A DNA stretch of 64,000 nucleotides, from positions 1,116,001 through 1,180,000 of the forward strand of contig NZ_AP014879.1 in NCBI RefSeq assembly GCF_002355735.1, written 5' to 3'. The notes beneath the pieces were generated by a model, which did not search any database, was not told the origin of the DNA, and worked only from the letters and a program-made list of their open reading frames with translations. The DNA comes from Sulfuricaulis limicola. Lineage in GTDB: Bacteria; Pseudomonadota; Gammaproteobacteria; Acidiferrobacterales; Sulfurifustaceae. The position numbers and the translations under genes were made by a program. Positions 1 to 64,000 of this stretch are shown one piece after another. Every line of letters begins with the position of its first letter. Within the stretch, counting starts at the first letter, position 1.

Positions 1-92
1 CGCCGGAACAGATAGAATAAAAATCAAGCGCCGGCATTGCCCTGAATCCGTTTTGGCCAGAGAAAATACCGTCTGGATGGGAGGAGAATGTC

Positions 93-779
93 ATGAATAG
101 CGCTGCATTATCTGCTGCCCCAAAATGGCTTTCATTTTTTCCGGGACTCGCGGAAATCCAGGATGATGCCTGGCTGGAGGCGTTGCACGCTGCCAGGGAA
201 ATAACCATCCCTCCCAAAGCAGTGGTCATCCGTCGCGGCGATCCGTGTCAGAATTTCCTCCTGCTGGTGAGAGGCACGGTGCGCGTATACGAAAGTTCGG
301 AAGGCGGGCGCGAGATTGCGCTCTATCGCACCCACGGCGGCGATATCTGTATCCTGACGCTGAACAACCTGCTTTCCGGCGCCGACTATGCCGCCGAAGC
401 CGTGACCGAGGACGAGGTAAGGGCGGTCATGATTCCCATGCCGTTTTTCCAGCACGCCATGGCGCATTCCGAAGCCTTCCGCAACTTCATCATGGCCACG
501 CTCGCGCGCCGTCTGAGCGATGTTATGCGGGTGGTGGAACAGGTCACCTTCCAGCGCCTCGATTTGCGTCTCGCCTGCCTGCTCGGCCAGCTTTTCGAGC
601 GCAACAAGTCGGCCGCTATTTCGATGACTCACGAGGAATTGGCGCGTGAATTGGGCACGACACGCGTCGTGATAAGCCGGATGCTCAAGGAATTCGAGCG
701 CATGGGATGCATACGTTTGCAGCGGGGCCAGATCGAGTTGTTGTCTTCGGAGGCTTTGGAGCGACTCTCGCGCGATTAA
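93..779 (+). CDS. Crp/Fnr-family transcriptional regulator
   Basis: A 228-residue regulator with an N-terminal cyclic-nucleotide-binding-like beta-roll (about residues 20-130) and a C-terminal winged helix (about 150-220) whose recognition region reads ELARELGTTRVVISRMLKEF. The ATG has a good ribosome site (GGAGGAG, from base 81). The cysteine cluster that FNR uses to bind an iron-sulfur cluster at its N-terminus is absent; the four cysteines are scattered. The protein therefore probably senses another signal, such as redox state, NO or a nucleotide. It is followed by a strong terminator and looks monocistronic. Family assignment is secure, ligand and regulon unknown. Confidence 0.93.
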   Translation: MNSAALSAAPKWLSFFPGLAEIQDDAWLEALHAAREITIPPKAVVIRRGDPCQNFLLLVRGTVRVYESSEGGREIALYRTHGGDICILTLNNLLSGADYAAEAVTEDEVRAVMIPMPFFQHAMAHSEAFRNFIMATLARRLSDVMRVVEQVTFQRLDLRLACLLGQLFERNKSAAISMTHEELARELGTTRVVISRMLKEFERMGCIRLQRGQIELLSSEALERLSRD

Positions 780-976
780 ATTGTGTAACGTTTGTAACAG
801 ACACCGTTGTCACGGCTCATGTAGATTGTGAGTTGTGGAGCCTGAAGCAATAGACACCCGTTTGGGAAGCATCTCAGGTTCCTGCCCGGTTCCGGGCATG
901 GTGGCAGGCCTCTCTCCCTCGTCACTGATTCCTGACCGGCCGTGAGGCGCCGGGTTTTTCCCGGCGCCTTTTTTTG
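780..976 (+). ncRNA. possible small RNA or structured 3' UTR ending in a terminator
   Basis: About 165 bases between the regulator's stop codon and the terminator at 946-975 carry no ORF but hold nested hairpins, for example the CCTGCC/GGCAGG arms at about 892-918 enclosing a GCCCGG/CCGGGC stem. The region could be the regulator's 3' UTR, or an independent or processed small RNA. No family was recognised and no promoter is obvious, so this is only a candidate. Confidence 0.25.
946..975 (+). terminator. rho-independent terminator after the Crp/Fnr gene
   Basis: An 8-bp perfect GC stem (GGCGCCGG, 946-953, with CCGGCGCC, 961-968) closes a T-rich loop and is followed directly by seven T residues (969-975). 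This is a textbook intrinsic terminator on the + strand. Confidence 0.9.
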
Positions 977-1357
977 TTTGTGACAGATTTTGCGCAGTTA
1001 CTGCATGCATCTCCACACCCCCCGCGTTTTTTCCGATCCATAAGCGTGCCACGGAAAACGACGACCAGGAAAACGAGGAGCTATCCTGGTTCAGGCGTGA
1101 AGTAGTGAAGGCACCGGGTGCGTTAAGCGCGGCTGGGGTCTTGGCCGCGTTATTGCCGTTAAAGACGTTCGGCGCGGGCAAGGGCAGCTCGGGGCAGCGT
1201 CCTTTGCCCGGCAACTCGGGATTCCGCCGGTATCGACCCACCGGCGCCACGTCAGCTGCTGACGATTACGACATGCAGATCACGCAGACGCCGGTGTCCA
1301 GCATTCCCGGCAACTTCGCTCCTGGCAGTGGAGCAATAACTGTTTGTTAATGATTTC
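977..1357. other. gene-poor stretch, no confident gene
   Basis: No convincing gene lies here. A GTG-initiated 81-codon frame at 1105-1350 on the + strand starts with a hydrophobic stretch (ALSAAGVLAALLPL) that could pass for a signal peptide. It has no good ribosome site and no recognisable family, so it is left unannotated. Confidence 0.5.
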
Positions 1358-3916
1358 TCACAACCAGATCATGTACCCCGACTCGAAGCGGTGCGACAGG
1401 GCGGGGTGGAACGGGAACAGGCGGATTTTGTAATACTGCAATCCCGGCAGCCGCGGGTAGAGGTCCAGCTTGAACCGGGTTTCGCCCGACTCGTCCGTTC
1501 CTTCGGCCGCAAAAATATGGCTGTCCAGCCTTATGAACTCGTTGTTATCCGATTCGTAACCCACCAGGCATTCGACCAGCACGTCATCCGGGTGCAGGCC
1601 ATTCAGGCGCGCCTTTACGCGCAGCGCCAGGGCTTCACCGGAGCGGATTTCAGCCAGGCCGTCATCCACGCGCCAGGCGCTGACTTTCGGCCAGCTCTGG
1701 TCGAGCCGCTTGCGCCAGGCCGCGATCTCCTTGGCGCGCGCGAAGTTGTTGCCCAGCATCATCAGGCGCTGGCGCTTGGCCGGCGCGTAATAGTTGCGCA
1801 CGTAATCCATCACCATGCGCTGGGAGTTGAAGCGCGGAATCAGCGACTTCATCGAATTCTTGGATTTTTTCACCCACTGTTCCGAATAGCCGTGGCCATT
1901 GCGGTGGTAATAAAGCGGAATGACCTGCTTTTCCATGATGTCCAGCAACTCCTGGGCCTCCTCGCGGTCGCGATAGGCGCTGTCGTACTGCGCGCCGTGC
2001 GGCGTGATGGCCCAGCCGTTCTCGCCGTTGTAGCCTTCGCCCCACCAGCCGTCGAGCACGCTCAGGTTGATGACGCCGTTGATGCCGGCCTTTTCCCCGG
2101 AGGTGCCGCTCGCTTCCAGCGGATACTCCGGCGTGTTGAGCCAGACGTCAACGCTGGTAACGAGTTTGCGCGCGAGCGAAAGATCGTATCCTTCCAGCAG
2201 GATGAGCTTGCCTTCGAATTCCGGACGGCGCGAATATTCGTGGATGACCTCGATCAGCCGTTGTGCCGGCAGGTCGTGCGGGTGCGCCTTGCCGGCGAAT
2301 ATCAGCAGCATGCGGCGTTTCGGGTCGTTCAGCAGACGCGCCAGCCGTACCGGGTCGGAAAACAGCAGCGTGGCGCGCTTGTAGGTGGCGAAGCGCCGCG
2401 CGAAACCCACCGTGAGCACGTCCGCATCATGCGGCGTGAGATACTGGACATAACGTTCGATCAGGGCCTCGCTGGTGCCATTGCGGCGGTGCTGATGGAT
2501 GACCCGGCGTTTGACTTCGGCCAGCATCTCCGCCTTGAGCGACTGGTGCAGGCTCCAGTAACTGTGATCGGGAATGTCGTCAATGTGTTTCCAGAATTCC
2601 TCGTTGAGCAGCTCGTTGCGCCAGCCGCCGCCGAAGCGCATGTCGAACAGGTTGGCCCATTCACGCGCCAGGAACGTCGGCACGTGCACGCCGTTGGTGA
2701 TGCATCCGACCGGGTTTTCCTCCGGGGGAATTTGCGGCCAGATGTAGGCGTCCATGCGCGAGGCCACGCCGCCGTGAATGCGCGAAACGCCGTTGCGAAA
2801 GCGCGAGCCGCGCAGGGCCAGCGCCGTCATGTTGAAACCGCCCTGGCTGTCCGGGCTGGAGCCGAGGGAAAACAGTTTTTCCTTGTCCAGGCCCAGCGCC
2901 TTCAGCTGACTGCCGAAATATCGCTCCATCAGCGCATAATCGAAGATGTCATGGCCGGCCGGCACGGGAGTGTGGGTGGTGAAGATGGTGTTGGCGGCGA
3001 CCAGCTCCAGCGCGCTGTCGAAATCCAGGCCCTGGGCGACGGCTTCGCGGCAGCGCTCGAGGATCTGGAACGCGGCGTGGCCTTCGTTGATGTGCCATAC
3101 CGTTGGCTTGAGCCCCACGGCGCCGAGTGCGCGCACACCGCCGATGCCGAGCACGATTTCCTGCTGGATGCGCGTGTTGATGTCGCCGCCGTATAGCTGG
3201 TAAGTGATGCGCCGGTCGGCCTCGTCGTTTTCCGGCAGATCGCTGTCGAGCAGGTAGAGCGTGATATGGCCGGCCTTGGCCTTCCATACCTTGAGAATGA
3301 CGCGCTTGCCCGACATATCCACATCCACGTGGATTTCCTTGCCGTTCGCATCCAGCGCCGGGTCCACCGGCAGGTCGGCGAAGTGCATCGGGTGGTAATG
3401 CGCCACCTGGCTGCCGCGCGCGTCGATGGTCTGGGTGAAGTAACCCTGGCGGTAGAGCATGCCCACGGCCACGAAGGGGAGGTTGAGATCACTCGCTGCC
3501 TTGCAGTGATCGCCGGCCAGAATGCCGAGGCCGCCGGAATAGATCTGGAAGCTTTCATGCAGGCCGAATTCGGCGCAGAAATAGGCCACCAGGTCTTCTT
3601 TCGGGTCCAGGTGCTGCAGGATGTCGGCGCGCGCGGTTTCCTGATGATACGTATCGTAGACCGAGAGGACGCGGTTGTAGTCCTCCATGAACACGCGGTC
3701 CTCGGCGGCTTCGTTGATCCGCTTTTGCGCCACACGCCGCAGGAACACCTTGGGGTTGTGTCCGCAGGATTCCCACAGCTCGCGGTCGAGACGGAAGAAC
3801 AGCGCGCGCACCTCGCGGTCCCAGCTGTAAAGCAGATCGTTGGCCAGTTCCTTCAGCCGTTTCAGGCGCTCCGGAAGGACCGGTTGTACTTCGAGTGTGT
3901 AGCGTGTGCCGGGCAT
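1358..3916 (-). CDS. glgP: alpha-glucan (glycogen/maltodextrin) phosphorylase
   Basis: An 852-residue GT35 phosphorylase of the alpha-glucan subfamily. The N-terminal domain (about 1-110) reads LKELANDLLYSWDREVRALF, typical of this short type rather than of E. coli MalP/GlgP. The catalytic body follows, with the pyridoxal-phosphate lysine region EASGTSGEKAGINGV at about 615-630. The enzyme releases glucose-1-phosphate from storage glucan by phosphorolysis in the cytoplasm. It stands alone, divergent from queA across about 107 bases that contain AT-rich promoter-like sequence near 3950-3960. No other glycogen genes are in the window. Confidence 0.93.
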   Translation of the reverse strand: MPGTRYTLEVQPVLPERLKRLKELANDLLYSWDREVRALFFRLDRELWESCGHNPKVFLRRVAQKRINEAAEDRVFMEDYNRVLSVYDTYHQETARADILQHLDPKEDLVAYFCAEFGLHESFQIYSGGLGILAGDHCKAASDLNLPFVAVGMLYRQGYFTQTIDARGSQVAHYHPMHFADLPVDPALDANGKEIHVDVDMSGKRVILKVWKAKAGHITLYLLDSDLPENDEADRRITYQLYGGDINTRIQQEIVLGIGGVRALGAVGLKPTVWHINEGHAAFQILERCREAVAQGLDFDSALELVAANTIFTTHTPVPAGHDIFDYALMERYFGSQLKALGLDKEKLFSLGSSPDSQGGFNMTALALRGSRFRNGVSRIHGGVASRMDAYIWPQIPPEENPVGCITNGVHVPTFLAREWANLFDMRFGGGWRNELLNEEFWKHIDDIPDHSYWSLHQSLKAEMLAEVKRRVIHQHRRNGTSEALIERYVQYLTPHDADVLTVGFARRFATYKRATLLFSDPVRLARLLNDPKRRMLLIFAGKAHPHDLPAQRLIEVIHEYSRRPEFEGKLILLEGYDLSLARKLVTSVDVWLNTPEYPLEASGTSGEKAGINGVINLSVLDGWWGEGYNGENGWAITPHGAQYDSAYRDREEAQELLDIMEKQVIPLYYHRNGHGYSEQWVKKSKNSMKSLIPRFNSQRMVMDYVRNYYAPAKRQRLMMLGNNFARAKEIAAWRKRLDQSWPKVSAWRVDDGLAEIRSGEALALRVKARLNGLHPDDVLVECLVGYESDNNEFIRLDSHIFAAEGTDESGETRFKLDLYPRLPGLQYYKIRLFPFHPALSHRFESGYMIWL

Positions 3917-4023
3917 AAGCTCTCTTCGTTCGGAGACAATCTCAGGCTACATAGTATAGTATGACGGCCCGTTCAGGGTGACTGTGTTGCTTACAGCGGT
4001 GAATGCGGCGTCCCGGCAACATC

Positions 4024-5112
4024 ATGCGTAAATCCGATTTTAATTATTCCCTGCCTCCGGAACTGGTGGCGCAATATCCGGCGTCGCCGCGCAGCGCCAG
4101 CCGTCTGCTGCACCTCGATGGTGCAAGCGGCGCGTGCCGCGATATGAAATTTGCCGATCTGCCGGCGCTGTTGCGGGCCGGCGATCTGCTGGTGTTCAAC
4201 GACACGTGCGTGATTCCGGCGCGGCTCCTCGGGTACAAGGACAGCGGCGGACGTATCGAGGTGCTGATCGAGCGTCTGCTGGATGTGCATCGCGTGTTGG
4301 CTCAGGTGCGGTCCAGCAAGCCTCCCCGGCCGGGACAGAAATTGATCCTGGATGGCGGCGCCACGGCGGTAGTGCAGGGCCGCGAGGGCGAGTTTTATGT
4401 ACTGGAGTTCGAAATCGGCGTGAAATTAAAAGAATCCCCTCTCCCCCTGAAAGGGGGAGAGGGAGAGGGAAAGGGAGAGGGGGTCGACGAATCGGTTACA
4501 GAAATCCTCGATCGCATCGGCCACGTGCCGCTGCCGCCGTATATCGCTCGCGCGGATGAAGGCGCCGACCGCGAACGCTACCAGACGGTGTACGCGCGGC
4601 ATCGCGGCGCCGTGGCGGCGCCGACGGCCGGGCTGCACTTCGACGAGGCCATGCTCGGACGGCTGAAGGAGATGGGCGTGGACAGCGCTTTCGTCACCTT
4701 GCACGTCGGTGCTGGCACGTTCCAGCCGCTGCGGGTGGAGGATATCCGCGAGCACCGCATGCACGCGGAATATGTGCGCGTGCTACCGGGCGACAGCGAT
4801 AAAATCAATTCAGCAAAAAAAGAGGGGCGTCGCGTGGTGGCAGTTGGCACCACGGTGGTCAGGGCGCTGGAAACGGCCGCGAGGGACGGGCGCCTGGACC
4901 CTTTTGAGGGCGAGACCGATATTTTTATTTACCCCGGATACCGTTTCCAGATCGTCGACGCGCTGCTGACCAATTTCCACCTGCCGGGCTCGACCTTGCT
5001 CATGCTGGTGTGCGCCTTCGGTGGAACGGAAAACGTGCTCAATGCCTACCGTCACGCGGTCGAGGGCCGCTACCGTTTTTACAGCTATGGAGATGCGATG
5101 TTCGTCGATTAA
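4024..5112 (+). CDS. queA: S-adenosylmethionine:tRNA ribosyltransferase-isomerase
   Basis: QueA adds the cyclopentene-epoxide part of queuosine to tRNA in the cytoplasm. The family blocks are all present: YPASPRSASRLL, GDLLVFNDTCVIPARLLG, GAVAAPTAGLHFDE, VTLHVGAGTFQP, VDALLTNFHLPGSTLLML and RFYSYGDAMF. ATG 4024 aligns with the family N-terminus (MRKSDF); the frame also opens at 4003. The oddity is roughly 25 extra residues (about 137-160, including SPLPLKGGEGEGKGEG) encoded by an intergenic-type palindromic repeat in frame, just before the conserved ILDRIGHVPLPPY. Its stop overlaps the stop of the convergent cyclophilin remnant. The usual partner tgt lies 6 kb downstream because of an insertion. 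Confidence 0.96.
   Translation: MRKSDFNYSLPPELVAQYPASPRSASRLLHLDGASGACRDMKFADLPALLRAGDLLVFNDTCVIPARLLGYKDSGGRIEVLIERLLDVHRVLAQVRSSKPPRPGQKLILDGGATAVVQGREGEFYVLEFEIGVKLKESPLPLKGGEGEGKGEGVDESVTEILDRIGHVPLPPYIARADEGADRERYQTVYARHRGAVAAPTAGLHFDEAMLGRLKEMGVDSAFVTLHVGAGTFQPLRVEDIREHRMHAEYVRVLPGDSDKINSAKKEGRRVVAVGTTVVRALETAARDGRLDPFEGETDIFIYPGYRFQIVDALLTNFHLPGSTLLMLVCAFGGTENVLNAYRHAVEGRYRFYSYGDAMFVD
4433..4482. repeat. CCCTCTCCC-type palindromic repeat inside queA
   Basis: CCCCTCTCCCCCT faces AGGGGGAGAGGG, followed by further GGGAGAGG iterations. It is the same family as the intergenic copies at 18846-18885 and 34335-34465, but here lies within a coding frame without introducing a stop. Confidence 0.85.
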
Positions 5113-6025
5113 TCGCTTATAGCGTTCCGGTCCCGATCTCCACGGGCACGTCTGCGCACAAGAGCAAGCATGGTCAGGAACAGGGCGACAAGAATCCAGT
5201 CGCCGCTTTGTAATGCTTGCGATGATTCAGTGGTAATTGAGCATCCCCCGGACTGAGGTTGATCCTGGGTCGAGGTGGAGGTGAATGTTGCCAATACCGC
5301 TTGGGCTCCCGTGTGTGCAATGCTGTTGTTTGCGACGAGATCGTCATCACCGCGTTTTCCATCAACGAAGTGCAGGATAATCTTGTCGCCACTTATCTCG
5401 GCGCCAGTTTCGCCGTCGAACGTGAAGTCGTACCAGTGAGGTGTCGGGTTATTGGGCGTCGGACCGTAGGCATAGTAGGAGTCGGGGCGCGTGGCGGCAC
5501 CGTCATACAGTGTTACAACAACACCCGCAGTGCCCATTATCCCTGATAGCTTCCAGGTGAACATTCCATTGTTGAAGCGCGTGGAACCCAGGTTCACTGT
5601 TCTGAAGTTGTTGATTGTCATGCCGGGGGCCGCGGAAATCGTGGATGTGCCACCACCCGACACAGTCTGGATTGTTGTCACGTTTGCCTGATCGCGGTCC
5701 GGAATGCCATCGCCATTCCCGTCGCCGTTGGGTGCCATGTCTTCGGTTTGCGGGCAGGCGGCATCTGCGTCATTGTTTACACATACCCGAGATGTATATA
5801 TATAGGCACCATTGAGAGTTGGGGCTTGAAACGGGGAAAAAAATAACGGTGAGCGCGGCAAGGCGGCGATCGCATCCACGACATTCATTCCCGAACCGAT
5901 CACATGGCCAAAAACGGTGTATCCAACAAGACCAATGGAGTTATCGTTGAGGTTGATAAACCACTCGCTGGTTGCGCTGTCTGGGAGCAGGTTGCCAAAC
6001 TCGTCCTGTGTCAGCGCCATTGATA
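5109..6025 (-). pseudogene. C-terminal part of a secreted cyclophilin-type peptidyl-prolyl isomerase (split gene)
   Basis: Reading from the IS boundary at 6025, the frame begins SMALTQDEFGNLLPDSATSEWFIN, which matches the second half of the cyclophilin fold (compare MARTQ...SATAQFFIN of PpiB). GYTVFGHVIGSGMNVVDAI follows. About 170 residues of unknown beta-rich extension come next, then a C-terminus with a GGC motif, a membrane helix (DWILVALFLTMLALV) and an arginine-rich end, resembling the tripartite CTERM sorting signals. The matching N-terminus is at 10487-10801 on the same strand. The reading frame after the break is intact, but the enzyme is broken. Confidence 0.88.
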
Positions 6026-6088
6026 TGAACCTCCCCCGATTTCGTGGACACCCCGTTAAGGTGGACAATACCGAAATCGGAGGACCCT

Positions 6089-6385
6089 ATGTCAGCACAA
6101 AAACGACGTCAATACACCGAGGAGTTCAAGACCGAGGCCGTGCGCCTGGTGCAGGAAAGTGGTAAACCCGTGGCCGAGATCGCACGGGAGCTCGGCATCG
6201 CGGAGAATCTGCTGTACCGCTGGCGAACCGAGGAACATAACGCACGTCGCCTCGGGACCACGCGGACGAACCTCAAGGCCGAGCACGAAGAGCTGACGTG
6301 TCTTCGCCGCGAGCTCGACACCGTGAGAAAGGAGCGTGATTTTTTAAAGCGTGCGGCGGCGTTCTTCGCGAGGGAGCGGTCATGA
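6089..6385 (+). CDS. IS3-family transposase OrfA (helix-turn-helix), copy 1
   Basis: A 98-residue protein starting MSAQKRRQYTEEFKTEAVRL with ribosome site CGGAGGA just upstream. It carries the HTH_Tnp_1 domain (AEIARELGIAENLLYRWR) and a C-terminal leucine-rich helix for oligomerisation. Its stop overlaps the OrfB start (ATGA), and a TTTTTTAAAG run at about 6339 could serve a programmed -1 frameshift to OrfAB, as in other IS3 members. Identical to copy 2. Confidence 0.95.
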   Translation: MSAQKRRQYTEEFKTEAVRLVQESGKPVAEIARELGIAENLLYRWRTEEHNARRLGTTRTNLKAEHEELTCLRRELDTVRKERDFLKRAAAFFARERS

Positions 6386-7245
6386 GATACCGCGCCATCC
6401 GGGAGAACGTCCGCCGCTTCCCCGTGCGCCTGATGTGCCGGGCCCTGAAGGTCTCGGCGGCCGGCTACTACGCCTGGCACACCCGGCCGGAGAGCCAACG
6501 CGCGGTGCATAACCGGGCGTTGTTGGTCTCGATTCGGGCGATCCACGCCGGGAGCCGCTGCACCTATGGCAGCCCCAGCATCTGCGATGCACTGCAGAAA
6601 CGCGGGCACCGGATCGGCGAAAATCGCGTGGCGCGGCTGATGCGCCTCCACGGCATCCGGGCCAAAACGGTGAAAAAGTGGAAGGCCACGACCGATTCCG
6701 GCCATAAACTGCCGGTGGCCGCCAACACACTCGATCGGCGGTTTGCGGTCGACGAACCGAACCGGGTGTGGGCCGGTGACATCACCTACGTCTGGACGCG
6801 GGAAGGCTGGCTGTATCTCGCCGTGGTGCTCGATCTCTACTCGCGGGCCGTGATCGGCTGGGCGATGGGGCCGCGGCTCACCGCCGATCTCGCCACCCAG
6901 GCACTGACCATGGCGCTGTGGCGGCGCAAACCGGCCAAGGGGCTGCTGCATCACTCCGATCGCGGCGTGCAGTATGCGAGCGGCGATTACCAGGGACTGC
7001 TCGGCCGCGCCGGCATGACGTGTTCGATGAGCCGCAAGGCGAACTGCTGGGACAACGCCTGCGTCGAGAGTTTCTTCGGCACGCTCAAGAAGGAGCTGAT
7101 CCACGACCGGCGCTATCTCACGCGGGAAGAAGCGAAACAGGACATCTTCGAATACATCGAAGTGTTCTACAATCGGCAACGTCGTCATTCGACCCTCGGC
7201 TACCGTTCACCGGCCGAGTTCGAGGCGATGAACCAAGTTGCTTGA
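6382..7245 (+). CDS. IS3-family transposase OrfB (DDE integrase), copy 1
   Basis: A 287-residue catalytic subunit. The N-terminal HTH_21 region is followed by a retroviral-type integrase core with the D-D-E pattern: WAGDITYV (first Asp), HHSDRGVQYAS (second Asp) and ACVESFFGTLKKE (Glu). It ends with the usual YNRQRRHSTLGYRSPAEFE. The frame is intact and identical to copy 2, which points to recent transposition. Confidence 0.96.
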   Translation: MRYRAIRENVRRFPVRLMCRALKVSAAGYYAWHTRPESQRAVHNRALLVSIRAIHAGSRCTYGSPSICDALQKRGHRIGENRVARLMRLHGIRAKTVKKWKATTDSGHKLPVAANTLDRRFAVDEPNRVWAGDITYVWTREGWLYLAVVLDLYSRAVIGWAMGPRLTADLATQALTMALWRRKPAKGLLHHSDRGVQYASGDYQGLLGRAGMTCSMSRKANCWDNACVESFFGTLKKELIHDRRYLTREEAKQDIFEYIEVFYNRQRRHSTLGYRSPAEFEAMNQVA

Positions 7246-7275
7246 GCCGGTGTCCATGAATTTGGGGGAAGTCCA

Positions 7276-9257
7276 CCCGGACCTTTGATGCTTATTCAAG
7301 GCTCGATATCCTGACATATCCCAGCGGTTACACCTTGAAACACCTCTACGACACCGTCGGCAATCTTGTCGAATTAAGGGATGCGCAAAATAACCAAAGT
7401 TTCTGGAAGGCTGTCTCGGCCGATGCGCGCGGTCGGCTCACTGAAGAGCAGCTGGCGGGCGGCACCACGGTTACGACCCATAGCTATTACCCGGAAACCG
7501 GTTTGCCTGAGTACAGCTATACCACAAGTCCCGCGGGCCAGGTTCGTTATGGCTACTACATGTGGAACAACGGCGGTAATCTCTCGCTGCGGATGTCATA
7601 TAGCGGCAGCAGCTACTTTATGGAAACTTTCGGCTATGACAGCCTCAATCGGCTGAGAAGCGTTACCGGTCCTGCAAGCAAGACCTATCGATACGACGCC
7701 ATCAGCAACCTTACCTACAAATCCGATGTCGGAACCTACAGCTATCTCGTCAACGGCAATGCCCGTCCACACGCCGTGGATTCCATCGTCGGAGGCATAA
7801 GCGCGAACTTCACTTATGACGCAAATGGCAACATGCTTTCGGGAAGCGGAAAAAGCGTCGCTTATACCTCCTTCAACCAGCCGGCCACGATTGCCAGCGG
7901 CGCCAGTACCGCGACGTTCAGCTATGACGCCAATTTCAAGCGCGTCAGCAAGATAACGAACAACATTCCTACCCACTACATGGACAGTGGCCGCTACGAA
8001 GCCACGATTAGCGGCGCCACCACCACTCATCGCCATTACATTTATGCCGGACAGACGCCGGTCGCACTGTATACTTTTGCCACGATCGGCGGCGGCGCGG
8101 GCGATCCGACCGTAAGCTATCTGCACGCGGACCCGTTGGGCTCAACGGAAGCCATCACCGATCCCGCGGGAAACATACGGCGACGCTTGTCGTACGATGT
8201 CTGGGGCAAGCGAAGAAACGCCGACGGCACCGACGCCACCGCCGCCATTATCGCGCCGATAAAGCTCGGTTACACCGCCCAGGAACACGACGACGAGCTC
8301 GCCCTTATCAACATGAAGGCGCGCGAGTACGATCCGCTCCTGGGGCGTTTCCTCCAGCCCGACCCCTTGAAGGAAATGGGCGACCCGCACCCGTATGCGT
8401 ATGCGAACAACAACCCCCTCAAATATACCGATCCGACGGGGACGAGTTTTGTCGATTTCACCGGCTGGCAATGGGGATCGGGCATTGGCGAAAACCGCTA
8501 TGTCGGCACCGCCGGCGGTTACGACCAATGGATCCTCGATGACTATGGCAACATTGGCACGCAACGCGTCAGTCACTACGGTTCTTATTCGAGCTGGAAC
8601 TCCAGTTGGGATTCCTGGAATTCCAGCTCCTCGCTGGGTTCTTTCGGTAGCGGCGGCCTCTCCCAGACAAGCTACAACACCTCGTATAGCTCCGGGGGCT
8701 ACGGCGGGTACGTCTCAAGCTACAATACGCTAGGGGCGGGATGGAGCACAGGTACACCGAGCAGCAGTTCAAGCTGGATCAACACCATTCCTTTCGTGAG
8801 CGCGTTCGACCAGGCCGCGAATGGGAACTTATGGTCGGCGTTGGGAAGCGCGACGGTGGATTTTGGTACCATCTTCGCTCCTACCCGGCTCCTGGGGATG
8901 GGGAGAGTGGGGCGTACTGCGACCAGTACTCAATCAGTTTTTTGGTCGGGCCGCGGCACGCAGGGGGTGGCGGAAAGCTGGGCACGAGCCAATGGCGGAC
9001 AAACTTTATCCATGAGTCAATATGCCGTGGGCGCGACAGCAACGCCCCAAGCCGTACAGAGTGCGAGTTTAGCATTCGCGCAAAGTGCAAGGGGGAACGT
9101 CACCGTATTCCAGTCAGCGTCGTTTGTTCCAGTCAACAGTATCTGGGCAACTACGGAGTACCCCGCCCTAATGGGGAATCCGAATGTTACAGGTATTACA
9201 TACGACATTCTGAATATGGGCGGGGAAACAATTTGTACAATATTTTGCCCCAAGTGA
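7276..9257 (+). pseudogene. 5'-truncated Rhs/YD-repeat protein with variable toxin-like tip
   Basis: The frame is open from the IS right end (TRTFDAYSRLDILTYPSGYTL) without a native start; a TTG at 7335 could restart it. It has YD repeats (TFDAYSRL, FGYDSLNRL), then the Rhs core (ADPLGSTEAITD, INMKAREYDPLLGRFLQPDP, NNPLKYTDPTG). A Ser/Gly/Tyr-rich linker follows, then a unique C-terminal domain from about base 8934 (VFWSGRGTQGVAESWARANG...). Rhs proteins deliver C-terminal toxins through T6SS or by other routes. Lacking its N-terminal half, this copy is probably not deliverable, though the tip is intact. The tip recalls CD38-like ADP-ribosyl cyclases, a guess from motif spacing. Confidence 0.85.
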
Positions 9258-9264
9258 GCTGGTC

Positions 9265-9531
9265 ATGAACCATGAGTTTCAAAAAACTGGATTAAACACC
9301 GTGACCAGCTCACAAGGATTCACTGTTGAAGTGAAATTCGCCGGAGGCGTGCATTATCACGATGCCATCGGGGACATACTGATTGATTCTGAATGGCTGG
9401 TAAATCCGCCGCGAATACTTCTGTATCGGCGACGCGCTTACGTATCCGATTCGCGCCTAAATGATGTGTATGCCAATGCGCAGAGGGCATTGGAGTATCT
9501 TGGTCATCGAGTTGAAACGTGGACCGACTGA
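9265..9531 (+). CDS. small protein, possible immunity partner of the Rhs tip
   Basis: An 88-residue soluble protein (start MNHEFQKTGLNTV) beginning eight bases after the Rhs stop on the same strand, the classic place for an immunity gene. No family is recognised. It contains a compact beta-rich region (VEVKFAGGVHYHDAIGDILI), a basic RRRAY patch and a C-terminal helix. Like the Rhs tip it is AT-richer than the flanks. The immunity role is inferred only from position and size. Confidence 0.55.
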   Translation: MNHEFQKTGLNTVTSSQGFTVEVKFAGGVHYHDAIGDILIDSEWLVNPPRILLYRRRAYVSDSRLNDVYANAQRALEYLGHRVETWTD

Positions 9532-9650
9532 AAAACCCGAATCAAGGGGTCAGAGTCCTTGAAAACTATCATCCGCCACTTTAGCGTAGCCAGCATATTC
9601 AACATAGAAAAACTTCATGGCCCGCCTGCCGCGCATCGTGATCCCGCGCG

Positions 9651-10486
9651 GAAAACCGGGTCAGAGAGGAATTTTCGCTAATATTCCGACTTGCTAATAT
9701 TTTCCCGTCTTTGCGTCCCCGAGAGAAACGACCACCATGCCCCGCAAACCCCGCTTCACCCTGTCCGGTGTGCCTCAGCACGTGATCCAACGCGGCAACA
9801 ACCGCGAACCCTGTTTTTTCGCTGAGCAAGATTACCGCCGCTATCTCGAAGACCTGCAAGCCTGCGCCGAGAAATACGATTGTCGTCTCCACGCCTACGT
9901 CCTCATGACCAACCACGTACATTTGTTGGTCACACCGATGCAGGAACAGGGAATTGCCGAGATGATGCAGGCCCTGGGCCGGCGCTACGTGTATTACATC
10001 AACAAGACCTATCGACGCACCGGTACCTTGTGGGAAGGACGTTACAAGGCCAGCCTGATCGACTCGGAAGCCTATTTGCTGACCTGCATGCGTTATATCG
10101 AACTCAACCCGTTGCGGGCCGAGATGGTGAACCACGCCGGGGAATACAAATGGTCCAGCTACGGTGCCAATGCCCAAGGGCGAGCCGATGCACGGCTGTC
10201 ACCGCATCCGCTGTATACCGCGCTCGGAGCCACCGCGGCCGATCGCCAGCATGCCTACCGGGAATTGTTTCGGCATCACATGGACAATGCCTTGTTGCAC
10301 GAAATTCGAGAGGCCCTCAACCATGAGCTGGTCCTCGGACGTTCTTACTTCAAGGACAAGATCGAGACCATGACACAGCGGCAGACCCGGCTCGGACTAC
10401 CCGGCCGACCACGCGCAGAGGAGGAAGCCGGGGTGTATTACATTGATTAAGTATATTAGCGAAAATTCCTCTCTGACCCGGTTTTC
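9651..10486 (+). mobile_element. REP-associated transposase element with 34-bp perfect inverted repeats
   Basis: The left end (9651-9684, starting GAAAACCGGGTCAGAGAGGA) is the exact reverse complement of the right end (10453-10486). The sequences diverge immediately outside. Inside is one Y1 transposase gene. The left arm is followed by a direct repeat of GCTAATATT (9677-9685 and 9692-9700). Its right end lies exactly where the cyclophilin N-terminal fragment breaks off. A related GGGTCAGAGT motif occurs at about 9546. Confidence 0.8.
9737..10450 (+). CDS. REP-associated tyrosine transposase (RAYT, IS200-like Y1 family)
   Basis: A 237-residue protein (MPRKPRFTLSGVPQHVIQRG) with the family signature of RAYTs: HVIQRGNNREPCF, the metal-binding HUH motif in YVLMTNHVHLLVTP (about residues 54-67), LWEGRYKASLID and YIELNPLRA. 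These single-strand-specific enzymes nick and mobilise small palindromic REP sequences. The gene lies inside a short element with long inverted repeats (9651-10486), more compact than the usual chromosomal RAYT setting. The many palindromes in the window make a functional link tempting but unproven. Confidence 0.93.
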   Translation: MPRKPRFTLSGVPQHVIQRGNNREPCFFAEQDYRRYLEDLQACAEKYDCRLHAYVLMTNHVHLLVTPMQEQGIAEMMQALGRRYVYYINKTYRRTGTLWEGRYKASLIDSEAYLLTCMRYIELNPLRAEMVNHAGEYKWSSYGANAQGRADARLSPHPLYTALGATAADRQHAYRELFRHHMDNALLHEIREALNHELVLGRSYFKDKIETMTQRQTRLGLPGRPRAEEEAGVYYID

Positions 10487-10801
10487 TGTCACACCCCCCT
10501 GTATGACAGCTAATCCGTCCTTTTCGAGCGTCGCATGGCGATGAATAACACTGTTGTCGTAGTCATTACGATTGACGTAGCCGAGAAAGTTGCCAACGGT
10601 CAACGGGGTATCGGTATCGTAAAGTTCCACATTGAACCCGCCGACGTTGGTTTCAATGCGCACGATCGTATTTGCCGCAAGAAGAGGCGGGGAGAGGACT
10701 GACGCCAGGACGGCGCAGGCCATGGCGCGCAGATACATCCGGCCGTGGAAATACCGGCGACAGAAAGAAGCTATGCAGGGAACAGCGCGCGAGACTTTCA
10801 T
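10487..10801 (-). pseudogene. N-terminal part of the split secreted cyclophilin
   Basis: It starts at ATG 10801 behind a strong ribosome site (GGGAGGAGGG). A positively charged leader and hydrophobic signal segment (MACAVLASVLSPPLLAA) are followed by cyclophilin strand 1 (NTIVRIETNVGGFNVELYD) and the TPLTVGNFLGYV, HRHATL and VIQGG blocks. The match stops after VIQGGV, exactly at the inverted-repeat end of the RAYT element. The continuation is at 5109-6025. Compared with PpiB about 25-30 residues of the middle are missing, so the insertion was accompanied by a small deletion. Confidence 0.87.
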
Positions 10802-10984
10802 GACCCTCCTCCCACTCCCTTGCGTCAAGGAGCTTTGTAGTGTCCGGGTATTCTGACACAGCGCGATTAAAGGGTTCAATCAGGTATCGCCGCACATTTC
10901 ACTCGAGCCGGGGAAACAGCTGTTTTGTAACCTCTTTATGTCCATAAATGGAACCCTAAATGGAACCCTCTGTTGCCACGGTAG

Positions 10985-12169
<1,185 letters not shown>

Positions 12170-12176
12170 AAGAATA

Positions 12177-12267
12177 GACAGGATTGACAGGATTTCTCAG
12201 GATTTACAGGATTAAACCCGATCTGAATTAAATCCTGTTAATCTTGAACAATCCTGTTAATCCTGTG
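12177..12267. repeat. GACAGGATT-type inverted repeat (copy a)
   Basis: Iterated ACAGGATT units on the left (12177-12214) face iterated AATCCTGT units on the right (12230-12267), able to form a long imperfect hairpin between tgt and yajC. Three more copies lie at 15632-15711, 36664-36740 and 56284-56365, all intergenic. Confidence 0.9.
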
Positions 12268-12291
12268 AATTTTTATTTTGAGGAATTATCA

Positions 12292-12636
12292 ATGAACTTC
12301 TTAATTTCCGACGCCTTGGCCGAGGCCCCGGCTGCTGCCGCAGGCGCCCCACCGCAGGGCAGCCCCTTCATGACGCTGATCATGCTCGGCGTGCTGTTCG
12401 CCGCGTTTTACTTCATTCTCATCCGCCCGCAGGCCAAGCGCGCCAAGGAACACAAGGCCATGATCGCAGCGCTGGCCAAGGGAGACGAGATCGTCACCGC
12501 CGGCGGCGTGCTGGGCAAGGTCACGGAACTCGGTGAAGGCTACGTCACGGTGGACATCGCCAAGGGCGTCGAGATCAAGGTACAGCGCCAGGCGGTGCAG
12601 ACCGTTCTCCCCAAGGGCACGATCAAATCGGCCTGA
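12292..12636 (+). CDS. yajC: Sec translocase accessory protein YajC
   Basis: A 114-residue membrane protein: a short Ala/Pro-rich N-terminus, one transmembrane helix (MTLIMLGVLFAAFYFILI), the basic RPQAKRAKEH stop-transfer motif and a cytoplasmic KOW-like domain (GDEIVTAGGVLGKV). YajC associates with SecDF in the inner membrane. ATG 12292 has a GAGGA ribosome site just after a palindromic repeat; an earlier in-frame ATG at 12244 lies within the repeat and is unlikely. Confidence 0.96.
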   Translation: MNFLISDALAEAPAAAAGAPPQGSPFMTLIMLGVLFAAFYFILIRPQAKRAKEHKAMIAALAKGDEIVTAGGVLGKVTELGEGYVTVDIAKGVEIKVQRQAVQTVLPKGTIKSA

Positions 12637-12651
12637 CACATAAGAATTTGA

Positions 12652-12733
12652 GCCACAGAGAACACAGAGTTAAAAAATAAAAGCAGGCAATTGTATATTT
12701 GCTTTTCTCTGTGATCTCTGTGTTCTCTGTGGC
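12652..12733. repeat. CACAGAGAACACAGAG long palindrome between yajC and secD
   Basis: An 18-bp arm GCCACAGAGAACACAGAG (12652-12669) is perfectly complementary to 12716-12733, with an inner AAAAGCA/TGCTTTT match. The loop is AT-rich. It could act as an attenuating or processing hairpin between two operon genes. Only one copy is in the window. Confidence 0.88.
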
Positions 12734-12746
12734 AAAAAAATATTAA

Positions 12747-14672
12747 ATGAACAGATATCCGCTCTGGAAATACCTGCTGGTCCTCGTCGTCGTGGTGGTC
12801 GGCTTCGTTTACGCCTTGCCGAACATCTATGGCGAATATCCGGCGGTCCAGATTTCCCCGACGCGCACTACCAAGGTGGACCAGCCGCTGCTGACGCTCG
12901 TCGAGGGACAGCTGAAGCAGGCAAATATCGCCTATACCGGCGCGGCACTGGATGAACAGGGAGCGCGGATTCGTTTCACCGATACCGAGACCCAGCTTCA
13001 CGCGCGCGACCTGATCCAGAAGGCGCTGGGCGACAACTACGTGGTGGCGCTCAACCTGCTGCCGGCGACACCGGCCTGGCTGGCGGCGATCAACGCCAAG
13101 CCGATGTATCTCGGTCTCGACCTGCGCGGCGGCGTGCATTTCCTGATGCAGGTGGACACGGCGGCGGTGCTCAAGAAGGCCGAGGAGAACTACACCGACG
13201 ACATGCGCCGCGTCCTGCGCGAGAAAAAGGTGCAGTACTTGACGGTCAGCCGGCTGGAGCGCGGCGGCATCGAAATCCGTTTCCGCGACCAAGCCGAGCG
13301 CGAAAAGGGTCTGGAGGTCGTGCGCAAGGAACTGCCCGATCTCGAATTCGCCGAAATCGAGCGCAGCGGCGATTTCATCATCGGCGCCAAAATGAAACCC
13401 GCGGCGGTCATGGACAAGGGCCGTTTCGCGCTGGAACAGAACATCACCTCGCTGCAGAACCGCGTGAACGAGCTGGGCGTGGCCGAGCCGATCATCCAGC
13501 AGCAGGGGCAGGATCGCATCGTGGTGCAGTTGCCCGGCGTGCAGGATACGGCCAAGGCCAAGGAAATCCTCGGACGCACGGCGACCCTCGAAATCATGAT
13601 GGTGGACGAGGAGCACGACGTCGCGGGCGCGCTGTCGGGCGCGGTGCCGGCCGGCTCGAAACTCTACAAAATGCGCGACGGACGTCCGATCCTGCTCAAG
13701 AACCGGCTGATTTATTCGGGCGACAACATCATTGATTCCGCCCCCGGCTTCGAGAGCCAGAGCAACACCCCGATCGTTTCCATCACGCTCGACGCCCGCG
13801 GAGCGGCCATCAACCAGCGGATCACCGGGGAAAATGTCGGCAAGCGCATGGCGGTGATCTACATCGAAATCAAATCCGACCCGAAGCTCGACGAGCACGG
13901 GAAACCGGTGCTGGATGCGAACGGGCGTCCGTTGCGCGTGAGCAAACGCGTGGAAGAGGTGATCACCGCGCCGGTGATTCGCTCGCAGCTGGGCAAGCGT
14001 TTCCAGATCGAAGGCCTGGACTCGGTGCAAGAGGCGAACGAACTGTCGCTGCTGCTGCGCGCCGGCGCCTTTGCCGCGCCGGTCGAAATCATCGAGGAGC
14101 GCACCGTGGGTCCGAGCCTCGGTGCCGACAACATCGCCAAGGGTTATCAGTCGATCTGGGTCGGTTTCGCGATGATCGCGGTCTTCATGATCATCTATTA
14201 CGTCGTCTTCGGGTTCATCTCGGTGGCGGCACTGGCCGTCAACGTGGTGTTGCTGGTGGCCCTGCTGTCCATGCTCCAGGCCACGCTGACCCTGCCCGGC
14301 ATGGCCGCGATCGCGCTGACCGTCGGCATGGCGATCGACGCCAACGTGCTCATCAACGAGCGCATTCGTGAGGAATTGCGCAATGGCAACACCCCGCAGG
14401 CCAGTATCTACGCCGGCTATGAACGTGCGTTCGGCACCATTCTCGATTCCAACGTCACCACGCTGATCGCGGGCCTGGTGCTGTTCGGTTTCGGTTCCGG
14501 GGCGGTGCGCGGGTTCGCGGTCGTGCTGTGCCTCGGCATCCTGACCTCGATGTTCAGCGCGGTGATGGTGTCGCGCGCCATGGTCAACCTGTTGTACGGC
14601 AGCCGGCGCAAGCTCGAAAAACTGCCCATCGGCAATACCGCCTGGAAAGAGACCAGTCTGGCTCAGGGATAA
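12747..14672 (+). CDS. secD: protein translocase subunit SecD
   Basis: A 641-residue inner-membrane protein of the RND superfamily. An N-terminal membrane helix is followed by a large periplasmic region containing LGLDLRGGVHFLMQVD and the P1 base domain, and a C-terminal block of five helices with TVGMAIDANVLINERIREE. With SecF it uses the proton-motive force to help pull preproteins out of SecYEG. There is almost no ribosome site; the gene starts 13 bases behind a palindromic hairpin. secF follows after nine bases. Confidence 0.98.
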   Translation: MNRYPLWKYLLVLVVVVVGFVYALPNIYGEYPAVQISPTRTTKVDQPLLTLVEGQLKQANIAYTGAALDEQGARIRFTDTETQLHARDLIQKALGDNYVVALNLLPATPAWLAAINAKPMYLGLDLRGGVHFLMQVDTAAVLKKAEENYTDDMRRVLREKKVQYLTVSRLERGGIEIRFRDQAEREKGLEVVRKELPDLEFAEIERSGDFIIGAKMKPAAVMDKGRFALEQNITSLQNRVNELGVAEPIIQQQGQDRIVVQLPGVQDTAKAKEILGRTATLEIMMVDEEHDVAGALSGAVPAGSKLYKMRDGRPILLKNRLIYSGDNIIDSAPGFESQSNTPIVSITLDARGAAINQRITGENVGKRMAVIYIEIKSDPKLDEHGKPVLDANGRPLRVSKRVEEVITAPVIRSQLGKRFQIEGLDSVQEANELSLLLRAGAFAAPVEIIEERTVGPSLGADNIAKGYQSIWVGFAMIAVFMIIYYVVFGFISVAALAVNVVLLVALLSMLQATLTLPGMAAIALTVGMAIDANVLINERIREELRNGNTPQASIYAGYERAFGTILDSNVTTLIAGLVLFGFGSGAVRGFAVVLCLGILTSMFSAVMVSRAMVNLLYGSRRKLEKLPIGNTAWKETSLAQG

Positions 14673-14681
14673 AGACGCGCC

Positions 14682-15614
14682 ATGGAATTCTTCAAGATCA
14701 GGAAAGACATCCCGTTCATGCGCTACGCGCTGGTGTTCAACGTGATTTCCGTCATTACGTTCCTCCTCGCGGTGTTTTTCCTGATCACGAAAGGCCTGAA
14801 TTTCGGCGTCGATTTCACCGGCGGCACGGTGATGGAAATCAGCTACAGCCAGCCGGCCGACGTCCCGAAAATCCGCGATTCGCTCGCCAAATTGGGCTTC
14901 CAGGACGTGGCGGTGCAGAATTTCGGCACCGCACGCGACGTGCTGGTACGCCTGCCGCTGAAAGAAGGCATCTCCAGCGCCCAGCAGTCCGAGAACGTCA
15001 TGCAAGGCCTGCGGCAGGCCGACCCCACGGTCGAATTGCGCCGCGTGGAATTCGTCGGTCCCCAGGTAGGCAAGGAACTGGTGGAGAACGGCGCGCTGGC
15101 GCTGCTGTTCGTCTCAATCGGTATCGTGTTGTACCTGTGGTTCCGCTTCGAGTGGAAGTTCGGCGTGGCCGCGATCATCGCCAACCTGCATGACATCGTG
15201 ATCATTCTCGGCTGCTTCGCCCTGTTCCAGTGGGATTTCTCGCTGCCGGTGCTGGCGGCGGTGCTGGCCATTCTCGGTTACTCGGTGAACGAATCGGTGG
15301 TGGTGTTCGACCGCGTGCGGGAAAATTTCCGCAAGCTGCGCAAGAGCACCACGGTGCAGATCATCGACAACGCCATCACGCGCACCATGTCGCGCACCAT
15401 CATCACCCACGGCAGCACCCAGATGGCGGTGCTGGCGATGCTGTTCTTCGGCGGCGAAACGCTGCATTATTTCGCCCTCGCGCTCACCATCGGCATCCTG
15501 TTCGGCATCTATTCCTCGGTGCTGGTGGCCAGCCCCATCGTCATGTGGCTCGGCGTGTCGCGCGAGGACCTCATGCCGACCAAGAAAGACACGCTCGAAG
15601 ACGGCCGTCCCTGA
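14682..15614 (+). CDS. secF: protein translocase subunit SecF
   Basis: A 310-residue partner of SecD. It has a first membrane helix, a periplasmic domain beginning FGVDFTGGTVMEISY, then five helices with YSVNESVVVFDRVRENFRK (the D-x-x-R region) and RTMSRTIITHGSTQMAVLAM. Length and motif order are normal. It is the last gene of the queA/tgt/yajC/secDF group, followed by a GACAGGATT-type repeat. Confidence 0.98.
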   Translation: MEFFKIRKDIPFMRYALVFNVISVITFLLAVFFLITKGLNFGVDFTGGTVMEISYSQPADVPKIRDSLAKLGFQDVAVQNFGTARDVLVRLPLKEGISSAQQSENVMQGLRQADPTVELRRVEFVGPQVGKELVENGALALLFVSIGIVLYLWFRFEWKFGVAAIIANLHDIVIILGCFALFQWDFSLPVLAAVLAILGYSVNESVVVFDRVRENFRKLRKSTTVQIIDNAITRTMSRTIITHGSTQMAVLAMLFFGGETLHYFALALTIGILFGIYSSVLVASPIVMWLGVSREDLMPTKKDTLEDGRP

Positions 15615-15631
15615 ACCCCCTAATAAATATT

Positions 15632-15711
15632 TCACAGGATTTACAGGATTCAAACTGCTTTAAATTTAGAAATTAATCCTGTAAATCCTGAAAAATCCTG
15701 TTAATCCTGTC
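15632..15711. repeat. GACAGGATT-type inverted repeat (copy b)
   Basis: The left arm (15632-15650, CACAGGATTTACAGGATT) and right arm (15674-15711, with three AATCCTG units) flank an AT-rich loop. It fills most of the gap after secF and may end that transcript. The remainder, up to 15871, carries no ORF but has possible NtrC-like sequence at 15751-15767. Confidence 0.88.
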
Positions 15712-15871
15712 TATTTCATTTCGTTAAAGAGTTACATCCCTCGCCCGCGGCGCACCAAACGCGGGCATTTCTCCCTCGCATTCACCATCGCTGTGCATCC
15801 ATACGTTCGCGCAGAGCGTTGTCATGCGTTTGTTTCCCGCCGAATCAAGCGGTTAGCGCTTCCAGGCATCA

Positions 15872-15887
15872 TGGCACAGCGGTTGCT
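15872..15887 (+). promoter_or_regulatory. sigma-54 (RpoN) promoter upstream of nasT
   Basis: TGGCACA-GCGG-TTGCT fits the -24/-12 consensus TGGCACG-N4-TTGCW with a single deviation. The expected transcription start is near 15899, 19 bases before nasT. A degenerate NtrC-like dyad (CGCACCAAACGCGGGCA, 15751-15767) is about 140 bases upstream of that start, the usual enhancer distance. Confidence 0.75.
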
Positions 15888-15917
15888 ATATCACGCGTGA
15901 CATACGAGCCGGAAACG

Positions 15918-16502
15918 ATGCGACTTCGAATACTTTTGATGACTGATCAACCCGATAGCACGGTGCTGATCGAGCATGCGCTCAGCGCGGCCCGGCATCA
16001 TGTCGTGACGGTCATTCGCCCGGACGACGACCTGTGTTTCTACGCGCGCCAGGCCCGCCCCGATGCTGTCGTGGCGTCGCTGGCGGCGCCCGACCCGGCG
16101 GTGGTGCAGCAGCTGGAACAATTGTCGCGTGAATGCCCCTTGCCGGTCGTGGTGTTTACCGAACGCAGCGATAACGCGCCGCTGCGCGCCGCCGTCAAGG
16201 CCGGCGTCAGCGCCTACGTGGTGGACGGCCTGGAGGCGGAGCGCGTCGAGCCGGTGTTGCAAACGGCATTGGCGCGGTTTCGCGAATTTCAGGCGCTGCG
16301 CCAGGAGCGTGACGCCGCGGTTATGGAACTGGCCGAGCGCAAGCTCGTCGAGCGCGCCAAGGGTATTTTGATGCGCCGGCGTAACCTGCCGGAGAACGTG
16401 GCCTATACCGCGCTGCGCAAGATGGCGATGGACCGGGGCAAGCGCCTGGCCGAAGTGGCGGAAAGCATCGTGACGGCGGAAGAAGCGCTGGCGCAGGGCT
16501 GA
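15918..16502 (+). CDS. nasT: ANTAR-domain response regulator / transcription antiterminator NasT
   Basis: A 194-residue protein: an N-terminal receiver-like domain (RLRILLMTDQPDST...) and a C-terminal ANTAR RNA-binding domain (about 130-188; ERKLVERAKGILMRRRNLPE, ALRKMAMDRGKRLAEVAESI). NasT binds paired hexaloop hairpins in leader RNAs and prevents termination when nitrate frees it from the sensor NasS. The start was placed at ATG 15918, just downstream of the sigma-54 promoter; a longer frame from 15819 would overlap the promoter. An ANTAR target lies right behind the gene. No nasS is in the window. Confidence 0.93.
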   Translation: MRLRILLMTDQPDSTVLIEHALSAARHHVVTVIRPDDDLCFYARQARPDAVVASLAAPDPAVVQQLEQLSRECPLPVVVFTERSDNAPLRAAVKAGVSAYVVDGLEAERVEPVLQTALARFREFQALRQERDAAVMELAERKLVERAKGILMRRRNLPENVAYTALRKMAMDRGKRLAEVAESIVTAEEALAQG

Positions 16503-16517
16503 AGATCAAGATTTTCG

Positions 16518-16597
16518 GGCGGGCCAATGGCGGTCCGCTGATTGGACAACGGCGTCCATGGGTCCGAGGGAACCTCGGGCCGATGGACGCCTTTTTT
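16518..16597 (+). promoter_or_regulatory. ANTAR-type two-hairpin antitermination leader before nrtA
   Basis: P1 pairs GCGGGCC (16519-16525) with GGTCCGC (16532-16538) around hexaloop AATGGC. P2 pairs TGGAC (16543-16547) with GTCCA (16554-16558) around hexaloop AACGGC. Both loops have A at position 1 and G at position 4, the hallmark of ANTAR targets. The 3' side of P2 overlaps the 5' side of the terminator GGCGTCCAT...ATGGACGCC (16551-16591) followed by six T residues, so P2 and the terminator are mutually exclusive. NasT binding should let transcription enter nrtABC. Confidence 0.88.
16551..16597 (+). terminator. conditional terminator of the nrt leader
   Basis: GGCGTCCAT (16551-16559) pairs with ATGGACGCC (16583-16591), with an inner CCGAG/CTCGG stem, followed by TTTTTT (16592-16597). 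It overlaps hairpin P2 of the ANTAR element, forming the off state of the switch. Confidence 0.88.
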
Positions 16598-16621
16598 ATG
16601 GCTTAAACACAGGAGAACACT

Positions 16622-17884
16622 ATGCAACGCAAGAAGTTGGCAGCAGGCAACAAGGCGGCGCGCGGGTTGTCGCGCCGGGATTTTCTGCGGTTGGGCGCCG
16701 CCGGCGCGGCCGCGGGTCTGGCCGGCTGGCGCACCAGCGCCTGGGCCGCGGGCTCGGACGCGCCCGAGAAAACCGAGGTGAAAATCGGTTTCATCCCGCT
16801 GACCGACTGCGCCAGCGTCGTGATCGCCTCGGAAATGGGTTTCGACAAGAAATACGGCATCAAGATCACGCCTTCGAAGGAAGCCAGCTGGGCCGCGGTG
16901 CGCGACAAGCTGGTGAATGGCGAACTCGATGCCTCGCACGTGCTCTACGGCCTGATCTACGGCGTGCAACTCGGCATCGGCGGCCCGAAGAAGGACATGG
17001 CCGTGCTCATGGGCATCAACCACAACGGCCAGGCCATCAGCCTCTCGAATCAGCTGAAGGACAAGGGCGTCACTGACGGCGCCAGCCTCAAGGCGCTCAT
17101 CGGCAAGGAAAAGCGCGAGTACACCTTTGCCCAGACCTTTCCTACCGGCACGCATGCCATGGAGCTGTACTACTGGCTCGCGACCTACGGCATCAATCCG
17201 ATGGCCGACGTGAAGACCATCGTCGTGCCGCCGCCGCAGATGGTGGCCAACATGCGCGTCGGCAACATGGACGGCTTCTGCGTCGGCGAGCCCTGGGGCG
17301 CGCGCGCCATCTACGACAAGATCGGTTTCACCGCCGTCACTACCCAGGAGTTGTGGAAGGATCACCCGGAAAAAGTGCTCGGCACCAGCCTCGAGTTCGT
17401 GCAGAAATATCCGAACACCACGCGCGCCATGATGGCGGCGGTGCTGGAGGCTTCGAAGTTCATCGACGCTACCGCCAATCGCGCGAAGGTGGCGCAGATC
17501 ATCGCCAGCAAGTCCTACGTCAACGCGCCGGAAGAGGTGATTCTCGGGCGCTTCCTCGGCAACTACGACAACGGCAACGGCAAGACCTGGAAGGACCCCA
17601 ACTACATGAAGTTTTATAACGACGGATACGTCAACTATCCGCACCTGTCGGATGGCATGTGGTTCCTGACGCAACACAAGCGCTGGGGCCTGCTCAAGCA
17701 GGACCCGGACTACCTCGCCGTGGCGAAACAGGTAAACCAGATCGAGCTTTACAAGCAGGTCGCGGCGCAGGTCAAGGTGGCGGTGCCGGCCAGCCCGATG
17801 CGCACCAGCAAACTCATCGACGGCGTGGTGTGGGACGGCAAGGACCCCAAGGCCTATGCCGCGGGTTTCAAGATCAAGGCCTGA
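16622..17884 (+). CDS. nrtA: nitrate ABC transporter substrate-binding protein (Tat-exported)
   Basis: A 420-residue NrtA/CmpA-type binding protein. The N-terminus carries a twin-arginine signal (SRRDFLRLG followed by a hydrophobic Ala/Gly stretch and AWAAG), then the mature fold KIGFIPLTDCASVVIASEMG, with conserved FPTGTHAMELYYWLA and GFCVGEPWGARA. It should capture nitrate (or nitrite) in the periplasm for NrtBC. The ribosome site AGGAG sits just after the attenuator terminator. The family also contains bicarbonate and taurine binders; nitrate is preferred because of nasT and the ANTAR leader. Confidence 0.92.
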   Translation: MQRKKLAAGNKAARGLSRRDFLRLGAAGAAAGLAGWRTSAWAAGSDAPEKTEVKIGFIPLTDCASVVIASEMGFDKKYGIKITPSKEASWAAVRDKLVNGELDASHVLYGLIYGVQLGIGGPKKDMAVLMGINHNGQAISLSNQLKDKGVTDGASLKALIGKEKREYTFAQTFPTGTHAMELYYWLATYGINPMADVKTIVVPPPQMVANMRVGNMDGFCVGEPWGARAIYDKIGFTAVTTQELWKDHPEKVLGTSLEFVQKYPNTTRAMMAAVLEASKFIDATANRAKVAQIIASKSYVNAPEEVILGRFLGNYDNGNGKTWKDPNYMKFYNDGYVNYPHLSDGMWFLTQHKRWGLLKQDPDYLAVAKQVNQIELYKQVAAQVKVAVPASPMRTSKLIDGVVWDGKDPKAYAAGFKIKA

Positions 17885-17899
17885 CGATAGGAGGTCGCC

Positions 17900-18811
17900 A
17901 TGAACGTGATAAGCATGAGCAAGCAAAAGAAACCGGCGAAGCCGGAAGTCTCTGAAGTCGTGGAGACGCCGGCTGCCGAGTCAGCCACCGTGTCAGCGCC
18001 TGCCGTGCCTGCGCCGTCACCAGTGGCGGGCCCGAACCGCTGGCAGCTGGCGGCACAGATGTTCCAGCGCAACGTGATGCCACCGCTGTTCGGGTTGGTG
18101 GTCTTCGTGTTGCTGTGGTCGGTGGTGTCCGTCTCCAGCGATCTGCCGGGCCCGGTCAAGACCTTCGATTCCGCGGTCAAGGTGTTCAGCGATCCGTTCT
18201 ACGATCAGGGGCCGAACGATCAGGGTATCGGCTGGAATATCCTGCACTCGCTCGGGCGCGTCGGCATCGGTTTCGGCCTGGCGGCGCTGGTGGGCATCCC
18301 GCTCGGGTTCCTGATCGGCTATTCCGGATTCCTGAACCGCATGATGGCGCCGATCATAAGCGTGCTGCGGCCGGTCTCGCCGCTCGCGTGGCTGCCGATC
18401 GGCTTGTACGTGTTCAAGCAGGCGCAGCCGGCGGCCATCTGGGTGATTTTCATTTCGAGCCTGTGGCCGATGGTGCTCAACACCGCCTCCGGCGTGACCC
18501 AAGTGCCGCAGGATTATCTCAACGTCGCGCGCGTGCTCAAACTGTCGCCGTGGAAGATGTTCAGCCGCATCCTGTTCCCGGCGGTGCTGCCGTACATGCT
18601 CACCGGCGTGCGCCTGTCCATCGGCGTCGCCTGGCTCGTGATCGTGGCGGCCGAGATGCTCACCGGCGGCATCGGCCTCGGCTTCTGGGTGTGGGACGAA
18701 TGGAACAACCTGAACGTCGAACACATCATCATCGCCATCTTCGTCGTCGGCATCGTCGGCCTGCTGCTGGAACAGGCGATCCTGCTGGTGGCGCGCCGGT
18801 TCCGATATTAA
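17900..18811 (+). CDS. nrtB: nitrate ABC transporter permease
   Basis: A 303-residue inner-membrane permease with a long Ala/Pro-rich cytoplasmic N-terminus (about 1-55). About six helices include the EAA-type coupling loop (LNVARVLKLSPWKMFSRILFP region) and SIGVAWLVIVAAEMLTGGIG, typical of NrtB/SsuC/TauC. It starts 16 bases after nrtA with ribosome site GGAGG, in one operon with nrtA and the ATPase. Confidence 0.94.
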   Translation: MNVISMSKQKKPAKPEVSEVVETPAAESATVSAPAVPAPSPVAGPNRWQLAAQMFQRNVMPPLFGLVVFVLLWSVVSVSSDLPGPVKTFDSAVKVFSDPFYDQGPNDQGIGWNILHSLGRVGIGFGLAALVGIPLGFLIGYSGFLNRMMAPIISVLRPVSPLAWLPIGLYVFKQAQPAAIWVIFISSLWPMVLNTASGVTQVPQDYLNVARVLKLSPWKMFSRILFPAVLPYMLTGVRLSIGVAWLVIVAAEMLTGGIGLGFWVWDEWNNLNVEHIIIAIFVVGIVGLLLEQAILLVARRFRY

Positions 18812-18845
18812 GAGGTGTGCGCGCGAAGCGCGCACTTCGGCCCGC

Positions 18846-18885
18846 TTCCCTCTCCCGCGTGCGGGAGAGGGAATGAGGGAGAGGG
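18846..18885. repeat. CCCTCTCCC-type palindrome between nrtB and nrtC
   Basis: TTCCCTCTCCCGC pairs perfectly with GCGGGAGAGGGAA around two bases (18846-18873), followed by a further GAGGGAGAGGGG. It is preceded by another stem GTGCGCGC/GCGCGCAC (18816-18834). It may modulate expression of the ATPase gene relative to nrtAB. Confidence 0.85.
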
Positions 18886-18901
18886 GTAACTGAGGTGATA
18901 T

Positions 18902-19702
18902 ATGGAGAAAATCATGGAAAAATTCGTACAAATCGAAAACGTGCACATGGTGTTCAACACGCGCGGCGGCCGCTACGTGGCGCTGGATAACGTGAGCCTC
19001 AACATCCGGCAGGGCGAATTCGTTTCCATCATCGGCCACTCCGGTTGCGGCAAATCAACGTTGCTGAACCTGGTGGCGGGGCTGTTCGCGCCGACGTCTG
19101 GCGTGCTGCTCGCCAACGACCGCGAGATCGCCGGCCCCGGCCCGGACCGCGCCGTGGTGTTCCAGAACCATTCGCTGTTGCCGTGGCTGACCTGTTTCGG
19201 CAATGTCTATCTCGCCGTCGAACGCGTGTTCGGCGACACCGAAACCCGCGCCGACCTGAAACGGCGCACGCGCGAGGCGCTGGCGCTGGTCGGCTTGACG
19301 CACGCGGAGCAGAAGTACCCGCACGAGATTTCCGGCGGCATGAAGCAACGCGTCGGCATCGCGCGCGCCCTGTCGATGCAGCCCAAGGTGCTGCTGCTCG
19401 ACGAACCGCTGGGTGCGCTCGACGCGCTCACCCGCGCCAACCTTCAGGACGAGCTGATGCGCCTCGTCGCGACCGTCGGCAGCACCACGCTCATGGTGAC
19501 GCACGACGTGGACGAGGCCGTGCTGCTGTCGGACCGCATCGTCATGATGACCAACGGCCCGGCGGCGACCATCGGCGAGATTCTGGAGATCGACCTGCCG
19601 CGCCCGCGCGCGCGGCTGGAGCTGGTGCAGGACGCGCATTACCTGCGCCTGCGCGGCGAGGTGCTCAAGTTCCTGTACGCGCGCGAGGTCAAGGCGGCTT
19701 GA
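18902..19702 (+). CDS. nrtC: nitrate ABC transporter ATP-binding protein
   Basis: A 266-residue ABC ATPase: Walker A GHSGCGKST (about residues 42-50), Q-loop VVFQNHSLLPWLT, signature ISGGMKQRVGIARAL, Walker B KVLLLDEPLGALDALTR and switch His in TLMVTHDVDEA. It lacks the C-terminal NrtA-like domain of cyanobacterial NrtC, so structurally it equals NrtD. It is the third gene of the nrt operon, beginning after a palindromic repeat. Two more repeats and two orphan genes follow. Confidence 0.94.
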   Translation: MEKIMEKFVQIENVHMVFNTRGGRYVALDNVSLNIRQGEFVSIIGHSGCGKSTLLNLVAGLFAPTSGVLLANDREIAGPGPDRAVVFQNHSLLPWLTCFGNVYLAVERVFGDTETRADLKRRTREALALVGLTHAEQKYPHEISGGMKQRVGIARALSMQPKVLLLDEPLGALDALTRANLQDELMRLVATVGSTTLMVTHDVDEAVLLSDRIVMMTNGPAATIGEILEIDLPRPRARLELVQDAHYLRLRGEVLKFLYAREVKAA

Positions 19703-19732
19703 TTCAAAGGCACATGGAAGATTTTTATTTGT

Positions 19733-19833
19733 CGTCATGCCCGCGGAAGCGGGCATCCAGGGTTTGCATGGTATCGCGCGCTTTGCGCGCGATGACATAA
19801 ACAGCACTGGATTCCCGCTTCCGCGGGAATGAT
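19733..19833. repeat. CGTCATTCC-type inverted repeat (copy a)
   Basis: CGTCATGCCCGCGGAAGCGG (from 19733) faces CTGGATTCCCGCTTCCGCGG (from 19807), with an inner CGCGCGCTTTGCGCGCG stem. This is the widely scattered GTCATTCCCGCGAAAGCGGGAATCC kind of repeat. A second copy is at 24650-24734. Confidence 0.88.
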
Positions 19834-19848
19834 AGCAATGGATAGTAA

Positions 19849-19931
19849 TGTAGGTTGGGCTGAGCGAAGCGAAGCCCAACAGCAGTTTGGGTATTTTTCG
19901 TTGGGGTTCGCTGCGCTCACCCCAACCTACG
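19849..19931. repeat. TAGGTTGGGGT-type inverted repeat (copy a)
   Basis: TGTAGGTTGGGCTGAGCGAA (from 19849) faces CGTTGGGGTTCGC...CTCACCCCAACCTAC (to 19931). Related copies at 24760-24840 and 60498-60582 also lie at gene ends. Confidence 0.88.
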
Positions 19932-19950
19932 GGTCGAGTTAAAGGGAACC

Positions 19951-20064
19951 ATGTTCACGCAAACCATGATGCAGAATCTGGGCGCGCTCAAGGTCGGATG
20001 GTATTGGATGCTGGTGGTGCTGGCGCGCGGTATCCATGAGGTCAGGAAGCTGAAACAGGAGTAG
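19951..20064 (+). CDS. 37-residue hypothetical protein
   Basis: A short frame starting MFTQTMMQNLGALKVGWYWM, with ribosome site AAAGGG. It has one short hydrophobic segment (WYWMLVVLA) and a basic C-terminus (EVRKLKQE). It ends seven bases before the next gene, whose ribosome site (AGGAG) overlaps its stop, suggesting translational coupling. No family is recognised; the case rests on spacing and start signals. Confidence 0.45.
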   Translation: MFTQTMMQNLGALKVGWYWMLVVLARGIHEVRKLKQE

Positions 20065-20070
20065 CAAGAC

Positions 20071-20556
20071 ATGCGCCCGCGGTGGCTGCAAATCCGTGGC
20101 GATCCCTCGGTGCGCCAGTTCGTGTTCGAGCAGGCGCGCGTGGCGAACGAATTCGACCGGCACATCGACGAAGTGCTGGCGCGCGTCGAGGTGCTGCTGC
20201 TGGGGCACGGCGTGTTTCACGCCAAGGTGCATTTCTCCACCGGCCAGGTGACGCTGTGGCTGCTCAACGACCCGCTGCGCTACCGCGTGCACGTCAAGGA
20301 AGAGTTCCTCGACCCCGATCTGTGCAACATCTACCGGCGCCAACCCTACACTAATGAAGCCCTCGTGCCTTCGCCGGAAATTTCCCGGGTGCTGACCGAG
20401 TTCAAGCGCCTGCGCACGCTGGACAACCACATCTATCTGCGCGCCGGCTCGCTCAACGTGGTCAACGGCCTCGTCGGCCTCAACTTCTCCTGCGACGGCA
20501 GTCATTACCTTAATTACGCCGAATTCCTCGCCCGGGCCGGGGAGTTGTATGTCTGA
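20071..20556 (+). CDS. hypothetical protein downstream of the nitrate transporter
   Basis: A 161-residue soluble protein (MRPRWLQIRGDPSVRQFVFE) of unknown family. It has alternating amphipathic helices and strands, no signal peptide and no metal motif; single cysteines occur at NIYRR-adjacent LCNI and NFSCDG. Composition and GC match the neighbouring nrt genes, so it may belong to the nitrate operon despite about 370 bases of repeats after nrtC. No function is proposed. Confidence 0.75.
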   Translation: MRPRWLQIRGDPSVRQFVFEQARVANEFDRHIDEVLARVEVLLLGHGVFHAKVHFSTGQVTLWLLNDPLRYRVHVKEEFLDPDLCNIYRRQPYTNEALVPSPEISRVLTEFKRLRTLDNHIYLRAGSLNVVNGLVGLNFSCDGSHYLNYAEFLARAGELYV

Positions 20557-20579
20557 ATCTGCTGTTATTCCACGCAGAG

Positions 20580-20610
20580 CCTGCCCTCGAATGTGTTAGT
20601 CGAGGGCAGG
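20580..20610. repeat. 11-bp perfect stem-loop before the AT-rich islet
   Basis: CCTGCCCTCGA (20580-20590) and TCGAGGGCAGG (20600-20610) are perfectly complementary around nine bases. No T tract follows. A second 8-bp stem (CCACCGAC/GTCGGTGG) lies about 28 bases further on. Confidence 0.7.
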
Positions 20611-20702
20611 AATCCAGCTATTCTAGGCTGGGATTCCCACCGACCACGTCGGTGGTATATCGTTATACCAATCAATAAATCCTCTAATCATAAAGCCTAA
20701 CG

Positions 20703-21122
20703 ATGCAGGACCGCGATTTCTACAACTATCAACGCATCCTGTCAGGATACCCGTCGATAAGTTTCATGCTTCTCGGTTTTCACATAACGGTGACAATCGC
20801 TGGTTTGGCAGGACTGTTCGTGCTCATGCGGAGTGATATACCTCCCCAACAGATTATTTCTTGGGTAACTGTGCTTGCGTTCCTAATTACATTTGTGACG
20901 GTTATGCTCTGGCTTATGTGGTTCCGTGAACACATCTTGAAAGATCAGGTCGTAACGGAATTGCTAAAGGAAAAAGTACGGTTTCCAGAAACCACAGCAT
21001 GGAATGGTGTCGTCACTGCCATGCATACGGGGTTCTATATGCTTGGTATTGTGTTCTGGGGCAGTTTGATAGTTGTTGCTATAGCAAATCCACAGTGGCT
21101 ATTGAAGAAATTTGGTCTCTAA
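20703..21122 (+). CDS. hypothetical membrane protein
   Basis: A 139-residue protein with three predicted membrane helices (roughly 18-40, 50-72, 108-130; for example VTIAGLAGLFVLM and WVTVLAFLITFVTVMLWLMW) and a charged loop between the second and third. No family is recognised. The gene is visibly AT-richer than the nrt genes and lies in a short islet ending in an IS3 copy, so recent acquisition is likely. Confidence 0.75.
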   Translation: MQDRDFYNYQRILSGYPSISFMLLGFHITVTIAGLAGLFVLMRSDIPPQQIISWVTVLAFLITFVTVMLWLMWFREHILKDQVVTELLKEKVRFPETTAWNGVVTAMHTGFYMLGIVFWGSLIVVAIANPQWLLKKFGL

Positions 21123-21126
21123 AAAT

Positions 21127-21159
21127 GGGTCAGTCCAGATCACAGTTTCCGCTAATATT
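21127..21159. repeat. degenerate relative of the RAYT-element end
   Basis: GGGTCAG (21127-21133) and CGCTAATATT (21150-21159) occur in the same order and near-identical spacing as in the 34-bp ends of the element at 9651-10486. It is probably a decayed end or solo copy. Confidence 0.4.
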
Positions 21160-21272
21160 TGCGAAATCTTGATCCTACGTTAGTTTTTTTAAGAGCAGCA
21201 ATGATTGAGTGAACCTCCCCCGATTTCGTGGACACCCCGTTAAGGTGGACAATACCGAAATCGGAGGACCCT

Positions 21273-21569
21273 ATGTCAGCACAAAAACGACGTCAATACA
21301 CCGAGGAGTTCAAGACCGAGGCCGTGCGCCTGGTGCAGGAAAGTGGTAAACCCGTGGCCGAGATCGCACGGGAGCTCGGCATCGCGGAGAATCTGCTGTA
21401 CCGCTGGCGAACCGAGGAACATAACGCACGTCGCCTCGGGACCACGCGGACGAACCTCAAGGCCGAGCACGAAGAGCTGACGTGTCTTCGCCGCGAGCTC
21501 GACACCGTGAGAAAGGAGCGTGATTTTTTAAAGCGTGCGGCGGCGTTCTTCGCGAGGGAGCGGTCATGA
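21273..21569 (+). CDS. IS3-family transposase OrfA, copy 2
   Basis: Same 98-residue helix-turn-helix protein as at 6089-6385, with the same ribosome site and the same ATGA overlap with OrfB. The frame is intact, so this copy may be autonomous. Confidence 0.95.
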   Translation: MSAQKRRQYTEEFKTEAVRLVQESGKPVAEIARELGIAENLLYRWRTEEHNARRLGTTRTNLKAEHEELTCLRRELDTVRKERDFLKRAAAFFARERS

Positions 21570-22429
21570 GATACCGCGCCATCCGGGAGAACGTCCGCCG
21601 CTTCCCCGTGCGCCTGATGTGCCGGGCCCTGAAGGTCTCGGCGGCCGGCTACTACGCCTGGCACACCCGGCCGGAGAGCCAACGCGCGGTGCATAACCGG
21701 GCGTTGTTGGTCTCGATTCGGGCGATCCACGCCGGGAGCCGCTGCACCTATGGCAGCCCCAGCATCTGCGATGCACTGCAGAAACGCGGGCACCGGATCG
21801 GCGAAAATCGCGTGGCGCGGCTGATGCGCCTCCACGGCATCCGGGCCAAAACGGTGAAAAAGTGGAAGGCCACGACCGATTCCGGCCATAAACTGCCGGT
21901 GGCCGCCAACACACTCGATCGGCGGTTTGCGGTCGACGAACCGAACCGGGTGTGGGCCGGTGACATCACCTACGTCTGGACGCGGGAAGGCTGGCTGTAT
22001 CTCGCCGTGGTGCTCGATCTCTACTCGCGGGCCGTGATCGGCTGGGCGATGGGGCCGCGGCTCACCGCCGATCTCGCCACCCAGGCACTGACCATGGCGC
22101 TGTGGCGGCGCAAACCGGCCAAGGGGCTGCTGCATCACTCCGATCGCGGCGTGCAGTATGCGAGCGGCGATTACCAGGGACTGCTCGGCCGCGCCGGCAT
22201 GACGTGTTCGATGAGCCGCAAGGCGAACTGCTGGGACAACGCCTGCGTCGAGAGTTTCTTCGGCACGCTCAAGAAGGAGCTGATCCACGACCGGCGCTAT
22301 CTCACGCGGGAAGAAGCGAAACAGGACATCTTCGAATACATCGAAGTGTTCTACAATCGGCAACGTCGTCATTCGACCCTCGGCTACCGTTCACCGGCCG
22401 AGTTCGAGGCGATGAACCAAGTTGCTTGA
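21566..22429 (+). CDS. IS3-family transposase OrfB, copy 2
   Basis: The 287-residue DDE integrase subunit, identical to the copy at 6382-7245, with all three catalytic acidic residues present. It ends 30 bases before the right inverted-repeat boundary, from which the following hydrolase now appears to take its start codon. Confidence 0.96.
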   Translation: MRYRAIRENVRRFPVRLMCRALKVSAAGYYAWHTRPESQRAVHNRALLVSIRAIHAGSRCTYGSPSICDALQKRGHRIGENRVARLMRLHGIRAKTVKKWKATTDSGHKLPVAANTLDRRFAVDEPNRVWAGDITYVWTREGWLYLAVVLDLYSRAVIGWAMGPRLTADLATQALTMALWRRKPAKGLLHHSDRGVQYASGDYQGLLGRAGMTCSMSRKANCWDNACVESFFGTLKKELIHDRRYLTREEAKQDIFEYIEVFYNRQRRHSTLGYRSPAEFEAMNQVA

Positions 22430-22439
22430 GCCGGTGTCC

Positions 22440-23159
22440 ATGAATTTGGGGGAAGTCCAGAGCGTATCTAACCCACCAAAGCTTGTCTTGCTGCCAGGTC
22501 TCGACGGTACGGGCATTCTCTTCCGCTCACTGTTGGCTTCGTTGCCAAAGGACATCCGGCCCAAGGTCATTACCTATCCCCCAAATCAGAAGTTTTCTCT
22601 TTCTGAGCTTGCCCAGCTCGTTGCACAGGAGTTACCGCGTGAAGAGGTTGTATTGTTAGCCGAGTCTTTCTCTGGTTTGGTTGCCTTGGCGCTCCTGGCT
22701 CGGGGATTGCCACATATAAGAGGCGTTCTCTTTGTTGCGTCCTTCGCGGAACCGCCTCGTCCGCAGATGCTTCGCTTTGCTTCGAAGGTGTCATGGATTG
22801 GTTCTGTTATGCGCTTGGCCCCATCTTTTTTCTTGCGGCAATTTTGCCTTGGCAGGAATGCAGACACCCAAGAATTGTCACTGCTGCGGGAAGCGCTCTT
22901 GACGGTATCCCCTGAAGTACTCACTCATCGCCTGAAGCTCATTTCGGAATGCCTGTCTTTTGAAAAGATACGTTTTCAAATTCCATGCTATTACCTTCAG
23001 GCAAACCAAGATCGGTTGGTTCCGCCTAGCGCGAAAAATTGGTTCCAGCAACACTTTGATGGTTGCGTAGTGGAATCAATGGAAGGCCCCCACTTTTTGA
23101 TGCAGGCCAAGCCGCGAGAATGCGCAGAGTGGGTGGCAAAAAAACTAAAAAGTTTCTAG
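22440..23159 (+). CDS. alpha/beta hydrolase whose start is supplied by the IS
   Basis: A cytoplasmic alpha/beta-hydrolase of 239 residues: LVLLPGLDGTGILF (oxyanion region), nucleophile elbow LLAESFSGL, acid residue in LQANQDRLVPP and histidine in MEGPHFLMQ. The substrate is unknown. The first residues (MNLGEVQ) are encoded by the inverted repeat of the IS3 copy. Removing the IS and one GAG restores TTG AGC GTA TCT (TTG at 21205), a plausible original start. The gene is AT-richer than its surroundings. Confidence 0.85.
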   Translation: MNLGEVQSVSNPPKLVLLPGLDGTGILFRSLLASLPKDIRPKVITYPPNQKFSLSELAQLVAQELPREEVVLLAESFSGLVALALLARGLPHIRGVLFVASFAEPPRPQMLRFASKVSWIGSVMRLAPSFFLRQFCLGRNADTQELSLLREALLTVSPEVLTHRLKLISECLSFEKIRFQIPCYYLQANQDRLVPPSAKNWFQQHFDGCVVESMEGPHFLMQAKPRECAEWVAKKLKSF

Positions 23160-23250
23160 CAGCTGTGTAGATTCACTTTTGCCACTGTGAAATAATTCCT
23201 TCACCCGCGGCCCAGCGCGGGTGCTTTCCACTACAAGCGAGGAGATGGCG

Positions 23251-24636
23251 ATGATCCACGGATTTACGCGGGTGCGGCTGGGGTTTTTTCTATTGTTTCT
23301 GTTTCTGATCTCCGGCTGTTCCGAAAAATTCATTTACCCCGAAGATGAGCGCTCGCAGGCCGAGCCGGTGCGGTCGGCGGACTGGATCGCCATGCTGCCC
23401 GAGGGCGAGACCCGGCGGCAGGTGATATTGGGTTGTACGCCGTGCCATCAGATGGGCCCGCCGGTGGCCTATCGCAAATCGATCGAGGAATGGCGCGAGG
23501 TGATTGCGCGCATGAAAAAGACCGATGACAGCCTGGAGCTCAATCTGATCCGGCTGGAAACCGAGGAATTGGCGCAGTGGCTCACGGCCAACGCCAAAAT
23601 GCCCAAGCACGGGCGTTACTTCGAGACGGCGAAGGCGGACATCCGCGAATACCCGGCCGGGGCCAAGACCGGTTTCTATCATGACATGACGGTGAGCGGC
23701 GGCCGGGCCTGGACGGCGGATTACTTCGGCAACAAGCTCTACGGCACCGATATCGAGAGCGGCGCGGTGGAGAGCTTCGATATTCCGGTGACGGTCGAGC
23801 CGGGCAAGCCGGGCGGGGCGCACCAGATCGACACCACGCGCGACGGCATGATCTGGATGACCTTCACCAAGTCGGAGCAGGTGATCCGCTTTGATCCCGG
23901 CAAGAAGGAATTCAAGGTTTATTCGGATTTCCAGAAGGGCGCGAACATCCAGTATTTCGTGATGGACGCCGAGCGTTACATCCACGAGGACGCGGATGGC
24001 GGCATCTGGATGACCAACTTCTCGCGTGAATTCCTGACCCGCCTCGATCCGAAGACAGGCAAGGTGAGTAACTTCACGACCCCGCGCACCACGAGCCTGC
24101 CGGAGAAGGGCGTGCATTTGTACGCGGCGGTGGCCGACGGCCAGGGCAATCTCTGGTACACCGAGACCCACGGCAACCGTCTCGGCATGCTCGACCCCAA
24201 AACTGGCACGGCCTGGGAGCAGGACATGGAGCAGAAATCCGTTGGACCGAAGCGTCTCGCCATCGACAAGGATGACGTGCTGTGGATACCGGAGCTCGCG
24301 ACCGGGAAGATCACCGTCTACGACACGCGCAAACGCAAGGTCACGGACCGGATCGCGCTGCCGATCCCGGGGGATTTTCCCTACGGCATCCGGCGCAACC
24401 GCTATACCGGCGATTTCTGGATCACCGGCTCGGGTTCCGACAGCCTTTACCGGCTGGAACCGAAGACGAAGCAATTCACGATTTACCGTCTGCCGCGCCG
24501 GGGTGCGTACACGCGCACCGTGAGCTTTACCGAGAACGGTGACATCTGGACCAATTACGCCTCGTTTCCGAACGCGCATACCCAGATGCCGTTCGATGCC
24601 AGTGCGGTGGTGCGGTTGCGGCCGCAGGGGAAATGA
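23251..24636 (+). CDS. haem-binding lipoprotein with Vgb-like beta-propeller
   Basis: A 461-residue exported protein. The signal peptide with lipobox (LFLISGC) predicts a lipid-anchored Cys. Next comes a c-type haem motif, CTPCH (base about 23435), in a small cytochrome-like domain with candidate axial Met (KMPKHG). The rest is a streptogramin-lyase/SMP-30-like propeller with repeating blades (IWMTFTKSEQVIRFDP, IWMTNFSREFLTRLDP, LWYTETHGNRLGMLDP, LWIPELATGKITVYD). The cytochrome-propeller fusion suggests periplasmic electron transfer rather than antibiotic lysis. ATG 23251 has the best spacing to the AAGCGAGGAG ribosome site. Confidence 0.85.
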   Translation: MIHGFTRVRLGFFLLFLFLISGCSEKFIYPEDERSQAEPVRSADWIAMLPEGETRRQVILGCTPCHQMGPPVAYRKSIEEWREVIARMKKTDDSLELNLIRLETEELAQWLTANAKMPKHGRYFETAKADIREYPAGAKTGFYHDMTVSGGRAWTADYFGNKLYGTDIESGAVESFDIPVTVEPGKPGGAHQIDTTRDGMIWMTFTKSEQVIRFDPGKKEFKVYSDFQKGANIQYFVMDAERYIHEDADGGIWMTNFSREFLTRLDPKTGKVSNFTTPRTTSLPEKGVHLYAAVADGQGNLWYTETHGNRLGMLDPKTGTAWEQDMEQKSVGPKRLAIDKDDVLWIPELATGKITVYDTRKRKVTDRIALPIPGDFPYGIRRNRYTGDFWITGSGSDSLYRLEPKTKQFTIYRLPRRGAYTRTVSFTENGDIWTNYASFPNAHTQMPFDASAVVRLRPQGK

Positions 24637-24649
24637 GAGTTTATTGTTT

Positions 24650-24734
24650 CGTCATTCCGGCGAAAGCCGGAATCCAGTTAGTTAAAAATCTTACGGCCTT
24701 ATTATCTGGACCCCGGCTTTCGCCGGGGTGACGG
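24650..24734. repeat. CGTCATTCC-type inverted repeat (copy b)
   Basis: CGTCATTCCGGCGAAAGCCG (from 24650) faces CCCCGGCTTTCGCCGGGGTG (from 24711) around an AT-rich loop. It lies tail-to-tail between two convergent genes with the next repeat and may act as a bidirectional terminator. Confidence 0.9.
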
Positions 24735-24759
24735 CTGCTCGATGGGTGGAAAGTTATGG

Positions 24760-24840
24760 TAGGTTGGGGTGAATGAAATGAACCCCAACAAAAATTATCA
24801 ACGTTGGGGTTCGGCGTTTCACGCCTCACCCCAACCTACA
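24760..24840. repeat. TAGGTTGGGGT-type inverted repeat (copy b)
   Basis: TAGGTTGGGGTGAATGAAAT (from 24760) faces GTTGGGGTTCGGCG...TCACCCCAACCTACA (to 24840). It stops two bases before the stop codon of the diguanylate cyclase on the minus strand. Confidence 0.9.
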
Positions 24841-24842
24841 TC

Positions 24843-26186
24843 TTAAAGGTGACACACGCGGTTGCGTCCGTTGTTCTTCGCGGCGTAAACCGCCTGGTCG
24901 GCTTTTTTCAGCAAATCTTCCTGCTCTTTCGTGTCCTGCGGGAAGCAGGCCACGCCGATACTGACGGTGATGGTAACCGTCTCGTTGTCGTCCACGATAA
25001 TGGCGGTGGTGGCGACTTTGTGGCGGATGGATTCGGCCACCGTCAAGGCACCGTGCCGGTCCGTTTCCGGCAGCAGGATGACGAACTCCTCGCCGCCGTA
25101 ACGATACAGCGTGTCGCTCGCGCGCAGCTGCGAGTTCATCGCCTCCGCCACTTTCTGCAGCACCCGGTCACCGGCGGGGTGGCCGTAGGTGTCGTTGACG
25201 GACTTGAAGTTGTCGAGGTCCACCATCAGCAGCGACAGGTTGCCCTGATAGCGGCTCACGCGCAGGAATTCCCGGTCGAAATCCAGGGTGAACTGCCGGT
25301 GATTGAGGCAGCCGGTGAGGGCGTCATGAGTCGAGGTTTTTACGAGCTCGGCATGTTGCGCTTGCAGGTTTGCCGCCATGGCATTGAAGCCTTCGGCCAG
25401 CTCCCGCAGCTCCACCGGCATGTTCCCGCCGATGCGGTGCCCATGCCGTCCTTCGCTGAACAAGCGCATACCGCGGGACAGGTCTTGCAGTGGCGGGAAC
25501 AGCTGGCGGTTCAACAGGACGAAGCCGGCGACGGCGATCGCGAGACCGGCGGCCAGAAACACCAGCACGACGGTGGTGGCCTCCAGTTTGAGGTCATGCA
25601 GTATCTTGTGTGATTCTTCCGTTTCCGTATGGGCCACGTGGTGTATGGCGTTGAGCCGGGTGATGATGTTTTCGATCAGTTTGTCGAATTCCTCCATCTT
25701 CGCGGCGCTTTTCATGTTGCCGACCGGCGACGCTGTTTTCAGGATCGCTTCACCTATCACGCGCGCGTGTTCCCAGTCGCGTCGCGCCGCAGTCAACACC
25801 TGGTGCTGCGTGTCTGTCATCGCCGTCATGGGCGCAAGGGTTTCGAAATTCCGCCCAACCTCGGTGGCGTGCGCCTGGAATTCGTCGCGCGCCTTCGGGT
25901 CACCGTGAATGAGGTAGTCGTTGGGCGGCATTGCCGCCTGCGCCAGCGACATCTGCAGCCGCATGGCGTGGTGCATCTCGACGATGGAGTGCTCCACGAC
26001 CTCGTCGGTCAGGCGCAGCGCCTTGTAGAGATTGAAAAGCATGACGGCATTGGCCGTGATCAGCGCGAGAAAGAACAGCGCGGCCCCGGACCGGAAAAAA
26101 ACCCTGAGGGAGCGGTTTTTGTGGCGCAGGGAGGCTCCGGGGTTGGTGGCCGTGTCTTCGGTACCGCCGGATCGAGTGTCGCTCAT
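24843..26186 (-). CDS. membrane diguanylate cyclase (HAMP-GGDEF)
   Basis: A transmembrane sensor making cyclic di-GMP. It has an N-terminal helix (GAALFFLALITANAVMLF), a helical periplasmic sensor of about 150 residues, a second helix (ATTVVLVFLAAGLAIAVAGFV), a HAMP segment with PLQDLSRGMRLFSEG, then a GGDEF domain with intact active site RYGGEEFVILLPE and the usual DLDNFKSVNDTYGHPAGD. No obvious RxxD inhibitory site precedes the GGEEF. ATG 26186 is chosen; a TTG at 26228 could add 14 residues. Ligand unknown. Confidence 0.9.
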   Translation of the reverse strand: MSDTRSGGTEDTATNPGASLRHKNRSLRVFFRSGAALFFLALITANAVMLFNLYKALRLTDEVVEHSIVEMHHAMRLQMSLAQAAMPPNDYLIHGDPKARDEFQAHATEVGRNFETLAPMTAMTDTQHQVLTAARRDWEHARVIGEAILKTASPVGNMKSAAKMEEFDKLIENIITRLNAIHHVAHTETEESHKILHDLKLEATTVVLVFLAAGLAIAVAGFVLLNRQLFPPLQDLSRGMRLFSEGRHGHRIGGNMPVELRELAEGFNAMAANLQAQHAELVKTSTHDALTGCLNHRQFTLDFDREFLRVSRYQGNLSLLMVDLDNFKSVNDTYGHPAGDRVLQKVAEAMNSQLRASDTLYRYGGEEFVILLPETDRHGALTVAESIRHKVATTAIIVDDNETVTITVSIGVACFPQDTKEQEDLLKKADQAVYAAKNNGRNRVCHL

Positions 26187-26448
26187 TGACGTGCGTGTTG
26201 CGACGACTGATGTTGTTGCTTGATTCAAGAATAAGAATAGGCCAGACGCCGCTGATTTACACCTTCAGAACCGGAAAAAACCGCCGCGCCCGGAATTATC
26301 GCGCACAAATACCGGCAGGCTGTGACGGCTTGCCACAGGGTTATGCATCACCCGCCGGAATCGTATATCCTTAGCCGCTTTTCAGGCAGCCGCGATCCTC
26401 TTTCGGGCCGGGAAGGGGCGGGCGCCACAGACAGGAGTCCGGAATTTA

Positions 26449-27714
26449 ATGTTCACCAAAGACATGACCATCAAGGGTTTCGACGATGAGCTGTGGACCG
26501 CCATCCAGAACGAAAACCGTCGACAGGAAGACCATATCGAGCTGATCGCCTCCGAGAATTACGCCAGCCCCCGGGTACTGGAGGCTCAGGGCTCGCAGCT
26601 CACCAATAAATACGCCGAAGGCTATCCCGGCAAGCGCTACTACGGCGGATGCGAATACGTGGACGTGGCCGAGCGCCTCGCCATCGAGCGCGCCAAGCAG
26701 TTGTTCGGCGCGGCCTACGCCAACGTGCAGCCGCATTCGGGCTCGCAGGCCAACGCCGCGGTATACATGGCGTTGCTCAACCCGGGCGATCACGTCCTCG
26801 GCATGAGCCTCGCGCACGGCGGGCATCTCACCCACGGCGCCAAGGTGAATTTCTCCGGCAAGATCTACAACGCGGCGCAGTATGGCCTGAACGAAAAGAC
26901 CGGCGAGATCGATTACGCGCAGGTCGAGCGCCTGGCGCAGGAACACAAGCCCAAAATGATCGTCGCCGGTTTCTCCGCCTACTCGCGCGTGGTGGACTGG
27001 CAGCGCTTCCGCGAGATCGCCGACAAGGTCGGTGCGTATCTGTTCGTGGACATGGCGCATGTGGCGGGACTGGTGGCGGCGGGCATCTATCCCAACCCGG
27101 TTTCAATCGCCGACGTCACCACGACCACGACGCACAAGACCCTGCGTGGTCCGCGCGGCGGCATCATTTTGGCCAAGACCAATCCCGAGATCGAGAAGAA
27201 GCTGAATTCAATGATCTTCCCCGGGACTCAGGGCGGCCCACTGATGCACGTCATCGCCGCCAAGGCGGTGGCCTTCAAGGAGGCGCTGGATCCGGCATTC
27301 AAGACCTATCAACAGCAGGTGTTGAACAATTCGCGTGCCATGGCGAAGGTCATGATGGATCGCGGTTACCAGGTCGTGTCCAACGGTACCGATAACCATT
27401 TGTTCCTGGTGAGCTTCATCGACAAGGGCATCACCGGCAAGGATGTTGAGGCGGCGCTGGGAGAGGCGCACATCACGGTCAACAAGAACGCCGTGCCGAA
27501 CGACCCGCAGTCTCCGTTCATTACCAGCGGCATCCGCATCGGCACCCCGGCCATCACCACGCGCGGCTTCGGCGAGAAGGAGTCGCGCGAGCTGGCTGGC
27601 TGGATCTGCGACATCCTCGACCGTCTGGGCGATGCCTCCGTGCGGGCGGCGGTGAAGGCTAAGGCGGAGGAGATTTGCCGCCGATTCCCGGTGTACGAGG
27701 CGTCCCGGCCGTAA
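26449..27714 (+). CDS. glyA: serine hydroxymethyltransferase
   Basis: A 421-residue PLP enzyme converting serine and tetrahydrofolate to glycine and methylene-THF. It shows [39 protein letters not shown], the cofactor lysine in [15 protein letters not shown] and [21 protein letters not shown]. Ribosome site AGGAG is 11 bases from ATG. The 262 bases upstream contain no riboswitch-like element I can recognise. It heads the nrdR/rib cluster, an arrangement common in gammaproteobacteria. Confidence 0.98.
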
Positions 27715-27768
27715 GGGACCGCGGGGCGGGACGTTCGCCTTTGATGCGCCGCTTGCTACTATTCCGCT

Positions 27769-28323
27769 ATGCGCTGCCCGTTCTGCTCCGCCGATGAAAC
27801 CCGCGTCGTGGACTCGCGCCTGTCCGATGACGGCGATTCCGTGCGCCGGCGGCGCGAATGCGAGGTCTGCGGCGAGCGCTTCACCACCTTCGAGCGCGCC
27901 GAGCTGCGCCTGCCGCAGGTGATCAAGTCCGACGGCCGGCGCGAACCTTTCAACGAAAAGAAACTGAACAACGGGCTTTCACGCGCGCTGGAAAAGCGCC
28001 CGGTGGATACCGACGCGGTCGAAAAGATCATCGGGCGCATCCGTCACAAGCTGATGGCGAGCGGGGAGGGCGAGGTTCCCTCGCGCCAGATCGGCGAATG
28101 GGTGATGGAAGAACTGAAGGAGCTTGATCCGGTGGCGTATGTGCGCTTCGCCTCGGTGTATCGCAGCTTCGACGACCTGAACGCCTTTCGCGACGAGGTG
28201 CAGCGCCTGCAGAATGAGCCCAGCGCCGAGTTGCGGCGCAAACAACTCTCGCTGATCCCGGAGCCGGAAACGCCGGTCAAGCCGGCCGCCGGCGCCCGCA
28301 AGCCACCCGGAAAGAAACCATGA
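27769..28323 (+). CDS. nrdR: transcriptional repressor NrdR
   Basis: A 184-residue zinc-finger/ATP-cone repressor of ribonucleotide reductase genes. The N-terminal ribbon [17 protein letters not shown]...[12 protein letters not shown] supplies four cysteines, and the ATP-cone (about 49-139) reads [16 protein letters not shown]. It is about 25 residues longer than usual because of a Pro/Ala/Lys-rich tail. The stop overlaps the ribD start (ATGA), so the two are coupled. Confidence 0.97.
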
Positions 28324-29426
28324 CCACCTCGGCTGCCGATGCGCGGTTCATGGCGCGCGCGCTGCAACTGGCGCGCCGTGGCCTGTACACCACCGATCCC
28401 AATCCGCGGGTCGGCTGCGTGGTCGTCAAGGACGGCAAGATCGTCGGCGAAGGCTGGCACGAGCGCGCCGGCGAGCCGCACGCCGAGATCAACGCCCTCA
28501 ACCAGGCCGGCAAGATGAACACCCACAGCGCCGGTGTGTACCTGACGCTGGAGCCCTGTTGCCATCAGGGGCGCACACCGCCCTGCACCCAGGCGCTGAT
28601 CAGGGCCGGCGTGCGGCGCGTGGTGGCGGCCATGCGCGATCCCAATCCACTGGTGGCGGGCAAGGGGCTCAAGGAGATCGAAGGCCACGGCATCCAGACG
28701 GAGGTCGGGCTGATGGAAGCGGAAGCCGCGGCGCTGAATCCCGGATTCATCAGCCGCATGAAACGCGGCCGGCCCTTTGTGCGCGTCAAGCTGGCCGCCA
28801 GTCTCGACGGCCGCACCGGCATGGCCAACGGCGACAGCAAATGGATCACCAGTGAGGCGGCGCGCGCGGACGTGCAGAAATGGCGCGCGCGCAGTTCGGC
28901 GATCCTGACCGGCGTGGGCACCGTGCTGGCGGACGATCCGTCGCTCAACGTGCGTGATTTCAAGACCGGACGCCAGCCGTTGCGCGTGGTGCTGGACAGC
29001 CGTCTGCGCATGCCGCCCCGGGCGCGCATGCTGCGCAACGAGGGCAAGACACTCATCGTGACGGCCAGCGGAGACGCGGCGCTGGCGGAAGCCCTGAAGA
29101 AGGCCGGCGCCGAGGTGGCACATATCTCCACGCCGGAGAGGACCGTGGATCTCGCCGCGCTGCTCAAGCATCTGGCCTGGCTGGAAGTAAACGAAGTGCT
29201 GGTCGAGGCCGGCGCCACCCTGTGCGGCGCGCTGCTGCGGGCCGGGCTCGTGGATGAGCTGGTGCTGTATTATGCGCCGCATATCATGGGCAATGCCGAG
29301 CGCGGCATGTTCGTGTTGCCACCGCTGTTGCGCATGTCTGATCGCATTAACGTGGAAATTACGGATACGCGGGCGCTGGGAAAGGATTGGCGCGTTATGG
29401 CGAAAGTAAGCGAAAAACAGGACTGA
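28320..29426 (+). CDS. ribD: bifunctional riboflavin deaminase/reductase
   Basis: A 368-residue enzyme of riboflavin synthesis steps 2 and 3. The N-terminal deaminase has the zinc motif HAEINAL...[15 protein letters not shown]. The C-terminal reductase (about 150-365) begins [26 protein letters not shown] and contains [12 protein letters not shown] and [13 protein letters not shown]. It overlaps nrdR by four bases, and ribE follows two bases after its stop. Confidence 0.97.
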
Positions 29427-29428
29427 AA

Positions 29429-30085
29429 ATGTTCACCGGAATCATTCAGGCCGTGGGAAAAATCGCCGCCATCGAGCAAAAGGGCGGCGATGCGCGTCTG
29501 CGCATCGATACCGGCGGGCTCGACATGTCGAACGTGAATACCGGCGACAGTATCGCGGTCAGCGGCGTGTGCCTGACGGCCGTGGAGCATTCCGCGTCCG
29601 GATTCACCGCCGATGTCTCGGGGGAGACGCTGGCGCGCACGACGCTGAGTCAGCGGCGCCCCGGCGATGACGTGAACCTGGAAAAAGCCCTGACGCTCAA
29701 CACCCCGCTCGGAGGGCACTTGGTCAGTGGTCATGTGGACGGGGTGGGGACGGTCATCAGCCGTGAAGCAGAAGCGAGATCGGTGCGGTTCCGATTCCAG
29801 GCGCCGGACGCGCTGGCTCGCTATATCGCCGAAAAGGGTTCCATCTGCGTGGATGGCGTGAGTCTCACGGTCAACGCCGTCAACGGCGCGCAGTTCGACG
29901 TGAACATCGTGCCGCACACGCTGGCAGAAACCACGCTGGGCAGTTTTCAGCCGGGCTCAAAAGTAAATCTGGAAGTCGATCTGCTGGCGCGTTATCTCGA
30001 GAGGCTCATGCTCGGTCAAGGCACGGTCAAAGACGGGTCGAGCATCACGCGTGAATTTCTCGCGCAACACGGGGTTATCAAATAA
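29429..30085 (+). CDS. ribE: riboflavin synthase alpha subunit
   Basis: A 218-residue enzyme dismutating two lumazines to riboflavin. The N-terminus MFTGIIQAVGKI is diagnostic, and two lumazine-binding repeats follow (NTGDSIAVSGVCLTA and AEKGSICVDGVSLTVN). ATG 29429 is chosen because the family begins here. In many relatives ribBA would follow directly; here two minus-strand genes intervene. Confidence 0.97.
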   Translation: MFTGIIQAVGKIAAIEQKGGDARLRIDTGGLDMSNVNTGDSIAVSGVCLTAVEHSASGFTADVSGETLARTTLSQRRPGDDVNLEKALTLNTPLGGHLVSGHVDGVGTVISREAEARSVRFRFQAPDALARYIAEKGSICVDGVSLTVNAVNGAQFDVNIVPHTLAETTLGSFQPGSKVNLEVDLLARYLERLMLGQGTVKDGSSITREFLAQHGVIK

Positions 30086-30091
30086 ACAGTT

Positions 30092-30670
30092 CTAATTTCG
30101 CGGCAGAATCTGGAAGTTGACGCTGGTTTTGGCCAACTGTACGGGGCGCGACCCGTTTTTCGTCTTGAGCATCAGCTTGCTGACAATGCGATATTTTCCC
30201 GGCGGGGCGGTCTCGGGAATTGGCAGCAGGCTGTTGCTGGCGTAGTAGCCGGTGGTGCGCAACTGGCTGCCGACGGATTCGATTTTGGTGGTGATCAACA
30301 TGTCGTTACCGGCATAAAATTCCCGCACTTCTTCCAGTATCAGATTGGCTTTGGTGGTTCGCTGAAGGTAAATTTCCTTGCGGATGGTGAGATGGCGGCA
30401 CGGCTTGATCTTCACCGGTTCGATATGCATCTTGTACGAACGCACAACCGCGTTCTTGCCGCGGGGAAGCGATTTGAAATTACCGGCGGCGGTTTCCGAA
30501 TCGGAATCGGAGTAGCGGTATTGCGTGGCGTAGTCCGCGTCATCCTGACGTTCCTCGAACTGCGCGCAACCTTCCTTTTGAAACGTGGCGCACCCGCTCG
30601 CCAGCAGGCCCAGACCGAGCATGATGATGAAACGTACGCCCATCCATGGGTGACGCAATAATATGTGCAT
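30092..30670 (-). CDS. hypothetical lipoprotein linked to a protein kinase
   Basis: A 192-residue exported protein: signal peptide with lipobox LLASGC (about residues 20-25), then an acidic, serine-rich stretch (YSDSDSETAAG) and a beta-rich domain of unknown family. It lies 32 bases downstream of the Ser/Thr kinase gene on the same strand, so co-transcription is likely; it might be a periplasmic partner of the kinase's C-terminal tail. ATG 30670 is preferred over a TTG two codons earlier. Confidence 0.75.
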   Translation of the reverse strand: MHILLRHPWMGVRFIIMLGLGLLASGCATFQKEGCAQFEERQDDADYATQYRYSDSDSETAAGNFKSLPRGKNAVVRSYKMHIEPVKIKPCRHLTIRKEIYLQRTTKANLILEEVREFYAGNDMLITTKIESVGSQLRTTGYYASNSLLPIPETAPPGKYRIVSKLMLKTKNGSRPVQLAKTSVNFQILPRN

Positions 30671-30702
30671 GGCCAATCCTGGAAAAATCGCCCCGAGTTG
30701 AA

Positions 30703-31980
30703 TCAGCCGCCCCAGGCCTGGCGCAGCGCGTCGTATTTGTCCTTGCGCTCAATGACCTTTGGCGGCGTGTCCGTGTCTGTCTTGCGTGACACCGCCTCTT
30801 TCCTGGCGGGCTGGGGTTTTTTCCATTTTACTGTTTGCGTGCGCGTCATTTCGTCGGCGCCATTCCGCGCAGGTCCGAGATTCGCGGGAAAAACTCCCAG
30901 TGCCAGCGCCAGCAGAAACGCCGCCGTCACCATGGAAAAATCCAGCCAGGCGCCGCCCCAGATGCGACGCGGCGAATCTTCGGTGTTGCGGCGCCGGCCA
31001 CGCATGCCCGGAAAGCCGTTGGCGATGGATGACTGCCGGCGTTCCACCAGCCCCAGTTCCAGCAAGGCGGCGCGGAACTCCGCCACGGTCTGGAAACGCC
31101 GGCTCGGGTCCTTCGCGATGGCCTTGAGAATAACGGCCTCCAGTTCGCGCGGCAGCCGGCGCTGGAATTCCTTGGGGCTGGGCGGGTTTTCCTGGACATG
31201 CGCGTGCATCAGGGCGTAGTCGGTGCGGCGCTCGAACGGCAGCCGCCCGGTGACGGACTCGAACAGGCTGATGCCCAGCGTGTAGACGTCGGAGCGGCCG
31301 TCGGTTTCGCGGCCGTTGATCTGTTCCGGCGAGATGTACAGCAGCGTGCCGACCATGGCCCCGTTCTGCGACGGGTCGTGGTTGTCCATGAGGCGGGCAA
31401 TGCCGAAGTCCATCAGCTTGATCTCGCCGTCGCGCGTGATGAAAATATTGCTGGGCTTGAGGTCGCGGTGCACCACGCCCATGCGGTGGATGTGGTCCAC
31501 GCCGCGCATGGCCTGCTCGAAGACGCTCACGGCCTCGGACACGGTCAGCGGTCCATAGTGGCGCAGGCGGCTTTCGAGCGTCTCGCCCTCGACGTATTCG
31601 AGCACCAGGACCTGCCCCACGGGATGGTCCATCATCTCGTACAGCGTGACGACGTGAGGGCTGTTCAGCCGGGCCTGGGCCTGGGCCTCGGTATGAAACC
31701 GTTTCAGATATTCCGGGTACTTGCTGAGGGCAGGCGGCAGCACCTTGAGCGCCACCGTGCGATTGAGTTCGCTATCGTGGGCGCGGTATACGATGCCCAT
31801 GCCGCCCACGCCGATCCGGCTCAGGGTCAGGTAGCGGCCGACCATGCTGCCGGGCTCGAGCGGCTCCGTGACCGGATCCTCGGCGGGGCGCGCGGAAAGC
31901 TGCGCCCGGCGTTCGGTAAAGCGGTCGGAAATGATGACTGTGCTTTGCAGTTTGTCGGCCTTGTTGGCTTTGGCTGACAT
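30703..31980 (-). CDS. transmembrane Hanks-type Ser/Thr protein kinase
   Basis: A 425-residue PknB-like kinase. The catalytic domain (about 50-310) has glycine loop RIGVGGMGIVYRA, VALKVL lysine, VVHRDLKPSNIFI, KLMDFGIARL (DFG) and GTLLYISPEQINGRETDGRSDVYTLG. All catalytic residues are present. A single membrane helix (FSMVTAAFLLALALGVF) precedes a short basic extracytoplasmic tail without PASTA repeats. It sits with a lipoprotein gene in reverse orientation inside the riboflavin gene cluster. Target unknown. Confidence 0.93.
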   Translation of the reverse strand: MSAKANKADKLQSTVIISDRFTERRAQLSARPAEDPVTEPLEPGSMVGRYLTLSRIGVGGMGIVYRAHDSELNRTVALKVLPPALSKYPEYLKRFHTEAQAQARLNSPHVVTLYEMMDHPVGQVLVLEYVEGETLESRLRHYGPLTVSEAVSVFEQAMRGVDHIHRMGVVHRDLKPSNIFITRDGEIKLMDFGIARLMDNHDPSQNGAMVGTLLYISPEQINGRETDGRSDVYTLGISLFESVTGRLPFERRTDYALMHAHVQENPPSPKEFQRRLPRELEAVILKAIAKDPSRRFQTVAEFRAALLELGLVERRQSSIANGFPGMRGRRRNTEDSPRRIWGGAWLDFSMVTAAFLLALALGVFPANLGPARNGADEMTRTQTVKWKKPQPARKEAVSRKTDTDTPPKVIERKDKYDALRQAWGG

Positions 31981-32217
31981 GATTATGGGCACCCGTATTG
32001 ATAAATGACCGCGGATGCCACCCCCCTTGGCAGTACCCGCTTCTATATAAGGAGTATGGTCGTGGAACCGAAACGGGCGAGGAATGCCGGGATAAAAGCC
32101 GGGGGCTACCCGACAGGCGGCGAACCATGCCGAAACCCGGGGTCCGGCCCGGATCAGGGCATCCGGCGCAAAAATAGGTGATAATGCACGCCCGATTCAG
32201 GCTTTTACCGTGGTTTT

Positions 32218-33390
32218 ATGCCAATCAGCCCCATAACCGAGATTATCGACGAGATTAGACGCGGCCGCATGGTCGTCCTGATGGACGACGAGGACCGCGA
32301 GAACGAGGGTGACCTGGTGATGGCCGGCGCGCATGCGCGTGCCGAGGACATCAACTTCATGGCGCGTTATGGACGCGGCCTGATCTGTCTCACTCTGACC
32401 CCGGAACGGTGTCGTCAGCTGCGGTTACCGCTCATGGTGAGCGACACGCAGCACCGGCAATCGACCAATTTCACCGTCACCATCGAAGCCACGGAAGGCG
32501 TGACCACCGGCATCTCCGCCGCCGATCGCGCCCGCACCATCCAGGCCGCGGTAAAACCGGATGCCATACCGAGTGACCTGGTGCAACCCGGCCATGTGTT
32601 TCCGCTGATGGCGCAGCGTGGCGGCGTGCTGGCGCGCGCCGGACACACCGAAGCCGGCTGCGACCTGGCGCGTCTCGCCGGGCTCGAGCCCGCGAGCGTC
32701 ATCTGCGAGATCATGAACGAAGACGGCACCATGGCGCGCCTGCCGGAGTTGAAGGAGTTCGCCGCGCAGCATGGACTGAAGATCGGCACCATCGCCGATC
32801 TCATCCGCTACCGCACCGAGCATGAGTCCACCATTCAGCGTGTCGGCGAGTGCGTGATGCCGACGGAATTCGGCGACTTCCGCGTGCTGGCCTATCACGA
32901 TGACATCAGCGATTCGGTGCACCTGGCACTGGTCCGGGGCGATATCCGCGGCGACCGGCCGACGCTGGTGCGCGTGCACATGCAGGAGAGCCTGCTCGAC
33001 CTCGTCACCACGGCGCATCGCGCCGGGACCTGGTCGTTGCACGAGGCGCTCGCGCACGTGGCGGGGGAAGGCGCTGGCGTGATGGTGATCCTGCAACAAC
33101 AGGAGAAGCCCGTGGATCTGGTGCAGCGCATCCGGCATTTTCAGGGGCAAGGCAAGGCATTAGAATCGGCGGGAGGCAAGCGTGGTCACCAGGAAATGCG
33201 CACCTACGGTCTGGGTAGCCAGATCCTGGCCGATCTCGGCGTGAGCAAAATGCGCGTGCTGGGCCATGCCATGAAGGCGCCTGGCCTGTCCGGTTTCGGG
33301 CTGGAGATCGTGGAATACATTGAAAACGACCCAGCGCAACTCTCAGGTACTCTTCGCAAACACAACAAAGAGAAAAAGGTATCCGGATGA
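32218..33390 (+). CDS. ribB: 3,4-dihydroxy-2-butanone 4-phosphate synthase with degenerate GTP cyclohydrolase II domain
   Basis: A 390-residue RibBA-type fusion. The N-terminal DHBP synthase (about 1-205) is intact: [32 protein letters not shown] and [17 protein letters not shown]. The C-terminal half aligns with GTP cyclohydrolase II ([17 protein letters not shown]), but the zinc-binding C-x10-C-x-C segment is replaced by [15 protein letters not shown], so cyclohydrolase activity should be lost and a separate ribA is needed. ATG 32218 has almost no ribosome site; a TGATAAT -10-like element is at about 32179. No FMN riboswitch pattern was found in the leader. Confidence 0.93.
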
Positions 33391-33863
33391 ATGACGTAAA
33401 AAGCATTGACGGCGATCTGATCGCGCGCAGCGCACGTTTTGGAATTGCTCTCGGACGTTTCAACAGTTTTATCGGCGAGCGTTTGCTGGAAGGCGCGATT
33501 GACACGCTGGTGCGCCACGGTGCCGAAGCTGTTAACATAGAAGTCGTTCGCGTACCGGGCGCTTTCGAAATGCCGCTGGCCCTGAAAACCATGGCGGCCA
33601 GCGGAAAATACGATGCACTGATCGCGCTCGGCGCGGTGATTCGCGGCGCGACGCCGCATTTTGAATACGTCGCCGGCGAATGCGCCAAAGGTATTTCGCA
33701 AGTCGGCATGCAATTCGACCTGCCGGTCGCTTTTGGCGTGCTGACGGTGGATACGATCGAGCAGGCCATCGAGCGCGCCGGCACCAAGAGCGGCAACAAG
33801 GGCGTGGACGCCGCGCTCACCGCCATCGAGATGGTGAACCTGCTCAAGAAACTGCGCGTCTGA
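33387..33863 (+). CDS. ribH: 6,7-dimethyl-8-ribityllumazine synthase
   Basis: A 158-residue lumazine synthase: [47 protein letters not shown] (catalytic His in ATPHFEYV) and [27 protein letters not shown]. The start overlaps the ribB stop by four bases (ATGA). nusB begins 11 bases after its stop, as in many proteobacteria. Confidence 0.98.
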
Positions 33864-33873
33864 CGGAGGGTTT

Positions 33874-34314
33874 ATGGTCAAGGGCAGTCGTCACAAGGCA
33901 CGCCGCGCCGCCGTGCAGGCCCTGTATCAGTGGCAGCTCACCGAGCAAGCGCCGCGCGAAATCGAGGCGCATTTCATCCTCGATCACGAGATGAATGACG
34001 TCGACCTCGACTATTTCCATCACCTGGTGCGCGAGATTCCGCTGCACCTGCACGAACTGGACGATCACATTTCCCCGCATCTGGACCGCAAGCTGAATGA
34101 CGTCGACCCGGTCGAGCTGGCGTGCCTGCGCATCGGCACCTACGAATTCGAGTTTCACCCCGAGATCCCCTACAAGGTCATCCTGAACGAAGCCGTGGAG
34201 CTGGCCAAGACTTTCGGCGCCGAGCACGGCCACAAGTACGTCAACGCCATTCTCGACAAGGTCGCCACGGGTCTGCGTTCGCGCGAAATCAAGGCCGAGC
34301 GTTCCACGGCCTGA
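33874..34314 (+). CDS. nusB: transcription antitermination factor NusB
   Basis: A 146-residue all-helical RNA-binding protein acting with S10 at boxA in rRNA operons. The N-terminal arginine-rich RHKARRAAVQALYQWQLT and C-terminal PYKVILNEAVELAKTFGAEHGHKYVNAILDKV are characteristic. Third gene of ribB-ribH-nusB; thiL follows after a repeat-filled gap. Confidence 0.97.
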   Translation: MVKGSRHKARRAAVQALYQWQLTEQAPREIEAHFILDHEMNDVDLDYFHHLVREIPLHLHELDDHISPHLDRKLNDVDPVELACLRIGTYEFEFHPEIPYKVILNEAVELAKTFGAEHGHKYVNAILDKVATGLRSREIKAERSTA

Positions 34315-34334
34315 CGAGGAATCTGATACGGTTT

Positions 34335-34465
34335 CCCTCTCCCCTTTGGGGGAGAGGGTCAGGGAGAGGGGGCATCACATTATATCCCTGCTTATTGATA
34401 CCGCATGCCAATCGTGAGTCTGCCACCCTCTCCCCTTACCCTCTCCCTCAACAGGGAGAGGGGGA
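34335..34465. repeat. pair of CCCTCTCCC-type palindromes between nusB and thiL
   Basis: CCCTCTCCCCTTTGGGGGAG (from 34335) is one hairpin. A second, CTCTCCCTCAACAGGGAGAG (from 34441), lies about 80 bases on, and the two units are themselves largely complementary. Same family as the queA insertion. Confidence 0.87.
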
Positions 34466-34483
34466 GTCGGTAATAAATCCTAT

Positions 34484-35443
34484 ATGACGGAGTTCGAACT
34501 GATTCGCACCTTCTTCGCGCGCCAGGATGTCGCGCGCGCCGATGTCGTTGCCGGCATCGGCGACGATGCTGCGCTGTTGCAGCCACCCGCCGGCCAGCAA
34601 CTGGCGGTGACCTCCGACCTGCTGGTCTCCGGCGTGCATTTCCTTCCCGATGCCGATCCGTTTTCCCTCGGCCACAAGGCGCTGGCCGTGAATCTCAGCG
34701 ATCTCGCCGCCATGGGCGCGGAGCCGGCCTGGTTCATGCTGAACCTCGCACTGCCCAAGGCCGATGCCAACTGGCTTCAGCCGTTTTGCAACGGGATGTT
34801 CGAGCTGGCGCGTGAACACCATGTGCAGCTCGTGGGTGGCGACACCTCGCGCGGGCCACTGACCATTGCCATCGAGGCGCATGGTTTCGTGCCGCCGGGA
34901 CAGGCGTTGCGACGCTCGGGGGCGAAGGCGGGTGACCGCATCTATGTCACCGGGACGCTGGGCGACGCCGCGCTGGCGCTGCGCCATCGACTTGGCGGTA
35001 TTCGTTTGCCGGAACACGACCTGGCGGCGGTTGCCGGCCGGATGGACCGTCCCGTGCCGCGTGTGCGCGAGGGCATGACGCTGCGGAGCATTGCGCACAG
35101 CGCCATCGATATTTCCGACGGGCTGCTGGCGGACTTGGGCCATATCCTGGAAATGAGCCGGGTCGGCGCGCGGATTAGCCTGGATAAAATACCCGTATCG
35201 CCGGTTTGCCGGTCGCATATCGGTGAAACCGGCTGGGACATGGTGCTGGCGAACGGCGATGATTACGAACTGTGCTTTACCGTGCCGGAACAGCATGCCG
35301 CGGCACTGGAAAAGCTGCGACCTGCCTGCGGATTTCACCCCATCGGCGTCATCGAGGCGGAACCGGGCCTGCGCATCGTGGATGAATCCGGCAAGCCCTA
35401 TCAGCCGCGCCAGAGCGGCCATGACCATTTTGCAAACAATTAA
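34484..35443 (+). CDS. thiL: thiamine-monophosphate kinase
   Basis: A 319-residue AIR-synthase-like kinase making thiamine pyrophosphate: [71 protein letters not shown] and [15 protein letters not shown]. It follows nusB as is common in gammaproteobacteria. Normal length. Confidence 0.97.
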
Positions 35444-35454
35444 AAAGGGAACAC

Positions 35455-36654
35455 ATGAAAATCGGCACACCACTGAGCCCCGGCGCCACGCGCGTCATGC
35501 TGCTGGGGGCGGGAGAGCTGGGGAAAGAAGTCATCATTGCCCTGCAACGGTTTGGCGTCGAGGTCATCGCCGTGGATCGCTATCCCGATGCGCCGGGACA
35601 CCAGGTGGCGCACCGCGCGCATGTGATCAACATGGCCGACGCCGCCGCCCTGCGCGCGTTGGTGGAAAAGGAGCGGCCGCACATCATCGTGCCCGAGATC
35701 GAGGCCATCGCCACGGACATGCTGGCCGAGATCGAACGCGACAAGCTGGCCGAGGTGATCCCCGTGGCGCGGGCGACGCAGCTCACCATGAACCGCGAGG
35801 GCATCCGGCGGCTCGCGGCCGAGACCCTGGAATTGCCGACCTCGCGCTACGCCTTTGCCGCCAGCGAGACGGAGCTCAAGGAGGCCATTGACGGCGGCAT
35901 CGGCTATCCCTGCATCATCAAGCCGGTGATGTCGTCTTCGGGCAAGGGGCAATCCACGGTGAACACGCCGGAAGACGTTGCCAAGGCCTGGGAATACGCC
36001 ATGAGCGGGGCGCGCGTGAACCAGACGCGGGTGATCGTCGAGGAGACCATCAAGTTCGATTATGAAATCACGCAACTCACGGTGCGTGCCATCGGCGATT
36101 CCGGCAAGGTCGAGACATTTTTCTGCGATCCCATCGGTCACGTGCAGGTCAAGGGCGATTATGTCGAGTCCTGGCAGCCACAGGCGATGAGCCCGAAGGC
36201 GCTTGCGCGATCACGCGAGATCGCGCAGAAAGTCACGGACAATCTCGGCGGCCGCGGCATTTTCGGCGTGGAGCTGTTCGTCAAGGGCGATCATGTCTGG
36301 TTCAGCGAGGTCAGTCCGCGCCCGCACGACACCGGCATGGTGACCATGATCAGCCAGATTCAAAACGAGTTTGAATTGCACGCTCGCGCCATTCTGGGTC
36401 TGCCGGTGTCGGTCGCCATGCGCGCGCCCGGCGCGAGCGCGGTGATTTACGGTGGCATGGAAGCCAAGGGCATCGCCTTCGAAGGCGTGGACGAGGCACT
36501 GCGTGTTCCCCAGTCGGATATCCGGTTATTTGGCAAGCCTGAGGCGTTCACACGCCGGCGCATGGGCGTGGCGCTCGCAAACGGTGCCGACACGAACGAG
36601 GCCCGCGCCCGCGCCAAGCTCGTGGCTTCGAAGGTCAGACCGGTAAAAGCATGA
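35455..36654 (+). CDS. purT: formate-dependent phosphoribosylglycinamide formyltransferase
   Basis: A 399-residue ATP-grasp enzyme using formate and ATP to make formyl-GAR in purine synthesis: [73 protein letters not shown]. Full length compared with E. coli PurT. It follows thiL after 11 bases and may share its transcript. Confidence 0.97.
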
Positions 36655-36663
36655 AAACTGAGA

Positions 36664-36740
36664 TAGACAGGATTTACAGGATTAACAGGATTGAAAAATA
36701 TATTTCGAATTTCTTTTTCCTTAATCCTGTTAATCCTGTC
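36664..36740. repeat. GACAGGATT-type inverted repeat (copy c)
   Basis: GACAGGATTTACAGGATTAA (from 36666) faces TTAATCCTGTTAATCCTGTC (36721-36740) around an AT-rich loop, between purT and the HIT gene. Confidence 0.92.
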
Positions 36741-36752
36741 CATTAATTCTTT

Positions 36753-37169
36753 ATGGAAACCTGTCCGCTGTGTCATCCCACGAATGAAACCGTCCTGTGG
36801 CAGGATGAGCGTTGTCGCGTGATCCTGGTCGATGACGCCGATTATCCCGGCTTCTGCCGCGTGATCTGGAGCGGGCATGTGAAGGAGATGACCGATCTCA
36901 CGGAGCCGGAGCAGGTGCGGCTGATGGCCGTGGTTTTCTCGGTGGAAAAGGTCCTGAAGGAAGTACTGCGACCTGACAAAATAAATCTGGCTTCATTGGG
37001 GAACCAGGTGCCGCATCTGCACTGGCACGTCATTCCACGCTTTGCCGATGATGCGCACTTTCCTGATCCGGTGTGGGCCGCACGCAGGCGCAACGTCCGT
37101 GCCGCGTCCGTGGACCGTTCGAGGTTGATCGAACAGCTCAAGCGTTGCCTGGGCGACAGTCTTGGTTGA
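36753..37169 (+). CDS. HIT-family hydrolase
   Basis: A 138-residue histidine-triad protein with N-terminal CPLCHP, a possible zinc knuckle, and the catalytic triad motif VPHLHWHVIPRF. HIT enzymes hydrolyse dinucleoside polyphosphates or AMP adducts; the substrate cannot be told from sequence. It starts 12 bases after a palindromic repeat. Confidence 0.92.
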   Translation: METCPLCHPTNETVLWQDERCRVILVDDADYPGFCRVIWSGHVKEMTDLTEPEQVRLMAVVFSVEKVLKEVLRPDKINLASLGNQVPHLHWHVIPRFADDAHFPDPVWAARRRNVRAASVDRSRLIEQLKRCLGDSLG

Positions 37170-37182
37170 GACGGACAGCGCC

Positions 37183-37440
37183 ATGGGACGGAAAATGTTC
37201 GTCGCGTTTGTGTCATGGATGATGTTCGCCTTCGCTTTCCTGTATTCCATCATCGTGACGGTGGCCTGGTGGAAAGGCGAGTTGGCAGCCGGCCCTTGGG
37301 AATGGCTGTGGATCGGCCTGCTGCCGGTATGGGTGTTCGTGTATTTCCGCTATTATTCGATTTTCCGCCCGGGCTGTCGTGCCTGTCTCCCGCCGGAGGA
37401 CAAACCAACCGGGCAGCGCCTGGGACCGAGGGCACCATGA
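37183..37440 (+). CDS. small membrane protein
   Basis: An 85-residue protein with two predicted membrane helices (FVAFVSWMMFAFAFLYSIIV and WEWLWIGLLPVWVFVYF) and a polar tail. It starts 13 bases after the HIT gene, and its stop overlaps the next start (ATGA). Family not recognised. Confidence 0.75.
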   Translation: MGRKMFVAFVSWMMFAFAFLYSIIVTVAWWKGELAAGPWEWLWIGLLPVWVFVYFRYYSIFRPGCRACLPPEDKPTGQRLGPRAP

Positions 37441-37793
37441 ATACACCGCTGACAGCAGATAGCAAGCCACAAGCCGATCTTCAGCGCCTGAAAAACGTCA
37501 GCATTGCGGTGTACGCTCTGCAGGCTGCCACCTTTGTGCTTCCCATCACCTATTTCGTGGCCATCATCATCAGCTACATCAAGCGCGATGACGCGCAGGG
37601 CACCTGGCTCGAGTCGCATTTCCGCTGGCAGATACGCACCTTCTGGTTCACGCTGCTGTGGATCGTGCTGGGCGGCCTGACATTCGTCATCGTCATCGGC
37701 TGGTTCATTCTCTGCGCCAATGCCCTGTGGTTCATCTACCGCATCGCCAAGGGCTGGCTGAACCTGATCGATGACAAGCCGATGCCGGTCTGA
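37437..37793 (+). CDS. DUF4870-like membrane protein
   Basis: A 118-residue inner-membrane protein of the small family with LESHFRWQIRTFWFTLLW and WFIYRIAKGWLNLID, which has three to four helices and unknown function. ATG 37437 overlaps the previous stop, indicating translational coupling. Confidence 0.85.
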   Translation: MNTPLTADSKPQADLQRLKNVSIAVYALQAATFVLPITYFVAIIISYIKRDDAQGTWLESHFRWQIRTFWFTLLWIVLGGLTFVIVIGWFILCANALWFIYRIAKGWLNLIDDKPMPV

Positions 37794-37849
37794 GGCCGTT
37801 TCCGGCCCGCGTCATTGATTTCTCCCCGCATCTCCCCGGCAATATTGAT

Positions 37850-38521
37850 GTGAATATTCTCGCCCTGGATACCTCCACCGAAGCCTGTTCCGTCGCAATC
37901 TTGACGGACGGCGCCGTGGCGGAACGTTTCGAATACGGCAACCAGCACTCCGAACGCCTCCTCGCCATGGTGGACGGGTTGCTGGCAGAAACCGGCCTTG
38001 CTCTGACGCAGTTCGATGCGATCGCCTTCGGCCGTGGCCCGGGATCGTTCACGGGCCTGCGTATCGGCGCGGGCGTGGCCCAGGGCCTTGCCTTCGGCGT
38101 GGACATCCCGGTAACGCCAATCTCGTCGCTGGCGGCGCTGGCGCAGGGCGTGGACGCGCCACGGGTGCTGGCGGCCTTCGATGCGCGCATGAATCAGGTA
38201 TACAGCGCCGCCTATGCGAGAAACCCGCAGGGCATTGTCGAGCTGGTCGGCGCTGAAAGCGTGGCGGTGCCGTCCGAAGTGCCATTACCCGGAGGCAATG
38301 GATGGATCGGCGCCGGCAACGGCTGGGATCAGTATCATGCCGTTTTGCTGGAACATCTGAAGGAGCATGTCAGTAACTGGCACGAGCAGGCTTACCCGCA
38401 TGCACGCGACGTAGGCCGGCTGGGAGCCGCGACGGTTCAGGCAGGCAAGGCCATATCCGCGGAACTGGCGCTGCCGGTGTATGTGCGTGACGACATAGCG
38501 GTGAAGCAGGTCAAACCCTGA
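37850..38521 (+). CDS. tsaB: tRNA threonylcarbamoyladenosine biosynthesis protein TsaB
   Basis: A 223-residue ASKHA-fold protein that partners TsaD in t6A37 synthesis: MNILALDTSTEACSVAI, HSERLLAMVDGLL, FGRGPGSFTGLRIGAGVAQGLAFG and a degenerate catalytic core, as expected for TsaB. It starts with GTG. It faces ppsR tail to tail. Confidence 0.95.
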   Translation: MNILALDTSTEACSVAILTDGAVAERFEYGNQHSERLLAMVDGLLAETGLALTQFDAIAFGRGPGSFTGLRIGAGVAQGLAFGVDIPVTPISSLAALAQGVDAPRVLAAFDARMNQVYSAAYARNPQGIVELVGAESVAVPSEVPLPGGNGWIGAGNGWDQYHAVLLEHLKEHVSNWHEQAYPHARDVGRLGAATVQAGKAISAELALPVYVRDDIAVKQVKP

Positions 38522-38530
38522 GCGCGTTCT

Positions 38531-39367
38531 CTAGGTTTTTACACGCTTGATCAGCCCCGTGCCATACAGGATCGAGATGGCGATTTCCTCGATGGACATC
38601 GAGCTGGTGTCGAGGATGGGGATATGCGCTTGCCGCAGCAGGGCCTCGGCGGCGCGGATTTCGCCTTGGCAGTTTTCCAGCGAGGCATAACGGCTCTCCG
38701 GTTTGCGTTCGTGGCGGATTTTTGCCAGCCGTTCCGGCTGGATCGTCAGGCCATGCAGCTTGGCGCGCTGCGGCTGCAGCGGTTTCGGCAGTGCCAGTTC
38801 GTTGAAATCATCGGGCGTCAGCGGGTAATTGGCGGCGCAAATGCCGTACTGCATCGCCAGGTATAGACAGGTGGGCGTTTTGCCGGTGCGCGACACGCCG
38901 ACCAGGATCACGTCGGCCCGGTCGTAGTTGGCGGTATGCATGCCGTCGTCATGCGACAGCGTGTAGTTCAACGCGTCCATGCGCTTCTGGTAGACCAGTT
39001 CATCGCCAATGCCGTGACTGAGGCCGAGGGCATGGGTGGATTCCTGCCCCAGCTCCGTCTCGAGACGCCGGATGAAGTCCGCGAACAGGTCGATGATCAG
39101 GGCCCTGTCGGACGCCAGCGCCGCGCGCACCTCCTCGTTGATCAGGGTGCTGAATACAATCGGCGGCCGATCCTCCTTCTGCGCGGTGTCATGGATCTTC
39201 GCGAGCACCGATTTCGCCTTGTCCACGGAATCCACGAAGGGAAAGGTACGCTTGAGGAACTCGATGCCGGGGAACTGCGTCAGCAGCGTTTTGCCCAGCA
39301 GCTCGGCGGTGATGCCGGTGCGGTCAGAGACGAAAAACACGGTACGCTGGGATTTGGCGGTCGTCAT
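38531..39367 (-). CDS. ppsR: PEP synthetase regulatory kinase/pyrophosphorylase (DUF299)
   Basis: A 278-residue bifunctional enzyme that phosphorylates and dephosphorylates PEP synthetase using ADP and phosphate. It has the N-terminal VFFVSDRTGITAELLGKTLL, the P-loop VGVSRTGKTPTCLYLA and SRYASLENCQGEIRAAEALL near the C-terminus. ppsA itself is not in the window. Full length compared with E. coli PpsR. Confidence 0.96.
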   Translation of the reverse strand: MTTAKSQRTVFFVSDRTGITAELLGKTLLTQFPGIEFLKRTFPFVDSVDKAKSVLAKIHDTAQKEDRPPIVFSTLINEEVRAALASDRALIIDLFADFIRRLETELGQESTHALGLSHGIGDELVYQKRMDALNYTLSHDDGMHTANYDRADVILVGVSRTGKTPTCLYLAMQYGICAANYPLTPDDFNELALPKPLQPQRAKLHGLTIQPERLAKIRHERKPESRYASLENCQGEIRAAEALLRQAHIPILDTSSMSIEEIAISILYGTGLIKRVKT

Positions 39368-39397
39368 GCCTGTGCGATTGTAGTCTTGTTGCGGCGG

Positions 39398-40345
39398 TCA
39401 GACGACCCGGTTCCGCGGTGCGCCGCGGACGAAGGCCTCGATGTTGTCGATCAGCTGATCCGCCATGATCTGCATGGCGTTGCGGCTGGCCCAGGCGACA
39501 TGCGGCGTCAGGATGAAGTTGGGCAGACGCAGGTCCAGCAGCGGATTGCCGGCGCGCGGCGGTTCCGTGGTCAGCACATCGAATCCCGCTCCGCCGATCA
39601 CGCCTTGCTGGAGCGCCTCGACCAGCGCCGCTTCATCCACCAGGCCGCCGCGGGCGGTGTTAATGAGCAGGGCGTGACGGCGCATTTTCCGGAACTCCGG
39701 TGCCCCGATCAGGTTCTGCGTGGCGGGCGTGAGCGGGCAGTGCAGGGTGATCACGTCACTCTCCGCCAGGACCGTTTCGAAGGACGTATAACCGGGCCGG
39801 GTTAGCGCGGCGCCTTTGTGTTCGGAGATGAGCACGCGCATGCCGAAGGCCGCGCCCAGTTTTGCCGTGGCCTGGCCCAGTGCCCCGTTGCCTATCACGC
39901 CCAGCGTGCCGCCGTGCAAATCCAGGATGGGGCGGGTGAACAGGCAGAACTGCTCGGCCTTCTGCCACAGCCCGCCGGCCACGTCCTCGCGATAACCGAC
40001 CAGATTGCGTCGCAACGCCAGCACCATGGCGAAAACATGCTCCGGCACGGTGTGCATGGCGTAATTCCGGATATTGGAAACGACGATGCCATGCGCGCGA
40101 CAATAATCGAGGTCAACATTATTGGTTCCCGTCGCGCACACGGCGATCATCTTGAGATCCTTGAGCAGCGCGAGACTGGCGGCCATGAGCGGGACCTTGT
40201 TGCTGATGGCGATGCTCGCGTTGTTCAGGCGCTCGCTGACCTGCGACACCGAGGTGGCGGGATAATCCCGCCACTCGTGCGCAAAACCGGGCCGGCGTAC
40301 GTCGGCCTGGATGCTGTCGCGGTCGAGAAAGACGATGCGTTCCAC
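39398..40345 (-). CDS. D-isomer-specific 2-hydroxyacid dehydrogenase
   Basis: A 315-residue NAD-dependent dehydrogenase of the glycerate/hydroxypyruvate type. The Rossmann motif GVIGNGALGQATAKLGAAFG is followed by catalytic Arg in LLINTARGGLVDE, Glu in VLTTEPPRAGNPLL and His in ILTPHVAWAS. The substrate (hydroxypyruvate, glyoxylate or another 2-oxoacid) cannot be fixed. The start is GTG at 40345. It lies 24 bases downstream of corB on the same strand. Confidence 0.93.
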   Translation of the reverse strand: MERIVFLDRDSIQADVRRPGFAHEWRDYPATSVSQVSERLNNASIAISNKVPLMAASLALLKDLKMIAVCATGTNNVDLDYCRAHGIVVSNIRNYAMHTVPEHVFAMVLALRRNLVGYREDVAGGLWQKAEQFCLFTRPILDLHGGTLGVIGNGALGQATAKLGAAFGMRVLISEHKGAALTRPGYTSFETVLAESDVITLHCPLTPATQNLIGAPEFRKMRRHALLINTARGGLVDEAALVEALQQGVIGGAGFDVLTTEPPRAGNPLLDLRLPNFILTPHVAWASRNAMQIMADQLIDNIEAFVRGAPRNRVV

Positions 40346-40369
40346 GGGCTCGGCGGTTAAACGTTGCGG

Positions 40370-41668
40370 TTATTCGGACGAGGCCGGGGTTGATTCGGAC
40401 ACGGTTTCAGCGGCCGGTCGCACCCGCGCGACCTCGATCGCAGTGCCGCGGGTGCGCAGGATTTCCACCAGGTAGCCGTGGATCATCAGGCTGGTGCCGG
40501 GTGCCGGGATGTCTTCCAGGTATTCCACGATCAGTCCGTTCAGGGTACGGGAATCGTCGGTGGGCAGTTTCCAGTCGAGCTGCCGGTTCAGGTCGCGCAG
40601 GCTGACGGTGCCGCGGATGAGATAGCTGCCGTCGCTCTGAGGAGTTACATCTTCGATCCGGCCCATGGTGTGGGCGGTGAAATCGCCGACGATCTCTTCG
40701 AGGATCTCGTCCAGCGTGACCAGCCCCTGGATATCGCCGTATTCGTCTACCACGAAACCGATGCGGCGTTTCACCTGCCGGAAGTTGAGCAGTTGCGTCG
40801 TGAGCGTCGTGCCGGCGGGAATGAAGTAGGGCTCGACGATGGCCTGTTCCAGCGATTCCTTGTCGAGCTTGCCCTCGCGCATCAGGTTCAGCACCCGGCG
40901 CACATGGATCATGCCGCTGACGTTGTCGAGGCTGCCGCGGTAGACCGGCAGCCGGGTGTAGCGACTGCCGGTGAGCTGGGTCACGATTTCATCCCATTCC
41001 GTGTCGAGGTTGACGCCCTCGATTTTCCCGCGCGGCACCATGACGTCATCGACGCTGATCTTTTCCAGGTCGAGAATCGCCAGCAACATGTCCTGATGGC
41101 TTTCCGGAATCAGCACACCGGCCTCCATGATGATGGCGCGCAGCTCCTCCGGGCTCACCTGGTCGGCCGGTTTGGCCTGGATCCGCACTCCCACGAGACG
41201 CAACAGGCCGTTGGCCATGCCGTTGACCACCCACACCACCGGGTAGATGAGCCACAGCATCGGCCGCAACACGAAGGCGCTGGGCAAGGCGATACGCTCC
41301 GGATGCAGCGCGGCGAGCGTTTTCGGCGCCAAATCGGTGAGTATCAGGATCACCAGGGCGATGATGACGGTGGCAATGCCGACCGCGCCTTCATCCTCGC
41401 CCCAGAACCGGATGACGGTGACCGTGGTGAGCGCCGAGAACAGGGCATTGACCGTGTTGCTGCCGAGCAGAATCACGCCGATCAGACGGTCGGGGCGAGC
41501 CAGCAATCGTTCGGCGATGCGCGCGCCACGGCGGCCGGAGCCCGCGAGATGACGCAAGCGGTGGCGGTTGAGGCTCACCATCGCGATCTCGGCAGCCGAG
41601 AAAAAGGCGGAGAGGAATACCAGGAAGGCCAGCGCGCCGATCAGAACGCCGGTGGAGATGTCAGCCAA
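40370..41668 (-). CDS. corB: CNNM/CorB-type magnesium/cobalt transport protein (YfjD-like)
   Basis: A 432-residue membrane protein: an N-terminal DUF21/CNNM domain with four helices (FFSAAEIAMVSLNRHRLRHLA, LLGSNTVNALFSAL, LTDLAPKTLAALHPERIALPS), a CBS pair (about 205-330) and a C-terminal CorC_HlyC domain (about 345-420). The N-terminus closely parallels E. coli YfjD/CorB. In enterobacteria and many relatives this gene adjoins ypjD next to ffh; here about 11.6 kb of transporter genes separate them. Confidence 0.93.
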   Translation of the reverse strand: MADISTGVLIGALAFLVFLSAFFSAAEIAMVSLNRHRLRHLAGSGRRGARIAERLLARPDRLIGVILLGSNTVNALFSALTTVTVIRFWGEDEGAVGIATVIIALVILILTDLAPKTLAALHPERIALPSAFVLRPMLWLIYPVVWVVNGMANGLLRLVGVRIQAKPADQVSPEELRAIIMEAGVLIPESHQDMLLAILDLEKISVDDVMVPRGKIEGVNLDTEWDEIVTQLTGSRYTRLPVYRGSLDNVSGMIHVRRVLNLMREGKLDKESLEQAIVEPYFIPAGTTLTTQLLNFRQVKRRIGFVVDEYGDIQGLVTLDEILEEIVGDFTAHTMGRIEDVTPQSDGSYLIRGTVSLRDLNRQLDWKLPTDDSRTLNGLIVEYLEDIPAPGTSLMIHGYLVEILRTRGTAIEVARVRPAAETVSESTPASSE

Positions 41669-41758
41669 GGACTGTATGCCTCGTCAACATGCGGAAAAAC
41701 GATACTAGCATCATTGTCATGTCTTCCCTAATTCAACGCCAGATAAAGGAATTTTCGA

Positions 41759-41806
41759 TTATTTTAACGGTGTTATCCTGCGCGCGATATTGGGCGGACA
41801 ATCCAT
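41759..41806 (-). pseudogene. orphaned C-terminal tail of a SulP protein
   Basis: Downstream of the SulP stop, in another frame, the minus strand encodes MDCPPNIARRITPLK and a stop. The neighbouring SulP paralogue ends VDCPLNIVCQVTPSK and a stop. The match places a frameshift near 41827 that shortened the first SulP protein. Confidence 0.7.
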
Positions 41807-41826
41807 GCCGGCATGCGTATATGTAT

Positions 41827-43587
41827 TTACGCGGGTGTCTGGGGCGTGGCGCGTGCTCCATCGGAATCCAGCTCGGCGCGCGCAAGGCGTTGCGTGATTT
41901 CCTTCAGCGCCACATCCTCCGAGGCAAAGATGTTGTCCCGGCCGATCCTGTCGATCAATCCGGTTCGCTGCATGACGTCGATCACGTTGCCCTTGATGCT
42001 GCAGAAGACCAGCTCGATTTTGTTCTGGCTCAGCCGGTCCAGAAGATTTCTCAGCATTTCCACGCCCGAGGCGTCGAGTCCGTTGATTCCGCTGCCCACC
42101 ACCAGAATGTATTTCAGGTCCGGATCGTTGCTGACAAGATACAGCGTGGACTCCTCGAAATAGTTTACGTTGGCGAAGTAAAGCTGGCCGTCGAAGCGGA
42201 TCGCCGTCACCTGGGGGTGCAGTTTCGGCAGATTGAACCGCTCGGCGTTCCGCAGCATTCCGTCCTTGTCGAGACCCAGCAACACGATGCGCGGCTTCAT
42301 GGTGCGGAAAAGAAACAGCGCCAGGGACAGGAGGATGCCGGTGAGAATGCCGTTCTGGATGTTCGGGGCGAACACCAGGGTGGCGATGAAAGTGATGATC
42401 GCGGCAATGCCGTCCTGTTTGCCGGCGACCCATGACTCCTTGATGGTCTTGAAGCTGATGAGGCCGATAACCGCCATCATGATGATGGCTGCCAGTACCG
42501 GTTTGGGCAGGTGGTGCAGCAATGGCGTGAAGAACAGCAGCGTCAGCAACACGGCGATCGCCGAGAATATCGAGGACATCCCGGTCCTGGCTCCGGCGGC
42601 GAGATTGAGTGCCGAACGCGAAAACGAACCGCTCACCGGCATGGCGTGGCTGAATGCCGCCGCGACTTTCGCCAGACCCTGGCCGATCAATTCCTGGTTT
42701 TCGTCCCATTGAGTGCGGGTCTTGATGGCGATGATTTTGGAGCTCGACATGGCTTCCATGAAACTGATGAGCGCAATCACGAACGCCGTCGGGAGCATGT
42801 GCATGCTCGCTTTCCAGTCCACCGGCGGTATGCTGATGCCGGGGAGACCCTGGGGAATGGCGCCGACGATGCGGCCACCGAGCTCCTCGAAGCCGATGGC
42901 GTAACTGATGTAGGTGGTCAGTGCCACCGTGATAAGCACGCCCGGGAGTCTGGGCGCGAATTTCTTCATCAGCGCCATCAGCGCGAGCGAGCCGAGGCCG
43001 AAGAACAGCGATTCGACGTGCATGGCGTCGAGGTTTTCAATGACATGCAGGATGTCGGTCATGAAATGCTGGCTGTTTTTCAGCGGCAGGCCGACCATGG
43101 CGGGGAGCTGCGCCAGACCAATGATGATGGCGGCGGCGTTGATGAAACCGCGCAACACCGGGTAGGACAGAAAATTGAGCAGCACGCCCATGCGCGCCAC
43201 CCCCATGCCGATCTGGACCAGGCCGGACAGCAGCGCCATCAGGATGACATAGGCATAAAACTGTTGTGTTCCGTAGGTGGCGAGCGGCATGATGCTTGCC
43301 GCGGTAAGCAGCGATGTCATGGCTACCGGCCCGGTGGACAACAGCATCGACGAACCGAAAAGCACGCCGATGATCACCGGTATGAGTGCCGCGTACAGCC
43401 CGTAATAGGCCGGCACACCGGACAATTGCGCGTAGGCCAGGGATTGCGGTATGGCGACGAGCGCCACCGTCAGACCTGCGATCAGGTCGTCCTTCAGCGT
43501 ATGCCGGTTGACCTGCGGCCACCAGTGCAGGAACGGAAAAAGACGCTGCCAAATGGAGTTTTGATTCTGAGCGGCAAGCTGGTTCAT
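41827..43587 (-). CDS. SulP-family anion permease with STAS domain
   Basis: A 586-residue inner-membrane transporter of the SLC26/SulP family: LIAGLTVALVAIPQSLAYAQLSGVPAYYGLYAALIP, about 12-14 helices, the SGSFSRSALNLAAGARTG block and a C-terminal cytoplasmic STAS domain (about 445-560; FDGQLYFANVNYFEE, GINGLDASGVEMLRNL). Substrates could be sulfate, bicarbonate or another anion. It is one of three SulP proteins in 12 kb. Its C-terminus seems truncated by a frameshift relative to the upstream paralogue. Confidence 0.93.
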   Translation of the reverse strand: MNQLAAQNQNSIWQRLFPFLHWWPQVNRHTLKDDLIAGLTVALVAIPQSLAYAQLSGVPAYYGLYAALIPVIIGVLFGSSMLLSTGPVAMTSLLTAASIMPLATYGTQQFYAYVILMALLSGLVQIGMGVARMGVLLNFLSYPVLRGFINAAAIIIGLAQLPAMVGLPLKNSQHFMTDILHVIENLDAMHVESLFFGLGSLALMALMKKFAPRLPGVLITVALTTYISYAIGFEELGGRIVGAIPQGLPGISIPPVDWKASMHMLPTAFVIALISFMEAMSSSKIIAIKTRTQWDENQELIGQGLAKVAAAFSHAMPVSGSFSRSALNLAAGARTGMSSIFSAIAVLLTLLFFTPLLHHLPKPVLAAIIMMAVIGLISFKTIKESWVAGKQDGIAAIITFIATLVFAPNIQNGILTGILLSLALFLFRTMKPRIVLLGLDKDGMLRNAERFNLPKLHPQVTAIRFDGQLYFANVNYFEESTLYLVSNDPDLKYILVVGSGINGLDASGVEMLRNLLDRLSQNKIELVFCSIKGNVIDVMQRTGLIDRIGRDNIFASEDVALKEITQRLARAELDSDGARATPQTPA

Positions 43588-43730
43588 GGCGGGTATTGGT
43601 TAGCAGATTCGTTTTTAAAAGATGGTCTTATATGGCTCGCCGGCGCGGAAAATCCGAGTCGATGCACCAGACAACCCGTCGGCGGGGGAACGGCGTTGAT
43701 TGGCCGTGCACCGCGCAGTCCGAGACGCAA

Positions 43731-45890
43731 TTATTTCGACGGTGTCACCTGACAGACGATATTGAGCGGGCAATCGACCTCATGGTTGTTGCCGAGTTTC
43801 TTCCAGACGTGATCCAGCGCCTGTTCTTCCGTGCGGAAAAAGCGTTCGGCGCCGAGACTTTGATAAAGACCGGTGCGCTGGAACACGTCCATCACCTGTT
43901 TTTTCAGGCCGGCGAACAGAATCTCGATACCGGCCGCATGCAGCCGCTCGCCCAGGTGCGAGAGCATCTCCTCGCCCGTGGCGTCGACCTGGTTGATGCC
44001 GTCGGCCAGCACGATCACGTATTTGAGTTCCGGTCTGGTGGCGACGCGCTCCTGGATCTTGTCCTCGAAATAGCTGGTATTGGCGAAGTAGAGCGAACCG
44101 TCGAAGCGGATCATGGTGATGTTCTTGCAGGTGTCGAGGCCGAACATCTCGGCGTCGCGCAGGGTGCCATCAGGGTGCCGCGCCAGCACCGCCACGCGCG
44201 GCTGCATGGTGCGGTACAGATAAAGAATCAGGGCGAGGCCGGCGCCGATCAGGATGCCCTTGTCGAGATGCGGGGCGAATGCCAGCGTCAGCACGAACGA
44301 AACAATGGCGACGATGCCGTCCTGGCGCTGCGCCTTCCAGGCATGCTGGACGGCCTTGACGTTGATCAGGCCGACCACGGCCATCATGATTACCGCCGCC
44401 AGGGTCGCCTGCGGCAGGTGATACAGCAGCGGCGTCAGCCACAGCAGGGTGATGATGACGATGGCGCTGGTTACCACGGACGAAAATCCGGTCACGGCGC
44501 CGGCATTGATGTTGACCGCGGAGCGCGAGAACGAGCCGGAAGTGGGGTAACTCAGCGAAAGACTGCCGGCGATGTTGGCCAGCCCCTGACCGATCAGCTC
44601 CTGGTTGGCGTCGAGTTTCTGGCGGGTCTTGGTGGCCATGGCCTTGGCGATCGAGATCGCTTCCATGAAGCCGAGCAGCGAGATGGTGATTCCCGCGGAG
44701 AGCAGCTGCAACATAACGCCGACGTCAAACTTCGGCAGTGCCAGGGACGGCAGACCCTTGGGAACGGTGGCGACCACGTTGCCGCCGCCGTTCATGACGA
44801 GTTGCTCGCCGTCCACGCTGCGTATGCGCCACAGGCGCCCATCGCTTTCGGCGCCTTCCGGCACGTGGCCACGCAGGTAGAACGTGCCTGTGGCGCCATC
44901 GGGCTGCGGGACATGGTCGAAACGGGTTTTCTTGATTTCCTCGACGTCGGCTTTGACGGTCTTGATGCGGCGTTCGCGTTTCAGTTTGAGGGTGTCAAAC
45001 ATGTGCTGGGCGAGCAGGGTTCGCGAGTCGTCGGTGCCATACTTTTTATGTGCCTCCTGGTAGGTTTTTTCCGCATCGGCAATCGCCTTGTCGAGTTCCG
45101 GAATTTCGCGCTTGAGGGTGATCTCATCGCGCACCACCTCTTGCACGGACTTGTTCCCGATCTGGCTGAGCGTCACCGTCTCCAGGTGCTCGAAGTGGAT
45201 CAGCCAGGAAAGGGCTGTGGTGATGGCCACGGCGATGAGCACGTTGGGAATGCGCGGATTGAGGCGCCGCAGCAGGATCATGATGGCGAAGGCGCCCGCG
45301 GCAATGAAGAACGTGGGCCAGTGTATCTGCGTGGGGACAGCGGCAATGGTGTTCCACACGGTTTCGTAATGGTGCTCGGCCTTGTCGGCGCGCACGCCGA
45401 AGATCTTGTCGAGTTGCGAGGTGGCGATGATGATCGCCGCAGCGTTGGTGAAACCGATGATCACCGGGTGCGACAGGAAGTTGACCACCACGCCAAGCCG
45501 CAACAGCCCGAGACTCATCTGAAACAGGCCGACGATCAGGGACAGGGTGATGGCATAAGCCACGTACCCCGGGCTGCCGCTGGCTGCGATGGGTTCCAGC
45601 GCCGCGGCCGTGAGCAGCGAGACCACCGCCACCGGTCCGGTGGCGAGTTGACGCGAGGAGCCGAACAACGCGGCGACCATGGGCGGGAGAAATGCAGCAT
45701 ACAGTCCATAATAAGCCGGCATCCCGGCAAGTTGCGCATAGGCCATGGATTGCGGGACCAGCACCAGCGCCACGGTGATTCCGGCAATCAGGTCGGCACG
45801 CAGCACCTGGCTGTTGCGGATCTCGCCGATCCAGGCCAGGAACGGCAGGAATCGTTGCAAGCTGGGTGGGGACCACAATTTATGGATCAT
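43731..45890 (-). CDS. SulP-family anion permease with coiled-coil insertion
   Basis: A 719-residue SulP transporter resembling the downstream copy in the membrane part (VPQSMAYAQLAGMPAYYGLY, SGSFSRSAVNINAGAVTG) and STAS domain (FDGSLYFANTSYFED). A segment of roughly 135 extra residues (about 236-375) between membrane helices contains a highly charged predicted coiled coil (EIPELDKAIADAEKTYQEAH, KLKRERRIKTVKADVEEIKK) and a beta-rich part. It ends in the CPLNIVCQVTPSK tail. It lies in the same orientation as the other SulP and the TSUP gene, so a shared transcript is likely. Confidence 0.92.
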   Translation of the reverse strand: MIHKLWSPPSLQRFLPFLAWIGEIRNSQVLRADLIAGITVALVLVPQSMAYAQLAGMPAYYGLYAAFLPPMVAALFGSSRQLATGPVAVVSLLTAAALEPIAASGSPGYVAYAITLSLIVGLFQMSLGLLRLGVVVNFLSHPVIIGFTNAAAIIIATSQLDKIFGVRADKAEHHYETVWNTIAAVPTQIHWPTFFIAAGAFAIMILLRRLNPRIPNVLIAVAITTALSWLIHFEHLETVTLSQIGNKSVQEVVRDEITLKREIPELDKAIADAEKTYQEAHKKYGTDDSRTLLAQHMFDTLKLKRERRIKTVKADVEEIKKTRFDHVPQPDGATGTFYLRGHVPEGAESDGRLWRIRSVDGEQLVMNGGGNVVATVPKGLPSLALPKFDVGVMLQLLSAGITISLLGFMEAISIAKAMATKTRQKLDANQELIGQGLANIAGSLSLSYPTSGSFSRSAVNINAGAVTGFSSVVTSAIVIITLLWLTPLLYHLPQATLAAVIMMAVVGLINVKAVQHAWKAQRQDGIVAIVSFVLTLAFAPHLDKGILIGAGLALILYLYRTMQPRVAVLARHPDGTLRDAEMFGLDTCKNITMIRFDGSLYFANTSYFEDKIQERVATRPELKYVIVLADGINQVDATGEEMLSHLGERLHAAGIEILFAGLKKQVMDVFQRTGLYQSLGAERFFRTEEQALDHVWKKLGNNHEVDCPLNIVCQVTPSK

Positions 45891-45964
45891 GCCAATTCTT
45901 TCACCGGTACGCGGTCCGTCGACATGATGGCAGGCGGTGGTGCTGGCTCATCTGGCCCTGATGC

Positions 45965-47914
45965 CTACTTGACGACGAGCACGGCGCACCGGGTTTCGTC
46001 GATGACGCGCTCCGATGTATTGCCCAGCAGAACCCGCTCCAGGCCCGTGCGCCCACGACTGCCCAGGATGATCAAATCTGCGTTTTTTTCGTTTGCTGTC
46101 TTGACGATCATTTCGTCTGGCCGGCCGTGCGGAACCATTCCTTCCACCTTGACTCCTTCCTGCTTCAGGAAGGAAAGGAGCCGGTTCACGATCTGGTGTG
46201 CTTCGCGACGCCGCTCCTCGCTGTGTTCCGGCCGGGTGACCGAGACCACGGTGACCGGCGTGTCGTACAGTTTTGCGAGCCGCGCCGCCGTGTGCGCGGC
46301 GTTGTCGCCGAAGCGTGAACCGTCGGAGGCGACGACGAAGTGCCGCCCGGTGATGTTCGCAAGACGCGGGACAACGAGCACGTTGCATCGCGCGTGACCG
46401 ATGACGCGCACGGTCGACGGGCCGACCATCAGCCGCGCCAGTCCGTGGCGTCCTCGCCGGCCCATGATAATGAGATCGGCCTGCATTTTTTCCGCCTGAC
46501 CGACGATTTCCTGGTAAACCTGGTTGCCCTGGGTAGCCACGCTCTCATAGGCCACGCCGGCGGACGATGCCAGCAGGTGCACGTCGTCGAGGCAGGCGCG
46601 GGCGGAATTCAGCTCTTTGGTGATCAGCTGTTCACCCATGGCATAAAGTTCGGCATCGCCGCCGGCGACCACGCTGACCGCGCGCACGCGGGCACCGCAC
46701 TTGCTCGCCATGCGCAAGGCTTCGCGCACGGCGCCGGCGCTGTACTCCGAGCCGTCGGAGGCAAGCAGGAATCGCTCGAAACGGCCGACTGGCGACAGTT
46801 GCGGGCTGGCCGGGGCCGCCACCGTGTCCGGCGCGAACGCCACGTCGGCTGAAGTGGTCAGCGCCGCCTCACGGCGTGAGGCGCTGATGCCGCTCCACAG
46901 CGACGCGAACACGATCGCCGCGCCGGCCGCCAGCGCGCCAATCAGCACCACGAAACTGATGTTGCGCAGGGCGCCGGGCAGATGGGGCGCCAGCGGTTCG
47001 ATGAGCTCCAGTTCGGAAAGATAGACAGGGATGGCGATCGCGCGCGAAACCAGCACCAGTATCATGATCACGCCCATGACCATCTTGATCATGTGCGGCT
47101 TGACGTAGGTGGTTCCGATCGCGCCGAGCTGGATGCCGAACAGAGACCCGGCAAGGATGATCATGGCGAGGCGGATATCCACCAGCCCGCTCCAGGAAAA
47201 CTTCAGCGTGCCGCCCACGCCCATGACGAAAGCAGTCACCAGTTCGGTGGCGGAGGCCATGAGCGAGGGCGCCCCGAGCACGTAGTGCATGGCCGGGACA
47301 CCTATAAAGCCGCCTACGGCGATGGTTGCCGCGAGCATGCCGGTGGCGAATCCAAGCGGGATGGTAAACAGGACCGAGACGCGGGCATTGAGGCTCTTGA
47401 AGTAAACCATCGTGCCGGGAACATGGATCGACTGGACCCAGCGGGCGAGACGCGCAACCTTCTCCGGTTCGTCGCTGGTGTCGCGGCGCATTTTTATTGC
47501 GTCCCACAGCACGTAACTGCCTATGACGCCAAGAGAGACAACGAAGGCGAGGCTGACATACAGGTTCGAACCGGCATCACCGAAGCTTTCATGAATCATT
47601 TGCTGGATATGTGCTCCGTAGAGCACCCCGGCCTCGGCCGAAACGCCGATCACGAGCCCGAGCTTCACGTCCACCTGACCGTACTTGGCGCGCTTGATGG
47701 CGCCGACAAGGGCCTTGGGGAACTTGTGGCACATGTTGGAGGCCACCGCGACGATGCCGGGCACGCCCATGCTCATCATGGCCGGCGTGAGCACGAAGGC
47801 GCCGCCGGATCCGATGAAACCGCTGACCAGGCCGCCGATGAAGCCGACGACCAGAAGATAGGTTACGTCGAGCGCGTTGAGGGGAATGAAATTGGTTGCC
47901 GTTGCCAGATCCAC
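45965..47914 (-). CDS. TSUP (TauE/SafE) permease fused to two universal stress domains
   Basis: A 649-residue fusion. Residues about 10-340 form a sulfite/anion-export TSUP permease with some eight helices (GLVSGFIGSGGAFVLTPAMM, then TIAVGGFIGVPAMHYVLGAP). Residues about 378-517 and 524-649 are two UspA domains, each with the nucleotide-binding G-x2-G-x9-G pattern (GRRGRHGLARLMVGPS and GSRGRTGLERVLLGNTS). The USP pair resembles that on the SulP protein at 50563-53208. Nucleotide binding may gate transport. A small membrane-protein gene lies 10 bases upstream. Confidence 0.93.
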   Translation of the reverse strand: MDLATATNFIPLNALDVTYLLVVGFIGGLVSGFIGSGGAFVLTPAMMSMGVPGIVAVASNMCHKFPKALVGAIKRAKYGQVDVKLGLVIGVSAEAGVLYGAHIQQMIHESFGDAGSNLYVSLAFVVSLGVIGSYVLWDAIKMRRDTSDEPEKVARLARWVQSIHVPGTMVYFKSLNARVSVLFTIPLGFATGMLAATIAVGGFIGVPAMHYVLGAPSLMASATELVTAFVMGVGGTLKFSWSGLVDIRLAMIILAGSLFGIQLGAIGTTYVKPHMIKMVMGVIMILVLVSRAIAIPVYLSELELIEPLAPHLPGALRNISFVVLIGALAAGAAIVFASLWSGISASRREAALTTSADVAFAPDTVAAPASPQLSPVGRFERFLLASDGSEYSAGAVREALRMASKCGARVRAVSVVAGGDAELYAMGEQLITKELNSARACLDDVHLLASSAGVAYESVATQGNQVYQEIVGQAEKMQADLIIMGRRGRHGLARLMVGPSTVRVIGHARCNVLVVPRLANITGRHFVVASDGSRFGDNAAHTAARLAKLYDTPVTVVSVTRPEHSEERRREAHQIVNRLLSFLKQEGVKVEGMVPHGRPDEMIVKTANEKNADLIILGSRGRTGLERVLLGNTSERVIDETRCAVLVVK

Positions 47915-47923
47915 GCTGCTGCC

Positions 47924-48163
47924 TTATTTCTTGGCCTTGATGCCAAGGGTGTCCCAAAAATGGGAGGTAAAGGATCCGTGGAAATAGGAGAACACGAAGG
48001 CGAGCACGACAGGAGCGATGAAGTACCAGCCGCCCTGCGAGGTGAAGGCGAGGATGGGGTCCTCGAAAAAGTACAGCAGAAAATATAACGCCAGCGATAT
48101 GAATCCGTAGATGGCGACGCGCGTTATCATCTTGCCGCCGCTGTGCGAAGTCGGATCAGTCAT
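47924..48163 (-). CDS. small membrane protein preceding the TSUP-USP gene
   Basis: A 79-residue protein with two predicted helices (VAIYGFISLALYFLLYFFED and WYFIAPVVLAFVFSYFHGSF), ending in a basic GIKAKK. Its stop is nine bases from the TSUP-USP start, so they are probably co-translated; it may be an accessory subunit. Family not recognised. Confidence 0.75.
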   Translation of the reverse strand: MTDPTSHSGGKMITRVAIYGFISLALYFLLYFFEDPILAFTSQGGWYFIAPVVLAFVFSYFHGSFTSHFWDTLGIKAKK

Positions 48164-48232
48164 GTCAGCCCCTTGTTTCGTGCGGCAAGTTATCCTTTGA
48201 TTATTATCATCCGGTTAACCGTGCTGCATCAG

Positions 48233-48369
48233 CCACGCTTAAGCAGTATTTCCAGCACCAACTTGCTACCGAAGTATGCCAGCATAAGCAGAAAAAATCC
48301 GACGCGGGTCGCGTGCATGGCCAGGCATTCGCGCCATCCCCTGTACCAATGTCCGACCAGCATCGTCAC
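48233..48369 (-). pseudogene. vestige of ypjD/ccsA 3' end (first piece)
   Basis: On the minus strand this encodes MLVGHWYRGWRECLAMHATR then FFLLMLAYFGSKLVLEILLK and RG plus a stop. It parallels the last 45 residues of the intact YpjD at 53315-54130 (ILLVGRWRLGWRGRPAIHW, LLLLAYFGSKFVLEVLLHRG). No start or body accompanies it. Confidence 0.85.
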
Positions 48370-48446
48370 CTAAACGATCCATGGCGGAAAGCCCGCCGAC
48401 GCGATTATATATGATGTTTACGCCGTGCTGGTAAGACGGCGGAAAC

Positions 48447-48575
48447 CGCAGGCTCAACGGTTCAGGCTGACTTCCGGCGCGAGCGTGCTGCCGAAGTGGG
48501 CGCGCAGGAGCAGTGCAGCCGCCCAGGACCCGGAGGATGGCGGGGCGTCCGCGCCGACGCGAGGCGCCGGCATCA
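48447..48575 (-). pseudogene. vestige of ypjD/ccsA 3' end (second piece)
   Basis: Nucleotide similarity (CTGCCGAAGT..., GCAGCCGCCCAGG, GGCGGGGCGTCCGCGCC, CGAGGCGCC in order) to 53350-53440, the 3' part of intact ypjD, but with no usable frame. It lies just upstream, in ypjD's direction, of the first vestige. Confidence 0.65.
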
Positions 48576-48602
48576 TATCGATGCGCTGCTTCGTTCATCC
48601 GG

Positions 48603-48690
48603 GCATAAAACAGGTCGCCCTGCTTCGCCCGTTTGGTCATAATATTGCTGCAAGATGGCGCCGCTTGTCCCGCCTTTGAAGCTGGTGGTT
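48603..48690 (-). repeat. duplicate of the ypjD leader region (copy 1)
   Basis: CATAAAACAGGTCGCCCTGC, then GGTCATAATATTG, GATGGC and GTCCCGCCTTTGAAG correspond in order to 54168-54250, the spacer between ffh and intact ypjD. Its position upstream of the ypjD vestiges repeats the order of the intact locus. Confidence 0.85.
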
Positions 48691-48752
48691 GTCGCCGGCT
48701 GGCCGTTGCCGGGCATGCCCATTCTGGTCAACAAGTGAACAAGGAGCCGGCC

Positions 48753-49181
48753 ATGCGTCACAAGATCCTGCTTCCCGTCGACGGTTCGGAAGGCTCGGCG
48801 CGCGCCGCCCGCCATGTCGCCGGCATCGCCGCCATGGCGAAGGACCTGGAAGTGCATCTGGTCAACGTGCAGCCGCTGGGCGACGACTGGATGGTGCGGC
48901 GCACGATCAAGCCCGAGGAACTCGTGAAGATGGAACGGGAGTGGAGCGAGTCGGCCCTGGCTCCGGCGCGCACGATCCTCAAGGCGGCCAGGATCGCCTG
49001 TGTCGATCATGTCGCGCAAGGTGAAATCGCCCCGACCATCGCGCGCCTGGCCGAGGAACTCGGTTGCAATCAGATCGTGATGGGCACGCGCGGCCATTCC
49101 GCGCTGGGCGATCTGTTGCTCGGTTCGGTGGCGGTGAAGGTCCTGCACCTCACGAAGATACCGGTGACGCTCGTCAAATAA
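48753..49181 (+). CDS. universal stress protein, single UspA domain
   Basis: A 142-residue cytoplasmic UspA: RHKILLPVDGSEGSARAARH at the N-terminus and the nucleotide-binding GTRGHSALGDLLLGSVAVKV near the C-terminus. ATG 48753 has ribosome site AAGGAG. It starts the only plus-strand pair of the island and is followed 21 bases later by an ion-antiporter gene, so it may be a regulatory partner of that transporter, as the fused USP domains are for the permeases next door. Confidence 0.94.
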   Translation: MRHKILLPVDGSEGSARAARHVAGIAAMAKDLEVHLVNVQPLGDDWMVRRTIKPEELVKMEREWSESALAPARTILKAARIACVDHVAQGEIAPTIARLAEELGCNQIVMGTRGHSALGDLLLGSVAVKVLHLTKIPVTLVK

Positions 49182-49202
49182 AAGACAAGAAAAGCCTCGA
49201 CC

Positions 49203-50522
49203 ATGAAAGCATGCTGGTACCGGGCTGTCCCTGGATTGCTGGTCGCCGTTCCGGCGCACGCCGCCGGGTTGCCGGCGGTATCCGGCATCCCGGTGGACTT
49301 CATCCTGTTCGCGCTGACCCTGCTGGGCGTGGCGCTGTTTCACCACCATACCCTCAAGGTCGCGCTCACCGGTTTGGCGGTGATCTCGCTTTATAAAATC
49401 GGCTTCACCGGCTTCAATGAAGGGGCAGGTGTGACCGGGTGGCTCGCGCATCTGCAGCACGAATGGGTGGTGCTCACCAACCTGCTCGGTCTGCTGGTCG
49501 GTTTCGCGCTGCTGGCACGCCACTTCGAGGACAGCGGCGTGCCGCACGTCCTGCCGCGCTTCCTGCCGGATGACTGGAAGGGCGCCTTCGTGCTGCTGGT
49601 GATGGTGTTCGTGCTGTCGTCGTTCCTGGACAACATTGCCGCGGCGTTGATCGGCGGCACCGTGGCCGCCACCGTGTTCAGGCGCCGCGTGCACATTGGC
49701 TACCTCGCCGCCATCGTGGCCGCGTCCAACGCCGGCGGCTCGGGCAGCGTGGTGGGCGACACCACCACGACCATGATGTGGATCGACGGGGTGGCGCCAC
49801 TGGACGTCACCCACGCCTATGTGGCGGCCGTGGTTGCCTTGATGGTGTTCGGGCTGATTGCGGCGCGTCAGCAGCAGGCCTGGCAGCCGATCCAGAAAGA
49901 CGCCAGCGCCGGCAAGCACGTGGACTGGGTACGGCTGGGCATTGTTACCTGGATTTTGGCGGCGGCGATCGTCACCAACGTCACGGTCAACACCCGCTTT
50001 CCGGAAATCTCCGATTCCTTCCCGTTTCTGGGTGCGGCGGTGTGGGTGGCCATCGTTCTGGCCGCGCCATTGCGCAAAGCCGAGTGGAGCCTGTTGCCGG
50101 ACGCGCTCAAGGGCAGCATTTTCCTGTTGTCGCTCGTGATGTGCGCGTCCATGATGCCGGTGGAGAAACTGCCGCCGGCGTCCTGGCAGACCAGCTTCGG
50201 CCTCGGTTTCATTTCGGCGGTATTCGACAATATCCCGCTGACGGCGCTGGCGCTGACCCAGGGCGGATATGACTGGGGCGTGCTGGCTTATGCCGTCGGA
50301 TTCGGCGGCTCCATGGTCTGGTTCGGTTCGTCGGCCGGGGTGGCGTTATCCAGCCTGTTCCCGGAGGCCAAATCGGTCGGGGCCTGGCTCAAGGGCGGTT
50401 GGCACGTGGCGCTGGCTTACGTGATCGGATTCTTCTTCATGCTGGCAGTGGTGGGCTGGCATCCGCACACGCCACACAAGGCGGAGACGGCGGCACCGGT
50501 CGCGGTACAGCCGGCGCACTGA
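49203..50522 (+). CDS. NhaD/citrate-transporter-like antiporter (IT superfamily)
   Basis: A 439-residue inner-membrane protein: N-terminal signal-like segment, then about 12 helices. FVLSSFLDNIAAALIGGTVAA and SNAGGSGSVVGDTTTTMMW are the NhaD/ArsB-type intramembrane motifs, repeated in the second half as FISAVFDNIPLTALAL. NhaD proteins exchange sodium or lithium for protons. It is co-directional with the preceding uspA. An interesting possibility is that it maintains the sodium gradient for the neighbouring SulP permeases. Confidence 0.85.
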   Translation: MKACWYRAVPGLLVAVPAHAAGLPAVSGIPVDFILFALTLLGVALFHHHTLKVALTGLAVISLYKIGFTGFNEGAGVTGWLAHLQHEWVVLTNLLGLLVGFALLARHFEDSGVPHVLPRFLPDDWKGAFVLLVMVFVLSSFLDNIAAALIGGTVAATVFRRRVHIGYLAAIVAASNAGGSGSVVGDTTTTMMWIDGVAPLDVTHAYVAAVVALMVFGLIAARQQQAWQPIQKDASAGKHVDWVRLGIVTWILAAAIVTNVTVNTRFPEISDSFPFLGAAVWVAIVLAAPLRKAEWSLLPDALKGSIFLLSLVMCASMMPVEKLPPASWQTSFGLGFISAVFDNIPLTALALTQGGYDWGVLAYAVGFGGSMVWFGSSAGVALSSLFPEAKSVGAWLKGGWHVALAYVIGFFFMLAVVGWHPHTPHKAETAAPVAVQPAH

Positions 50523-50562
50523 GCCGGTTGGCGGGCACGTTCGCTTCGGGGCGCGGCAGCCG

Positions 50563-53208
50563 TCAGGAAATTTTGGCGACCAGCACCGCGGTCGAGGTGG
50601 CGTCGATCACGCGTTCAGAGACGCTGCCCAGCATGACGCGATCGAGCCCGGTGCGGCCGTGGCTGCCGATCACGATCAGGTCGGCCTTTTTCGCCATCGT
50701 GGTTTCGACGATGACCTCGTCGGGACGGCCGTGGTACACCACCGCCTCCGCGTCGAGTTCGTGGCTTCTGAGGAACGCGGCGGCGCGATTGGCCGCGACA
50801 CGGGCTTCTTCGTGGCGCCGGTCCGACTGGCTCGGGAGCGTCACCGACAGTGCCGACACCGGTGCCGCGAATATCTTGGCGAGACTGCCGGCCATGGCCG
50901 TTGCGGCATCGGCATAGACGGAACCGTCCGTGGCGAGCACCAGGCGCTGTCCGGTGATCTCGGCGTTGCGCGGCACGATCAGCACGGCGCAGTGCGCATG
51001 GCCGATCACCTTGGCAGTCGCCTGACCGAGACGCACACGCGCCAGCCCGCGTCGTCCGCGCCGGCCCATGACGATGAGATCCGCCTTCATCTGGTCAGCC
51101 TGATTGACGATCTCCTGATACAGACGCAGGCTCGTGTATATGACTTCGGTGTCGCAAGTGACGCCGGCGGCTATCGCCTCGCGTTCGACATCGTTGAGAT
51201 GCGCGCGTGCCCGCGCCAGCAGCGCTTCCGGAATCTCCTCGGTACCCGCCGTCAGCTCGTTATCGGTGCGGGGGATCATGTGGATCACCCGCACCCGGGC
51301 GCCGCTCTTTTTGGCGATGCGCAGGGCCTCGTGGATGGCGCCGGCGGTGTACTCGGAATCATCGCTCGCCACGAGCAGACGTTCGACGCGCGGCAGGGCG
51401 CCGAACTCCGGGGCCGCGGGCGCCGCGGCGCCCGGCAATATCGGGCGAACCTGCGCGCATTCGCCAAAAATGCGTTTGTCGCAGCGCGCACAGATCGCGT
51501 GGTCGAGGCGCTGAAAGATATTGGCAATGGCGCTGGCTTTGCCGGGGAAGATGTTGTAGGCGCCGATCAGGTCCCGGAAACCGCCGCGTCGCAGCGTCTC
51601 GCAGGCTTCGGGCTTGACCTTGGCGAGGTACAGGTCGCCGCCCTGTGCGCGACGCCGGCGCGCCTCGGCCGCCAGCAGTTCGGCGCCTGCGAGATCGATG
51701 AAGTTCACGCCGGTGCCGACCACCAGCAGGTGCTTTTGCGCGGGATTGGCCTCAGCGAAGCTGTGCAGGCGTTCGCCGACATGGTCGACGGCGCCGAAGT
51801 AGATCGAGCCATCGATGCGGATGACCTTGAGCTGCGGGCATTCCGGCAGCTTCTTGTCGATGACGAAATTACGCTGCTGGGTGTTCGGATCCGGCACAAT
51901 GTCGGCGACTCTCGGCTGCGCGGTGCGCATCAGGTAGATGATCAGCGACAGCATCACGCCGACGTAGATCGCGAATTCGAGCTCGACGAACAGGGTGGCG
52001 AAGAACGTGGTCGCCAGCACCGCGGTTTCGCGCTTGCTGGTCGATATGATGGTCTTGATGTGGTGGAAGTCGATCAGCCGGTAAGCCACCACCAGCAGCA
52101 CGGCCGCCATGGCGGCGATCGGCAGGTGCGCGGCCAGCGGCGCCACCAGCAGCACGATCAGCGCCAGCGATACCGCCGCGAACACCGCCGACAGCGGGGT
52201 GACCGCGCCGGCGGTGTAGTTCAGGCCGCTGCGGGTGAACGAGCCGGATGAGGCATAGCTCGAGAAGAAACTGCCGACGGCGTTGGCCAGACCCTGACCG
52301 ATGAACTCCTGGTTGCCATTGATGCGCTGGCCGGATTTCGACGCCACCGAACGCGCGATCGACACCGCCTCCACCAGGCCGAGCATGGCCACGGCCAGCG
52401 CGGCGCTGCCGAGCTGTTTGACCGCCGCCAGGTGCAGGTCCGGCATGCTGAGCGGCGGCAGATCGGACGGCAGCTTGCCGACCAGCCTGATGCCCTCGCT
52501 CTCGCCGCCGGCAAAGGCCGCGGCCAGGCTGCCGAGCACCATGCCGATCAGCATCACCGGCCAGCGCGGCTTGAGCTTCATGAGCACGATGAGGATGACC
52601 AGGGTCAGGGTGGCAATGCCGGCCACGTACGGGTTGGTTTCGGGCAACTGCGCGATCAGGTCACGCCAGGTGTGGATGAACGACTCCCCCGAGGGGATGT
52701 GCATGCCGAAATAGTGCTTGAGCTGGCTGGTGGCGATCAGCACCGCGGCGCCGGCGGTGAAACCGACGACTACCGAGTGCGAGATAAAGTTGACCAGCGC
52801 GCCCATGCGCGCCAGACCGAGCGCCAGTTGGTAGACGCCGGCCAGGAAGGTGAGTGTCAGCGCCAGCTGGACAAACTGGGCGCTGCCGGGCTCGGCGAAC
52901 TTCGAGACCGCCGCAAACACCACGATCGAGATCGCGGTCGTGGGGCCGGAGATCAGGTGACGCGAGGAACCGAACAGGCCGGCGACGATCGCCGGCACCA
53001 TGGCCGTGTACAGTCCGTAGACCGGCGGCAGCCCCGCGATCATGGCGAAGGCCACGCCCTGCGGCAGGACCACCACGGCACCGGTCAGGCCGGCCATGAA
53101 ATCGGCCTTGACGGTCGCGCGCGTGACCATCGGCCACCAGCGCAGAAACGGGAAGATCTTGGTCCAGAAGGTGTTGCAGTATGGCGTGGTCGTCACAGTC
53201 TGCTGCAT
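50563..53208 (-). CDS. SulP-family permease fused to two universal stress domains
   Basis: An 881-residue fusion. SulP membrane domain (about 1-420; AGLTGAVVVLPQGVAFAMIA, SGSFTRSGLNYTAGAVTP), STAS domain (about 445-560; IDGSIYFGAVDHVGERL) and a Cys-rich linker (CARCDKRIFGEC, C-x2-C-x7-C, possible metal site). Two UspA domains (about 607-746 and 752-881) have nucleotide-binding motifs GRRGRRGLARVRLGQAT and GSHGRTGLDRVMLGSVS. The USP pair matches that of the TSUP fusion. Anion transport modulated by nucleotide level is the working idea; substrate unknown. Confidence 0.93.
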   Translation of the reverse strand: MQQTVTTTPYCNTFWTKIFPFLRWWPMVTRATVKADFMAGLTGAVVVLPQGVAFAMIAGLPPVYGLYTAMVPAIVAGLFGSSRHLISGPTTAISIVVFAAVSKFAEPGSAQFVQLALTLTFLAGVYQLALGLARMGALVNFISHSVVVGFTAGAAVLIATSQLKHYFGMHIPSGESFIHTWRDLIAQLPETNPYVAGIATLTLVILIVLMKLKPRWPVMLIGMVLGSLAAAFAGGESEGIRLVGKLPSDLPPLSMPDLHLAAVKQLGSAALAVAMLGLVEAVSIARSVASKSGQRINGNQEFIGQGLANAVGSFFSSYASSGSFTRSGLNYTAGAVTPLSAVFAAVSLALIVLLVAPLAAHLPIAAMAAVLLVVAYRLIDFHHIKTIISTSKRETAVLATTFFATLFVELEFAIYVGVMLSLIIYLMRTAQPRVADIVPDPNTQQRNFVIDKKLPECPQLKVIRIDGSIYFGAVDHVGERLHSFAEANPAQKHLLVVGTGVNFIDLAGAELLAAEARRRRAQGGDLYLAKVKPEACETLRRGGFRDLIGAYNIFPGKASAIANIFQRLDHAICARCDKRIFGECAQVRPILPGAAAPAAPEFGALPRVERLLVASDDSEYTAGAIHEALRIAKKSGARVRVIHMIPRTDNELTAGTEEIPEALLARARAHLNDVEREAIAAGVTCDTEVIYTSLRLYQEIVNQADQMKADLIVMGRRGRRGLARVRLGQATAKVIGHAHCAVLIVPRNAEITGQRLVLATDGSVYADAATAMAGSLAKIFAAPVSALSVTLPSQSDRRHEEARVAANRAAAFLRSHELDAEAVVYHGRPDEVIVETTMAKKADLIVIGSHGRTGLDRVMLGSVSERVIDATSTAVLVAKIS

Positions 53209-53314
53209 GAAAGGCCCGGTGGAAGCGGACTGATCGCAAGCGGCGCGGATCAGCGTCTTTCAGAATTTGCGAAACGCCGCGATTTTAACGGGTTCCCGCA
53301 GACGCCGCCAGTGT

Positions 53315-54130
53315 TCAGCCGCGATGCAGCAGCACTTCCAGCACGAACTTGCTGCCGAAGTAGGCCAGCAGCAGCAGCGCGAAGCCGCCCAGGGTCCAGT
53401 GGATGGCCGGGCGTCCGCGCCAGCCGAGGCGCCAGCGACCGACAAGCAGGATGGCGTACACGATCCAGGCGAGCACCGCCAGCACCATATGATGCGTGAA
53501 CCTGAGCGGTTGGCCGGAAGTCGTTTCGGAAAAGAACACGCCGCTGATCAGCGTGAAGGTAAGCAGAATGAAACCCAGGCCGATCATCTGGAACATCACG
53601 CCTTCCATGGTCTGCATCGGCGGCAGGGCGCGGATGAATCCGCCCGGGTGCTTGCCGTGCAGATGCCGCTCCTGCATCAGCAGCATCAGGCTCTGCACCG
53701 CGGCCAGGCACAGCAGGCTGTAGGCCAGGACCGAGATGATGATGTGCGCCGCCGACACGCTCGAAGTGAGCGTCAGGGACATGTGGCCGGGCCACAGCCA
53801 TTCGACCAGCAGCGTGAGGCCGGCGATGGGCAGGATGAGGATGCCCAGATTGTCCACCGGACGAATGAGCGAGGTAGCGAGATATAATATGGCCACGACC
53901 CAGGCGATGAGCGAGAAAGCGGGTGTCAGGGCCAGATTGATCCCGGCCGCTGTCCACAGGCTGGAATAGAGCAGCGCGGCGTGCAGCACCACCGCGCCGA
54001 GACCGAGACTGAAAATGCCGATTTTGGCGCCGCCGGTGACGACCTGCCCGCGCAGCAGGCGCTGACCCAGGAGTCCGCCGGCGATGAAGTACAGCGCCAG
54101 GGCGAGGAAATTCATGACGGGATTGGTCAT
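53315..54130 (-). CDS. ypjD: cytochrome c assembly-like membrane protein YpjD (CcsA/HemX family)
   Basis: A 271-residue inner-membrane protein with about eight helices. LTLTSSVSAAHIIISVLAYSLLCLAAVQS and the histidines in MRFTHHMVLAVLAWIVYAILL recall the haem-handling core of CcsA, though the tryptophan-rich WWD motif is not evident. It is divergent from ffh, the ancestral arrangement in gammaproteobacteria. Partial copies of its 3' end and leader lie at 48233-48690. Confidence 0.9.
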   Translation of the reverse strand: MTNPVMNFLALALYFIAGGLLGQRLLRGQVVTGGAKIGIFSLGLGAVVLHAALLYSSLWTAAGINLALTPAFSLIAWVVAILYLATSLIRPVDNLGILILPIAGLTLLVEWLWPGHMSLTLTSSVSAAHIIISVLAYSLLCLAAVQSLMLLMQERHLHGKHPGGFIRALPPMQTMEGVMFQMIGLGFILLTFTLISGVFFSETTSGQPLRFTHHMVLAVLAWIVYAILLVGRWRLGWRGRPAIHWTLGGFALLLLAYFGSKFVLEVLLHRG

Positions 54131-54167
54131 AATTATTTAATGATGCTCTGCTGCATTCAGCTGGTCA

Positions 54168-54250
54168 TAAAACAGGTCGCCCTGCTTCGCTCGTCCGACC
54201 ATATAATACGGGCGCATGATGGCACAGGTTGTCCTGCCTTTGAAGAGCGA
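54168..54250 (-). repeat. ypjD leader region duplicated at 48603-48690 (copy 2)
   Basis: The ffh-ypjD spacer segment whose sequence (CATAAAACAGGTCGCCCTGC, GATGGC, GTCCTGCCTTTGAAG) recurs ahead of the ypjD vestiges. It may hold the divergent promoters. Confidence 0.8.
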
Positions 54251-54306
54251 TTCACAGCGTGAATGAATATCTTTTGCCGCGGTTCGGGAATCTTATTTAA
54301 ACAGCC

Positions 54307-55662
54307 ATGTTCGACAATTTAAGCCAGAGATTACAGGTCACCCTCAAGCGCCTGCGCGGGCAGGGGCGGCTCACCGAGGAAAACACACGCGAGGCCCTGC
54401 GCGAGGTGCGCATGGCGCTGCTCGAAGCCGACGTGGCGCTGCCGGTGGTCAAGGACTTCATCGAGCACGTGCGCGTCAAGGCCGCCGGCCAGGAGGTGCT
54501 CGCGAGCCTGACGCCGGGACAGGCGCTGATCAAGGTCGTGCACGACGAGCTGGTCGCTCTCATGGGCGCGGCCAATGAAAAACTCAACTTGGCGACCCGC
54601 CCGCCCGCCGTGATCCTGGTGGCGGGCTTGCAGGGCTCCGGCAAGACCACGACCGTGGCCAAGCTGGCGCGCTTCCTGCGCGAGCGCGACAACAAATCCG
54701 TCATGGTGGTGAGCGCGGACGTCTATCGCCCGGCAGCCATCGAACAGTTGCACAAACTGGCCGCTGCGGTGGGCGCGGAATTTTTCCCCAGCCATCCCGA
54801 CCAGAAGCCGGTGGACATCGCGCGCCACGCCGTCGAGGAGGCGCGCAAGCGCATGATGGACGTGCTGATCGTCGACAGCGCCGGCCGCCTGCACGTGGAC
54901 GAGCCGATGATGCAGGAGATCCGCGCCGTGCACGCGGCAATTGAACCGGTCGAGACGCTATTCGTGGTGGACAGCATGACCGGCCAGGATGCGGTGAACA
55001 CGGCCAGGGCCTTCAACGAGGCGCTGCCTCTCACCGGCGTGATCCTGACCAAGACCGACGGCGATGCGCGCGGCGGCGCGGCGCTCTCGATCCGGCAGGT
55101 GACCGGCAAGCCGATCAAGTTCATGGGCGTGGGCGAGAAGCCCGCCGCGCTGGAGCCGTTTTATCCGGATCGCGTGGCCGCGCGCATCCTCGGCATGGGC
55201 GACGTGCTGGGGCTGGTGGAACAGGCGAGCCAGGCCGCTGACAGGGAAAAGGCGCAGGAATTCGCCCAGAAGCTCGCCAAAGGCAAGGGCTTCGATCTCG
55301 AGGATTTCCGGGATCAGATGTTACAGATGGAAAAAATGGGCGGCTTGGCCAGCCTCATGGAAAAACTGCCGGGTGTTGGCGAGGTCAGCGAAGCGGCCAA
55401 GTCACAATTGGGTGACCGGCAGGTGAAGCGGCTGGTGGCCATCATCAATTCCATGACGCCGGCGGAACGCAGCCACCCGGACACGATCCGCGGTTCGCGC
55501 AAGCGGCGCATCGCCGCCGGTTCGGGCACGCAGGTGCAGGATGTCAATCGCCTGCTGAAGCAATTCGATCAGATGCAGAAGGTGATGAAGCGCATGGGCA
55601 AGGGCGGATTGCAACGGATGTTGCGCGATGTCAAGGGGCGCTTGCCGGGCTTGCCCGGTTGA
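54307..55662 (+). CDS. ffh: signal recognition particle GTPase Ffh
   Basis: A 451-residue SRP54 protein: N domain with DNLSQRLQVTLKRLRGQGRL, G domain with P-loop GLQGSGKTTTVAKLA, DSAGRLHVD (usually DTAGR), TKTDGDARGGAALS, and a methionine-rich M domain ending GGLQRMLRDVKGRLPG. It binds 4.5S RNA and nascent signal sequences and delivers ribosomes to FtsY. Length normal. Confidence 0.98.
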   Translation: MFDNLSQRLQVTLKRLRGQGRLTEENTREALREVRMALLEADVALPVVKDFIEHVRVKAAGQEVLASLTPGQALIKVVHDELVALMGAANEKLNLATRPPAVILVAGLQGSGKTTTVAKLARFLRERDNKSVMVVSADVYRPAAIEQLHKLAAAVGAEFFPSHPDQKPVDIARHAVEEARKRMMDVLIVDSAGRLHVDEPMMQEIRAVHAAIEPVETLFVVDSMTGQDAVNTARAFNEALPLTGVILTKTDGDARGGAALSIRQVTGKPIKFMGVGEKPAALEPFYPDRVAARILGMGDVLGLVEQASQAADREKAQEFAQKLAKGKGFDLEDFRDQMLQMEKMGGLASLMEKLPGVGEVSEAAKSQLGDRQVKRLVAIINSMTPAERSHPDTIRGSRKRRIAAGSGTQVQDVNRLLKQFDQMQKVMKRMGKGGLQRMLRDVKGRLPGLPG

Positions 55663-55713
55663 ATATTTTTTTCATATTCCTGTAATCACCGGTTATTCGC
55701 GGGATTGACGCTG

Positions 55714-55742
55714 TTAACAAATGCAGGCTCAGGGCGTATAGT
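55714..55742 (+). promoter_or_regulatory. sigma-70 type promoter upstream of rsd
   Basis: TTAACA (55714-55719) and TATAGT (55737-55742) are separated by 17 bases, about 40 bases before the rsd ATG. Good -10, moderate -35. Confidence 0.5.
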
Positions 55743-55780
55743 TCCCCCACCTATTCAGAGAACAGACGGAAGACGGGATC

Positions 55781-56263
55781 ATGACAACGGAGCACCACAG
55801 AGAGACGTCACCACAGGAAAACAGGGCCAAGGAGCGTCGCGCCGGAAGCCAGGAGCTGGTGCAGAAACTGGTGGCCGAACGCACCGAGATGCTGTCCCTG
55901 TACTGTCAGCTGGCGGGGCTGGAGACGTACGGAAACGGCAAGAATTCGCGCGCCAAGCACTCGCAGGAATTGCTCCAGAAGTTCTGCCAGGTGCTGGTCG
56001 ATTACATCGCCGCCGGGCATTTCAGCCTGTATGAACGCGTCGTCAACGGCACCGAACGCCGCCAGCAGATTTCCGATCTGGCCGAGAAACTCTATCCCCG
56101 CATCGCCAAATCCACCGAAGTGGCGCTGGACTTCAACGACAAATACGATTGCAGTGACAACTGCGAAATCTCCGCGTCACTCAGCGACGATCTTTCCCGC
56201 TTGGGCGAGGAACTCGCCGCCCGCATCGAGCTCGAAGACAAGCTCATCCGGCATCTGCACTGA
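55781..56263 (+). CDS. rsd: anti-sigma-70 regulator of the Rsd/AlgQ family
   Basis: A 160-residue helical protein (TEMLSLYCQLAGLETYG, HSQELLQKFCQVLVDYIAAGHFSLYERV, ALDFNDKYD) matching Rsd/AlgQ, which bind region 4 of the housekeeping sigma factor in stationary phase. The N-terminal 20 residues are polar and variable. It is monocistronic with a likely promoter just upstream and a palindromic repeat behind. Confidence 0.93.
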   Translation: MTTEHHRETSPQENRAKERRAGSQELVQKLVAERTEMLSLYCQLAGLETYGNGKNSRAKHSQELLQKFCQVLVDYIAAGHFSLYERVVNGTERRQQISDLAEKLYPRIAKSTEVALDFNDKYDCSDNCEISASLSDDLSRLGEELAARIELEDKLIRHLH

Positions 56264-56283
56264 GAGTTTTTTACAAAATGATA

Positions 56284-56365
56284 TGGACAGGATTAACAGG
56301 ATTAAAAAAAGACAAAACGGAATTTTTCATATTTCAGAATCCTGTTAATCCTGTAAATCCTGTCC
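56284..56365. repeat. GACAGGATT-type inverted repeat (copy d)
   Basis: TGGACAGGATTAACAGGATT (from 56284) faces AATCCTGTTAATCCTGTAAA (from 56338) and CCTGTCC (to 56365). It lies tail-to-tail between rsd and moaA and could terminate both. Confidence 0.92.
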
Positions 56366-56381
56366 AATTCTTGTTTTTCAT

Positions 56382-57419
56382 TTAACCTCCCGTTCGGGAC
56401 ATAAATCTGACAATCTTCTGCGGCTGTTCGCGGAACTCGTGCCGCTCCGGTTTGCGCGCGATGGCGGCGCGGATCGTGTCCTTCAAATCCCCGTCGCCGA
56501 TGCCTGCCCGCAGCAACGGCCGCAATTCAACCTTGTCGTCCTGACCGAGACATAAATACAGCGCGCCATCGGCGGACAGGCGCACGCGATTGCAGGTTTC
56601 GCAGAAGTGACGCGAGATCGGAGTGATGAAGCCGATGCGCAGATTGGTCCCGGCGATGCCCACGTAACGCGCCGGCCCGCCGCCGTACATGGACGTACCA
56701 GTGTCGCGGGAGGCAGGACGCCGGGAGCGACCGCCCGGCATGACCGCCGGAACCAGCTCGAAGCGTTCTTCCAGACGGCGGCGCACCACTTCCAGGTCGA
56801 GATAGTGACTGCTGGCCGTACGCCCGGTGTCGCCCATGGGCATGGTCTCGATCAGGCGCAACGTGAAGTCGTGCTCGATGCAGTAGCGCACCATGTCCTC
56901 GACTTCGTCGTCGTTGACGCCATTCATCACCACCATGTTGATCTTGACCGGATGCAGTCCGGCCGCGCTGGCGGCGGCAAGGCCGTCGAGGACCTTGTCG
57001 AGCTTGCCGCCGCCGGTGATGGCGGCGAAGCGCGCGGGCTGCAATGAATCGAGACTGACGTTGATGCGTTTTACGCCAGCCTGCCACAGCGCCTGGGCCT
57101 GTTTTTTCAGCTGCACGCCATTGGTGCTGAGCGACAGGTCTTCGAGACGGGGCAGTGCATTCAGGCGCGCGGCCAGCTCCGGGAGTTTGTGGCGCGTCAG
57201 CGGCTCTCCGCCGGTAAGGCGCACGCGGTAAACACCGAGTTCGGTGAAGGCGCGTATCACACGCTCGATTTCATCGAAGGTGAGCCAATGCTCGGGTTCG
57301 ATGAAATCGTGATGGCCCGGCGGCAGGCAATAGGTGCAACGCAGATCGCAGCGGTCGGTGACCGACACGCGAACGTATTCGATTCTGCGGTTGAACGGGT
57401 CGACCAGTCCGGGTTCCAT
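56382..57419 (-). CDS. moaA: GTP 3',8-cyclase (molybdenum cofactor synthesis)
   Basis: A radical-SAM enzyme of 345 residues starting molybdopterin synthesis from GTP: N-terminal cluster CDLRCTYCLPPGHHDF, RLTGGEPLTRHKL, second [4Fe-4S] site CETCNRVRLSADGALYLC and the essential C-terminal GG. ATG 57419 is used; a GTG three codons upstream is possible. It lies next to nirDB on the same strand, which makes sense because assimilatory nitrate reductase needs molybdopterin. No nitrate reductase gene is in the window. Confidence 0.97.
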   Translation of the reverse strand: MEPGLVDPFNRRIEYVRVSVTDRCDLRCTYCLPPGHHDFIEPEHWLTFDEIERVIRAFTELGVYRVRLTGGEPLTRHKLPELAARLNALPRLEDLSLSTNGVQLKKQAQALWQAGVKRINVSLDSLQPARFAAITGGGKLDKVLDGLAAASAAGLHPVKINMVVMNGVNDDEVEDMVRYCIEHDFTLRLIETMPMGDTGRTASSHYLDLEVVRRRLEERFELVPAVMPGGRSRRPASRDTGTSMYGGGPARYVGIAGTNLRIGFITPISRHFCETCNRVRLSADGALYLCLGQDDKVELRPLLRAGIGDGDLKDTIRAAIARKPERHEFREQPQKIVRFMSRTGG

Positions 57420-57512
57420 GCGCGACACTATAAGAGTACCGCGTCGTGCGGTACACCCCTGAAACTGTATGTGATTAGGTTACGACGTCAGACCGGAATC
57501 GTGCGAGGGCGT

Positions 57513-57863
57513 TCAGCAGACAACGGCGAGTTTCACCCGTTCCGTCGAAAGCAGGAGCGAGATTCTTCCCTCCACGACCCTGACGGGAAAATGCCCGGCA
57601 CAACCTTCATCCGGCGCCACCGCCTCGCCAGTGTCGAGGGCGATGTTCCAGTTATGCAGAGGGCAGGTGACGGTTTTGCCGGACACGATGCCCTGCGACA
57701 GCGGTCCGCCCTTGTGCGGGCAGCGGTCGCGCAGGGCGAAGATTTCATCCGTGGCGGTGCGGAAAACCGCGATGTCGCCCTGCGCCGTGCATATCACGCG
57801 CGCGCCCTGCGGGGGAATATCCTCGATGCGGCCAATTTCGATCCAGTCGTTCATGAGAGTCAT
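57513..57863 (-). CDS. nirD: nitrite reductase small subunit (Rieske type)
   Basis: A 116-residue NirD with [2Fe-2S] ligand motifs CPHKGGPLSQG and CPLHNWNIAL and a typical GARVICTAQGDIAVFRT beta-sandwich. The ATG overlaps the nirB stop (TGATG), so translation is coupled; a second in-frame ATG at 57854 is possible. It forms NADH-dependent assimilatory nitrite reductase with NirB, reducing nitrite to ammonium in the cytoplasm. Confidence 0.96.
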   Translation of the reverse strand: MTLMNDWIEIGRIEDIPPQGARVICTAQGDIAVFRTATDEIFALRDRCPHKGGPLSQGIVSGKTVTCPLHNWNIALDTGEAVAPDEGCAGHFPVRVVEGRISLLLSTERVKLAVVC

Positions 57864-60304
57864 CAGGCAATTTGTTTGAGGGGCATGAATTCGTGCCGGT
57901 CGACGCTGTTTTGCGCGCGCTCGGCCCAGGGATCCACCTGCGCGTATTTCTGGGATTCCAGGAAGCGCGCGTACAGCGCTTTTCTCCCGGCGGTGTTTTC
58001 GACGACTTTCTGTTTGATCATGGCCAGTCCCACGCGCTCGACCCACGGCGCGGTGCGTTCCAGATAGCGCGCGTCTTCGCGATAGAGTTGCAGGAAGGCG
58101 CCGCAATGCTCCAGTACTTCCTCGGGTGTCACGACCTTGCACAGCAGGTCGGTGACGCGCACCTTCACGCCGCCGTTGCCGCCGACGTGCAGTTCCCAGC
58201 CGGAGTCCACCGCGACCACGCCGAAGTCCTTGATGGTGGCCTCGGCGCAGTTGCGCGGGCAGCCCGACACCGCCAGCTTGAATTTGTGCGGCGTCCATGA
58301 GCCCCAGGTCATTCTTTCGAGTTGAATGCCCATGCCGGTCGAATCCTGCACCCCGAAGCGGCACCATTCCGAGCCGACACAGGTCTTCACGGTGCGAATG
58401 GCCTTGCCGTAGGCGTGGCCGGAAACCAGCCCGGCCTTGCCGAGCTCGCCCCAGACGGCGGGCAGTTGTTCCTTCTTTATCCCCAGCAGGTCGATGCGCT
58501 GGCCGCCGGTGACCTTGACCTCGGGCACCTTGAATTTTTCCGCGACGTCGGCGATGGCGCGCAGCTCCGCCGGCGTGGTCACGCCGCCCCACATGCGCGG
58601 CACCACGGAGTAGGTGCCATCTTTCTGGATGTTGGCGTGCACGCGCTCATTGATGAAGCGCGACTGGTAATCGTCCTTCACCTCCGCCGGCCAGGTGGCG
58701 ATCAGGTAATAGTTCAGCGCCGGGCGGCAGGTGGCGCAGCCGTCCGGATTCTTCCATTCCAGTTCCTGCATCACCGTTGCGATGCTGGTCAGACGGCGCT
58801 CGCGGATCTGCGCGCGCACCTCGTCGTGGGTGTATTCGGTGCATTTGCACAGCGGTTTGGCCTGGGGCGCGGCGGAGTAATCGCCGCCGAGCGTTATTGC
58901 GAGTATCTGTTCCACCAGCCCGGTGCAGGAACCGCAGGAGGAAGAGGCCTTGGTGTGGGCGCGCACGTCCTCGAGGGTGAAGAGTTTTTTGCCGACGATG
59001 GCCTGGACGATTTCACCCTTGCACACGCCGTTGCAGCCACAAATTTCGGCCTTGTCGTCCATGGCCGCGACGGCGTTGGCGCCGCCGTGACCGGCGTCGC
59101 CCAGGTGCGCCTGGCCGTGCAGCAGGCGCGTGCGGAAGGCGCTGACGTCCGTGCCCTCGCGCATCAGCTGGAAATACCAGGCGCCGTCCACGGTATCGCC
59201 CACCATGACCGCGCCCTGGATGCGGTTGTCCTTGAGCACGACCTTCTTGTACACGCCCGCGCCCGGATCCTGCAGCACGATGCTTTCGGTCTGGTCGTTG
59301 CCGGTGAAATCGCCGGCGGAGAACACGTCGATGCCGGTGACCTTGAGCTTGGTCGAGGTGACCGAGCCCTGATAGCGGCGGATGCCGAGCCGGGCCAGGT
59401 GATCGGAACAGACCTTGGCCTGCTCGAACAGTGGCGCCACCAGCCCATACGTTTGGCGCCGGTGCTGCACGCACTCGCCCACGGCATACACGCTCGGGTC
59501 GTAGGTTTGCATGGTGTCGTTGACGATGATGCCGCGCTCGCAGTAAATCCCGGATTTTTTCGCGAGATCGATGTTCGGACGTATGCCGACCGCCATGACC
59601 ACGAGGTCGGCGGTGGTTTCGCGTCCGTCCTTGAAGCGCACGCCCTGCACGCGTTTCTTGCCGATGATCTCCGCGGTTTCCGCACCGAGCAGGAATTCCA
59701 CGCCACGCTCCTCGAGCGAGCGGTGCAGCATGCCTCCGGCCACTTCGTCCAGCTGACGGTCCATCAGCGTCTTGGAAAGATGCACCACCGTGACGTGCAT
59801 GCCGCGCTGCTTCAATCCATTCGCCGCCTCCAGGCCCAGCAGCCCGCCGCCGATGACGACGGCATGGCGCAGCGACTTGGACGCACTGATCATGGTGTCC
59901 ACGTCGTTCATGTCGCGGAAGGTGATGACGCCGGGCAAAGTGCTGCCCGGCACCGGGATAATGAACGGATGGGAACCGGTGGCCAGCAGCAGCCGGTCAT
60001 ATTCGGCGGCGGTGCCATCCCGGGCGACGACTTTCCGTGCCCGCCGGTCGATCCCGGTGACTTCGCAGTTCTTGTGCAGTTTGATGCCGTTGGCTTGGTA
60101 CCACGGTTCGTCGTTCAGCAGGATGTCGGGAAAGGCCTTTTCGCCCGCGAGCACGGGCGAGAGCAGGATGCGGTTGTAGTTCCCGTACGGCTCGGAGCCG
60201 AACACGGTGATGTCATACATGTCCGGCGCGGTCTTGAGCAACTCCTCGAGCGTGCGCATGCCGGCCATGCCATTGCCGACCAATACCAGCTTTTCTTTTT
60301 GCAT
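57863..60304 (-). CDS. nirB: NAD(P)H nitrite reductase large subunit
   Basis: A flavo-sirohaem protein of 813 residues. FAD/NAD domain (about 1-290; VLVGNGMAGMRTLEELL, GGGLLGLEAANGL, DPSVYAVGECVQHR), BFD-like [2Fe-2S] cysteines (CGCNGVCKGEIV, SSCGSCTG), a second cysteine set (CKCTEYTHDE, CATCRPALNYY) and the nitrite-reductase core with CVGSEWCRFGVQDS and CPRNCAEATIKDFG for the 4Fe-4S/sirohaem. The start was set at ATG 60304, giving MQKEKLVLVG; a longer frame would run over the sigma-54 promoter. Co-transcribed with nirD. Confidence 0.96.
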   Translation of the reverse strand: MQKEKLVLVGNGMAGMRTLEELLKTAPDMYDITVFGSEPYGNYNRILLSPVLAGEKAFPDILLNDEPWYQANGIKLHKNCEVTGIDRRARKVVARDGTAAEYDRLLLATGSHPFIIPVPGSTLPGVITFRDMNDVDTMISASKSLRHAVVIGGGLLGLEAANGLKQRGMHVTVVHLSKTLMDRQLDEVAGGMLHRSLEERGVEFLLGAETAEIIGKKRVQGVRFKDGRETTADLVVMAVGIRPNIDLAKKSGIYCERGIIVNDTMQTYDPSVYAVGECVQHRRQTYGLVAPLFEQAKVCSDHLARLGIRRYQGSVTSTKLKVTGIDVFSAGDFTGNDQTESIVLQDPGAGVYKKVVLKDNRIQGAVMVGDTVDGAWYFQLMREGTDVSAFRTRLLHGQAHLGDAGHGGANAVAAMDDKAEICGCNGVCKGEIVQAIVGKKLFTLEDVRAHTKASSSCGSCTGLVEQILAITLGGDYSAAPQAKPLCKCTEYTHDEVRAQIRERRLTSIATVMQELEWKNPDGCATCRPALNYYLIATWPAEVKDDYQSRFINERVHANIQKDGTYSVVPRMWGGVTTPAELRAIADVAEKFKVPEVKVTGGQRIDLLGIKKEQLPAVWGELGKAGLVSGHAYGKAIRTVKTCVGSEWCRFGVQDSTGMGIQLERMTWGSWTPHKFKLAVSGCPRNCAEATIKDFGVVAVDSGWELHVGGNGGVKVRVTDLLCKVVTPEEVLEHCGAFLQLYREDARYLERTAPWVERVGLAMIKQKVVENTAGRKALYARFLESQKYAQVDPWAERAQNSVDRHEFMPLKQIA

Positions 60305-60346
60305 AGGCTCCGTGGTGCTGAAATAGTTTTGCGCTATCGCCCACAT

Positions 60347-60363
60347 AGCAACCGGCGTGCCAG
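60347..60363 (-). promoter_or_regulatory. sigma-54 (RpoN) promoter of nirBD
   Basis: On the minus strand CTGGCACG-CCGG-TTGCT matches the -24/-12 consensus YTGGCACG-N4-TTGCW at every position. The expected transcription start is near 60336, about 30 bases before nirB. Confidence 0.85.
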
Positions 60364-60445
60364 CTTCCGCGCACGCGAACACAGAGATAACTTGTTGAAT
60401 TGAAAACGCTGTGAGTTACGCGAGCACCGGGGAGGGCAGGATGTT

Positions 60446-60462
60446 TGCACTCTCCCGGTGCA
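60446..60462 (-). promoter_or_regulatory. NtrC-like enhancer site upstream of nirBD
   Basis: TGCACCGGGAGAGTGCA (minus strand) fits the NtrC dyad TGCACC-N5-GGTGCA with one mismatch. It is centred about 118 bases upstream of the predicted start, the normal enhancer distance. Additional GTGCAC half-sites lie at about 60459-60480. Confidence 0.7.
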
Positions 60463-60497
60463 CGGAGGGTAGGGCGTGCACGATTTGGATCATTTTA

Positions 60498-60582
60498 TGT
60501 AGGTTGGGGTGAGCGGAGCGAACCCCAACATGAAGGCGAACGATGTTGGGGTTCGGCGTTTCACGCCTCACCCCAACCTACA
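60498..60582. repeat. TAGGTTGGGGT-type inverted repeat (copy c)
   Basis: TGTAGGTTGGGGTGAGCGGA (from 60498) faces GTTGGGGTTCGGCG...TCACCCCAACCTACA (to 60582). The repeat supplies the TAG stop codon of the SDR gene on the minus strand. Confidence 0.92.
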
Positions 60583-61327
60583 TGAAATCTTTGGCGCTCA
60601 GAGCCTGCCCGTTCACGCCCCGGCTGTCGGGACCGAGCAGGTACAGATAGGCCGGCATGAGGGTTTCCGGTGCGGGCAGGGCGTCGCGGTCCTCGCCGGG
60701 GTAGAGGCGTGAGCGCATGCCGGTACGAACCACGCCGGGGTCGAGGCTGTTGACGCGAATGCGTTTCTCGGCGGCGCACTCATCCGCGAGTATCTGCATC
60801 AGGCCTTCCAGCCCGAAACAGGAAACGCCATAGGCGCCCCAGTAGGCGCGGCCCTGGCGGCCGACGTCGGCGGTGGTGAAAACGATGGAGGCATCCGCGG
60901 ATTTATTCAATAGCGGCAGACAGGCGCGCGTCAGCAGCCAGGCGGCATTCAGATTCACCTGCATCAGGCGGAACCACATTTCCGGCGTGTAATGCTCCAG
61001 CGGCGTGAGAGTGCCGGCATCGGCGGCGTTGTGCAGCAGGCCGTCGAGGCCGCCGAATTCCCGTTCGATGGTTTGCGCCACCTGCTCGTAATGCGAAGGC
61101 GTGGCCGTGGCCAGATCGAGCGGCAACAGCGCCGGCTGCGGCCAGCCACGGTGCTCGATTTCGTCGTAGACCTTTTCCAGTTTTTTGGCGGTCCGACCGA
61201 GCAGGATGACGCTGGCCCCGTGTTGCGCGCAGGCCAGCGCCGCGGCGCGCCCGATGCCGTCGCCGGCGCCGGTGATCAGGATGCGGCGCGAAGTCAGCAG
61301 GTCGGGGGCGGGCGTGTAGGGTTTCAT
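60578..61327 (-). CDS. YciK-like short-chain dehydrogenase lacking catalytic residues
   Basis: A 249-residue Rossmann protein with cofactor loop ILITGAGDGIGRAAALACAQ and LLHNAADAG, closest in pattern to E. coli YciK. The active-site region reads TTADVGRQGRAYWGAYGVSC: the YxxxK lysine is Cys (codon TGT), and the upstream serine positions are Thr-Ala-Asp. The tyrosine remains. It may be a non-catalytic binding or scaffold protein, or use an unusual mechanism. Its stop codon is contributed by a palindromic repeat. Confidence 0.88.
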   Translation of the reverse strand: MKPYTPAPDLLTSRRILITGAGDGIGRAAALACAQHGASVILLGRTAKKLEKVYDEIEHRGWPQPALLPLDLATATPSHYEQVAQTIEREFGGLDGLLHNAADAGTLTPLEHYTPEMWFRLMQVNLNAAWLLTRACLPLLNKSADASIVFTTADVGRQGRAYWGAYGVSCFGLEGLMQILADECAAEKRIRVNSLDPGVVRTGMRSRLYPGEDRDALPAPETLMPAYLYLLGPDSRGVNGQALSAKDFM

Positions 61328-61445
61328 GGCGGATTCGAGGGCGGCAGGACCGGCGCGAATTGTAACGTAACGCAGCCGGCCATGCAGTGGCCAAGTGTGG
61401 TGTTCGTGGTTATCATGTGACGCGACTCAAGACAGAGAGGACGTC

Positions 61446-61661
61446 ATGAAGAAATTCTTTATTGGTTTGGTAGTTGGCCTGATCGTGGCTTTCCCGTTGG
61501 GGATCAATTTCGGCAAGGATAAGCCCTTGCTGAGCAACCCGTTCGCCGCCAAGCCGGATATTGCCGAGCAGATCAAGGAACGCACCGGCGAAGTGCTCAA
61601 GGAGACCAAAGAGGTGATCCACGACGCCACCAAGCCGGTGCAGGAAAAATTGCAGAAATAA
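61446..61661 (+). CDS. small membrane-anchored protein
   Basis: A 71-residue protein: an N-terminal hydrophobic helix (FFIGLVVGLIVAFPLGINF) as signal or anchor and an acidic/basic amphipathic helix (AEQIKERTGEVLKETKEVIH...VQEKLQK), likely a coiled coil facing the periplasm. Family not recognised. Monocistronic between divergent and convergent neighbours. Confidence 0.7.
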   Translation: MKKFFIGLVVGLIVAFPLGINFGKDKPLLSNPFAAKPDIAEQIKERTGEVLKETKEVIHDATKPVQEKLQK

Positions 61662-61679
61662 CAACCGTGACGCAGGACG

Positions 61680-62702
61680 TCAGGCGAAGGTGGTCTTGCC
61701 TTCGTCGTTGACGCAAATGCGGTTGCGCCCGGCGTTCTTGGCCAGGTACAGGCGGTTGTCCGCCACCCCCAGCAGCTGATCGATGCTGTCCGCCGGGTCC
61801 ACCCCGAAGGTGGCGATGCCGATGCTGACCGTGATCGGCACGATCTTGTCGCCGACGATGAATTGCTCGCGCTCGATGGCGGAACGGATGCGTTCCGCCA
61901 GCACCGCGGTGCCGAGACGGTTGGTGTCCGGCAGCAGCAGTGCGAATTCCTCGCCGCCGATGCGCGCCACCGTGTCCTCGGTGCGCGACATTTCCAGCAG
62001 GATGTTCGCCACCACCATCAGCGCGTCGTCGCCCGCGGCGTGTCCGTAGGTATCGTTGATCTTCTTGAAGTGGTCGATGTCGAGCAGGAGCACCGACAGG
62101 TCCGACACGTAACGCCGCGCCAGCGCCACGGCCTTGGTGCCGTTTTCGAAAAAAGCGCGCCGGTTCTTGAGCTTGGTCAGGGAATCCGTGGTGGCCTGTT
62201 CCGCCAGCGCCTTCTTGCTCGCCTCCAGCTCGCGAATGGTGCGTGCCAGCCGGTAATGCACGTTCAGGCGCGCCACCAGTTCCATCTCGTCGATGGGTTT
62301 GGTGATGAAATCGTTGGCGCCGTTGAGGAAGGCCAGGTTGCGGTCGACGTTGTCCTCGGCCGTGGTCATGACGATGACCGGCATGTTCTTGTGGTGCGCG
62401 CCGTCGCTTTTGCGGATCTTGACCAGCAGCTGGTGCCCGCTCATGTTCGGCATGTGGATGTCGGTGATGACGATGGCGATATCCGGGTTTTTCTCGAGCA
62501 CGTCCCAGGCCTGCACGCCGTCCTTCGCGTGCAGCAGGCGATAGGTGTGCCCCAGGTATTTGGACAGCAACGCCGTGGTCGTCTGGGAGTCTTCGACCAG
62601 CAGCAGGAGCGGGAGCGGTTCGGTTTTCTTGGACGGTTCAGGCTTCACGGCTAGGGTGTCCGCATCGCTCGGAATGAGCCATGTCTGCTGAAAATATAGC
62701 AT
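61680..62702 (-). CDS. response regulator diguanylate cyclase (PleD-like)
   Basis: A 340-residue cytoplasmic protein: a receiver domain (about 30-150; LLLVEDSQTTTALLSKYLG, phospho-acceptor Asp in AIVITDIHMPNMSG, Lys in ITKPIDEMEL), a linker helix, then a GGDEF domain (about 175-335) with LLLDIDHFKKINDTYGHAAGD and active site RIGGEEFALLLPDTN. Phosphorylation probably drives dimerisation and cyclic di-GMP synthesis. No cognate kinase adjoins it. An N-terminal extension of about 25 residues may not be translated. Confidence 0.93.
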   Translation of the reverse strand: MLYFQQTWLIPSDADTLAVKPEPSKKTEPLPLLLLVEDSQTTTALLSKYLGHTYRLLHAKDGVQAWDVLEKNPDIAIVITDIHMPNMSGHQLLVKIRKSDGAHHKNMPVIVMTTAEDNVDRNLAFLNGANDFITKPIDEMELVARLNVHYRLARTIRELEASKKALAEQATTDSLTKLKNRRAFFENGTKAVALARRYVSDLSVLLLDIDHFKKINDTYGHAAGDDALMVVANILLEMSRTEDTVARIGGEEFALLLPDTNRLGTAVLAERIRSAIEREQFIVGDKIVPITVSIGIATFGVDPADSIDQLLGVADNRLYLAKNAGRNRICVNDEGKTTFA

Positions 62703-62726
62703 GCCGGGGCCCGGCCATCGGGCCGG

Positions 62727-63950
62727 TCAGCCCGGCTGAACGTCGCGGACTGCCTTATCAATTTGCTCGGGTTCTGCCAGCGCCTTGTCCCCGCCGCCCA
62801 CGCCCATCTCCGAGAACTTGCGCGCCCCCGGCAGCAGCTTGGTCTCGAAGGAGCCCACCGTCCTGTTGTAATCGGCCACGGTGCTGTTCAGGCTGCGGCC
62901 GAGCTTCACGAGGTGTTCGCTGAAGGTCATGAGCCGGCCGTAGAGCTCCTCGCCGACGTCGCGGATGTGCTCGGCGTTGGCCGTCAGGCTTTCCTGGCGC
63001 CAGCCGTAAGCCACGGCGCGCAGCAGGGCCACGAAGCTGGTCGGGGTGGTGAGGATGACCTTCTGCTTCAGCGCGTCTTCCAGCAGGCTGCGATCCATGT
63101 CGAGCGCGGCGCCCAGAAACTGGTCGCCGGGGATGAACAGGATCACGAAGTCGGGCGCGCTCTTGAATTGCGTCCAGTAGGCCTTGCTGGACAGTTCGCG
63201 CACGCGCTCGCGCACTTTGCGCGCGTGATGCTCCAGGTGCTTGCGGCGCGTCTCGTCGTCGGTTGCCTCGACCGCGCTGAGATAGGCATCGAGCGGGGTT
63301 TTCACGTCCACCACGATCTCGCGCCCGTCGGGCATGCGCACGATCATGTCGGGACGCATGCGGCCGGCTTCGGTGTCGGTATTTTCCTGTTCGTAGAAGT
63401 CGCAGTGCTCGACCATGCCGGCCAGTTCGGCGAGGCGCTTCAGCGTCATCTCGCCCCACTGGCCGCGCACCTCGGGCCGGCGCAGCGCCTGCACCAGGTT
63501 GCGCGTCTCGCCCTGCAACAGTTGCTGGGTCTGGACCATGGTTTCGAGATGCTTGGTGAGCGAGCCGTAGGCTTCCTTGCGCTCGTTCTCCATCAGGCGT
63601 ATCTGCTGCTCGGCCTTTTCCAGCGCCTCGCGCACCGGCTTGATCAGGTTCTCGACCGCCTTTTCCTTCAGCTCCAGGTCGCCCTTGGCCTGCACGTGGA
63701 ATTGCTTGAGTGATTCCTGCGCCAGTTGCAGGAACGCGGCGTTGTTTTCCTTGAGCGCGCGCTGGGACAGGGCGATGAAGTTCTGTTCCAGGCCGGCGAG
63801 CTTTTCCTGCGCCGCCTTGCGTTCCAGTTCCAGCGTGGTGGCGAGTTCCGCGAGGCGCTTCTGGGTGCGCAGTTGCGCGACGAACCAACCGAGCCCTCCC
63901 GCCAGCAGGATGACGATGGCGACAATAATAAGTGTGACGGCGTTACTCAT
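62727..63950 (-). CDS. rmuC: DNA recombination protein RmuC
   Basis: A 407-residue protein with an N-terminal membrane helix (AVTLIIVAIVILLAGGLGWFVAQL), a long coiled coil (about 30-150) and the RmuC nuclease-like domain (LKRLAELAGMVEHCDFYEQ, RMRPDMIVRMPDGREIVVDVKTPLDAYL, VILFIPGDQFLGAALD). RmuC limits inversions at short inverted repeats in E. coli, notable in a repeat-rich genome. The start overlaps the stop of the preceding gene. Confidence 0.96.
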   Translation of the reverse strand: MSNAVTLIIVAIVILLAGGLGWFVAQLRTQKRLAELATTLELERKAAQEKLAGLEQNFIALSQRALKENNAAFLQLAQESLKQFHVQAKGDLELKEKAVENLIKPVREALEKAEQQIRLMENERKEAYGSLTKHLETMVQTQQLLQGETRNLVQALRRPEVRGQWGEMTLKRLAELAGMVEHCDFYEQENTDTEAGRMRPDMIVRMPDGREIVVDVKTPLDAYLSAVEATDDETRRKHLEHHARKVRERVRELSSKAYWTQFKSAPDFVILFIPGDQFLGAALDMDRSLLEDALKQKVILTTPTSFVALLRAVAYGWRQESLTANAEHIRDVGEELYGRLMTFSEHLVKLGRSLNSTVADYNRTVGSFETKLLPGARKFSEMGVGGGDKALAEPEQIDKAVRDVQPG

Positions 63951-64000
63951 CCTGTTTCAGCCAGTCGAGAATCTCGCCCGGCGCGCGGATCATGCCGTCC
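63943..64000 (-). CDS. C-terminal end of a gene running off the window
   Basis: The last 18 codons read GMIRAPGEILDWLKQDE plus TAA. The stop overlaps the rmuC start (ATGAGTAA), so the two are coupled. Too little is present to name it. Confidence 0.6.
   Translation of the reverse strand, partial: DGMIRAPGEILDWLKQDE

What the first reader, a model, noticed from the sequence alone, without database searches (positions are those of the whole stretch)
8934..9531. Rhs tip resembling an ADP-ribosyl cyclase/NADase, with a candidate immunity gene
The tip has FWSG at its start, a GG-TL pair about 20 residues on, then a S-x-x-F-A-x-x-A-x-G-x-V segment and a TEYPAL glutamate. That order recalls CD38-type cyclases (from memory). 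The next gene, eight bases on, encodes 88 unknown residues. If right, this is a NAD-degrading polymorphic toxin pair stranded by an IS.
Basis: inference. Interest (0 to 1): 0.7.

Follow-up and report, generated by a model that had tools for sequence, protein, structure and literature searches.

The report
Stranded Rhs NADase toxin–immunity pair
The end of a broken Rhs gene encodes a recognisable relative of the recently described bacterial CD38-like NAD-destroying toxins, followed by a distant relative of their usual immunity gene; it is a new member of a known kind, notable mainly because two of its active-site features are missing and its delivery part has been cut off.

Summary
The last 107 residues of the Rhs ORF (8934-9254) match the two solved bacterial ADP-ribosyl cyclase toxins by sequence (ARCtox 9ro8, E 2.8e-6; Tac1 9ouf, E 6e-5). 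Their predicted fold matches those toxins and CD38/Aplysia cyclase. The family is published: Tox-ARC predicted in 2012, proven NAD(P)-depleting in 2025, RHS fusions noted. The closest relative found, a Rhodanobacter Rhs tip (52% identical), is followed by a homologue of the 88-residue gene. That homologue links the gene, weakly but above shuffled controls, to Imm74, the usual immunity family of these toxins. The Rhs gene is 5'-truncated by an IS3 copy lacking a target duplication, inside a split cyclophilin gene of Sulfuricaulis limicola; no TssB or PAAR was found there. Best reading: an undeliverable orphan ARC/Imm74-like pair; activity untested.

The parts
7335..8933 (+). 5'-truncated Rhs gene: YD/RHS repeats, RHS-associated core (residues 287-369) and linker
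   Evidence: Pfam RHS_repeat 1.2e-11; TIGR03696 Rhs core 3e-22; the frame opens directly after the IS3 end
8934..9254 (+). ADP-ribosyl cyclase (Tox-ARC / Tac1 / ARCtox family) toxin tip
   Evidence: phmmer to 9ro8 and 9ouf; AlphaFold2 model and fold searches
8943..8945 (+). Trp of FWSG (equivalent of ARCtox W273), conserved
   Evidence: alignment A4
9009..9011 (+). Ser in place of the second active-site Glu (CD38 E146, Tac1 E516, ARCtox E299)
   Evidence: TLS here, TLE or SLE in the relatives of A4
9012..9140 (+). shortened segment without any Trp; relatives have 2-4 Trp here, including the cleft Trp (ARCtox W323)
9156..9158 (+). catalytic Glu of TEYPAL (CD38 E226, Tac1 E573, ARCtox E356), conserved
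   Evidence: invariant in A4
9265..9531 (+). candidate immunity gene, divergent Imm74-like, 88 residues
   Evidence: homologue after the Rhodanobacter tip; link to Imm74; model pLDDT 90.7
6026..7275 (+). IS3-family element that truncates the Rhs gene; no target duplication
   Evidence: terminal repeats and three identical 1250-bp copies in the genome; rve, HTH_Tnp_1
9651..10486 (+). Y1 (IS200-like) transposase gene between perfect 34-nt inverted repeats
5112..6026 (-). 3' half of a split cyclophilin (PPIase) gene
   Evidence: PF00160 positions 100-142
10487..10861 (-). 5' half of the same cyclophilin gene
   Evidence: PF00160 positions 2-54

Best explanation
The locus is the C-terminal end of an Rhs polymorphic toxin carrying a CD38-type ADP-ribosyl cyclase tip, with its immunity gene directly downstream. 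In its full form the Rhs shell would carry the tip into a competitor, the tip would cleave nicotinamide from NAD(P)+ with the TEYPAL glutamate, and the immunity protein would plug the cleft (inferred from Tac1/Tci1 and ARCtox/ARCimm). This copy has lost its Rhs N-terminus to an IS3-associated rearrangement and no T6SS marker was found, so it is probably an undeliverable orphan pair; whether the present tip still cleaves NAD(P)+ is about even odds. Shown: homology, predicted fold, catalytic Glu, gene order, truncation. Inferred: activity, neutralisation, loss of delivery.
For: Sequence matches to two experimentally proven ARC toxins. Predicted fold: Foldseek 5.3e-7 and 1.7e-6 to them, then Aplysia cyclase and CD38; VIA Z 14.7, 13.3, about 9. 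Invariant catalytic Glu. Rhodanobacter Rhs tip 52% identical with a homologous immunity gene overlapping its stop (score 93 versus a maximum of 57 in 5000 shuffles). Rhodanobacter immunity protein hits Pfam Imm74 at 0.0017; the pair profile against Imm74 scores 33.7 versus a maximum of 25 in 200 shuffles. Tox-ARC/Imm74 pairing is published (PMC3482391, PMC12356396). The IS3 end abuts the Rhs frame without target duplication. No TssB or PAAR match in the genome.
Against: The second active-site Glu and the cleft Trp are missing here although present in the relatives compared, so the tip may be weak or inactive. The window's immunity protein alone does not match Imm74; the link runs through the Rhodanobacter protein. 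Both ORFs are intact, so strong decay is not evident. The structure model was built on an alignment of ARC relatives, which favours the family fold. Delivery routes other than T6SS were not searched.
Confidence: 0.82

Rival explanations
1. The tip is a degenerate, catalytically dead ARC remnant; only the fold and the gene order survive.
For: Loss of the second Glu and of every Trp in the substrate segment; in ARCtox alanine at any of W273, E299, W323 or E356 abolished toxicity (PMC12605009); 5' truncation and no T6SS marker found.
Against: Both ORFs are intact with no stop or frameshift; the essential Glu is kept; in Tac1 only the E573 change abolished activity and most weakened variants remained toxic; the three IS copies are identical, so the truncation looks recent.
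Confidence: 0.4
2. The tip is an active variant that releases cyclic ADP-ribose instead of, or beside, linear ADP-ribose.
For: Ser at the position whose loss shifts products to cADPr: Tac1 E516A releases cADPr, and Nac1 with Ala there makes about equal cADPr and ADP-ribose; intact frame.
Against: The missing Trp segment makes NAD binding uncertain; the known cADPr-making Nac enzymes lack immunity genes, whereas this tip has one.
Confidence: 0.15
3. The downstream 88-residue gene is an unrelated ORF, not the immunity gene.
For: No direct family match in Pfam or NCBIfam and none to Imm74 on its own.
Against: A homologue sits in the same place after the Rhodanobacter ARC tip and links to Imm74.
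Confidence: 0.07

Closest known systems
Tac1/Tci1 (Streptococcus parasanguinis, T7SS; PDB 9ouf)
   Same: ARC fold, essential Glu (E573), downstream immunity gene of or near Imm74
   Different: Rhs carrier here instead of LXG; Ser instead of E516; no cleft-Trp segment; much more divergent immunity protein
ARCtox/ARCimm (Pantoea ananatis PAAR protein; PDB 9ro8)
   Same: Best sequence and fold match; catalytic Glu and FWSG Trp shared; Imm74-family neighbour annotated in a Pantoea relative
   Different: PAAR carrier there; it has E299 and W323, whose equivalents are missing here
Rhodanobacter sp. ANJX3 Rhs tip and neighbour (L014)
   Same: 52% identical tip on an Rhs protein, homologous immunity gene, both AT-richer at third positions than the Rhs core
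   Different: Keeps TLE and two Trp; its Rhs frame runs through the whole stretch fetched
Nac1 (Actinophytocola oryzae)
   Same: Lacks the second active-site Glu (Ala there)
   Different: Secreted stand-alone enzyme without immunity gene; here an Rhs tip with one

Membership tests
Tox-ARC / bacterial ADP-ribosyl cyclase toxins | Sequence homology to characterised members | tested here: met
   phmmer 2.8e-6 and 6.1e-5; 27 relatives by tblastn
Tox-ARC / bacterial ADP-ribosyl cyclase toxins | CD38-like fold | tested here: met
   Predicted model only
Tox-ARC / bacterial ADP-ribosyl cyclase toxins | Essential catalytic Glu (CD38 E226) | tested here: met
   E75 of the tip, invariant in A4
Tox-ARC / bacterial ADP-ribosyl cyclase toxins | Second active-site Glu (CD38 E146); typical, not universal (absent in Nac1), so not a criterion for family membership | tested here: not met
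   Ser 26
Tox-ARC / bacterial ADP-ribosyl cyclase toxins | Second cleft Trp (ARCtox W323); typical, not a criterion for membership | tested here: not met
   No Trp between TL and IW
Tox-ARC / bacterial ADP-ribosyl cyclase toxins | NAD(P)+ cleavage | not testable with these tools
   Needs purified protein
Imm74 immunity proteins | Match to PF15603 above its cut-off | tested here: not met
   No match for the window protein; none in the genome; Rhodanobacter homologue 18.8 bits versus a cut-off of 27.1. Hence called Imm74-like, not Imm74.
Imm74 immunity proteins | Profile-level relationship | tested here: met
   hhalign of the two-sequence profile 5.4e-6, above 200 shuffles; window sequence alone not significant
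Imm74 immunity proteins | Position directly after a Tox-ARC gene | tested here: met
Rhs polymorphic toxins | RHS-associated core followed by a variable tip | tested here: met
   TIGR03696 3e-22
Rhs polymorphic toxins | Intact N-terminal delivery region (this copy is a truncated member) | tested here: not met
   Frame begins at the IS3 end

The most novel reading that the evidence does not exclude
An Rhs-borne ARC tip, paired with an immunity protein, that lacks the cADPr-hydrolysing Glu and so releases cyclic ADP-ribose: a toxin acting wholly or partly through that product rather than only by NAD depletion.
Probability: 0.1. Interest if true: 0.65.

Novelty: new member of a known kind. Interest (0 to 1): 0.35.

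Why it matters
It adds an Rhs-borne member with an unusual active site to a toxin family characterised only in 2025, and extends the reach of the Imm74 family to more divergent proteins. It is a natural test of how much of the ARC active site a paired toxin can lose, and whether such a tip yields cyclic ADP-ribose.

Tried and rejected
Close relatives of the tip: none in genome contigs or viral contigs with a single sequence, none in 369 genomes of the class or 398 of the phylum. Window immunity protein alone: no Pfam, NCBIfam, plasmid or PDB match, and only a weak PHROG hit (0.075); three weak genome hits were not adjacent to ARC genes and lay in large or different ORFs. A solved relative of Imm74: none convincing. 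Fold search with the immunity model: no significant match. Recombination between IS copies as the source of the break: the other two copies have different flanks with short repeats at both ends, so a deletion next to this copy is more likely. Other Rhs-core hits in the genome are short; the query did not cover the missing N-terminal part, so its presence elsewhere is not excluded.

Full report
What is there. The Rhs reading frame runs from the end of an IS3 element to 9257; its core is recognised by TIGR03696 (3e-22) and RHS repeats. The next gene starts at 9265 and encodes 88 residues.

Family of the tip. phmmer against the PDB finds only two significant chains: the Pantoea ananatis ADP-ribosyl cyclase toxin (9ro8, E 2.8e-6) and Tac1 (9ouf, molecule named 'Ribonuclease', E 6.1e-5). 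Pfam's ADP-ribosyl cyclase model gives only a hint (0.094). An AlphaFold2 model of the tip on 22 sequences has mean pLDDT 76.6 and pTM 0.72. Foldseek ranks 9ro8 and 9ouf first, then Aplysia cyclase, CD38 and CD157; VIA-align gives Z 14.7, 13.3, about 9 (CD38) and about 8.3 (Aplysia). The alignment contains ARC relatives, so the fold result is not independent of the sequence result, but the sequence result stands alone.

What is known of the family. Tox-ARC was described in 2012 as a polymorphic toxin domain with Imm74 as its main immunity partner (PMC3482391). In 2025 Tac1 (PMC12356396) and ARCtox (PMC12605009) were shown to cleave NAD+ and NADP+ and to be neutralised by the product of the downstream gene; RHS fusions are mentioned. 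The finding therefore falls into a known kind.

Relatives. A scan of genome contigs with a family alignment gave 27 loci. The nearest, from Rhodanobacter sp. ANJX3, is 52% identical over residues 2-90 and also sits on an Rhs protein. Annotated carriers of other relatives include PAAR and filamentous-haemagglutinin proteins, each followed at the stop codon by an Imm74-family gene; most further loci have a 75-81-residue ORF of that type in the same place.

Active site. The catalytic Glu (tip E75, 9156-9158) and the FWSG Trp (W4) are conserved in all rows of the alignment that cover them. The second Glu, present after TL (or SL) in the relatives listed, is Ser 26 here (9009-9011). Between TLS and the final IW the window has 43 residues and no Trp; the relatives listed have two to four Trp. 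The script stopped before the last three rows; the alignment itself shows Glu in those rows too. The Rhodanobacter tip has two Trp there. In Tac1 loss of the second Glu lets cADPr escape and most variants stay toxic; in ARCtox alanine at either of the two missing positions abolishes toxicity, although the E299A variant still degrades NAD+ in cells. The outcome here cannot be predicted from these data.

Immunity gene. The window protein has no direct family match. The gene overlapping the stop of the Rhodanobacter tip encodes a homologue: 28% identity over 85 alignment columns, 38.5 bits, score 93 versus a maximum of 57 in 5000 shuffles. That homologue hits Imm74 at 0.0017, below the curated cut-off, and the two-sequence profile aligns to an Imm74 profile with E 5.4e-6 and score 33.7, against a maximum of 25 in 200 column shuffles. 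The window protein alone does not. Its model is confident (pLDDT 90.7, strands, then a helix and a strand), with no significant PDB match.

Surroundings. The IS3 element spans 6026-7275 with imperfect terminal repeats. Two further copies in the genome are identical over 1250 bases; these two show short direct repeats at their ends (GAG; CCTG) and this one does not. Left of it lies the 3' half of a cyclophilin gene (PF00160 100-142); right of a Y1-transposase element with perfect 34-nt inverted repeats (9651-10486) lies the 5' half (PF00160 2-54). About 45 profile positions of the cyclophilin are missing. The whole block 6026-10486 thus sits in a broken cyclophilin gene between queA and tgt. 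The tip and the immunity gene have GC3 of 0.53 and 0.48 against 0.71 for the Rhs core; in Rhodanobacter 0.44 and 0.45 against 0.85, as expected for an exchanged cassette.

Host and delivery. TssB and PAAR models find nothing in it, while the E. coli control rings in both. Other export routes were not searched.

Judgement. Membership of the ARC toxin family and the toxin-immunity pairing are well supported; present activity and delivery are doubtful. The unusual active site is the one feature that could raise the interest, and a simple product assay would settle it.

Noticed in passing
window 5112-6026 and 10487-10861: A cyclophilin-type PPIase gene between queA and tgt is split by the 6026-10486 block, with about 45 profile positions missing.
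   Followed up: partly
window 9651-10486: Y1 transposase gene bounded by perfect 34-nt inverted repeats (GAAAACCGGGTCAGAGAGGAATTTTCGCTAATAT), which seems unusual for an IS200-like element.
   Followed up: partly
window 21210-22459: Second identical copy of the IS3 element in direct orientation, with a GAG repeat on both sides.
   Followed up: partly
L003 1015-1743: A 242-residue ORF elsewhere in the same genome with an RHS core motif and an unidentified tip.
   Followed up: no
L047 1796-2122 and L048 1819-2115: ARC-like FYSG tips in two genomes of the family of the Rhodanobacter locus are followed by 99-109-residue proteins that share a G-[YF]-x-V motif with the window's immunity protein but match no family convincingly; possibly another immunity type.
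   Followed up: partly

Follow-up and report, generated by a model that had tools for sequence, protein, structure and literature searches.

A NasT-type ANTAR attenuator between nasT and nrtA in the NasS-lacking genome of Sulfuricaulis limicola

Accounts of nitrate-responsive antitermination usually pair a sensor with an antiterminator, and the nasT-nrtABC locus of Sulfuricaulis limicola raises the question of what such an antiterminator follows where the sensor is missing. The locus lies in a stretch of 64,000 nucleotides, hereafter the window, whose relevant features are listed in Table 1. The kind of switch found in it is already known. According to our main reading, to which we assign a probability of about 0.6, an ANTAR attenuator inside a nasT-nrtABC operon works without NasS, and nrtABC would follow nitrogen limitation via the amount of NasT. 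Antiterminator, RNA target and nitrogen-starvation promoter are kept without the sensor here and, among the near relatives that were examined, in most, and the question of which signal, if any, NasT requires thereby becomes testable.

Architecture of the leader between nasT and nrtA

The initial annotation described two hairpins with A1/G4 hexaloops, with which coordinates and folding agree. P1 pairs 16518-16525 with 16532-16539 (+) around the loop AATGGC (16526-16531), and P2, on the antiterminator side, pairs 16543-16547 with 16554-16558 (+) around AACGGC (16548-16553). A terminator sharing sequence with the second hairpin, also part of that description, is equally present: GGCGTCCAT (16551-16559) pairs with ATGGACGCC (16583-16591), followed by TTTTTT (16592-16597), and the last three bases of the P2 loop as well as its entire 3' arm fall inside the 5' arm of the terminator (16551-16559 common to both). 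The regulator gene is indeed immediately upstream, with only 15 nt between the nasT stop (16502) and P1, while an AGGAG ribosome site (16611-16615) precedes the nrtA start at 16622. The leader thus corresponds to the ANTAR-leader motif of Ramesh 2012, both in its two hexaloop stem-loops with A1 and G4 and in the mutual exclusion of P2 and the intrinsic terminator.

Folded alone, the terminator arm reaches -38.4 kcal/mol and P2 -6.4, and because the terminator is far more stable, the default state is expected to be off and P2 to need help. Compared with shuffled sequences, leader folding gave a z of -6.1 and the terminator alone a z of -8.1, none of 200 shuffles being as good. Moreover, the 64 kb were scanned for pairs of A1/G4 hexaloop hairpins whose stems reach 5 bp or more; the + strand gave exactly one match, namely this leader, and the other strand gave none.

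The genes behind the leader are those of a nitrate-type transporter. The closest relative of NrtA is the nitrate-binding Synechocystis protein of the same name (2g29, E 1e-86), with the bicarbonate protein CmpA further away (2e-60), and NrtB and NrtC exceed their NCBIfam cut-offs (254.5 bits against 209 for TIGR01183, and 344.5 bits against 291.8 for TIGR01184, respectively).

Table 1. Features of the window around nasT-nrtABC and nirB
Feature	Position	Strand	Basis or remark
Weak NtrC-like palindrome TTCACCATCGCTGTGCA, 2 mismatches	15781-15797	+	similar-quality chance matches elsewhere in window
Perfect sigma54 (-24/-12) promoter TGGCACAGCGGTTGCT, 46 nt before nasT start	15872-15887	+	pattern search
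nasT-like gene, degenerate receiver and ANTAR domain	15918-16502	+	PF03861 E 2.2e-18
ANTAR domain, residues 137-185	16326-16472	+	most RNA-contact residues kept
P1 hairpin	16518-16539	+	folding, motif scan, covariation
P2 hairpin	16543-16558	+	folding, motif scan, covariation
Intrinsic terminator overlapping P2	16551-16597	+	folding, -38.4 kcal/mol
nrtA, nitrate-type substrate-binding protein, Tat signal RGLSRRDFLRLG	16622-17884	+	homology
nrtB, nitrate ABC permease	17900-18811	+	TIGR01183 equivalog
nrtC, nitrate ABC ATPase, 266 aa	18902-19702	+	TIGR01184
nirB, assimilatory nitrite reductase	57863-60304	-	homology
Perfect sigma54 site before nirB	60347-60362	-	pattern search
Perfect NtrC-type palindrome TGCACTCTCCCGGTGCA before nirB	60446-60462	.	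pattern search

Conservation and covariation in relatives

The initial annotation had proposed a covariation search as a check and loss of the A1/G4 loops in relatives as a refutation; covariation was found, and the loops persist. In an alignment of nineteen leaders, P1 and P2 both covary, with standard pairs in 91.8% of cells and changes on both sides in 11 of the 13 pairs (as high in 0/500 shuffles); slid controls bring the paired fraction down to 31-51%. The percentage paired is partly built in since the leaders were picked by a scan demanding paired stems. The both-side changes, which amount to 47 cells against 14 in shuffles, and the 11 genomes outside the seed of the covariance model are free of this bias.

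A covariance model built from the relatives (R1) and searched against the whole genome recovered the leader with 56.2 bits (E 4.3e-9) as the sole credible site; the next match (position 2627778, E 0.018) sits inside a sensor-kinase gene and was dropped. Of 30 relatives that encode an ANTAR protein, the same model detects the leader in 26 (11 genomes outside its seed), and it detects none in ten relatives for which a protein search showed no NasT-like ANTAR protein. Among the leaders of 40 relatives, A1/G4 of P2 is kept in 39 and the overlap of terminator and P2 in 33. Seven relatives appeared to have lost P1, but there the model had put P1 on a hairpin without a hexaloop, and they are not counted as losses because the true A1/G4 P1 was read further upstream, an additional hairpin standing between it and P2. 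An extra stable hairpin without an ANTAR loop occurs between P1 and P2 in the leaders after nasT of L120, L121, L124, L128, L131, L132 and L141.

A strong terminator directly after nasT could also be an ordinary one that ends the nasT transcript, with nrtABC served by its own promoter and the hexaloops coincidental. Against this stand the covariation and loop conservation (model E 4e-9), the close spacing of nasT and P1, a promoter search that found neither a sigma70 nor a sigma54 site in the nasT-nrtA gap, and the gene order nasT-leader-nrtA, which is kept in relatives; we regard it as extremely improbable.

The NasT protein

NasT is the only ANTAR protein of the genome, which is assembled in one contig and 99.93% complete, and its closest solved relatives are EutV, Rv1626 and NasR. 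Mapping the EutV list of RNA contacts (PMC8934654) through a NasT-EutV alignment showed that R141, K142, K148, E159, Y163, R167, M171 and R176 are identical, R146 is a conservative change, and D172 and G174 differ. Taken together with the anatomy, the covariation and the persistence of the loops, these retained residues argue that the leader is a genuine ANTAR/NasT attenuator within an operon, for which NasT binding is predicted. The initial annotation's view of an ANTAR antitermination switch targeting nitrate transporter genes accordingly holds, on the grounds of anatomy, covariance model (E 4.3e-9) and conservation.

The receiver match is weak, and Ser54 occupies the place of the phosphoacceptor Asp on which a phosphorylated response regulator of the EutV type depends, so receiver phosphorylation was set aside as the signal. 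The protein has the receiver-like and ANTAR domains and the linkage to nitrate genes that mark a NasT. In the tree it stands among NasT proteins, in a separate branch of seven proteins that has full support and includes no locus with NasS; the other six members carry Asp, Gly or Glu at the phosphoacceptor position. As a fold, the receiver is still conserved (50% average identity for group-A pairs), which suggests that it binds something and counts against a sensorless NasT. The ratio of receiver to ANTAR divergence is 1.31 without NasS and 1.10 with NasS, the groups being labelled by locus, and L119, L120 and L126, first called NasS-bearing, having exported NrtA proteins only; a higher receiver divergence without NasS is therefore suggestive only.

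Two relatives carry tandem ANTAR genes before leader and nrtABC (L115:9469-10718, on the same contig as L043, and L116:6295-7589). In L115 the upstream copy no longer has key residues for RNA contact (Y163F, R167N, M171A and R176S in the numbering of the window protein), as if it had turned into a regulatory subunit.

Absence of the NasS sensor

The initial annotation noted that nasS is not adjacent, which is correct but understated: a PF13379 search found no NasS anywhere in the genome, the sole PF13379 (NMT1_2/NrtA-family) protein being the Tat-exported NrtA, although such a search is blind to sensors unrelated to NasS. Authentic NasS proteins reach 248-290 bits with PF13379, so a NasS would have been found here. 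The cytoplasmic, NrtA-like NasS without a signal peptide that defines the NasS-NasT two-component system is thus lacking, and the genome's single ANTAR protein has no fused NIT domain. The initial annotation saw every part of a nitrate-responsive ANTAR mechanism; the parts of the ANTAR switch stand, but nitrate sensing is not supported (no NasS, Ser54, no NIT domain). Judging from gene content, readthrough into nrtABC is likely to be nitrate-independent.

Most near relatives that were examined lack NasS as well, and of the 30 genomes with an ANTAR protein no more than two, G024 and G068, were identified as having a signal-less NasS-type protein. These calls rely on a single Pfam family and on signal motifs assessed by eye and from hydropathy. 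Where a relative's locus has no NasS, its single NrtA carries a Tat or Sec signal, and five more NrtA-like proteins in doubtful genomes carry Tat motifs too. The SUP05-type genome G095 contains no PF13379 (NrtA-family) protein.

The partner documented for NasT is NasS (PMC3795266), which speaks for a classic nitrate-responsive NasS-NasT pair with nasS elsewhere in the genome; with an exported NrtA as the only PF13379 protein of a complete genome, such a pair is contradicted unless NasS had another fold, and we give it almost no credence. Alternatively, NrtA itself, before export or via the transporter, may hold NasT in the stead of NasS, so that a transport protein would sense nitrate. NasS is a homologue of NrtA without a signal peptide (PMC3795266), and NrtA is the only homologue here. 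But Tat or Sec signals are retained in NrtA and in its orthologues at every locus without NasS, so that the folded protein should be periplasmic, and NrtC is without a C-terminal NrtA-like regulatory domain; mainly for the signal peptide, this proposal is rated very unlikely.

In SUP05, Thioglobus and Ruthia, glnK-amtB is directly preceded by a dual-hairpin leader and its terminator, and a NasT without NasS is encoded downstream (L048:239, L050:2273, L051:195, L058:8141, L064:636, L069:4853, L070:7406, L104:7166 and L109:6864). The NasT of these loci carries Asn at the receiver phosphoacceptor position.

Control by a partner other than NasS, such as PII, a tandem ANTAR paralogue as in the relatives, or the transporter, would allow NasT still to sense nitrate or nitrogen status. 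It would agree with the conserved receiver of NasT, with the second ANTAR gene of two relatives, whose decayed RNA-contact residues are those expected of a regulatory subunit, and with SUP05, where the leader before glnK-amtB places PII next to a NasS-less NasT. NasS-less loci, however, have no conserved extra gene between nasT and nrtA, and the genome of the window has a single ANTAR protein. We consider such a partner less likely than not.

Probable sigma54 and NtrC control

The sigma54 pattern TGGCAC-N5-TTGCW occurs in perfect form 13 times in the 2.86 Mb genome, whereas its reversed control does not occur at all; nasT, nirB and nasA are each preceded by one of the 13. In most nearby relatives a sigma54 site lies 40-70 nt before nasT, with at most one mismatch in 24 of 46 upstream regions compared with 0.2% of shuffles. 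An NtrC equivalog is encoded in the genome, so both the promoter and the activator of a sigma54/NtrC-controlled operon are present. As well, nirB appears from its promoter type to be a member of the same regulon, and it has no ANTAR leader or attenuator, the dual-hairpin scan of the window having given no second motif. Elsewhere in the same genome, a perfect sigma54 site (L182:7925-7940) precedes nasA, and a palindrome of NtrC-like type lies some 80-100 nt upstream.

According to previous studies in Paracoccus, NtrBC controls nasT (PMC5424462), and nas expression is constitutive in a nasS mutant (PMC3795266). These reports, combined with the sigma54 site and NtrC found here, lead to the expectation that nitrogen limitation sets nrtABC readthrough via NasT.

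Proposed mechanism and comparison with known systems

The sensorless operation that we favour builds on the observed anatomy, conservation, covariation, intact RNA-contact residues, promoter, NtrC presence and NasS absence. RNA polymerase would start at the sigma54 promoter (15872), transcribe nasT and by default halt at the highly stable terminator that follows. NasT translated from this transcript is predicted to bind the A1/G4 loops of P1 and P2; bound P2 would stay closed and keep its 3' strand from the terminator, and transcription would then continue into nrtABC. NasT would need no nitrate signal for this, and nrtABC would track nitrogen limitation (NtrC/sigma54) via the NasT level, although NasT may still be modulated by some partner. 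Because NasS is missing genome-wide, the switch probably follows nitrogen hunger, not nitrate. A counterpoint is that the terminator would lose part of its purpose if the antiterminator were always active, unless the amount of NasT is what counts.

The system shares with NasS-NasT of Paracoccus denitrificans, Azotobacter and Pseudomonas the REC-ANTAR antiterminator, the leader hairpins and terminator ahead of genes for nitrate assimilation and, here as a prediction, NtrC control of nasT expression (PMC3795266, PMC5424462). Unlike those systems, it has no NasS in the genome and Ser instead of the receiver Asp, and its attenuator is placed behind nasT and in front of nrtA, where it controls the transporter only, whereas nirB and nasA have sigma54 sites and no leader. 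Similarly, the eutP leader bound by EutV in Enterococcus faecalis has two A1/G4 hexaloops, a P2 overlapping the terminator, and a regulator in which most RNA-contact residues are the same (PMC3369931, PMC8934654), but EutV is switched by EutW phosphorylation and serves ethanolamine use, not nitrate. The NasR-nasF leader of Klebsiella oxytoca is likewise an example of ANTAR antitermination of nitrate assimilation, in which NasR has its own NIT nitrate sensor domain, missing here. AmiR, another ANTAR regulator, is normally silenced by AmiC, a partner of the substrate-binding-protein type; no such partner exists here, and the substrate is different.

Relation to the Rfam narK RNA

At gathering thresholds, an Rfam search found nothing in the window. 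A relaxed search aligned the whole of the narK RNA (RF03032) to 16490-16558, the P1 and P2 loops being the same; at 26.3 bits (E 0.0022 over 201 bases) the match falls short of the gathering threshold of 43.2, and mir- matches in this search were rejected as chance. The RF03032 consensus begins with GGCaCAgcucUUGCU, a sigma54 site, continues with P1, whose loop is AACGGC, and then has GACAAAGACGUC, which reads as P2, while its structure line marks P1 alone and not P2. By reading, P2 and an overlapping terminator occur in 13/16 among the RF03032 matches listed from a Gammaproteobacteria sample, most full-length matches begin with a near-consensus sigma54 site, and nasT lies within about 10 kb in seven of eight enlarged loci. 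In L225-L240, RF03032 elements stand before narK, nrtA, nasA and nirB.

The narK RNA therefore appears to be a sigma54 promoter joined to a NasT double-hexaloop target, and this offers an explanation for the Rfam family, whose conserved 5' end reads as the promoter and whose 3' end reads as the double hexaloop. The leader described here differs in that its sigma54 site is not at the start of the element but 600 nt upstream, before nasT. With odds that we put slightly short of even, sensorless NasT may couple nitrogen limitation, not nitrate, to transport genes in a broad group of Gammaproteobacteria (nrtABC here, glnK-amtB in SUP05), with the narK RNA as the sigma54-promoter-linked form of the same target.

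An inverted repeat of the CCTGTAAATCCTG type (15618-15706) in the secF-nasT gap resembles several miRNA models by shape only, and identical 300-nt stretches at 6026-6325 and 21210-21509 form the left ends of an IS3-type transposon that has been duplicated; the stretch at 21210-21509 follows the nrtABC region.
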